27,669 nucleotides of DNA from the IMG/VR virus record IMGVR_UViG_3300031772_000224, positions 1 through 27,669 of that record; one strand, given 5' to 3'. Position 1 is the stretch's first letter. Every line of letters starts with the position of its first letter. The notes under the pieces are model-generated. The model was not told where the DNA came from, did no database searches, and saw nothing but the letters and a program-made list of their open reading frames with translations. A program made the position numbers and the translations under genes. Positions 1 to 27,669 of this stretch are shown here, piece after piece. Origin of the DNA: a virus.

Positions 1-569
1 TGATAACCGGCACTAACTTCGGAAAACACCCTGTCTGTATCAGCCCCATAAGGGGAACTGCCTTGAGGGTAATCTACTCCTTCTCGCATGCCACCCGATC
101 CAACAGCCCATTGAGCATTAGGGAAGTACATTTTCTTCTTCCTTGTAGACCATTTAGGCTGTCCCCAGCTGGTGACAATATCCTCACCTGCCTGAAGGGA
201 TGAGATGATCTTCTGATTCTTCGCAAACTCCCGTTCAAGGTCACGTAGTTTTGCCTTAATACCCGTACTTAATTCCTCTACGTATTTCAGCGATTGATCC
301 TTCGCTGTTTTAAAGCTGGCCGACATCTTATCGGTCGCACCCTGGACGTTCCAACCCTTAAAAATGTCGCCTGCCGGGACACTTTTGAGGAGTTCAAAGA
401 AGGTAGAAACGGATGCTCCGATGGCCTTAAACTGTGAGGCGATAGCCTTCAGGGAAGGTTGGATCTGTTGATTGAACTGATCGACGGCTTTTTGTATTGT
501 AGAAAAGAAGTCGGGAGAGACCTTCGAAAAAAATTCTACTCCCAATTTTTCTACTATGATTTCTGACAT
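1..569 (-). CDS. Tail tape measure protein, N-terminal part (runs off the window)
   Basis: This reading frame starts with ATG at 569 and stays open for 189 codons to the edge of the window, so only the N-terminal part is seen. The protein begins MSEIIVEKLG and is rich in predicted helix with long charged stretches (for example KLRDLEREFAKNQKIISSLQ). It is followed by a more polar segment with GSGGMREGVDYPQG. Its place just after the tail assembly chaperones, with only a homing endonuclease between, is where the tape measure lies in long-tailed phages. That protein sets tail length. An AGGG stretch lies upstream of the start, and the first 16 bases overlap the end of the HNH gene. The tape-measure call rests on position and helical character, because most of the gene is missing. 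Confidence 0.65.
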   Translation of the reverse strand, partial: MSEIIVEKLGVEFFSKVSPDFFSTIQKAVDQFNQQIQPSLKAIASQFKAIGASVSTFFELLKSVPAGDIFKGWNVQGATDKMSASFKTAKDQSLKYVEELSTGIKAKLRDLEREFAKNQKIISSLQAGEDIVTSWGQPKWSTRKKKMYFPNAQWAVGSGGMREGVDYPQGSSPYGADTDRVFSEVSAGY

Positions 570-1474
570 GTCCGTATATCCCTACTGTTAAATAAATTGT
601 TTTGTTGATATGATCTAATTTTTTCTTCAAGTTCTCTAATCTTTTTCTTGTATGGTTCTGCCTGATTTAAGTGTTCTCCGATTTTCATTGCAACCAAATT
701 TTCGGGACGGTTGTCATCCTTGACACCATTTAGATGGTGAACAACGTAACCCTTTGGTATCTTTTTTCCATATGTCTTTTCCCATACCAGGCGATGTTCA
801 TGTATATAGTAGGATTTCGAGGTATTACGGTAATCTGGGTTTAAAACCTCTACGTATCCATTTTTGGTAATACGTCTACCGCCCTTCCAATTACTACTGT
901 GTTCCGAAAGATGCGGGTTTCTTAATGGTACACCCAACTTAATCAATCTTCTTCTGACCGCATTGTCTGAAATATCAAACCTGGAAGCTATGGCGACCAT
1001 AGATGTCCCGGCACGATATAATTTCTCAATCTCCCCGTTATCGCTGTCATTAATCTTTTTACGATATCTCATGGAATGAGCCTTGTTCTCGCACTTGGGG
1101 CTACAATATTTCTTGTTTCTTTTGCTCATTTCTATAAATGATTTTCCGCAAATCCCACATTGGATCTCTCTGCTGGTATAAATTTTCTTTCTATTTAAAC
1201 AAGTGAATCTGCGCCCACATTCTCTACTGCAATATTTCTGATTAATATGCAGTATGTCTACGAAAAACTCCTTTGTACAAATAGGACACACTTTGGGTAA
1301 CTGCGTTCTATGAATACTTTCTTGATGTTGTCTATGATTTTTCACCCCCGGATGTTGTTTGAGATACTGTTTGTTTCTACAAGATTTATTGCAATATATT
1401 TTTCTATAGTGATTAGTGGTAAATTCTTTTTTGCATTCTGGGCAGATTCTCCGATTCATTATCACGTCTGCCAT
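554..1474 (-). CDS. HNH homing endonuclease with three zinc fingers
   Basis: The 306-residue protein has three Cys4 treble-clef-like fingers at about residues 11-32, 63-86 and 106-128, each of the form CxxC...YCxxxC. A helix-turn-helix follows at about 147-180 (IASRFDISDNAVRRRLIKLG). The C-terminal HNH nuclease core carries HEHRLVWEKTYG and YVVHHLNGVKDDNRPENLV at about 225-265. This is the layout of free-standing phage homing endonucleases, which cut DNA at a recognised site and spread by repair. The gene looks more AT-rich than its neighbours. It sits between the tail chaperone and tape measure genes, and its 3' end overlaps the tape measure start by 16 bases. An AAGGTGA stretch upstream supports the ATG at 1474. 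Confidence 0.88.
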   Translation of the reverse strand: MADVIMNRRICPECKKEFTTNHYRKIYCNKSCRNKQYLKQHPGVKNHRQHQESIHRTQLPKVCPICTKEFFVDILHINQKYCSRECGRRFTCLNRKKIYTSREIQCGICGKSFIEMSKRNKKYCSPKCENKAHSMRYRKKINDSDNGEIEKLYRAGTSMVAIASRFDISDNAVRRRLIKLGVPLRNPHLSEHSSNWKGGRRITKNGYVEVLNPDYRNTSKSYYIHEHRLVWEKTYGKKIPKGYVVHHLNGVKDDNRPENLVAMKIGEHLNQAEPYKKKIRELEEKIRSYQQNNLFNSRDIRTCQKS

Positions 1475-1505
1475 TTTATTTAATCACCTTAACGCCTTTC
1501 ATTAA

Positions 1506-1772
1506 CTACGAGCAAAGCCCTTGCATAATCAGAGCCGCTGCTTCGGCGTTGTTCTTGTTCAAAAATCTCTTTTTCCCACGAGCCGGAGAATCACGAGATG
1601 AATCCTTATTATCGCGCTCCATATCTTTAAATTTAAGCCAAGAGACATGAGTAAGCAGACCAATCTGTCCCATCGAATAAGTCTCAAAAACCGTTTGGAG
1701 ATTTGGGATACCATACTTCTCCATGAAGGAATCATAGATCGCTAACTCTCTAAGTTCGGTGGGGATGCTGGA
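1506..1772 (-). CDS. Tail assembly chaperone, frameshifted C-terminal extension (T part of G-T)
   Basis: This 88-codon frame is entered from the preceding chaperone gene by a -1 ribosomal shift at 1772-1778. It reads SSIPTELRELAIYDSFMEKY and continues to ...AALIMQGLCS. The inner ATG at 1724 has no good ribosome-binding site, while the frame is open back to the slippery site, so production as a fusion is more likely than independent initiation. The full G-T fusion would be about 253 residues: 165 from the zero frame plus 88. In lambda-like phages G-T binds the tape measure and recruits tail tube subunits. The small ratio of fusion to short form matters for tail assembly. Confidence 0.8.
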   Translation of the reverse strand, partial: SSIPTELRELAIYDSFMEKYGIPNLQTVFETYSMGQIGLLTHVSWLKFKDMERDNKDSSRDSPARGKKRFLNKNNAEAAALIMQGLCS

Positions 1773-2266
1773 TTTTTTGCCATCAGTGCAGCCATCCTCT
1801 GGGCTGCCAGCAAGAAAAAACTTGATACCAGATCTCCGATCCCCTGCTTGTTAAGTTGGGCCATGACTATCGGAAGAAGAGTGCTTGCATGGGCATCATC
1901 GGATTCGGATATGGCCTCCCTGGTAATGCTGGCATCGTACTTGGAGCAGATAATACAGACTACATCCACCATCACGTCCATACATTGAGCAATCTTGGAT
2001 GCACCTGCATTAGCCAATACCTCAGTCCATGGTTTATCTTTAAACTCACCAATAAGATCCATCACCGGACCTAAAGCGAGTGCTATTTTCTTTTCGTATG
2101 AGATTGGAAGAATGCGGATAGGAAATTTCTTTCCCAGAAGAGTGAATTCGTCTTTAGAAAGGGTAGGGTCGATTACTTCATTAATCTGGTCTTGACTTGG
2201 AATCTGTTTCTTTTCTACCATTTTAACCTCCGTGTTAGGATGAGTCCGGTTAGCCTTCTTAGGCAT
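1742..2266 (-). CDS. Tail assembly chaperone (G-like)
   Basis: The 174-residue protein lies between the tail tube and tape measure genes, the standard place for the first tail chaperone. It is mostly helical with a conserved-looking core (FTLLGKKFPIRILPISYEKK). It ends ...AKNPASPPNLES after a slippery run used for the -1 shift. Two starts are possible: ATG at 2266 preceded by GGGAGGG, and ATG at 2221 (MVEKKQIPSQ) preceded by GGAGG at ideal spacing. The second would give 159 residues. The chaperone keeps the tape measure soluble during tail assembly. The assignment rests on gene order and the frameshift; the sequence itself is not highly distinctive. Confidence 0.8.
   Translation of the reverse strand: MPKKANRTHPNTEVKMVEKKQIPSQDQINEVIDPTLSKDEFTLLGKKFPIRILPISYEKKIALALGPVMDLIGEFKDKPWTEVLANAGASKIAQCMDVMVDVVCIICSKYDASITREAISESDDAHASTLLPIVMAQLNKQGIGDLVSSFFLLAAQRMAALMAKNPASPPNLES
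1772..1778 (-). promoter_or_regulatory. Programmed -1 ribosomal frameshift site (A AAA AAT)
   Basis: On the minus strand the codons ATG GCA AAA AAT contain the heptamer A AAA AAT in the correct X XXY YYZ phase. A one-base backward slip leads into an 88-codon open frame, while the zero frame stops at 1742. This matches the G/G-T frameshift that is nearly universal in long-tailed phages. Confidence 0.85.
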
Positions 2267-2296
2267 TTATCCCTCCCTATGGGGATAAGGAAAAGC

Positions 2297-2347
2297 TACT
2301 GAGTAGCGAAGGTGGATAGCCTTACGACCCCCTACCGCTACTCAGTA
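2297..2347 (-). terminator. Long hairpin after the tail tube gene, terminator-like
   Basis: A perfect 12-base inverted repeat (TACTGAGTAGCG / CGCTACTCAGTA) encloses a 27-base loop that can itself pair in part. On the minus strand it is followed by GCTTTTCC. It lies in the 100-base gap between the tail tube gene and the chaperone gene. This suits a partial terminator that lowers expression after the abundant tube protein, or an mRNA-stabilising hairpin. Confidence 0.6.
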
Positions 2348-2366
2348 AGTTATTGAAATCATTGGA

Positions 2367-3449
2367 TCAATCGAACATGAAGGGAATTGCCACGACAAGC
2401 TGTGAGGTTCCGTCCGTCATTATCTGTGTGGTACTCTGAACCTCAAAACTCATGTTCGCTTCCATAAAATTCTCACCAGCCTTAAAATCTGGTGCAAAAC
2501 TCCCGATAACGGTTGCCTTCGGATACCAGATCGCCAACTGTCTCTGGACACTGTTCACGACCCAATCGAAGAAAACGAGCAGGCTTTTCTCAGCAATCGT
2601 TCCAAGAGGATCAAGCATCTCTACACTCTTATAGGAGGCAACGATATCCGTTGCGACTGGTGTACCCGTGAAGGCTGCATTCAGTGTCAACTTGGTGCTG
2701 GTTAGGGCGGTAACATATTTCCGATCTGTGGATGTTCTTAATCCACCGAGATTGTCAGCGGAAATACCAGCTTTGGCAATAAAAATCACACGATCACCTA
2801 CGGCGAATCGGGAACCGTCACCAGTTGCCAACGTAACAGACGGATCACTGGAACTGTATGAGGCAACCGTACCAGCCTTTGCAATCAACTGATCGGCTGC
2901 TTCTGGGGGTGTAGTCCATGTGCCAACACAGGTCACGGTTTTTGCGGTTGGATCAACCGCAGAAATCACCAACTCTTCCGCAGAAAGCGCATCCGCACTT
3001 GCATCCCAGAATGTCACGTAATCGCCGACGACAAACTTGTTGGCATCGTTGGCACTGGCAAGAGTTGAAACGGCATTGACCGAATTGGCCTGGGAAACAA
3101 TGGCCGCCAGGGAAATAACATTTTTCTCTGTGACACCAATCAACGCAGAGATGGTAGCTAAAGCCATTTCGTGATAGGTAAGGGTGACCTGACCTTCACG
3201 TAACAACTCCTGAACCTTTCTTGTGGTCTTGGGGAGGCCCAGTTGCAACTTCACCATATTTCTGGTAACCGGGATGGCGACATTAGAAATCAGACCAACG
3301 TCCGTCCATCCGGTCAACGGAGAAGCCACGTTCAAGATTGACTGACCAGAATATAGGACGGTCGAGGCGTAGGGCCTGACGAAGATCCTTGGTGAAGAAA
3401 TAATAATAAAGTCCGAATAAAGCTCGGGTTGCTGAAATGAATAGCTCAT
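2367..3449 (-). CDS. Major tail tube protein with an inserted beta-rich domain
   Basis: The 360-residue protein has typical tail tube features. The N-terminal part contains TGWTDVGLISNVAIPVTRNM, a pattern common in tube proteins where the ligand-free strand contacts the next ring. The C-terminal part (GSFAPDFKAGENFMEANMSF) resembles the closing beta strands. Residues of roughly 125-280 form two related beta-rich units around VGDYVTFWDA and VGDRVIFIAK, so a decoration domain seems to be inserted. An AGGAGG ribosome-binding site precedes the ATG at 3449. The gene has a promoter-like palindrome upstream and a strong hairpin downstream, which fits high expression. The function is inferred from features and gene order. 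Confidence 0.8.
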   Translation of the reverse strand: MSYSFQQPELYSDFIIISSPRIFVRPYASTVLYSGQSILNVASPLTGWTDVGLISNVAIPVTRNMVKLQLGLPKTTRKVQELLREGQVTLTYHEMALATISALIGVTEKNVISLAAIVSQANSVNAVSTLASANDANKFVVGDYVTFWDASADALSAEELVISAVDPTAKTVTCVGTWTTPPEAADQLIAKAGTVASYSSSDPSVTLATGDGSRFAVGDRVIFIAKAGISADNLGGLRTSTDRKYVTALTSTKLTLNAAFTGTPVATDIVASYKSVEMLDPLGTIAEKSLLVFFDWVVNSVQRQLAIWYPKATVIGSFAPDFKAGENFMEANMSFEVQSTTQIMTDGTSQLVVAIPFMFD

Positions 3450-3477
3450 TAAATATCCTCCTTTTTTCTAAAATTGA

Positions 3478-3505
3478 TATACAAATTGTATAACCCTTGG
3501 TTAAA
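3478..3505 (-). promoter_or_regulatory. Promoter- or operator-like palindrome upstream of the tail tube gene
   Basis: Read on the minus strand this is TTTAACC, six bases, then the perfect palindrome TATACAATTTGTATA. The end lies 28 bases before the tail tube ATG. The same arrangement with the same six-base spacing precedes the major capsid gene at 8404-8431, and a related copy lies at 27638-27666. The recurrence before three likely transcription units suggests a phage-specific promoter or a binding site for a dimeric regulator. No experimental support is available. Confidence 0.55.
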
Positions 3506-3558
3506 TTTAAAGAGGCATTACCGCGGGACAAACCCCTTTGGATAGCCCCTTATCGTGA

Positions 3559-3786
3559 TCATCTTTCCGTTAGAATTCGGATGAACTCATCTTCGTCTAT
3601 CGGAATTCCACGCTTCTCGCTTGAAAATTTATCCCTCCACGATTTAAGGTTTTCATCGAAGGTGTTACCGATAACCCCTGATCCATCGAAATGTACCGTT
3701 AGTGAACCCTTTACCTTCATGTTCGCAATTTCCACTATTCGGTTTACAACGCATCCGATCTGCCTTGCCAGTTCACGATCAATCAT
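3559..3786 (-). CDS. Small protein between tail terminator and tail tube, unknown function
   Basis: This 75-residue protein starts MIDRELARQI and has a mixed helix/strand pattern with KVKGSLTVHFDGSG in the middle. Its start overlaps the end of the tail terminator gene by four bases (ATGA), so translation is probably coupled. I do not recognise the family. Its place next to tail terminator and tube suggests a minor tail or assembly role, but nothing in the sequence shows this directly. Confidence 0.7.
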   Translation of the reverse strand: MIDRELARQIGCVVNRIVEIANMKVKGSLTVHFDGSGVIGNTFDENLKSWRDKFSSEKRGIPIDEDEFIRILTER

Positions 3787-4220
3787 AAATGCCTTGTCGA
3801 AACCTGATAGGTTAGGTGGATATCAATGGCCCGGGAAACATATCCCTCTTCATAGGGCAAGACCATTCTTGGTCTTACATCTTCAACCATAATCAATCCA
3901 ACCACCTGTTCGGTTGCAACATCGTAGAGAGAAAAACTTTTCTTCCCAGACGAGGGAGACGAAAATTTCTCAACAATCTGACTTACCAGTCCAGATAGAA
4001 CCGTTAGGTTAGGATCCGATTTTGCGACGGCAAAGATCCTCGGATAAGTATGAGAAAGCTTTCCGATAACCTCATCTGAAAAATCGATTATCATAAAGCT
4101 ACTTGCACTGGTACTTGGTATTGCTACCGGATTACAATAGAACTCTATCCCCAAGAATTCCTCACTGATGTAGCGTTTGAACGATTCGAACAGGTTTAGG
4201 TAAGTCAGTAAATTGCTCAT
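3783..4220 (-). CDS. Tail terminator protein (probable)
   Basis: The 145-residue protein is the right size and in the right place for the tail terminator, which caps the tail tube and joins it to the head. It has an N-terminal helix (LLTYLNLFESFKRYI). Beta strands follow (FYCNPVAIPSTSASSFMIID, and a final strand YVSRAIDIHLTYQVSTRH), as in the tail terminator/gpU-like fold. It overlaps the upstream gene by one base and the downstream gene by four. The call is by position, length and secondary structure pattern; similarity to known families is too weak to judge by eye. Confidence 0.6.
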   Translation of the reverse strand: MSNLLTYLNLFESFKRYISEEFLGIEFYCNPVAIPSTSASSFMIIDFSDEVIGKLSHTYPRIFAVAKSDPNLTVLSGLVSQIVEKFSSPSSGKKSFSLYDVATEQVVGLIMVEDVRPRMVLPYEEGYVSRAIDIHLTYQVSTRHL

Positions 4221-4750
4221 TACCGTATTGCGTTGAGGGCATCCTTAACGATTACCTTAAATGCCCCGATATATTTTCCACGTTCAAACAGGTTGTGAAC
4301 CATCTCTCTAATGGCTGGTATAAAGAGGGGACGGGAGGGTATGTTTCTGTCCTCCAAAACGGCCCCAAACTCATTTTGAATTGCCTTCTGTAGTTCCGCA
4401 GAACTCACACCGGAAATACCGGCAAACAACTTAAACCCACCAGGGACCTGTTCGATATTATGAACCCTGACAGCCCCCTTGGTTCTTCCCGTGGCTTCCC
4501 ATATCTCCATCACCCAACCATGTTCTTGCTTCTGTTTTAACCAGAACTTCGATAACTGTTTCCAATATTCCCCCATCACACGACCACCAGAATGGAACCC
4601 CATGTGGCTAATCACGATCTCACAATATTGCTCACCGGCCTTTTTAAGAGGTTCTTGAATTTTACTCTCAATACCAGAGGCCAGAGATAACACTTTCTTT
4701 TTCAGTCTATCGCAATCCGCCTTATTGAGTGAAATTTGGAAATCTATCAT
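4220..4750 (-). CDS. Head-tail connector / tail completion protein (HK97 gp10-like or virion morphogenesis family)
   Basis: From the ATG at 4750 the protein has 176 residues. That start follows an AGAGG ribosome-binding site and overlaps the upstream gene by four bases. An upstream ATG at 4774 is less likely. The sequence shows an N-terminal amphipathic helix (LKKKVLSLASGIESKIQEPL). A Gly- and Trp-rich middle follows (GGRVMGEYWKQLSK). The C-terminal part holds NEFGAVLEDRNIPSRPLFIP, a pattern typical of phage neck proteins, where a G..nIPsRPFl motif recurs. These proteins help attach head to tail. The motif is suggestive and the gene order agrees. Confidence 0.65.
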   Translation of the reverse strand: MIDFQISLNKADCDRLKKKVLSLASGIESKIQEPLKKAGEQYCEIVISHMGFHSGGRVMGEYWKQLSKFWLKQKQEHGWVMEIWEATGRTKGAVRVHNIEQVPGGFKLFAGISGVSSAELQKAIQNEFGAVLEDRNIPSRPLFIPAIREMVHNLFERGKYIGAFKVIVKDALNAIR

Positions 4751-5364
4751 GCCATCCTCTGATCCAGAGAACACAACATATTAAGGCAATTCGGATACGA
4801 AAAACTGTCTACCGCATTAACCTGCCATTTACGTTGGTCACTGGTTACAATCCTGTCTCCCAACTTAGGCGTATAGCCAGACATATTCCTCTTGGAAAAT
4901 ATGATCGAAACGTCAGTCATTCCCATTTCTCCAATCGGGGTGAGGGTGTCATCCTTAACCAGAGAAGCAATATGGGCATAATCCGTAGTAACCACATTGA
5001 ACGGAAATTCCTTGTCTCCAAAATGACCCGATGCCACCGGAGGCATAGCCTTATAAAGTGTGGCAGAATCATTCGTCTTAAAAACGAGAAGTTTCTTGTA
5101 GTCTTTCGTGCTTTCATTCCCAACATACTGGGTTGATACGACTAAAAATCTTTCAAAGTTCAACGTGTCCTGAAAGATATCGCCACTAATTACCTGAGAA
5201 TCCCACGCAAAATAAGCCATCCGCTGATATTCAAAAAGCTGGATGGTCTGACCGTGAGAAGGATTGATATAGCATATCTCGGTAATATTTCCGGCATTGC
5301 GAAGGATCGTTACCGTCCTTCCGGCCTTAGATATCAAAATTGAGATGGCATCCTGTAAACCCAC
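4747..5364 (-). CDS. Head-closure or neck protein (probable)
   Basis: The 205-residue protein appears to start at a GTG at 5364, preceded by GAGGTAACA. Near the end it has YTPKLGDRIVTSDQRKWQVN, similar to the beta barrel of head-closure proteins that plug the connector channel. It sits between an adaptor candidate and the tail completion gene, the usual slot for head closure. I see no enzyme motif. The assignment is from position and a beta-rich pattern, so it stays tentative. Confidence 0.5.
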   Translation of the reverse strand: MGLQDAISILISKAGRTVTILRNAGNITEICYINPSHGQTIQLFEYQRMAYFAWDSQVISGDIFQDTLNFERFLVVSTQYVGNESTKDYKKLLVFKTNDSATLYKAMPPVASGHFGDKEFPFNVVTTDYAHIASLVKDDTLTPIGEMGMTDVSIIFSKRNMSGYTPKLGDRIVTSDQRKWQVNAVDSFSYPNCLNMLCSLDQRMA

Positions 5365-5371
5365 TGTTACC

Positions 5372-5554
5372 TCAAGTTGTGCGTTTTCTTGTTTTCTTAT
5401 AAAGTTTAGGGTCTATATCCGCATCACAAGGTTTTTCACATCGACTACATAAAAATGAGCATGTCCCCACCCTCATGGTCTTTGGATCGTCACCCAAAAA
5501 ATCTGGACTTAGAACCCACTGAACCTCCGCCTTGCAACATTTCGAGAGGTACAT
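5372..5554 (-). CDS. Small zinc-ribbon-like protein
   Basis: This 60-residue protein starts MYLSKCCKAE and has Cys pairs near the N-terminus (CC) and in the centre (C-x3-C-x2-C-x3-C in CSFLCSRCEKPC). A basic tail ends KTRKRTT. The Cys spacing suggests one bound zinc. It lies inside the neck gene cluster between the adaptor and head-closure candidates. I do not know its function; similar small zinc proteins occur several times in this window. Confidence 0.65.
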   Translation of the reverse strand: MYLSKCCKAEVQWVLSPDFLGDDPKTMRVGTCSFLCSRCEKPCDADIDPKLYKKTRKRTT

Positions 5555-5565
5555 ATTGACCCATC

Positions 5566-6009
5566 CTAATAAAGTTCTATTTCTTCAAACATCGGTGGAG
5601 TTCTGGGAACTATTTCGATAAAGGTTAACTCCTCTTTTACATCAGGATCGATCTTGGCCAGGTATGTCATACACATATTCATCGTTTTGGCAGATTCGAG
5701 ACCCCAATCGATGTTTTGGATAGAATACTGATAATCTCCACCACCAATAGATTCTGATTGTTTTAGCTTTCCCTTGAGGTAATTACATACCTTCGAGGCA
5801 ACATGGTAAACAGTAGCCCTTTTAAATTCCGTTGCGAATTCTATCTTCAAGGCTTCCCAGTCGGGTATCAATTCCTTAATCGCATCTTCAGATTCTGGAC
5901 CATAGAGATCCCCGTCAAGAAGTGCGGTGAATACATCCTTATCCGACACCCCGAAGCATATATCCCTTACATCCTGTTGCCAAGAACCCGTTAAAAAACT
6001 TAGGGCCAT
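5566..6009 (-). CDS. Head-tail adaptor protein (probable)
   Basis: The 147-residue, mainly helical protein starts MALSFLTGSW and includes PDWEALKIEFATEFKRATVY and a middle of polar helices. This size, helical content and place after the capsid block agree with the adaptor that binds directly below the portal. A GAGGTAG stretch lies upstream. No specific signature was recognised, so the call depends on gene order. Confidence 0.5.
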   Translation of the reverse strand: MALSFLTGSWQQDVRDICFGVSDKDVFTALLDGDLYGPESEDAIKELIPDWEALKIEFATEFKRATVYHVASKVCNYLKGKLKQSESIGGGDYQYSIQNIDWGLESAKTMNMCMTYLAKIDPDVKEELTFIEIVPRTPPMFEEIELY

Positions 6010-6084
6010 TATGTTTCTACCTCACCACCAGTAACCAAATTACATAGGGGCAACTGTAAGTATCTGACCGCCCTCAATTTTACA

Positions 6085-7059
6085 TTACGATGTATATGGT
6101 CCTTGCTCTTTTTCGTCGTAACCTATTGTCAGGTAGCCAGCAGTCATTACGGATGAATTTAAAATCTTAATCACTGCCTGGTTGCCAGGTGTTATTGTAA
6201 GACCCGGCATTGTGCTAACCTTTTCAACTGTGGTCGCACCTGCGGCCTCAGACCACTTCAAATTGGCTCCATCATACACCCGAAAGAAAGATGTACCACC
6301 ATTGAAAGTAGAGGAACCGAGAATTTTGGTAATCTTTAAACTCTTATCAAGAACCACGGCAGGAACCGTAATCTTCAATTGAAGATTTGTATCACCCGCT
6401 AACCAAAGAGCAGTCTTAATAGAGGTTGCCACCACCGCAGCCAAGTTGGAACTTAAATCTGTTCCGTCAAACTGAGTACCCAATGCACAGGTATAATCGG
6501 CCAACCCATCAAGGAATGCGACCAGTTCGGCCAAGGTGTCATAGGCAAGATCTCTCAAAAACACCTTTCCACCTGGCCCCACATTAGTATCAGGCGTTGC
6601 ATTGGGAGCTTCGATAAAAAGGTATCGATCCATATGGGTGGTGTAAGCACCAGACTTACAATCCGCCGCAGCAACGATCAACATATTCTTGGATAATTCA
6701 GTTCCAACCATATCGGCATGTTTGGTGCATGTCCAATCGGCATACGCATCAATAACAGCTACCAATTCGGTAATAGTATCATTAGCCGCAGCCGTCAGAT
6801 CGAGAGTGTAAACAGGTGTCAAGGCTGGCGCACATAGAATAATACTGTTTTCCGTTACCTCGATAGTGCCAGAGGCTTCCGCCCCCACGTAAGTAACCAC
6901 AATCCCGTGTTTCCCGTCAAGAACGCTTGCCCGTGCTGTTGCCTGTGCTCCAACATATGCCAATTGAATAACTTGGGTCTTATCCCATTCCTGAATCTGG
7001 GCCTTGCTTTCCTTCAATAAATCCCTGTATTGCTCCAGGGTTAATTTTTTTGGGTTCAT
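6085..7059 (-). CDS. Virion structural protein with an internal duplication
   Basis: The 324-residue protein follows the major capsid gene. It contains two related blocks: ALTPVYTLDLTAAANDTITELVA... at about residues 78-130, and GGKVFLRDLAYDTLAELVAFL... at about 160-210. Both share a TxxELVAxxDxxADxTC core followed by a conserved G(T/D)(E/D)LS. N- and C-terminal parts are beta-rich and end in a conserved-looking YLTIGYDEKEQGPYTS. Repeated beta units next to the capsid gene suggest a head fibre, decoration or spike protein, but I do not recognise the family. GGAGATGG upstream supports the ATG at 7059. Confidence 0.65.
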   Translation of the reverse strand: MNPKKLTLEQYRDLLKESKAQIQEWDKTQVIQLAYVGAQATARASVLDGKHGIVVTYVGAEASGTIEVTENSIILCAPALTPVYTLDLTAAANDTITELVAVIDAYADWTCTKHADMVGTELSKNMLIVAAADCKSGAYTTHMDRYLFIEAPNATPDTNVGPGGKVFLRDLAYDTLAELVAFLDGLADYTCALGTQFDGTDLSSNLAAVVATSIKTALWLAGDTNLQLKITVPAVVLDKSLKITKILGSSTFNGGTSFFRVYDGANLKWSEAAGATTVEKVSTMPGLTITPGNQAVIKILNSSVMTAGYLTIGYDEKEQGPYTS

Positions 7060-7133
7060 TTCTGTTCCATCTCCTTCGCTTTTATGGGGATAGGTAAACC
7101 TACCCCGCTCTAAAGGAATTGAAAGATATTAAA

Positions 7134-7178
7134 GATCAGGACATTTCGTCATTGCTGATGACTGGCCGCATCCTGATC
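7134..7178 (-). terminator. Double hairpin after the major capsid gene, terminator-like
   Basis: A perfect 8-base stem (GATCAGGA / TCCTGATC) encloses a second 5-base hairpin (GTCAT / ATGAC). On the minus strand the outer stem is followed by TTTAATATCTTT. It lies in the 187-base gap between the major capsid gene and the next structural gene. This matches a terminator or attenuator that limits read-through from a strongly expressed capsid gene. The rest of the gap holds no convincing gene. Confidence 0.6.
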
Positions 7179-7246
7179 CTCGATAAATCCGTGACTCGAT
7201 TGGAGGCGGTTCCCCTCAACCGGCTTCGCCACGGATTGCATGTTAA

Positions 7247-8380
7247 TTATTTGTCACCCGTGGTTAACAGTTTATTACGGGCGGAGGCGAATAAGCACTG
7301 ATATCCAATGGTATTGGACAGTACGATCTCGTCCCATTGACCATTGATGATCTTGTTGGTCTCAGTAAGATCAGCACCAGCCTCTCGATAGCCAATCAGG
7401 GCATATCTGTTATCGATGCCGATCAAATCGTTAGCCACCACATCATCATGGATGACGAAATTGACATTCCCAGGCACCCTTCCGTTAATCAATCTTGGAA
7501 CTCCCTGTAATTTGCTCTGGTCAATAAAATTAGTCATATAAATAGGGAAAATACTCGGCGCAGCAATCGCATAAGCCTTGATGATGTCATCTGCACAACC
7601 TATGACGGTAGTACACATTCCAGGATAGAAACTGCATAACCAAGTAAGCCAAGACGTATATTCCAAATCTTCCGTACCGGCTGGAGCTCCACCCTGAATG
7701 TCATCTTTTAGTTCCGTTACGGCGATGGCTCCCGCTCCACCCACAGTACCACTTCCATCACCAGCGTAAAGAACAGCGATAGCCTGTGAGATCTCAGCGG
7801 CCCTTCTCTGTAGCATGATTCGCTGGATCAATAGGGTAATGATAGGAATTGAACTTCTCCTAACGAACTCGTAGGACATTTCAAGAGCAACACCATATTT
7901 CGCTAAGGTGGTTGCCTTCTCTGACCAACTGATCTTGGTTACCGGGAACTTACCCATCTCACTGACTCGGTAAGTAGCCCTCTGTGCCGCCGTATCATCA
8001 ATGTAAATGGCACGATATACACTGGTTCCAACTAACGTCTCGGTTGAAGCCACCAACTGAGATTCAATATCATCCTGGGCCATCACCGCAACCCTGGCGA
8101 TCCGGTTCAAAAATTCGGGAAAGAGAATCCTCGACGCAGGCAGATTGCTCTGAAAGAACATCTCTCCCATAGAGGCCCCTGTTCCACTTTTGGGATCGTT
8201 CTTGGTTCGAATCCCAAACCGCATCAACTGTCTCTCAAAGGCATCGAGTTGATCCTTGGGAGCAGATGGATCAATTAACTCCAAAAGACTTGAAAGACTC
8301 ATATAGTTATCGTATGCCTTCGCATACAAATCCTGATTCAGATTAATGTCATTGGCATTTTGCCTTACAATCTCAATCAT
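7247..8380 (-). CDS. Major capsid protein
   Basis: The 377-residue protein has the look of an HK97-fold major capsid protein. A helical N-terminal arm (about residues 1-60) leads to an E-loop-like region and a beta-rich core. The spine-helix-like region is SIPIITLLIQRIMLQRRAAEISQAIAVL. The C-terminal part (GNVNFVIHDDVVANDLIGID...ADLTETNKIINGQWDEIVLS) is typical of the A and P domains. It lies directly after the decoration protein and protease/scaffold genes. AGGAGGATAATCAGC precedes the ATG. A promoter-like palindrome upstream and a terminator-like hairpin downstream fit its expected high expression. Confidence 0.85.
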   Translation of the reverse strand: MIEIVRQNANDINLNQDLYAKAYDNYMSLSSLLELIDPSAPKDQLDAFERQLMRFGIRTKNDPKSGTGASMGEMFFQSNLPASRILFPEFLNRIARVAVMAQDDIESQLVASTETLVGTSVYRAIYIDDTAAQRATYRVSEMGKFPVTKISWSEKATTLAKYGVALEMSYEFVRRSSIPIITLLIQRIMLQRRAAEISQAIAVLYAGDGSGTVGGAGAIAVTELKDDIQGGAPAGTEDLEYTSWLTWLCSFYPGMCTTVIGCADDIIKAYAIAAPSIFPIYMTNFIDQSKLQGVPRLINGRVPGNVNFVIHDDVVANDLIGIDNRYALIGYREAGADLTETNKIINGQWDEIVLSNTIGYQCLFASARNKLLTTGDK

Positions 8381-8403
8381 GCTGATTATCCTCCTTATAG
8401 AAG

Positions 8404-8431
8404 TCTACAAAATGTATATGTTAAGGTTAAA
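8404..8431 (-). promoter_or_regulatory. Promoter- or operator-like palindrome upstream of the major capsid gene
   Basis: On the minus strand this reads TTTAACC, six bases, TATACATTTTGTAGA. It matches the motif before the tail tube gene in 12 of 15 palindrome positions or better and has identical spacing to the TTTAACC box. It lies about 24 bases before the capsid ATG and after the decoration gene. A late promoter bound by a phage factor, or a regulator site, is the simplest reading. Confidence 0.55.
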
Positions 8432-8448
8432 AAAATTTCCGGTTCCGA

Positions 8449-8832
8449 TTACAGTTCGAATGTCACTTTATGATTCGTCGCATCCATGTTGACTACCCTG
8501 TGGGCATTAGCACCGGCTACCGCATCAAGTTGTTTGACAAGATTGGCAGTAACACCGCCTACGAAGGAGTCAAAGTTCAGAGCGGGATCATCGTGAGCTG
8601 GATCAAAATCCATGGTCACAAATCCATCGATCTGGACGCCCGCGAGACCATCGAATGCGTCAATTACCCTCACGACCCCAATGAAGGGATCATTCTCTGC
8701 ACATAAAGCAACGGTATCATTGGCAGAAACCTTCACCAATTTGTCTTCATCCGTACCCTTTACCAAGGCACTTTTGAAAGAAACCAACCCCGTAAACCCA
8801 ATACCTTCAAAACTAACTCCTCTTGCAGCCAT
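8449..8832 (-). CDS. Head decoration protein (probable)
   Basis: The 127-residue, beta-rich acidic protein lies between the protease/scaffold gene and the major capsid gene. This is the lambda gpD-like slot. It contains GTDEDKLVKVSANDTVALCA and FIGVVRVIDAFDGLAGVQID, patterns seen in small capsid-stabilising proteins that trimerise on the shell. AGGAGGTTTTCGT gives a strong ribosome-binding site. The function is inferred from gene order and fold pattern. Confidence 0.7.
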   Translation of the reverse strand: MAARGVSFEGIGFTGLVSFKSALVKGTDEDKLVKVSANDTVALCAENDPFIGVVRVIDAFDGLAGVQIDGFVTMDFDPAHDDPALNFDSFVGGVTANLVKQLDAVAGANAHRVVNMDATNHKVTFEL

Positions 8833-8865
8833 ACGAAAACCTCCTTATTTTTGACTTTGATATTC

Positions 8866-10230
8866 CTAACTGGTTTTGAATAACTCAGACTTCTGGTTAA
8901 CCACCCGACTCTTGTCAATAGCGTTAGGACTGCCAGTTTCTATCCTAACTATTTCTTGAACTTTCGTTTTGCGTTCAGGTGGAATGATTTGTGCTAACTG
9001 TTTCTGTTGCAGACCGATCTTCTCCTTTAACTCATCGATGGAGAGTACCCCAATCTCCTTGTCGAAAAGCTCATCACTGTGATTCTCACCATTGATGGCA
9101 ACCGATAGATGTTTACATTTGCCCCTTAAATCTGCAACGTAGGCATCCTTTATGGCCTTCAGTTCCTTGTTCTCTGCTTCCAAAACGGAAACCCTTTTCT
9201 CTGCCTTCCCCAATTTTCCTTGGAGTTCAATCTTGTCGATCTCGGAAAGCCCAAGGTTCTTGCGGAGCAACTCATCATTGGCCCGTAAATCCTCCAGTGT
9301 GGCCTCTAATGTGTCCTTCAGGACAATCAGTTCATCCTTTGCTTTTTGTAGTGTTGCCATATCTGCGGCGAGGGCTTCGACTGTTCCACTAAGATCACGG
9401 GTGCTTTCTTCTTCCGACTCCACACTTCCAACCCTTTCGATACTGCCATCGAAGTCATAATTGAAGCGGAGAATATCGTTTTTGGAAAAATCCTTGATGT
9501 TATCAGACATCAAGACAGAACCCTTCTCGTCTATTACCTTTCCGTCCTTGACCTGTGCGTTCTCTGGAACCGTAAATTCAGACTGGATACGGGCTCCCGG
9601 CATTGCCCCCGCATAGACACCGGAAAGCTCGACAAGATTTCTTTCCTTGACGAATCCTTGATGAACCGTATAGGTACAACGCTTCACCACAGGTGATTCT
9701 CCTTCCGCAGCCATATTGTAGAACCGACCAGGTATATGAATGCAGGTCATGGTGCGGATATCCTGATTACAAAGATTGCAGATAAAAGAACCAGCTTGGA
9801 ATCCCACGCTGACAGCTTCGGTATGACCAGCTTCGACTGCCCGGATGTAATCATCGGTATTCAAACCAGAGACATTCAGATTCTTCAACATGTAGACACT
9901 CGGTTTAAATGCCACCGGAGGATTCTCACCGTCACCCATTGAGGACACAACAGATTGAAACAGAGTTCCAGATGGAATTTTCGTCTTATCATGGCCGAAG
10001 AGATATCCCACTATTTCTGTTTCTGAATTTTCATGTCTCCTCTGTATGTCGGCATGAAAACCCTCGATCATATCTTTACCGAGATACGACCAGTGCTGTG
10101 TGAGCTTGTCTGTCTCGGCAGCCTTCACATCGAACACATAAATCTCTTCCGCCGTCAGTTCCTTCTTCGCAAAATATTTATTGATAATTTCGAGTTCTTC
10201 GATAGTTGGTATACGAACAACTTTATCCAT
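8866..10230 (-). CDS. Prohead protease fused to scaffold domain, with a zinc-knuckle-like insert
   Basis: The 454-residue protein combines two functions. The N-terminal half carries protease-like sequence, with AVEAGHTEAVSVGFQAG at about 131-147 and a later NLVELSGVYAGAMPGA that resembles the conserved end of prohead proteases. Between them sits C151-x2-C154-x8-C163-x-H165, a likely zinc knuckle. The C-terminal part, about 285-400, is a long coiled coil (MATLQKAKDELIVLKDTLEA...), as in scaffolds. The fused protein probably guides capsid assembly and then cleaves itself and other proteins. Its start overlaps the upstream microgene by eight bases, and GGGGG lies just before it. Confidence 0.72.
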   Translation of the reverse strand: MDKVVRIPTIEELEIINKYFAKKELTAEEIYVFDVKAAETDKLTQHWSYLGKDMIEGFHADIQRRHENSETEIVGYLFGHDKTKIPSGTLFQSVVSSMGDGENPPVAFKPSVYMLKNLNVSGLNTDDYIRAVEAGHTEAVSVGFQAGSFICNLCNQDIRTMTCIHIPGRFYNMAAEGESPVVKRCTYTVHQGFVKERNLVELSGVYAGAMPGARIQSEFTVPENAQVKDGKVIDEKGSVLMSDNIKDFSKNDILRFNYDFDGSIERVGSVESEEESTRDLSGTVEALAADMATLQKAKDELIVLKDTLEATLEDLRANDELLRKNLGLSEIDKIELQGKLGKAEKRVSVLEAENKELKAIKDAYVADLRGKCKHLSVAINGENHSDELFDKEIGVLSIDELKEKIGLQQKQLAQIIPPERKTKVQEIVRIETGSPNAIDKSRVVNQKSELFKTS

Positions 10231-10372
10231 TGCAAAACCCCCTTAATAGTTCCTCTGTTTCCAACTCCTCTTGTGCTTTAAGAAATTCTTTCTTCTTCTT
10301 TAACTCCAAATCTCCGGCTTCATCTTCTGGTGCGATATCGTGACAACACATAGGCCAACTTTCCCCCTTCAT
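10223..10372 (-). CDS. 49-residue acidic helical protein between portal and protease
   Basis: This short frame begins at an ATG that overlaps the portal stop codon (ATGA) and ends inside the start of the protease gene. It reads MKGESWPMCCHDIAPEDEAG, then a charged helix rich in Lys and Glu, and ends LLRGFCNG. The perfect coupling on both sides and the filling of an otherwise empty 138-base gap support a real gene. Function is unknown; a small head-assembly partner is one possibility. Confidence 0.65.
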   Translation of the reverse strand: MKGESWPMCCHDIAPEDEAGDLELKKKKEFLKAQEELETEELLRGFCNG

Positions 10373-11853
10373 GGATTACCTCCAGACCTACGATCCCGAT
10401 TGGTCGCAGCACGTCTTTGTTCTTTACCGCCCTCTTGAGTCACGCTCCTTTGTGGATCATTTCTTGGGGATGGTGTAAAACCATCTACCCTTACCGCATC
10501 AACAGGTGGAGCACCTTTTTGACCGAGCATCCTTCGGGCGAGAGCATTTCTTTCATCCATGGAGATCGAACCCATCTGCTCTTCCTCCCAAATAAGACCC
10601 GAATATACGGCATAATATTGAGCAGATTCATAAACAGGTCTCAAACTCGGTTCAAGCCATACCCAATCTGCATATGCCTGTATGCCACCTTCAACTTGCA
10701 GTGCCAGGGTAAAAACACGGTCAAGAAGTCGTTTGACGATTTTCTGAAATCCCTCGATAAGTTTTACAAAAATGAGTGCTTCAATGGAAGTATAGCCTTC
10801 CGTACCTCCTCCAAATCTCTTGCCTAAAATTGTAGAGTAGGTTTTCATTGCCGAAGCGATATCAGAAAGAAGAACATCGACGATAGCCTGAACATCGACT
10901 CCTCTACCAGAGTTTCTTCCCTCCAACGTAGAGATTGTTACGTTATCGAGATGAACAGGATTATCATCAGCCTCAAGGGACTGCATCGAAGTCTTGGCTT
11001 CCGATATTGCCGTATTGATGGTCTTGATGATCTCCTGTGGATTACTGATTCCACCGGCCTTGCAACCGTTGATAATAGCCTCCTGGTTAATCTGGATATC
11101 AATGCGATCAAATCCGATATTGTGGAGTGCCCTCGCAAAATCCTGAAGAAGTCTAAATTTACTCATCACAGCCTGAATAGCCGAGATGATTTGATTCGTC
11201 CCGTATGGATCATTGGCTATGGGATCCACGGGAATGTAGATAAAATTACGGTAGTCAAGGGAGATATCTTGACCGAATCCGGTCTGGTACGGCACATACC
11301 GTTGGTTGTCTGACTTAAAAATAACGGTGTACGGATCAACCGAATGAATCGCCACGAGCCTATAATCACTGTTAAATTCAACCTCACCGCACGCAGCCCC
11401 ATCAATCAAGACATGAGTTGCAAACTCTAAATAGGTTTTTGAAAGCGACGTGTCTGAAGCAAAACCAGAACTAACCGGATGTTCGATTCTGGCTATGAGA
11501 TTGTCAATAAAATCCTGTCCTTGCGAATGGATGGAACCGTTTGCCTTCCTCGCCAACACATAATATCCGCTATCGAAGACCCTGAGATAATTAGAGAAGG
11601 CATGGGACACCGTAGGCTCTGCGTAGAGCAAAAACCGGATGAGATCGGTAGAACTTAATTTAATTAGGTTTTCGAGATTATACTTGTGAAGTTCGCTGAA
11701 TTGTCGGGGAATCGTGCTAAAGATATTCTGAGCATACGAACCTATCGGGTCGGTTACGGCTTTCGATCCAACACCTATCCCGCCTGGAGAAACAAAGACG
11801 TTTACCCTCGGTCCAAAAGGAAGGAAGTTTTTAATACGTTGAAGGAAGGACAA
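10369..11853 (-). CDS. Portal protein
   Basis: The 494-residue protein has the marks of a phage portal. There is an N-terminal clip/wing region with LSSTDLIRFLLYAEPTVSHAFSNYLR. A long helical stem follows (QAVMSKFRLLQDFARALHNI, DVQAIVDVLLSDIASAMKTY), with LGKRFGGGTEGYTS near residue 360. The disordered basic tail is rich in Arg and Gly. It lies upstream of the protease and capsid genes. The start is a TTG at 11851-11853, preceded by CGGGAGAGCA at good spacing; no in-frame ATG fits as well. The portal forms the ring through which terminase packs DNA. Confidence 0.85.
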   Translation of the reverse strand: MSFLQRIKNFLPFGPRVNVFVSPGGIGVGSKAVTDPIGSYAQNIFSTIPRQFSELHKYNLENLIKLSSTDLIRFLLYAEPTVSHAFSNYLRVFDSGYYVLARKANGSIHSQGQDFIDNLIARIEHPVSSGFASDTSLSKTYLEFATHVLIDGAACGEVEFNSDYRLVAIHSVDPYTVIFKSDNQRYVPYQTGFGQDISLDYRNFIYIPVDPIANDPYGTNQIISAIQAVMSKFRLLQDFARALHNIGFDRIDIQINQEAIINGCKAGGISNPQEIIKTINTAISEAKTSMQSLEADDNPVHLDNVTISTLEGRNSGRGVDVQAIVDVLLSDIASAMKTYSTILGKRFGGGTEGYTSIEALIFVKLIEGFQKIVKRLLDRVFTLALQVEGGIQAYADWVWLEPSLRPVYESAQYYAVYSGLIWEEEQMGSISMDERNALARRMLGQKGAPPVDAVRVDGFTPSPRNDPQRSVTQEGGKEQRRAATNRDRRSGGNP

Positions 11854-11976
11854 TGCTCTCCCGATCAGAAAGTTAAGAAAAATCAGTTACATAAAAGCTC
11901 CACGGGAATGGAATGAAAAGCATATAATCCAATGCACAAAAGTATTATCTCTATAAAAATGGAAGAAAGCGTGAAT

Positions 11977-12285
11977 TTAGGCGGGAAGTATTTGTAGGAT
12001 TTTTCTTAGATATGTTCTTGTGATATTAAGTGCTTTGCAGATCTCTCGGCGGGTATAACCGGCATCCATTAAGCGTGAAACCCGTTCTTTTGTGGGGAGA
12101 GAATAGAATTGATCCAATATTCTTTTTCTCTCTTGTTCATCCACATCCCCCCTGGTTGATTTTCCGAATACGGCAACTCCAAGATTGATAAATTCTTGCA
12201 TCGCCCCCTCTTCTTTTAGGTAGAATTCAGCTTCAGGACATAGCGAAGAACATAGGGGTCTATTTGGACATTCTGGACATAGCAT
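11977..12285 (-). CDS. Sigma-70 region 4-like DNA-binding regulator
   Basis: The 102-residue protein has a Cys cluster at its N-terminus (C3, C6, C12 and C16). A helix-turn-helix at about residues 58-99 reads LPTKERVSRLMDAGYTRREI and KALNITRTYLRKIL, close to sigma region 4. Small phage proteins of this type often act as positive regulators of late genes or as terminase-like HTH proteins. It is the last gene before the portal, with a 123-base gap after it, so it could control the structural genes. GGAGG upstream supports the start at 12285. Confidence 0.65.
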   Translation of the reverse strand: MLCPECPNRPLCSSLCPEAEFYLKEEGAMQEFINLGVAVFGKSTRGDVDEQERKRILDQFYSLPTKERVSRLMDAGYTRREICKALNITRTYLRKILQILPA

Positions 12286-12313
12286 GGGTAGTATCCTCCG
12301 TTAACGAAAGCCC

Positions 12314-12580
12314 CTATTCGTCAGCATCTTCATCAAATACAGATCGTACGTAATCGTATTCGAAACAACCCTTAGATATTATTTGCAATCGATCTACCCA
12401 ATCCCCTACGTATTCGTCTAATTTTATGCGACAGGCTGGACAGATTGCCACGCCAGATTTCCGACGATTCCAAAACCAAAATTCTTCGGTCGGTTCGAGA
12501 CCAGACTTGCAACCACGGATAGGACATTTTTTAGACATACGGACAGTTCTTTCTCTCAATATTCTATAATTGATTTTCAT
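12314..12580 (-). CDS. Small zinc-binding protein, unknown function
   Basis: From the ATG at 12580 this protein has 88 residues. A CPIRGC cluster and a CPAC pair are separated by about 30 residues with several Trp, which suggests a zinc ribbon. The C-terminal half is acidic (SVFDEDADE). Earlier possible starts include a TTG inside the upstream gene, which I reject. ATG at 12538 (MSKKCPIRGC) is an alternative start. It is tightly packed with the preceding gene. Function is not recognised. Confidence 0.6.
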   Translation of the reverse strand: MKINYRILRERTVRMSKKCPIRGCKSGLEPTEEFWFWNRRKSGVAICPACRIKLDEYVGDWVDRLQIISKGCFEYDYVRSVFDEDADE

Positions 12581-12584
12581 AAAT

Positions 12585-12827
12585 TTATTTTTCCGGTACT
12601 TGAACAAATAAACTTAATCGTCCATGTGTCACTAATGCACCACTAATCATTTTAAGTACCCGTAGACCAGTATCACCATCAAGACCATCCTCGCACGATA
12701 TAGAGTCTATCAGTGCCCCTTCCGCAATCTCCAAGAGGTCTAACAATTCACTCACGTCCGATGGATAGCCCACCGTCCAAGTAGGTTTCTGTAACCCCTC
12801 GATGATTCTTTCTGTTGACTCTTTCAT
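12585..12827 (-). CDS. Small acidic helical protein, unknown function
   Basis: The 80-residue protein starts at the ATG at 12827, preceded by AGAGGG. An ATG at 12851 lies upstream but lacks a good ribosome-binding site. It contains VSELLDLLEIAEGALIDSI followed by a short loop and a final strand (RLSLFVQVPEK). It is the first gene after the integron-like cassettes in the direction of transcription. I recognise no family. Confidence 0.6.
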   Translation of the reverse strand: MKESTERIIEGLQKPTWTVGYPSDVSELLDLLEIAEGALIDSISCEDGLDGDTGLRVLKMISGALVTHGRLSLFVQVPEK

Positions 12828-12882
12828 AATCCCTCTGCCGTAGTTTTGCATTATCAGGGCAAAATGGTTTGTTAATCAATGG

Positions 12883-13164
12883 TTATGCAGAATTAATTCT
12901 ATGGTGGATTTCCCCCACACCACGCCCGCCGTCATTGCGGCCCTGCATCCATGCTTTAGGTTATCGCATGGCAGCACTCACTCATTGATGCCCGCATTGG
13001 GCCATATCAACGGTGTCCAACCATCGGTTGCCACAAGTGCCGACGAATCGAACACAGCAGCTAAAAGGTACCTCCGATTTCATAGATTGCATAACCAGAC
13101 ACTCAACCGGACGGTGGATGGCCGTCACGGGTTAGGCGGGAGTAGCCCGCCGGTTAGTTTTTCG
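12883..13164 (+). mobile_element. Integron-type gene cassette A (no convincing gene)
   Basis: The 282-base unit is bounded by G|TTATGC at 12882-12888 and G|TTATAA at 13164-13170, and ends in an attC-like site. The left arm of that attC, GCATAAC at 13089-13095, is the exact complement of the first bases of the cassette (GTTATGC), which is what excision and insertion at G|TT predict. Base composition looks richer in GC than the neighbouring genes. On the plus strand an 89-codon frame (12901-13170) has no ribosome-binding site and runs through the attC. On the minus strand a 36-codon Cys-containing frame (12982-13092) starts within the core site. Neither is convincing. No other gene lies in 12852-13179. 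Confidence 0.6.
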
Positions 13165-13170
13165 TTATAA
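13089..13170 (+). repeat. attC-like recombination site 1
   Basis: The 82-base site has outer core sequences GCATAAC and GTTATAA. Inner arms are CTCAACCGGACGG (about 13102-13114) and CCGCCGGTTAG (13147-13157). Relative to the right arm, the left arm has an extra C before AACCGG and an extra A after it. These are the positions of the unpaired bases in classical attC sites such as those of aadA cassettes. The asymmetry sets the site orientation as plus. The right inner arm together with GGCGGG...CCCGCC can also fold as a hairpin ending in TTTTT, so it may act as a plus-strand terminator. Confidence 0.65.
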
Positions 13171-13389
13171 GGATAAAAATTAATCGTCGTAATCGTAGAC
13201 ATCGCCATAATCATCTTCGGGGCAATGTTTACAATATGTTTGCTCCTTGGTACCATTGAAACAACAGTCATCAATATCACCACCACAGTAGCAAGTCTGA
13301 TAGCAAATTGGGCATTCATGGGCCATAGAAAAAATCTCCTTATAACAAATCACTCCAGCGGACGCCCAGGAGCGCCGCTGACCTTTGCG
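13165..13389 (+). mobile_element. Integron-type gene cassette B
   Basis: The 225-base cassette runs from the cut point in GTTATAAGG (13164-13172) to the cut point of the next core site (13389). The left core of its attC, CCTTATAAC at 13338-13346, is the exact complement of its first nine bases. It carries one small gene on the minus strand (13180-13326). No integrase gene is in the window, so the pair of cassettes would count as a cluster of attC sites lacking an integrase. The gene lies opposite to the plus orientation judged from the attC arms. Confidence 0.62.
13180..13326 (-). CDS. 48-residue Cys-rich acidic protein inside cassette B
   Basis: The protein starts MAHECPICYQTCYCGGDIDD and ends in an Asp-rich tail (DDYGDVYDYDD). 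Cysteines lie at 5, 8, 12, 14, 21, 22, 32 and 35, suggesting a compact metal-binding fold with two CxxC pairs. AAGGAG lies ten bases before the ATG and overlaps the attC core sequence GTTATAAGG. The stop codon lies ten bases before the other cassette boundary. The gene therefore fills the cassette almost exactly. I recall similar short MAHECP-type proteins in bacterial accessory DNA but cannot name a function. Confidence 0.75.
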   Translation of the reverse strand: MAHECPICYQTCYCGGDIDDCCFNGTKEQTYCKHCPEDDYGDVYDYDD

Positions 13390-13395
13390 TTATAT
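13340..13395 (+). repeat. attC-like recombination site 2
   Basis: The 56-base site has outer cores TTATAAC (13340-13346) and GTTATAT (13389-13395). Inner arms are CTCCAGCGGACGC and GCGCCGCTGACC. The left arm again carries an extra A after AGCGG compared with the right arm. This is the usual attC asymmetry and gives the same plus orientation as site 1. The AACAAATC...TTTGCGTTA outline agrees with many chromosomal integron attC sites. Confidence 0.65.
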
Positions 13396-13423
13396 TCTCG
13401 CCGCCTCACCCTTGGCGTTATTT
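13396..13423 (+). repeat. Truncated attC right half
   Basis: CGCCGCCTCACCCTTGGCGTTATTT repeats, with changes, the right half of the site just before it (CGCCGCTGACCTTTGCGTTATAT). No matching left arm is present, so it looks like the remnant of a third cassette boundary. The stop codon of the following minus-strand gene lies within its GTTATTT core. Confidence 0.5.
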
Positions 13424-13693
13424 GACATGAAAAATATAATGACCCCCTCGCCTCGATTCTTGCCAACATAGTATCCAAAACATCCAATTCCTTTCCAATG
13501 CCCCCATAATGTCTTCGTTACCGCTCCATCCTCCGGTTGAAATATTATATATCTTGTCCTTCTGGACCCAGTAACCGCAGTCGGCATATTCCCAGATGCC
13601 ATGAATAAAATCCATCAGGCCAGAGCAGTCTTTTGCGGACCATTTCTCAATTTTTTTAAGTTCTTCTTTTGTAGGATCTCTATTCATAGACAT
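13418..13693 (-). CDS. Conserved small protein, unknown function (ISTGGWSG motif)
   Basis: The 91-residue protein is rich in Trp and aromatic residues. It carries DCSGLMDFIHGIW, YNISTGGWSGNEDIMGALE and CWQESRRGGHYIFHV. I recall similar sequences as an unnamed family in bacterial genomes and accessory elements, with no known function. It begins at 13693 or at 13687, where ATG overlaps the peptidase stop as ATGA, so translation is probably coupled. It ends exactly in the core of the truncated attC. It may once have been cassette cargo, but that is only inference. Confidence 0.7.
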   Translation of the reverse strand: MSMNRDPTKEELKKIEKWSAKDCSGLMDFIHGIWEYADCGYWVQKDKIYNISTGGWSGNEDIMGALERNWMFWILCWQESRRGGHYIFHVK

Positions 13694-14457
13694 AACTCGA
13701 TAAACTTCCCGATCAATGCCATCGAAGCCTTCACTCTTTCGTTAAGTTTAAACTTACCAGGTGTCTCAGTCACGGCTACACGGACAGTTCCCTCGGTGAA
13801 TAACCAATGTTCCAAACTTCCATCTTCTAATTTATATACAATACCATTGTTTACCATAACCCCGTGTCCGCCGAGAGCATCTACCGTTACCAACTCATTA
13901 TCTAAGGGGTCGGTGAAAAATCCAGCCAACGTATTCCGCATTTCATTTGTAAAACGACCCGGAGCATCTGTTCTTTCAAAAGTGTAAACATAATATTTCG
14001 ATGAGGTAATATCCTCATGTAACGATAAAAATCCATCGCGGGAACATGCTTTTAGTAGGGGTAGGTTTTTAAGAAGTATGATACCCTCTTCTGACGGTTT
14101 ATCTCCCGAAGCCTTGGTGTTATAAAAACCGCAATTTGACTTCTCGTTTTTTAAATTGTATCTTCGACCCAATTGATACGCCACCGGATTAATAATAGGG
14201 ATGAAAGAAAGATTAAACGAATAAAATAGTTGTGGATCAAATTCCTCCAGCCATTTTATAATAGATAGCGGGCCAGCTATCTCTTCACCATGCATACCAG
14301 CCACCATTAATAATCGGGGAGATTTTGCTCTATATCCATGCTGATTTGATAGAAACCATATTGGATAATTCCCCACTTCCCCCAACACCCGTAACCAAAG
14401 TTTCTTGTTGGATGCTACCGTAAAGAGTCGTTTATAGAAAATATTAACGGATTTCAT
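13684..14457 (-). CDS. M14-type zinc carboxypeptidase / succinylglutamate desuccinylase-like hydrolase
   Basis: The 257-residue protein carries the zinc-binding HxxE as H56-G-E-E59 in MVAGMHGEE and the third ligand H147 in LSLHED. A substrate-binding region NPVAYQLGRRYN lies at about 90-101. A likely catalytic Glu sits in VAVTETPGK near residue 233. This is the pattern of M14 peptidases and the related desuccinylase/aspartoacylase group. No signal peptide is visible, so it probably acts in the cytoplasm or in cell lysis on peptidoglycan peptides. It lies in the accessory island next to a structured RNA element. The substrate is not evident. Confidence 0.78.
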   Translation of the reverse strand: MKSVNIFYKRLFTVASNKKLWLRVLGEVGNYPIWFLSNQHGYRAKSPRLLMVAGMHGEEIAGPLSIIKWLEEFDPQLFYSFNLSFIPIINPVAYQLGRRYNLKNEKSNCGFYNTKASGDKPSEEGIILLKNLPLLKACSRDGFLSLHEDITSSKYYVYTFERTDAPGRFTNEMRNTLAGFFTDPLDNELVTVDALGGHGVMVNNGIVYKLEDGSLEHWLFTEGTVRVAVTETPGKFKLNERVKASMALIGKFIELCL

Positions 14458-14487
14458 CTTATTTAAATCCTTGAATTATGAGCAGGT

Positions 14488-14668
14488 GGCCGGAGGGTCC
14501 CATCAACTAATCGGCCAATGTCCAGGTTCGCTTACTTGCCATTCGGATAGTATTCCTTTTGGACGCATCGAATACCCTCGATGCATTGGCCTTTTTCCCT
14601 CCGCTCCCTCGGTTCTCCGAAAACCCCCCGCTCTCCTAAGAGAGACCACCCGCCCCTGTCCTACAGGG
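14488..14668 (-). ncRNA. Highly structured RNA element between two genes (candidate)
   Basis: The 203-base space between a zinc-ribbon gene and the peptidase gene can fold into a perfect three-way junction. Stem 1 pairs 14513-14520 with 14584-14591 (GGCCAATG/CATTGGCC). Stem 2 pairs 14520-14524 with 14560-14564. Stem 3 pairs 14565-14571 with 14578-14584. An outer stem joins 14491-14497 to 14597-14603. Three hairpins follow at 14611-14625, 14631-14644 and 14654-14668. Strand is uncertain: the flanking genes are on the minus strand, but on the plus strand stem 1 is followed by TTTTT like a terminator. No convincing coding frame is present. Confidence 0.5.
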
Positions 14669-14837
14669 TGTGATGCTTTCTACACTTCCGACAATGGAAT
14701 AAGTCGTCTTTTATTTGGTTTCCAAATTTCTTAATCGAAGCCCCGCAATAAGGACATTTGGCATCAAATTTCTTTACCCAATAAACTCTTATTTCTTTTA
14801 TCTCTTTAGGACCGAGATGCCCGGTTATCCTTGTCAT
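14661..14837 (-). CDS. 58-residue zinc-ribbon protein
   Basis: The frame begins at an ATG overlapping the stop of the upstream gene as ATGA, so its translation is coupled. The sequence begins MTRITGHLGPKEIKEI and carries C28-x2-C31 and C49-x2-C52 with 17 residues between, a standard zinc ribbon. The tail is basic (RKHHTL). The stop codon lies in a perfect six-base hairpin that begins the structured element downstream. Function is unknown; nucleic-acid binding is likely from the fold. Confidence 0.75.
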   Translation of the reverse strand: MTRITGHLGPKEIKEIRVYWVKKFDAKCPYCGASIKKFGNQIKDDLFHCRKCRKHHTL

Positions 14838-15007
14838 TTCCGTTCAACCAAAATCCTTAAATCGAAAATAACCTTATCTCCAACCTGTAAGGGGAAATCT
14901 TCTAAAAGAAGGGTGGACATCACCGCAGGTTCAGCCACCACTTCCTTCGCAGACCTCCAATCCGGTACATCCATCGTTTTAACTTTTCTAAACTTTTCAA
15001 TTCTCAT
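14834..15007 (-). CDS. 57-residue protein, unknown function
   Basis: The ATG overlaps the stop of the preceding gene (ATGA), and TTGAGG lies nine bases upstream. The protein reads MRIEKFRKVKTMDVPDWRSA and ends ...LQVGDKVIFDLRILVERK. The end resembles a small beta-barrel strand pair (VGDKVIFDL). It overlaps the next gene by four bases. The run of coupled short genes makes it credible. I do not recognise a family. Confidence 0.7.
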   Translation of the reverse strand: MRIEKFRKVKTMDVPDWRSAKEVVAEPAVMSTLLLEDFPLQVGDKVIFDLRILVERK

Positions 15008-15294
15008 TTTGGCCTCAACATCTCAACCGTGTCTTGTAATATTCGCTCGGCACGAATCCTCATCCTGAGACATTCATTCCACCATACGCAGGCAGAAGTA
15101 TAAATATCGACATTAAAGACCGACAGTTGGCTTTCTGGTATAAAATATTCGTTTCCATTGCCATCATCGACTATGTGACACAAAAATGCTTCACGGTCCG
15201 GTATTGCCTCGCTCTCCCGAACTACTCCGTTGAACGGGGTCCACTGAAATCCCATTACCTTCGTACCTACTTGAAATTTAGGAATCGTTGTCAT
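15004..15294 (-). CDS. Small beta-rich protein, unknown function
   Basis: The 96-residue protein begins MTTIPKFQVGTKVMGFQWTP. It has an N-terminal beta-barrel-like part and a helical C-terminal part (NECLRMRIRAERILQDTVEMLRP). Sequences such as VGTKVMG...EAFLCHIVDDGNGNEYFIPE suggest an SH3-like barrel. A G-rich stretch (GGGGGAATAGGCGGTA) precedes the start. It couples to the next gene through ATGA. No function is assigned. Confidence 0.65.
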   Translation of the reverse strand: MTTIPKFQVGTKVMGFQWTPFNGVVRESEAIPDREAFLCHIVDDGNGNEYFIPESQLSVFNVDIYTSACVWWNECLRMRIRAERILQDTVEMLRPK

Positions 15295-15319
15295 TACCGC
15301 CTATTCCCCCGGTATTTTC

Positions 15320-15544
15320 TTAATTCGAACTTGCTTTTTTTTGAAATTCCAGACGAGTTATGTCTGACGGGGCTAAATTACCCTTATGAATAGTCACCAT
15401 AACATCACCACCAAAGGCATATTCGGCACGTAGAAATTTACCCTCTGCCTTTACCAAATCAAAAACATGCCAAGTAATCAGGTCTTCAAGCAGAGACTTG
15501 GTGATATCACTTTCGTTTTTTATCGTGATGGGAAATTTTTTGCA
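15320..15544 (-). pseudogene. Protein frame without a start codon, apparently broken by a one-base insertion
   Basis: Directly after the phosphoesterase stop codon, and in the same frame, 74 codons are open: CKKFPITIKNESDITKSLLE followed by ...DLVKAEGKFLRAEYAFGGDV and an end EFQKKASSN. The sequence looks like a real folded protein but has no usable start. An ATG overlaps the phosphoesterase stop (TAATG) with AAGGTAG upstream. It is out of frame with the long run and stops after 12 codons. Removing the single C at 15542 would join them as ATG AAA AAA TTT CCC. A recent mutation, a sequencing error, a +1 shift or stop read-through are all possible. Confidence 0.55.
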
Positions 15545-16387
15545 TTAGACCACTACCTTGCGTACATTAATTATCAGTCGGTCACGGACTTCCACGACAA
15601 TATAGCCCAATTCGACAGGATCATATTCATACTTTTCTGAATAACTGGTAACGTTTTCTCCGAAGGTCTTTAAGAATGAACCAGTGTTGCAGTACCAGCG
15701 ATGGTCGGGATGGATATACCCCGTTGTCCTGAAGTGGGTGTATTTTTCCTTAATGCCTTCCCCTGGTTCGGTCGTAAGGTATAATTGCGATCTCGGATCA
15801 GACACAATCAGACGATGGGTATGCGCCTTGGCCATCAAGAGGGCATCCCCGAATTTGTACTTCAAGTGCTGTTTTAATTGAAGTTGCAGATTGGCTAAAT
15901 TTCTAATAGGGTCATCTGCAACCGACCGAATCAACTTTCTTCCATGGGTGAAGTAACCCTTGAATTGTAAGCCATTTTTATCATTAAGTTTCACCACACA
16001 CGACCAGCCACCATAGGGAATATGAAGTTTATCCTCGCAAGTATTCTTAGTAATATCACCAATCATCGGATATAGTTTATCGGTATGATTGCCGCGAAGA
16101 ATGGTGATAAGCCGTTTAGCCTTAGCCAACGGAGCAAGATCCTTAACCACCGTTTTTTGTTGTGAAAGAGGGTCTGTTTGTAAGATGGCGGGATCGTATC
16201 GTGGATCGCTGATCCAAAATGCCTCCATCTCATCTCCCATGTGGAGAGCGAAACGGTTCTTGGCATCCAATATATACTGGATGGCCTGCTGATATCCTTT
16301 TTTGTACGATAGGATATTGCCCTCCTGATTGTCTCCGAAAAGAATCAACTCATAATTAGCTGGTACGGCAAAATCGAGAATATCCAT
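15545..16387 (-). CDS. Calcineurin-like metallophosphoesterase
   Basis: The 280-residue protein shows metallophosphoesterase motifs in order. GDNQEGN (D19) leads to HMGDEME with D52, RGNHTDK at about 98-104, a later FTHG near 147 and AHTHRL near 190. These bind two metal ions and hydrolyse phosphoester bonds. The first motif has Gln where a His is usual (DxH). Substrate is not evident: nucleotides, cyclic nucleotides or nucleic acid are possible. GGAGGGAAT precedes the ATG, and the start overlaps the upstream gene by 32 bases. It lies in the accessory island between terminase and portal. Confidence 0.85.
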   Translation of the reverse strand: MDILDFAVPANYELILFGDNQEGNILSYKKGYQQAIQYILDAKNRFALHMGDEMEAFWISDPRYDPAILQTDPLSQQKTVVKDLAPLAKAKRLITILRGNHTDKLYPMIGDITKNTCEDKLHIPYGGWSCVVKLNDKNGLQFKGYFTHGRKLIRSVADDPIRNLANLQLQLKQHLKYKFGDALLMAKAHTHRLIVSDPRSQLYLTTEPGEGIKEKYTHFRTTGYIHPDHRWYCNTGSFLKTFGENVTSYSEKYEYDPVELGYIVVEVRDRLIINVRKVVV

Positions 16388-16799
16388 ATTCCCTCCGTGT
16401 TATAGTGCTACTGTTACAGTATGTCCTACAGACACTACATTTGTTAAAATATCCATCTCGTTCAGTGTTCAATGGATGGCCACATACGACACAAAGACCT
16501 TCCCGCCTCCACCTGTTTCTTTTTTCCCTTCTGCGTTTGCGTCGTTTTTCCAAACATTCTTGACCAATGGCATAATGTCCCAATTTCCCGTGGGGTTTTC
16601 CGCAACTGACACAACAAAAGCCCATCTTATGTTTTGCATAAGTCCTTAATCCGTTAGTACGATTCTCCCGTTGATGCTTTTCGCAATGTTGCCCCCACGA
16701 TGCGATATTGCCACAATTTCGACACAATCCACTCCCTATGTGTTCTTGTCTGCGCTCTCGTTGCCGTCGCCGTCTGTCTTCTGGGTTTTTGTAGGGCAT
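16356..16799 (-). CDS. Arginine-rich multi-zinc-finger protein
   Basis: From the ATG at 16799 the protein has 147 residues. That start follows GGAGGAGAAGAAAGG; a start at 16883 lacks this. It opens MPYKNPEDRRRRQRERRQEH, a basic lead also common in phage zinc-finger and HNH-like proteins. Cys clusters LCRNCGN, CCVSCGKPHG and LCVVCGHPL...NKCSVC follow, with very basic linkers. It probably binds nucleic acid. An HNH active site is not visible, so it could be a degraded homing endonuclease or a stand-alone binding protein. It overlaps both neighbours. Confidence 0.68.
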   Translation of the reverse strand: MPYKNPEDRRRRQRERRQEHIGSGLCRNCGNIASWGQHCEKHQRENRTNGLRTYAKHKMGFCCVSCGKPHGKLGHYAIGQECLEKRRKRRREKRNRWRREGLCVVCGHPLNTERDGYFNKCSVCRTYCNSSTITRREYGYSRFCRTS

Positions 16800-16999
16800 C
16801 CTTCTTTCTTCTCCTCCACGGGTTTGACCTCCAGGTGCGTCACCCCCCGATATCCTTTCCCAAGATAGATAAGATGACGACAAACTTCAATAATATTCGA
16901 AGCCTTAACGACTTCTTTCTTTAAGACAACCTGTTTACCTCCAACTGTATCGCCAACCTTATTGCCAACCACCATAGAACCGATAATGGAGAACTGCAT
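16736..16999 (-). CDS. Small protein with charged tail, unknown function
   Basis: The 87-residue protein starts MQFSIIGSMVVGNKVGDTVG with a strong G-rich ribosome-binding site (AGGGGGGTAGTTAG). The N-terminal 55 residues look folded (ASNIIEVCRHLIYLGKGYRG), and the last 30 are Lys/Glu/Asp-rich and probably disordered. The final 64 bases overlap the next gene in another frame. I recognise no family. Confidence 0.6.
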   Translation of the reverse strand: MQFSIIGSMVVGNKVGDTVGGKQVVLKKEVVKASNIIEVCRHLIYLGKGYRGVTHLEVKPVEEKKEGCPTKTQKTDGDGNESADKNT

Positions 17000-17012
17000 C
17001 TAACTACCCCCC

Positions 17013-17180
17013 TTAATCTACTTTTAGGCACATGAGTCTTTTTAATCCTACGTTCAGTTTATGCCAGACATTGACTTTGGGTACGGGTTCGATAATTCTC
17101 TTCTCCTTAATCTTTTTGTATCGTTTTATGGAACGAGAATGAATCCGTTTGATCTTACCGCCCACGTATTTGATCGCCAT
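17013..17180 (-). CDS. 55-residue very basic protein downstream of the large terminase
   Basis: This short frame begins MAIKYVGGKIKRIHSRSIKR and is rich in Lys and Arg throughout. It ends VGLKRLMCLKVD. AAGGGAG lies seven bases before the ATG, and the gene fills the gap between the terminase stop (17193) and the next gene start. The high positive charge suggests DNA or RNA binding. No family is recognised. Confidence 0.7.
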   Translation of the reverse strand: MAIKYVGGKIKRIHSRSIKRYKKIKEKRIIEPVPKVNVWHKLNVGLKRLMCLKVD

Positions 17181-17192
17181 ACCGATTCTCCC

Positions 17193-19097
17193 TTATTTCC
17201 TTTCCGGCCATTTCACGCCACTGATTTTTGTGTCCGTCACCAGGGACGTATAGTTCATCCTTCCAAGTCGCCACATTAAACTTGCCGCCTGAAATGCAAA
17301 CTTATTAGCGTGGGCATAATGATCCGGCCCCACTGAATACCAAATGGTTTCATACTGAACCTTTCTCGTCGATCTGGTCTTGCCTACCGTTTGTTTTTCT
17401 TCCCTGATCGTCCGTTTCAGGTTGAGGTGATGACTAATCATCTTGCCGATCACTTCCTCCGCTTCCTGTTGAGGCATCGCCAGATATCCTTGATAAAGAA
17501 AGTCGGAGTAGGCATCAAAGGCTCCTGTCTTATCCTCAGAGATCCTACCGACAAAGATTGACTGTCCACCCGGATCCTTTTCCTCATCTACCCATTTAAA
17601 CCCCAAAGAAGGATCGTCAATATTCATCCTTGTGGAGTGGTTAACAAAGACGGTTCGAGGAAAATCCTTCTGAAGATTGGATGCATCGTTACCAGATGGT
17701 TCCGCATCACAGACAGCAAGTTCACAATGAAATTGCTTCAAGATTTGCGAGATTCTTCCTTCCCTTACCGAGATTTGACCATCTACGGTTTGAAAAGTCT
17801 TAAAGGCCAACTCATCAGGCGTAAATTCGACATGAACGATTTCCCATCTGCCGATCGGTGCAAGATCGCCCCGAGAGTTCGGAATGTATCTCCATACGCA
17901 TACGTAAGCCCCCTGGTCTATACCGGCGATATAGGTATAACCAGGTTCATACCCAAATACACAGACGGGAAAGGTTTTAAAGAGTGCGGAGTTCAGACCC
18001 GACTTCTTGTCCTCGTAAGGAATGCCGAGAACATGGTGATGGAAGTATCGAACCGAATTTCCATCCCGTTCTGTCATGATCTCATGGACGGGTCTCGAAT
18101 ACGCCCATGGAATGCGATAACCCCTAACACCCTCACCATAACGGGTGACCGTTTCATAAAATTCTTTTCGTTTCGGCACCCATTCACAGTTATGGGTGAC
18201 ATTGGGTTCGCTGGACTTCCATCCCCCGATTACACTCCAATCAAGGGGACGGTGGCAGGCAAGACATATGTAATAAAGATCGGAAGAGGGTGGTTGTCCC
18301 TTCTCATACCAGTTCGCAATTGAGTCTGGGTAAATCATGGTTTGCCAATGGGAACAATGCGAACATTTCACCATAAATTCGTGCTGGTCAGACAATTCCT
18401 CATATTCTTTTGTAACCCCGAAATTCTCCATCTCTGGACTGGAAAATTTAATCATCATTCCCCGATAGGTCTTACTTCTAAACATTGGAGAGTGCCTGAG
18501 TCTGGAAGGGATCTGTTCACCTACATCAATCTCAAATGTCCTGTCCCATTCGTCACAGATCACAATATCACCCGGAACAGTTGTGACAGATGAGACAGTT
18601 TTTCTACCACCAAAATAAACAGCCGTCCGGCCAAACTTCTTTAACCTAACCTGGTCAACCTCACCTTCGGAAAGCAAGGAGTCAAAGTACGGATTATCTC
18701 TAAAGAAACCACCAAGTCTATCAGCCGAATATTCACCAACCTTGTCGTCACTTTCCAACGTATAAATCACGGTCGGATAGTGCGCCATTTCTACCCCTTC
18801 ATCGGATTTATAGAAGAAGGGCATGAAGGCGTATTGGTCAGCGAACAACATAACCTTCCATTGGATGACCTGGGTTGCTCCTACCTGCGAAGGTTTAGGT
18901 ATTGCTTGTCTCGGGTGAAAATCGTTCAGAATACCGATCTGCCATTCGTACCCCCTGAACTGCACCGGTTGCCCATTGTGTCGAAGATATTTGGTCGCCC
19001 GTTCAGCAAATGTAAGCGAATAGTCTCTACTTAACGAGTTCATCATCGTCGCCATAAAGGGCATCATGTCTTTGGGAACGATCTCACGGTAAGGCAT
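17193..19097 (-). CDS. Terminase large subunit, GpA family
   Basis: The 634-residue protein is the DNA-packaging motor and nuclease. A deviant Walker A lies at about 68-76 (PKPSQVGATQ) and Walker B at 177-184 (GDIVICDEWD). A motif III-like FSSPEM lies at 218-223. A zinc finger has C245, C248, C278 and C281. The nuclease domain begins with YIAGIDQGAY (D394) and continues through LAVCDAEPSG. These features and the GpA-type ATPase spelling match lambda gpA-like terminases. Unusually, the portal is not next to it but about 5.3 kb further downstream. AAGGA lies about 12 bases before the ATG. Confidence 0.92.
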   Translation of the reverse strand: MPYREIVPKDMMPFMATMMNSLSRDYSLTFAERATKYLRHNGQPVQFRGYEWQIGILNDFHPRQAIPKPSQVGATQVIQWKVMLFADQYAFMPFFYKSDEGVEMAHYPTVIYTLESDDKVGEYSADRLGGFFRDNPYFDSLLSEGEVDQVRLKKFGRTAVYFGGRKTVSSVTTVPGDIVICDEWDRTFEIDVGEQIPSRLRHSPMFRSKTYRGMMIKFSSPEMENFGVTKEYEELSDQHEFMVKCSHCSHWQTMIYPDSIANWYEKGQPPSSDLYYICLACHRPLDWSVIGGWKSSEPNVTHNCEWVPKRKEFYETVTRYGEGVRGYRIPWAYSRPVHEIMTERDGNSVRYFHHHVLGIPYEDKKSGLNSALFKTFPVCVFGYEPGYTYIAGIDQGAYVCVWRYIPNSRGDLAPIGRWEIVHVEFTPDELAFKTFQTVDGQISVREGRISQILKQFHCELAVCDAEPSGNDASNLQKDFPRTVFVNHSTRMNIDDPSLGFKWVDEEKDPGGQSIFVGRISEDKTGAFDAYSDFLYQGYLAMPQQEAEEVIGKMISHHLNLKRTIREEKQTVGKTRSTRKVQYETIWYSVGPDHYAHANKFAFQAASLMWRLGRMNYTSLVTDTKISGVKWPERK

Positions 19098-19105
19098 TTA
19101 TTTGT

Positions 19106-19375
19106 TCAATCCTTTAAAATCTCACTGGCCTGATCATGTAAAAGTTTCATGGCCCGATCAAATTTCTTCGAAGCCTCAAGGTATTGTCCTATTTTGAACG
19201 GATCGCCAGTATTTTCTTTCATTTCCCGTTGTGCTTCTTCCGACAGACTTCTTACCTGGGCCAAGAGAGTTTCATGTCGCACGCGCCGAATAAGATTGTC
19301 TGGAATGTCAATAGTCACACGATGCAAAAGACTGATTAATTCTTCTTTGGTAAGATCTTCAATCTTTAATGGCAT
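19106..19375 (-). CDS. Small helical protein preceding the terminase
   Basis: The 89-residue protein reads MPLKIEDLTKEELISLLHRV and continues as charged helices (RSLSEEAQREMKENTGDPFK...). GGAG lies six bases before the ATG, and the gene overlaps the radical SAM gene by ten bases. Its position immediately before the large subunit gene suggests a packaging role, possibly a small terminase-like or accessory subunit. It lacks an obvious DNA-binding helix-turn-helix. Confidence 0.6.
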   Translation of the reverse strand: MPLKIEDLTKEELISLLHRVTIDIPDNLIRRVRHETLLAQVRSLSEEAQREMKENTGDPFKIGQYLEASKKFDRAMKLLHDQASEILKD

Positions 19376-20217
19376 GGGTTACTCCTTGAGTAAGTTTTCC
19401 ACGTTTCTGCAATACTGCCCGACTTTCTATAACATCGTGAGTAAATCATCGTTCTAAAATCGTTCAGAAGATGATTATTCTTATAAACCATCACATACGG
19501 ATCGTGACCAAGATCGTGTATTGTTTGGCAACGGTAAATGTCCTGTTCTATAGTTGTATCGAAACCAACTAATACGTAAATTTCACAACCACGCAATCCA
19601 ACCCTATTGATTTCACCAAAGCCTCGCAATATTGGCGATTCATCCCCCATCCTGTCCCACGAGAAATGAGGCATATGTTTGGTTCCCCATTTTGTCTCAG
19701 ACAACGCCACGGCCCTTTCCTCATCAACTAGTCTAAGATCATATCCGTTTTCGTCTATCATGGTCAGTTTAGCATCCCAAATCTCTTGAAAAGTTTCCTT
19801 CCATTGTGGGTCGGCAAAGGTGTTGTTATTTAGGAGACAAATTTTCTTGAATTGGGGTAAATGAAAATCCCAAATAGATTTATGGGATTGGTCTTTTTCC
19901 ATCTTACCAACTACGCAAAAAGAACACTTTCTCGGACAGTAACGGTAAGTGTATCCGAGTGAAAAATCTAAATCATAAAGAGAATAATCCGGCCTACAGT
20001 CAATGCCAAGAGGTTCAAAATTATATCCTGGTCCACCATATTCATCTGCCAAAAATTTCTTGACATTCCAATCGAAGAGGACAGAAGCATATCGCTTATC
20101 GGCAGGCCACAAGGGTTGATTCAAGGAAACCTGATCACCCCTTTCTTTGTGCCAAGCCGAGGGTTTCATTAAGGCTAAATTATATTTTGGAGCATCCGTT
20201 AGAAGAGAAATCTTCAT
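19366..20217 (-). CDS. Radical SAM enzyme with a B12-binding-like N-terminal region
   Basis: The 283-residue protein has the iron-sulfur motif C94-x3-C98-x2-C101 (YRYCPRKCSFC), which binds the 4Fe-4S cluster that cleaves S-adenosylmethionine. The N-terminal region (KISLLTDAPKYNLALMKPSA) resembles the start of the cobalamin-binding-like domain seen in one radical SAM subgroup, although a clear cobalamin His motif is absent. LLNNNTFADPQW and YDLRLVDEERAVALSE follow in the barrel. The substrate is unknown. It overlaps the deoxyribosyltransferase-like gene by 38 bases, so the pair may act together, perhaps on nucleotides. Confidence 0.85.
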   Translation of the reverse strand: MKISLLTDAPKYNLALMKPSAWHKERGDQVSLNQPLWPADKRYASVLFDWNVKKFLADEYGGPGYNFEPLGIDCRPDYSLYDLDFSLGYTYRYCPRKCSFCVVGKMEKDQSHKSIWDFHLPQFKKICLLNNNTFADPQWKETFQEIWDAKLTMIDENGYDLRLVDEERAVALSETKWGTKHMPHFSWDRMGDESPILRGFGEINRVGLRGCEIYVLVGFDTTIEQDIYRCQTIHDLGHDPYVMVYKNNHLLNDFRTMIYSRCYRKSGSIAETWKTYSRSNPCH

Positions 20218-20518
20218 ATTTTCTCATCACGCCTTCAAAGGTCTTGGGTTCGAAATAAATTATTTTAAGGGTTTTCTCGGCCATAAAAACCATCCCGAAA
20301 TCGAAGATGGTTCCGGTTGAACGTCTATCCCAAATCAAGTGAACCTCGTCGGCCCATCTGATAAGATCACGATTGTGGACACATACCCCAAGGTCGTCCA
20401 GTTCGGGGTGGTAATCAAAGGCGGGGATTTTTACCTCATGCCCATCGGCTTCTAACGTGACCTTATGGATTTCAAACTTTTCCTTGTATTGGGTTGATCC
20501 GATAATGACTATCTTCAT
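20180..20518 (-). CDS. Nucleoside 2-deoxyribosyltransferase-like protein
   Basis: The 112-residue protein has a Rossmann-like start MKIVIIGSTQYKEKF, then VCVHNRDLIRWADEVHLIWD and GTIFDFGMVFMAEKTLKIIY. This is the layout of the deoxyribosyltransferase/DUF4406-like fold: a GS loop, the aDxvv strand, and a G(t/s)..E/D.g.A helix. The usual catalytic Glu is replaced by Asp in this reading. Such proteins cleave or sense nucleosides. GGGGAGG precedes the ATG. The overlap with the radical SAM gene suggests co-production. Confidence 0.62.
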   Translation of the reverse strand: MKIVIIGSTQYKEKFEIHKVTLEADGHEVKIPAFDYHPELDDLGVCVHNRDLIRWADEVHLIWDRRSTGTIFDFGMVFMAEKTLKIIYFEPKTFEGVMRKYEDFSSNGCSKI

Positions 20519-20533
20519 CTCTAAATCCTCCCC

Positions 20534-20782
20534 TCACTTCCTGCACCCATTTAGATAATATTTCAGACAACTCTGAAACCTTCCTCTCCTTACCTGTCCG
20601 GTTGCCCGATTATCCCTCGATACAGTGAGAACTATCTTGTTCTTGCCAAACAGTCTCATGGAAAAATCGTGGACCAAGCCGCAATCACAGCAGGCGACAT
20701 GGAGACTTTGATTTCTCCAACGAACAACAACGGTTCCACCGTCTTCAATTATTGTGAATTTACTTCTCTGTTTCTTCAACAT
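20534..20782 (-). CDS. Small Cys-containing protein, unknown function
   Basis: The 82-residue protein begins MLKKQRSKFTIIEDGGTVVV with beta-strand-like text. CCDCGLVHDF follows, then a basic Arg-rich segment with two more Cys near the end. A ribosome-binding site (AGAAGG) lies very close to the ATG. The start overlaps the previous gene by 23 bases. The CCDCG cluster could bind zinc. The family is not recognised. Confidence 0.62.
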   Translation of the reverse strand: MLKKQRSKFTIIEDGGTVVVRWRNQSLHVACCDCGLVHDFSMRLFGKNKIVLTVSRDNRATGQVRRGRFQSCLKYYLNGCRK

Positions 20783-21545
20783 CCTTCTTCTTCCATTTGC
20801 CTCTCTTCTTCGCCTTAGCGATCAGTTCATCCATTTCACTTAGAGCCCATATTCTTTGACCGATAGCCTTAACCTTGTCGTCCAGGGAAAGAAGGGCATC
20901 ATAAAAGATTTTCTTAATATCAACCGCTACCTGCTCAATCTGGAATCTCCGGTGAAGGGCAGGCAATAACTCAGACATTAAGAATTCACGGATCACGACA
21001 TTTTGCTCATAACTGACGATCCAATCCTCCTTCTTCCGGGATTGAAGATTAGCCAAGAGTTTAGAGGCAGCCTCATTGGTGTCACGGGTCGCCTTGTCCG
21101 TTGTAGCCATACTGAACATTTTCCACTTAAGGACTCGCTCCATATCGTCATCGGTAATATCTTTCTGATCCTTTGCGAGAATTGCCTGCATCCAAGCGGG
21201 AACCTTGTCGGCTTCGGTAGCATCTGCAGTCTGTATTCTTGACCGCATATTCTGATGAGAGGTCTGGAACATGAGGGCGAGATCCTCAATGCTGAATCCC
21301 ATAGACCTTAGAACATTGATCCAGTCATTCCGAAGTATCCCCGTATGCCAACCCATGTATTGAGAAAGTGCTTCAATGCAAGCCTTCTTGTCAGATTTGA
21401 CGGCATCAGATTTGATAGCATTGGAGATCGGGTCTAATCGTTCTATCATCCGGTCGAGTCGATCCAACTGGGTTTTCCCCAACTTATTGGCAACCTGAAC
21501 CTTGAATTCTTTTAGATCCTCTCGGAGTTTATCGACTGAATCCAT
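20760..21545 (-). CDS. Helical DNA-binding-like protein, possible terminase small subunit
   Basis: From the ATG at 21545 the protein has 261 residues; GGTGAG precedes this start, which fits better than 21575. A helix-turn-helix candidate lies near 80-105 (LRSMGFSIEDLALMFQTSHQ). Long helices and a basic C-terminus (AKAKKRGKWKKKD) follow. An N-terminal HTH with a helical oligomerisation core and a basic tail suits a small terminase. It lies in the cluster before the large subunit but four genes intervene. This remains a proposal. Confidence 0.45.
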   Translation of the reverse strand: MDSVDKLREDLKEFKVQVANKLGKTQLDRLDRMIERLDPISNAIKSDAVKSDKKACIEALSQYMGWHTGILRNDWINVLRSMGFSIEDLALMFQTSHQNMRSRIQTADATEADKVPAWMQAILAKDQKDITDDDMERVLKWKMFSMATTDKATRDTNEAASKLLANLQSRKKEDWIVSYEQNVVIREFLMSELLPALHRRFQIEQVAVDIKKIFYDALLSLDDKVKAIGQRIWALSEMDELIAKAKKRGKWKKKDVEETEK

Positions 21546-21549
21546 CGTC

Positions 21550-21759
21550 TCACCATTTAGTGGAAAATAAATCAACCACCGTAGATCCCCTTTGCACCCG
21601 AATGATGGTTATACAATCTATCAACGGAATGCAGTCAAAGACATCTTGGGGGAAAAGCATTTGTTTACATCTTTGACATCGTTTTTGAGTGTGCCTTAAA
21701 TCATCCTGGTTGAAACTATTTTTACAGTAACACTGGGGTTGATTATGAATACAAGACAT
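21550..21759 (-). CDS. 69-residue Cys-rich protein
   Basis: The ATG at 21759 follows GGTGGAGG at good spacing; longer frames upstream lack this. The protein reads MSCIHNQPQCYCKNSFNQDD, and the middle holds CQRCKQMLFP. The C-terminus is beta-strand-like (DCITIIRVQRGSTVVDLF). At least six Cys and a His suggest zinc binding. Function is unknown. Confidence 0.68.
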   Translation of the reverse strand: MSCIHNQPQCYCKNSFNQDDLRHTQKRCQRCKQMLFPQDVFDCIPLIDCITIIRVQRGSTVVDLFSTKW

Positions 21760-21800
21760 AAAACCTCCACCTGGTTCAGACATTCTACATTCTGTATAGT

Positions 21801-22448
21801 CTAACTTGAAAAAATTTTCTCTTGACTTCCTCTCATGGAATAAACCTCGTTCCACTCCTTTTGGGCCTTTTCTTTGCTTACCAGAGAAGTGTTTGATATA
21901 CAACAGGTGGCACATCGAAAACGATGATAAATACCATCCTCTCTTGTTTCGCTCCAATAATCCGGTAACTTACCACATTTCTTACATGGATAGACACAAG
22001 GGGGAGTAGGAGGACGAGTATCCTTTTTGGGTGGAGAACCGTCTAACGCATAGGAGTCTGGATTCCACGGATCGAAAGAGGATGCCATGGGGGTAGGGTT
22101 CTTTTCCCCGATAATCAAGGCTATAATCTTCGCATAGATGGAAATGTCCTGGCACCGTTCAGCGGGTCCTTCCACTTTGGCCGAATGGCCGTTCGAGTGC
22201 ATCCAAAGCAATGCGTCGAGTTGCTTCAGGAGGTAGAAAATGGCTACCGTAACTGGACTTTCCAGATCCATCCCCGGATAGAGACCGAGAATTTTAGTCA
22301 CCCTGTAAAAATTCCCAAGAGAATGACCACCACTGGCATAGTCGTGATTCTTCTTCGAGTGGAGCTCCATTTCCTTAAAACAGAGTTCTATAAACTTCTC
22401 GTGACCGTGCGGAAAAAGTTTCCTTAACTCCTCTAAGATTTTATCCAT
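21801..22448 (-). CDS. DUF1599-like nucleotide-modification domain fused to a Lar-like zinc ribbon
   Basis: From the ATG at 22448 (preceded by AAAGGAG) the protein has 215 residues. The N-terminal domain has KKNHDYASGGHSLGNFYRVT at about 32-51, then SPVTVAIFYLLKQLDALLWM and AERCQDISIYAKIIALII. This matches the pattern of phage nucleotide-modification-associated (DUF1599-like) proteins. The C-terminal part has C151-x3-C155-x2-C158 and C179-x2-C182 followed by KEKAQKEWNEVY, the outline of Lar-type restriction-alleviation zinc ribbons. A Pro-rich linker joins the two. The fusion could link modified nucleotides and anti-restriction, which is an inference. Confidence 0.68.
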   Translation of the reverse strand: MDKILEELRKLFPHGHEKFIELCFKEMELHSKKNHDYASGGHSLGNFYRVTKILGLYPGMDLESPVTVAIFYLLKQLDALLWMHSNGHSAKVEGPAERCQDISIYAKIIALIIGEKNPTPMASSFDPWNPDSYALDGSPPKKDTRPPTPPCVYPCKKCGKLPDYWSETREDGIYHRFRCATCCISNTSLVSKEKAQKEWNEVYSMRGSQEKIFSS

Positions 22449-22722
22449 GTTTGTCTCCTTTAATAATTTTAACGGATAAGACAGCCCTGTTGGGTATTGA
22501 AAGTAGGTGACCCAAAATTGGTCCCCCCTTATCTTCATCTATTCTTATAGACTGACAGAAATAAATTGAGATCTTCGTTTTCCGTATGAAGTAACCTATG
22601 CTCTGATAGTGCATGGCCTTATCGTAACCATCAAAATCAATTGTCTCTTCATCGGTCCAAAGACTCGTACTGCAGGCAGCAGAATCCAGCCACTCAATTC
22701 TGATTGTGTCTCCACGTTTCAT
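22441..22722 (-). CDS. Small beta-rich protein, unknown function
   Basis: From the ATG at 22722 (after GAGGGA, overlapping the previous gene by 15 bases) the protein has 93 residues. It begins MKRGDTIRIEWLDSAACSTS and contains YDKAMHYQSIGYFIRKTKISI. The beta-strand pattern resembles small phage barrel proteins. GDTIRIEWLDSA... recalls families in which such proteins have no assigned role. No active-site motif is seen. Confidence 0.6.
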   Translation of the reverse strand: MKRGDTIRIEWLDSAACSTSLWTDEETIDFDGYDKAMHYQSIGYFIRKTKISIYFCQSIRIDEDKGGPILGHLLSIPNRAVLSVKIIKGDKHG

Positions 22723-22735
22723 TAGGGTTGTCCCT

Positions 22736-22981
22736 CTATGTCTCTCCCCAGGGACCACCGGAAGTATAAATTTCTTTACCTCCGACTCCTTGAGGTTTAG
22801 GATTCACAGTATAACAGACCGGGTCCTGGATCAATGCTATCCTAATCAGATCAAAAAGATACCACTTCCACCAAACCCTCATCTGACCATTATTGTCTGG
22901 CGCATCAACGGATACTCTTTTGCTTATCAGGGCAAACCGTCTGTCTTTTATCCAAAAGAATAATCGTTTAGTTCTTGACAT
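22736..22981 (-). CDS. 81-residue Trp-rich protein, unknown function
   Basis: The protein starts MSRTKRLFFWIKDRRFALIS and contains GQMRVWWKWYLFDLIRIALI, followed by a Gly-rich end. Several aromatic and basic residues mix, but no clear membrane helix is seen. The ATG overlaps the end of the HD gene by 14 bases and follows AAGGATAGAAG. The family is not recognised. Confidence 0.58.
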   Translation of the reverse strand: MSRTKRLFFWIKDRRFALISKRVSVDAPDNNGQMRVWWKWYLFDLIRIALIQDPVCYTVNPKPQGVGGKEIYTSGGPWGET

Positions 22982-24287
22982 CTTCTATCCTTTCCCCGAA
23001 TAATTCGTTAAACCGTTTCAAAAAGGCTTTCTCCGCCCGCCTATATCCCAGTGGTGTTATTGTGATATTAAGGGGTTTCAAATCTACACCGTAGTTGAGG
23101 GTACGGTCAGTAATGAAATTTTCACGTTCGATAATAAGGGCTAAAAAATCGGCACGTTTAACATGATCGTAAATCACATCTACCATCGGCCATTCAAGAC
23201 CGAATTTCTTCGATATTACCTGCATATACTTATCTTCCAGTTTCTTATACGGTATACCCAAAAAGACTTTAAGGGGGGCAGGAATGTCCAGCAGGTATGC
23301 TTCGGCTGCATCGTGTAACAATCCCTCTTTAGCCCACATGGGATTAACAATCTTCGACACCATAACACAATGTTCTGCCACACTGTTATGAGACCCGAAC
23401 CCTTCAGTCAGATATGTATGTGTAGACGTTTCTATCGCAACCACAGACCCTACGCCAGCATCCCTTGCGTCTATCACCGGAAGAAGCGCGCCCTGCCTCG
23501 ACACATCCGTCCCGACCATTTTATTTTGCATTCGACCGATAAGCCGATAGGGGCGAATGGAACCGAGAAGAGCTAATTGTTTTCCAAACCCTCCGCGCAC
23601 AGTGAAGCGTTTGCATCTGTAACTTCCCTGATAAGAACATTGAACATCTACATAACGCGATTTAAATGCCCGAACCAGCAAGTCAAAAAGCACCCCTTCG
23701 TTTTGAGAAATCCCCAGAGATCGTCCTCGACTATTTTTACTCGATATGCACCCTTCCCCATCAAACATCCCTGCAAGCCATCCAGCTTCCCAGGTTCCGT
23801 CAGTTGCCCACACCGGAAGAAGTTTCGGCAAATACGTTGTTTGCCCTTTTGAAAATCGTTCAAAAATTTTCCAAGCGACTTCCCAACGTTGATTTCCAGA
23901 CGCCTTAAAAGAACAAAGCAATGGATGTTCTCTTGAACAACGGACACTTGTGCCATCCCCAAATGTTAATTCAATAAGACGACGCTTAATCAATCCGTGT
24001 ACAGAAGCTATCGAAGGTCTCCACTTCCGCAAACGTCTATGACCCCCGTTCGCCTCGTCGAACCCCCACAGTATGTCTCCAGACGCGATTGACCCCGCAG
24101 GAACCCAACGGTAATCATAAGTAAGAATTTTCGTTTCAGGGGTCACACAGTAGAATGGTTCAGTCCTTCCGCCAAACCTACACTGTCTCGCCAGATGGTG
24201 CGCAATATCACGAATATCAATATCATCCACCTGCGGATGAAGGAGTTTATAAACCTTGCCAGTATAGGTATGGTCTAAGATTATCAT
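22968..24287 (-). CDS. HD-domain phosphohydrolase (YfbR-like) interrupted by an intein
   Basis: The spliced protein would have about 184 residues, with the start taken at the ATG at 24287 after GCGGTGAA; an ATG at 24305 is possible. Extein text RFGGRTEPFY joins S302-VAEHC, giving the hallmark FYSVAEH motif of YfbR-like HD enzymes. H325-D326 in LLHDAAEAYL and DIPAPLK plus a downstream KRADF complete the metal site. These enzymes remove phosphate from deoxynucleoside mono- or triphosphates and often serve phage nucleotide metabolism. Function depends on removal of the 255-residue insert at residues 47-301. The gene lies between RNA ligase and small unknown genes. Confidence 0.88.
   Translation of the reverse strand: MIILDHTYTGKVYKLLHPQVDDIDIRDIAHHLARQCRFGGRTEPFYCVTPETKILTYDYRWVPAGSIASGDILWGFDEANGGHRRLRKWRPSIASVHGLIKRRLIELTFGDGTSVRCSREHPLLCSFKASGNQRWEVAWKIFERFSKGQTTYLPKLLPVWATDGTWEAGWLAGMFDGEGCISSKNSRGRSLGISQNEGVLFDLLVRAFKSRYVDVQCSYQGSYRCKRFTVRGGFGKQLALLGSIRPYRLIGRMQNKMVGTDVSRQGALLPVIDARDAGVGSVVAIETSTHTYLTEGFGSHNSVAEHCVMVSKIVNPMWAKEGLLHDAAEAYLLDIPAPLKVFLGIPYKKLEDKYMQVISKKFGLEWPMVDVIYDHVKRADFLALIIERENFITDRTLNYGVDLKPLNITITPLGYRRAEKAFLKRFNELFGERIEDVKN
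23385..24149 (-). mobile_element. Intein with a LAGLIDADG homing endonuclease
   Basis: The 765-base in-frame insert encodes 255 residues. It begins C47-VTPETKILTYDY, the splicing N-terminal block, with block B as REHPLLC. An endonuclease motif LAGMFDGEG follows, and block F/G TSTHTYLTEGFGSHN ends with the required His-Asn. The next residue is Ser, which accepts the splice. Splicing would restore FY-SVAEHC, the conserved motif of the host enzyme. All splicing residues appear present, so the intein is probably active. Only one clear LAGLIDADG motif is seen. Confidence 0.9.
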
Positions 24288-24288
24288 T

Positions 24289-25155
24289 TCACCGCAATCC
24301 CGCATTACACTCTAAATGTTTTCTAAACAACACCCCGGTCTTTTTACCAATGGACTTCCTTGTTTCCTTCGAATCCACGATTTCCCCACTGCCTTCCCTT
24401 ACCACGTCCGCTATCATTTCCTTGATAATATCACCCATCATCTCTATCCCGGGTTCTAACTCTGGGGAAAACCGTTGTAGCACATGGGCAAGGCGCATTT
24501 CAGTCACCCACTCATCGGCTATCGCTTCGGCATCCGACAATACTTTAAGTTTAGCAGGGTCAAGCTCCCTCGAGGTTTTTGTTTCCTTAAATTCTTCACG
24601 CTTATGTTTGGCAATAATGCGTTCTCCATTGTTCTTTGTGAGTTCGATCAATGGTCTTAAAACAATTCCTTCCCGTATATGGGTATCCCCCCTCCCGTTT
24701 TTTTGAGCCTGAATTGAAACTGCATCACGGTGGGCGTTTAATGTTTTGATATCGGTTGGAACTTGGGCGTAATGGACAAAATCAAATCCTAATCCTCTGG
24801 CGACTTGCTCCGCATTGGGGACATTTAACCATATATCTCCAATCTTGACTTCGAAGGCTATAAACTTTAGTTCCTTACCGTAGACCTTACTCATGCCTTG
24901 GCATTTACCACCATATGCCTCCCCATAAACAGTTACTACCGGATACCCAAGAACTTCAAACTTCGAAGGTAGTCCCCATGCATCAAAGAGTAGAACAAAG
25001 TTGGCATGGTCTACTCCACCGGCGAAGAAGTGAACTTGACCGTCTTTCCAAAAAACTTTTGCGGATGTGCCATGAATTTTCTCCATGGCGTAACATTCCT
25101 TAAACAAAAGAATGTCATGATTTTTATACAAATTGTCAATATTGAGATAACTCAT
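24289..25155 (-). CDS. RNA ligase (Rnl2/DraRnl-like nucleotidyltransferase)
   Basis: The 288-residue protein has the ligase motif I with K26 in EKIHGTSAK (KxHG), the lysine that forms the adenylate. Motif III-like KFIAFEV and motif IV REGIVLRP lie in order, and IIAKHKREEFKE carries the motif V Lys pair. This set is that of ATP-dependent RNA ligases. The C-terminal part, rich in helices, fits an extra domain. Phages use such ligases to repair RNA, for example cut tRNAs. The start at 25155 overlaps the upstream gene by four bases, and the stop lies just before the HD gene start. Confidence 0.87.
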   Translation of the reverse strand: MSYLNIDNLYKNHDILLFKECYAMEKIHGTSAKVFWKDGQVHFFAGGVDHANFVLLFDAWGLPSKFEVLGYPVVTVYGEAYGGKCQGMSKVYGKELKFIAFEVKIGDIWLNVPNAEQVARGLGFDFVHYAQVPTDIKTLNAHRDAVSIQAQKNGRGDTHIREGIVLRPLIELTKNNGERIIAKHKREEFKETKTSRELDPAKLKVLSDAEAIADEWVTEMRLAHVLQRFSPELEPGIEMMGDIIKEMIADVVREGSGEIVDSKETRKSIGKKTGVLFRKHLECNAGLR

Positions 25156-25379
25156 TTTCCCACCATCCTCTTGCTCTTTTTAATGGGGTCAACGAACTTC
25201 TCCTTACCGACCTCACGTTTAAGATGAGATGCCAAGGGACAATTGCCTATCCTCCACTTCACAGACGGATATAGGAAGGCCACACAAGTACCTACGCCAC
25301 GTTCGGGACCAACCCGAACCTTATCGCAACCCACACATTTATCAATTATGGGTTCACGGGTTAACTGACTTTTTTTCAT
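25152..25379 (-). CDS. Small Cys-containing protein, unknown function
   Basis: From the ATG at 25379 (after AAAGAGG) the protein has 75 residues. It contains CVGCDKVRVGPERGVGTCVA and YPSVKWRIGNCPLASHLKRE. The four Cys and the PxxKWRxGNCPLA text look like a small metal-binding protein that I have seen among phage proteins without a function. It overlaps the previous gene by 26 bases. Confidence 0.65.
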   Translation of the reverse strand: MKKSQLTREPIIDKCVGCDKVRVGPERGVGTCVAFLYPSVKWRIGNCPLASHLKREVGKEKFVDPIKKSKRMVGK

Positions 25380-25671
25380 CCTCTTTTTCCTTTCTGTTGG
25401 GATCAATGATGGTCGCCTTCTTAGCCATCTCTTCCAATTCCTGAATTCTGGTCATCTCCAGACCGATCTCAAGGTCGTTAATTAAACCTTTCTTTTTAAG
25501 AAGGCCAACCACGACCTGTAAGTTGGTCACCGCGGGGATTAACTGATCGAGAACCGTCTTAAATTGCAAGAACAGATCGTAAAAATATTTAATATGATTC
25601 GCATTGAGAGATTCCACCTGTCGTAACTGTTCGTTCTTCGTCCGTTTAATCTTACGAGCAGAAGCGATCAT
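25354..25671 (-). CDS. Helical protein, unknown function
   Basis: The 105-residue protein is almost wholly helical: KYFYDLFLQFKTVLDQLIPA, then VVVGLLKKKGLINDLEIGLE and a charged tail. Its start at 25671 is taken from an ATG with AGGACT upstream. It follows the lytic transglycosylase gene. A coiled-coil assembly or holin-like role cannot be shown, since no clear membrane segment exists. Confidence 0.6.
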   Translation of the reverse strand: MIASARKIKRTKNEQLRQVESLNANHIKYFYDLFLQFKTVLDQLIPAVTNLQVVVGLLKKKGLINDLEIGLEMTRIQELEEMAKKATIIDPNRKEKEDEKKSVNP

Positions 25672-25695
25672 AAGAGTCCTCCTTAATCAATCTCT

Positions 25696-26325
25696 TTAGT
25701 CTAACCACCTAAACTCGTCCCGAAACTTCTTAATATCGGAAATGTACTTCGCATGATGCTTGCCAACTCCCGTCTTACTCACAGATGCAATCCCATCACG
25801 GTATGCGGCCAGCACCCTTCTTTCTATCTCGACGGGAGAGGAATACCTACCCCTGTAAAGTTCAAACAGACTCTTCAGAATATTCGTACCGATGACAATG
25901 TTGACCACCGGATCAGAGGCCGCCTTAAGTGAAATGTTCAGTCCTAACTTTTTGGTAAATTCATTCCACGTAGGAGGATGGATTTGCATTATTCCGATAG
26001 CACCCATACGGGAAATGGCCGATGGATCAAATAGACTTTCCTTCTTCATCACAGCCATAATCAACGATAATGGAAGATTGAGGTTTCTTGATTGTTGAAC
26101 CACCGTATCTGCAATATCCATTGCCTGACCGATCGATATTCCGGTACTTCTCAGTAGGGAATAAATACTACGTTCCCGTTCGTAAGTTTGAGCGGATTCG
26201 ATATTTTGGTTCGGAAGCGAATAAACTATTTTAAAAACAATGCACGCAATCAGTAATAGATAGATTAAGTTCATAAAGACGAAAATTGTCTTTAATCGGT
26301 GATATGAAGTTGCCATTACAACCAT
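25696..26325 (-). CDS. Membrane-anchored lytic transglycosylase
   Basis: The 209-residue protein has one N-terminal membrane helix at about 13-36 (IFVFMNLIYLLLIACIVFKI), then an SLT domain. The catalytic Glu is E96 in MKKESLFDPSA, followed by MGAIGIMQIHPPTW, LKAASDPVVNIVIGT, and AAYRDG, the family's ordered motifs. These enzymes cut peptidoglycan glycan strands without water. The anchor suggests action on the periplasmic side, for lysis or as a SAR-like enzyme. AAGGGG precedes the ATG. It sits far from tail genes, so lysis rather than injection is favoured. Confidence 0.85.
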   Translation of the reverse strand: MVVMATSYHRLKTIFVFMNLIYLLLIACIVFKIVYSLPNQNIESAQTYERERSIYSLLRSTGISIGQAMDIADTVVQQSRNLNLPLSLIMAVMKKESLFDPSAISRMGAIGIMQIHPPTWNEFTKKLGLNISLKAASDPVVNIVIGTNILKSLFELYRGRYSSPVEIERRVLAAYRDGIASVSKTGVGKHHAKYISDIKKFRDEFRWLD

Positions 26326-26340
26326 ATCGTTTCCCCTTCT

Positions 26341-26985
26341 TTATCTGTAATCGTCTGTTACATCTTTTCCGGTAGCCACATCAAAAACCTGGAGGATTTC
26401 GATTATATCTACACTGGCCTTCCCATCGGTTACCCACGGTTCATTGATTTTTGCACCTTCCGGGATGCGGATTTTAGCCTCCAATGGTCGATTGGGAAAA
26501 TTGACGGCACACCACGACCGAGAAGCGAAGTGAAAACCCGGATAACTACATGCTATCCGTTCATCGGAAGCAAAGACTTCTCCCTCTCGTAATGTATTCA
26601 GACCGATGTGATATTGATATCCTTGATTGTTTAATCCAGATTCAAAACGTTTCCAGTAAATATTTCCGATCTCAACACCTATTGTTTTGATAAGACCTCT
26701 TGTATCCGACAGATCGGCTCTCGACAGGTTGGCTCTCGATAGGTCGGCTCTCGACAGGTTGGCTCTCGATAGGTCGGCTCCCGATAAATTGGCTCCCAAT
26801 AGGTCGGCTCCCGATAAATTGGCTCTCGACAGGTTGGCTTCCGATAGGTCGGCTCCCGATAGGTCGGCTCCCGATAGGTCGGCTTCCGACAGGTTGGCCT
26901 TATTTTCCTCAATTAATTTCTTAATATCTATGTCTCCAGTACAAATCACCTCACCCGTAAATCTATTTTTGGTCTGATTTTCCAT
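26341..26985 (-). CDS. Pentapeptide-repeat protein with a C-terminal phage domain
   Basis: From the ATG at 26985 (after GGGAGGG) the protein has 214 residues. Thirteen tandem pentapeptides of the A(D/N)LSx type span residues 30-94 and should form a right-handed quadrilateral helix that can mimic DNA. The C-terminal half ([20 protein letters not shown]...[19 protein letters not shown]) resembles a domain found in other phage proteins. DNA mimicry or binding to host topoisomerase is possible for this fold, but I infer nothing firm. The start overlaps the HTH gene by 23 bases. Confidence 0.82.
26704..26898 (-). repeat. 15-base tandem repeat coding for pentapeptides
   Basis: Thirteen units of 15 bases run through this stretch, each encoding one A(D/N)LSx pentapeptide. 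Neighbouring units are nearly identical in DNA (for example GCCGACCTATCGGGA-type units), which points to recent expansion by slippage or recombination rather than ancient divergence. Confidence 0.85.
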
Positions 26986-27184
26986 TGATCCCTCCCGCAT
27001 TCTTCGTTTTGGTTTTGCGTAACCACGCCATAAATTCAGGTTCGTAATAGAATGGTTTACCACCCAACTCAACCCATGGACACCCCTTCTTTCTGAGCCC
27101 GTAAAGTGTTCCCTCAGAAACTCCCAAGGCTTTACATAGACGCTCTTCAGAGAATAATTTATCTATCCTCGCTGATCCGTTCAT
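26963..27184 (-). CDS. Small helix-turn-helix DNA-binding protein (AlpA/excisionase-like)
   Basis: The 73-residue protein carries [20 protein letters not shown] and [20 protein letters not shown], the winged HTH pattern of excisionase-like (HTH_17) proteins. The C-terminal basic tail ends GKSDQK. Such proteins bind DNA as regulators or assist recombination. AAAGGGGAGAAAG gives a strong ribosome-binding site. It overlaps the gene before by 26 bases and the one after by 23, so all three are translated together. Confidence 0.8.
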
Positions 27185-27557
27185 CTTTCTCCCCTTTAGG
27201 AATTTTTGACATCAGACAGTAGGAGCATTGTTTGAACCTCTCCTGGTCAATATTCCCGAATTCAACGGACTGACACTGTGGACACTCGTGGGGAACAACG
27301 GATAGAAATCTCGGTGTCCTCTTAGGATCTGGTTCTCCCCTTAGAGCGATAATCCCGATGCCTGACCGATAGGCTTTAAATTTAGGAGCGGACTGTTTCA
27401 CAACAACCTTGTTGCCAACTTTACTGTTGGGTTTTCCCTCTATCCCTAAACATTCCGCACATTCGTTGAACCTTTTCGCCCGCTTCAGACAGACCAACCC
27501 AGGATCTTCAGGATGAGAAATTTTAATATTAAGAGTCTCACAGTATTTAGTCGGCAT
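27159..27557 (-). CDS. Cys-rich probable zinc-binding protein, first gene of the cluster
   Basis: The 132-residue protein has two Cys clusters: an N-terminal one ([15 protein letters not shown]) and a C-terminal one ([11 protein letters not shown]...RFKQCSYC). A basic linker lies between. The second looks like a zinc ribbon. A palindrome AAGGTTAACCTT lies just before the start at 27557. It is the first gene after the promoter-like end. No function is recognised. Confidence 0.68.
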
Positions 27558-27559
27558 AG

Positions 27560-27571
27560 AAGGTTAACCTT
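27560..27571. promoter_or_regulatory. Perfect 12-base palindrome before the first gene
   Basis: AAGGTTAACCTT is a perfect palindrome that ends three bases before the first start codon on the minus strand. It covers the ribosome-binding region, so a bound protein or its own hairpin could block translation. It may also be chance. Confidence 0.35.
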
Positions 27572-27573
27572 GC

Positions 27574-27630
27574 GGTGGCCCAGGGTTAAGGTTGAAGGAG
27601 GAACGAGAAGAATCCAGGGCCTGGGCCACC
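27574..27630. repeat. Perfect 11-base GC-rich inverted repeat in the leader
   Basis: GGTGGCCCAGG at 27574-27584 and CCTGGGCCACC at 27620-27630 form a perfect stem around 35 bases. On the minus strand it lies between the promoter-like element and the first gene, so it would fold in the leader of the transcript. An attenuator or stabilising hairpin is possible; no T-run follows directly on the minus strand. Confidence 0.6.
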
Positions 27631-27666
27631 ATAACTTTATACAATCCGTATAGTCAAAAGGTAAAA
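27628..27666 (-). promoter_or_regulatory. Promoter/operator-like element at the start of the gene cluster
   Basis: On the minus strand TTGACT at 27652-27657, an 18-base spacer and TATGGT at 27628-27633 resemble a sigma-70 promoter, with a weak -10. The spacer contains the inverted repeat TATACGGATTGTATA (27638-27652). Upstream lies TTTTACC, so the whole recalls the sites before the capsid and tail tube genes, with one extra base of spacing. Confidence 0.5.
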
Positions 27667-27669
27667 AAA

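Follow-up and report, generated by a model that had tools for sequence, protein, structure and literature searches.

A virus record of 27,669 bases (IMG/VR record IMGVR_UViG_3300031772_000224; hereafter the window, meaning this whole stretch of DNA) carries what is very probably a phage integron cassette platform without a detectable integrase, on which the integron integrase (IntI) of the host would act in trans. Between two minus-strand phage genes, the plus strand reads in order attI, cassette 1, attC1, cassette 2, attC2 and the remnant of a further site. In established integron biology, IntI binds attC as a folded bottom strand, which it then joins to attI at G|TT. As read from the sequences, the sites stand in this order, IntI goes undetected, and related phages have gained, lost or reordered cassettes nearly always at G|TT; it is from these array differences that we infer site-specific recombination by an integron integrase. 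The platform appears functional, and the comparative evidence for movement is strong.

An earlier note on this DNA had read positions 12883-13417 as two integron-type cassettes inside a phage genome. That reading is supported, the two attC-ended cassettes in the window are confirmed as real, and the start and end given there fit the boundaries to the base. Overlooked at the time were the attI site at 12851-12884, the leftward gene of cassette 2 and the site-end remnant at 13390-13417.

Sites and cassettes in the window

The large open reading frames (ORFs) of the window lie mostly on the minus strand. Its terminase large subunit, portal and major head protein, together with a tape measure protein in G182, a near-identical relative that extends beyond the window, mark the carrier as a phage. 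The window may be a fragment, as may the virus records compared with it. The main features are as follows.

7247-8380: major head protein (PHROG family match)
10369-11853: portal (PHROG family match)
12585-12851, minus: phage gene, transcriptionally downstream of the array (from the ORF list; likely start about 12828, by eye)
12851-12884, plus: putative attI, 34 nt, TTATCAGGGCA...TAATCAATGG|TT, with the crossover between G12882 and T12883
12883-13164, plus: cassette 1, 282 nt, first 7 nt complementary to R'' of attC1, no convincing gene
13089-13170, plus: attC1, terminal site of cassette 1, GCATAAC...CGTTATAA, found by covariance models R1 and R2
13165-13389, plus: cassette 2, 225 nt, first 9 nt complementary to R'' of attC2
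13180-13326, minus: cassette 2 gene for a 48-aa cysteine-rich protein (MAHECPICYQTC...), start adjoining attC2 and reading toward attI
13340-13395, plus: attC2, terminal site of cassette 2, TTATAAC...CGTTATAT, found by covariance models R1 and R2
13390-13417, plus: remnant, apparently of a former attC of which the right half is left, CGCCGCCTCACCCTTGGCG|TT; the array probably ends here on the right
13418-13693, minus: phage gene upstream of the array (from the ORF list), stop codon on a G|TTA boundary
17193-19097: terminase large subunit (PHROG family match)

The two phage genes that border the array match no PHROG or Pfam family, and a BLAST search with 2.2 kb around the locus returned zero matches among deposited phages; a stretch of the upstream gene is common to the window and the related locus L003. 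Several other minus-strand ORFs of the window were noted in passing. The one at 13684-14457, adjoining the array, encodes a succinylglutamate desuccinylase/aspartoacylase-like protein (PF24827), and that at 24289-25155 an RNA ligase (PF09414). By eye, the ORF at 22968-24305 has an HD-hydrolase-like start and end with an apparent intein in between, whose LAGLIDADG domain matches Pfam PF14528 below cut-off. Also by eye, 19366-20217 has a cysteine motif recalling radical SAM enzymes, with no Pfam match, and 26341-27072 encodes a pentapeptide-repeat-like protein with runs of ANLSGADL.

An attC covariance model had been proposed as a check on the two sites, and two models trained on bacterial attCs match both. 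Model R1 was built from 17 bacterial attCs at loci with an integron-integrase gene over the NCBIfam cut-off and was run on the window with filters off. It gives 41.2 bits for attC2 (E 6e-8) and 36.2 bits for attC1 (E 1e-6), both on the plus strand, and only 13.0 bits for the third-best match in the window. Because a pattern derived from attC2 had led to the source genomes of R1, model R2 was built from 12 sites unlike attC2; its scores are 46.0 bits for attC2, 38.3 bits for attC1 and 10.8 bits for the third-best match. The sensitivity of R1 is limited, as three published phages yielded three matches of 15.8-19.1 bits, with none in P12002L. A strict hand-made attC finder missed most phage sites and was replaced by the covariance models and a looser finder, which gave 38 matches in bacterial loci versus 4 in shuffles.

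The extra A in the inner arms and the extra C in the left arm of the first site, which the earlier note had pointed out, can be read directly: the left arms of attC1 and attC2 each have the extra A, and that of attC1 the extra C as well. On folding, the bottom strand of attC2 forms the expected hairpin (-12.0 kcal/mol, z -2.9). The bottom strand of attC1 taken alone prefers a branched alternative fold (z -2.3), and for attC1 the top strand gives the slightly better fold.

The complementarity between each cassette start and the R'' of its own attC, which had been taken as a fingerprint of G|TT recombination, holds for both cassettes over the 7 and 9 nt listed above. It reaches at least 7 nt in 32 of 46 phage units and falls short in the other 14, compared with 2.75% of 2,070 combinations in a control of mispaired units and attCs. 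This tally, like the main counts of cores, gene direction and flanks, covers phage contigs other than L014, L017, L018, L021 and L027. Of 65 distinct phage sites, 50 have GTTAT as the R' core; of 74 bacterial sites, 42 have GTTAG. The remnant at 13390-13417 belongs to a direct repeat (D10) and closely resembles intact attCs of L094 and L156 in their right half. A tRNA search of cassette 1 was negative, and nothing in the window reaches an Rfam gathering score; weak Rfam matches below that score (sR10 on attC1, and DicF) were taken as chance.

A search of the window for IntI (TIGR02249) gave 0 matches. None of 25 virus records has IntI over the cut-off, one (G201) having a sub-threshold recombinase, and neither do 9 further virus records, one of which (G497) gives a weak match. 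The integrase-free phage cassettes of the earlier note are found as described, in a record that may be a fragment. By our own covariance models the locus falls under the definition of a CALIN, with two attCs on one strand, 251 nt apart start to start, and no intI. Among the parts of a complete integron it has a predicted attI and attC-ended cassettes with G|TT boundaries, and an intI gene was not found in these possibly fragmentary records.

Smithella sp. (G018) was considered as a host because an attC on its IntI-bearing contig (locus L045) is 98% identical to attC2 over 50 nt. This candidate was rejected, the best attI match at its integron being 20 of 36, which is background level. A search of 99 genomes of the same phylum, run without a positive control, found no relatives of the terminase.

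The attI family in phages and bacteria

The attI of the window recurs at 34/34 identity in L001, in L090 and L092 (the contigs of L002 and L003, in the latter case the outer copy), in L095 and in L097, and at 32/34 in L094. The stretch CATTATCAGGGCAAAATGGTTTGTTAATCAATGG|TT is matched at 34 to 36 of 36 positions in seven viral contigs, and in three of these, L004, L005 and L006, the attI stretch is the sole BLAST match to the window. With a looser pattern 16 viral contigs were found, 9 of them new, and attC matches follow attI on the same strand in 7 of these 9.

Related sites occur in bacteria. A search pattern based on the phage sites plus one bacterial attI (L106, 124 nt from its own IntI) was found at 18 places in 13 of 297 genomes of G018's phylum, compared with 0 for a reversed-pattern control. 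Fourteen of the 18 places were inspected, and at eight of these an IntI gene or an N-terminal remnant of one starts 102-207 nt away: full genes in G275, G306 and G487, and remnants in G030, G392, G362, G427 and G435. At the other six there is no close IntI relative within the stretch inspected. Between phage and bacterial sites, 25 to 31 of the 34 positions are identical, with 31/34 next to the IntI remnant of G392 and 29/34 next to the full IntI of G306. When 10 kb of the window was compared with 17 bacterial genomes chosen for bearing attI or attC sites, and no more than 17 candidates were scored in each, 12 matches resulted, spread over 10 genomes and all on the attI and attC2 stretches. 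Our reading of these results is that the phages, in which IntI goes undetected, carry the attI cognate to an IntI clade.

Two further features of these sites were seen. Bacterial places such as L131 and L134 have an inverted repeat, TTATCAGG...CCTGATAA, within attI that is partly lost from the copy in the window. In L092 (15868-16113), and likewise in L098, a unit is ended by attI rather than by attC, so that L003 has two attI in a row; the start of the gene in the L092 unit resembles the window gene at 12585-12851 (92% over 101 nt).

Array differences and cassette genes

The portal proteins of L001, L002 and L003 are 100% identical to that of the window, and among relatives that match it at 99.5-99.9% over 6-25 kb the arrays are different, the left breakpoint being at the attI G|TT in two of three. 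The window and G183, the contig of L003, match at 99.76% over 12,885 nt and 99.9% over 12,435 nt, and between these blocks lie 456 nt in the window versus 2,845 nt in G183. Two attC matches are found in the window and five in G183, and four and two are seen in L001 and L002 before the contigs end. After the common attI flank, the first unit begins with TTATGCAG in the window and L001, with TTATGCCG in L002 and with TTAGAATG in L003. These differing units join attI exactly after GG and resemble one another there only over TTA to TTATGC. Cassette 1 occupies the identical place in L001, where L002 and L003 have other units, and cassette 2 is present in L001 and absent from the L003 array.

Individual cassettes can also be followed from one setting to another. 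A 346-nt cassette (2 mismatches) directly follows the second attI of L003 and is the third cassette of L001; its neighbours differ, and both of its edges are at G|TT. A 253-nt cassette of G186 (1486-1738) is absent from G185, cut at G|TT, and the two backbones are 99.9% identical over 5.7 kb. G187 and G188 have a common left flank (60 nt compared) ending in AATCAATGG, after which different units follow. Two cassettes of L157 are missing from L151, across a flank 99.5% identical over 1,153 nt; one of the junctions in L151 is exact and the other has an extra TT. The arrays of G187 have stretches 95-100% identical to those of G181, G182 and G183, and its best PHROG families for terminase and portal differ from those of the window, with overlap among the weaker matches.

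As the check set by the earlier note required, cassette boundaries coincide with presence/absence breakpoints in relatives, at G|TT, with two exceptions. One is the extra TT in L151. The other is the attC of cassette 2, whose left half agrees between the window and L001 and whose loop and right half differ. Because this mosaic is not predicted by exchange at R', recombination inside attC probably also happens.

The protein of cassette 2, for which we chose a 48-aa start inside a 57-aa ORF, has a relative in the phage contig L149 (71% identical over a 35-aa stretch), with no attC match in the 5.1 kb examined there; phage genes may therefore become cassettes. We scanned ten cassette proteins, the window's own and nine chosen for length and look from 50 listed. 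Eight of them score above a Pfam cut-off: four N6_N4_Mtase, two MT-A70, one TET-associated glycosyltransferase and one PAPS reductase domain. Seven of the ten are thus DNA-modification enzymes and one is PAPS-reductase-like; a weak N6_Mtase match and the 48-aa protein of the window fall below cut-off. The PADLOC defence library, applied to seven proteins, identified four as type II methyltransferases and the PAPS protein as BrxP, and returned nothing for the glycosyltransferase or the 48-aa protein. Many of the other listed cassette ORFs are below 100 aa, several of them cysteine-rich by eye.

Most of these genes point the wrong way for a classical cassette, in which the gene runs with its attC and has the attC at its 3′ end. 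In the window, the gene of cassette 2 lies on the strand opposite to its attC, which is found at the 5′ end of the gene, and no clear gene is seen in cassette 1. When each unit is oriented by its longest ORF of 50 aa or more, which does not prove a gene, 38 of 42 phage units run against attC (44 distinct units, two without such an ORF), whereas 44 of 46 bacterial units run with it (Fisher p 7e-18, with units that are not independent). L010, L011 and L022 had been dropped as parts of L100, L102 and L101. The bacterial count was made without L029, L032, L044, L045, L051 and L054, which are repeated inside longer loci, and without five weak or mirror rows; it retains other rows scoring 22.6-23.7 bits and includes one additional site.

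Inversion as a rule for all phages was rejected on two further sets. Contigs found through attI have 9 inverted units among 19, the other 10 running with attC (21 units, two without an ORF), and contigs at first left out have 7 inverted and 4 running with attC among 11, where longest-ORF calls are unreliable. The latter scoring took four of the five contigs named above, L027 being untallied as a repeat of L021's array, and L017 has one site only. Summed over all phage sets, 54 of 72 units are inverted relative to attC, and all eight cassette genes over the Pfam cut-off are inverted.

The direction of neighbouring phage genes mostly provides a better rule. Among 27 rows considered, the majority direction of the array equals that of the right-flank phage genes in 15 of 17 scorable arrays and that of the left-flank genes in 15 of 19; the rest lack a flank or a cassette or tie, the window being among the ties. 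The two right-flank disagreements are the minus array of L102 and L151, and L151 and L157 are near ties. In L150 the cassettes and the right flank are both plus, and in the contig of L003 both are minus.

As a separate observation, the stretch 2684-5500 of L021, between two attC matches, holds an 838-aa ORF that by eye is DnaB-like.

Possible mechanisms and known integrons

The arrangement suggests that a host-type attI within a phage operon receives cassettes, each ended by its attC. The IntI of the infected bacterium would act in trans on folded attC bottom strands in the phage DNA, for which phage replication would supply the single strands, joining attC to the phage attI or attC to attC, and the cassettes would be drawn from a pool common to several phages. 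As gene direction suggests, cassettes would have no promoter of their own and would be transcribed by phage read-through, so that those kept would point with the phage genes, which at the window locus is opposite to the usual direction. To judge from its content, such an array could supply exchangeable DNA-modification genes that aid escape from restriction, as well as small proteins. Counting against this account are the 14 of 46 units with a shorter R'' match, the mosaic attC of cassette 2, the extra TT in L151 and the near-even gene directions in contigs found through attI, and also the lack of a clear gene in cassette 1 and of a family for the product of cassette 2; the DNA-modification theme comes from ten hand-picked proteins of the 50 listed. 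We lean towards a more specific version, in which several phages of integron-carrying bacteria took up the attI of their hosts without the integrase, use the host enzyme and trade cassettes from a pool of their own, often with attC in front of the gene; the cassettes, reoriented for expression by phage read-through, would form a common, reshuffled kit of genes for DNA modification and other counter-defence.

One alternative leaves integron integrase out and treats the attCs as no more than short repeats, whose similar stems would recombine homologously, or serve for template switching, while the phage replicates. Several attCs do have about 18 nt in common, and both exceptions to the G|TT rule, the mosaic and the extra TT junction, would be at home there. 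Repeats alone leave attI unexplained, however, and the different first units that abut attI exactly after GG have only TTA to TTATGC in common with each other. One cassette has changed position, with unrelated neighbours and a G|TT cut at either end, another was gained or lost at G|TT, and the R'' complement rule of at least 7 nt is obeyed by 32 of 46 units, which leaves this alternative improbable. Still less credence attaches to the idea that the phage acquired part of a bacterial integron array on a single occasion and has since inherited it passively as a frozen piece. Such a piece would have attI and attCs resembling those of bacterial integrons, as is the case, and published phages carry such clusters; yet cassettes are common to different phages, their genes mostly run opposite to the direction in bacterial arrays, and arrays that differ between phages 99.5-99.9% identical elsewhere contradict a frozen piece unless they are assembly errors.

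Assembly errors are themselves very unlikely to account for the locus. The contigs under comparison come from metagenomes, repeats such as attC can mislead assemblers into stitching bacterial cassette arrays to phage contigs, and the contigs of L001 and L002 end inside their own arrays. Against such chimeras, attI and cassettes 1 and 2 with the same flank recur in a second record (L001), phage DNA flanks the array on both sides in the window and in L003, and other phage contigs have the same arrangement; the repeated stretch is also shorter than the words that assemblers usually employ. The reading of the two sites as hairpin-forming terminators or chance repeats resembling attC is already refuted, and we give it almost no weight. 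Although attCs are thought to hold weak terminators, according to Qi et al. 2023 (PMC9892861), two covariance models pick only these two places in 27.7 kb. The extra bases, the cassette-start complement and attI all fit as well, and the presence/absence boundaries go beyond any chance model.

That phages are an unusual carrier, as the earlier note had it, needs to be qualified, as phage cassette clusters without integrase had already been reported; new here are attI, exchange, sharing and inversion. In the part of Qi et al. 2023 (PMC9892861) drawn on here, integrase-less attC clusters (CALINs) are described in phages TJE1, PH101, P12002L and others, five of six tested phage attCs recombined with attI1 through IntI1, five predicted methyltransferase genes lie in phage-associated cassettes, and an attI stands ahead of the cluster in an inactive Shewanella prophage. 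The arrays described here resemble those CALINs, as that text presents them, in their attC clusters without integrase and their methyltransferase cassettes. They differ in having an apparent attI without IntI, natural array variation in near-identical phages, cassettes common to different phages and mostly inverted genes. With R1, PH101 has two weak sites with neighbouring genes on the opposite strand, and the single weak site of TJE1 has its gene pointing the same way as attC. In the literature searched, judged by title apart from the same portion of PMC9892861 and poor in subscription papers, we found no description of an attI platform without integrase outside a defective prophage, of cassette exchange between near-identical phages or of inverted cassettes.

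Bacterial chromosomal integrons, in G018's phylum and others, share the attI family, the attC family and the G|TT rule; they differ in having an IntI gene or remnant at 8 of the 14 attI places examined and genes that run with attC in nearly all units (44 of 46). Class 1 and other mobile integrons have the attI-attC cassette architecture as well, and the present arrays differ from them in that intI was not found, that resistance genes are absent from the scanned proteins and that the carrier is a phage.

Work on integrons treats them as devices of bacteria; on this evidence the phage would contain a capture site proper, beyond stray cassettes, whose plugged-in content differs between close relatives. 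The borrowing of a host integron integrase by phages to renew counter-defence genes thereby becomes directly testable, and phages may offer a route for cassettes to travel between bacteria. Cassette direction provides a natural contrast, as bacterial arrays follow attC and these phages mostly follow the phage genes. Among the bacterial records, G167 (L086/L089) has an attI-like site with no nearby IntI, which by eye adjoins an mnmA-like gene and is followed by a HicB/HicA-like pair.
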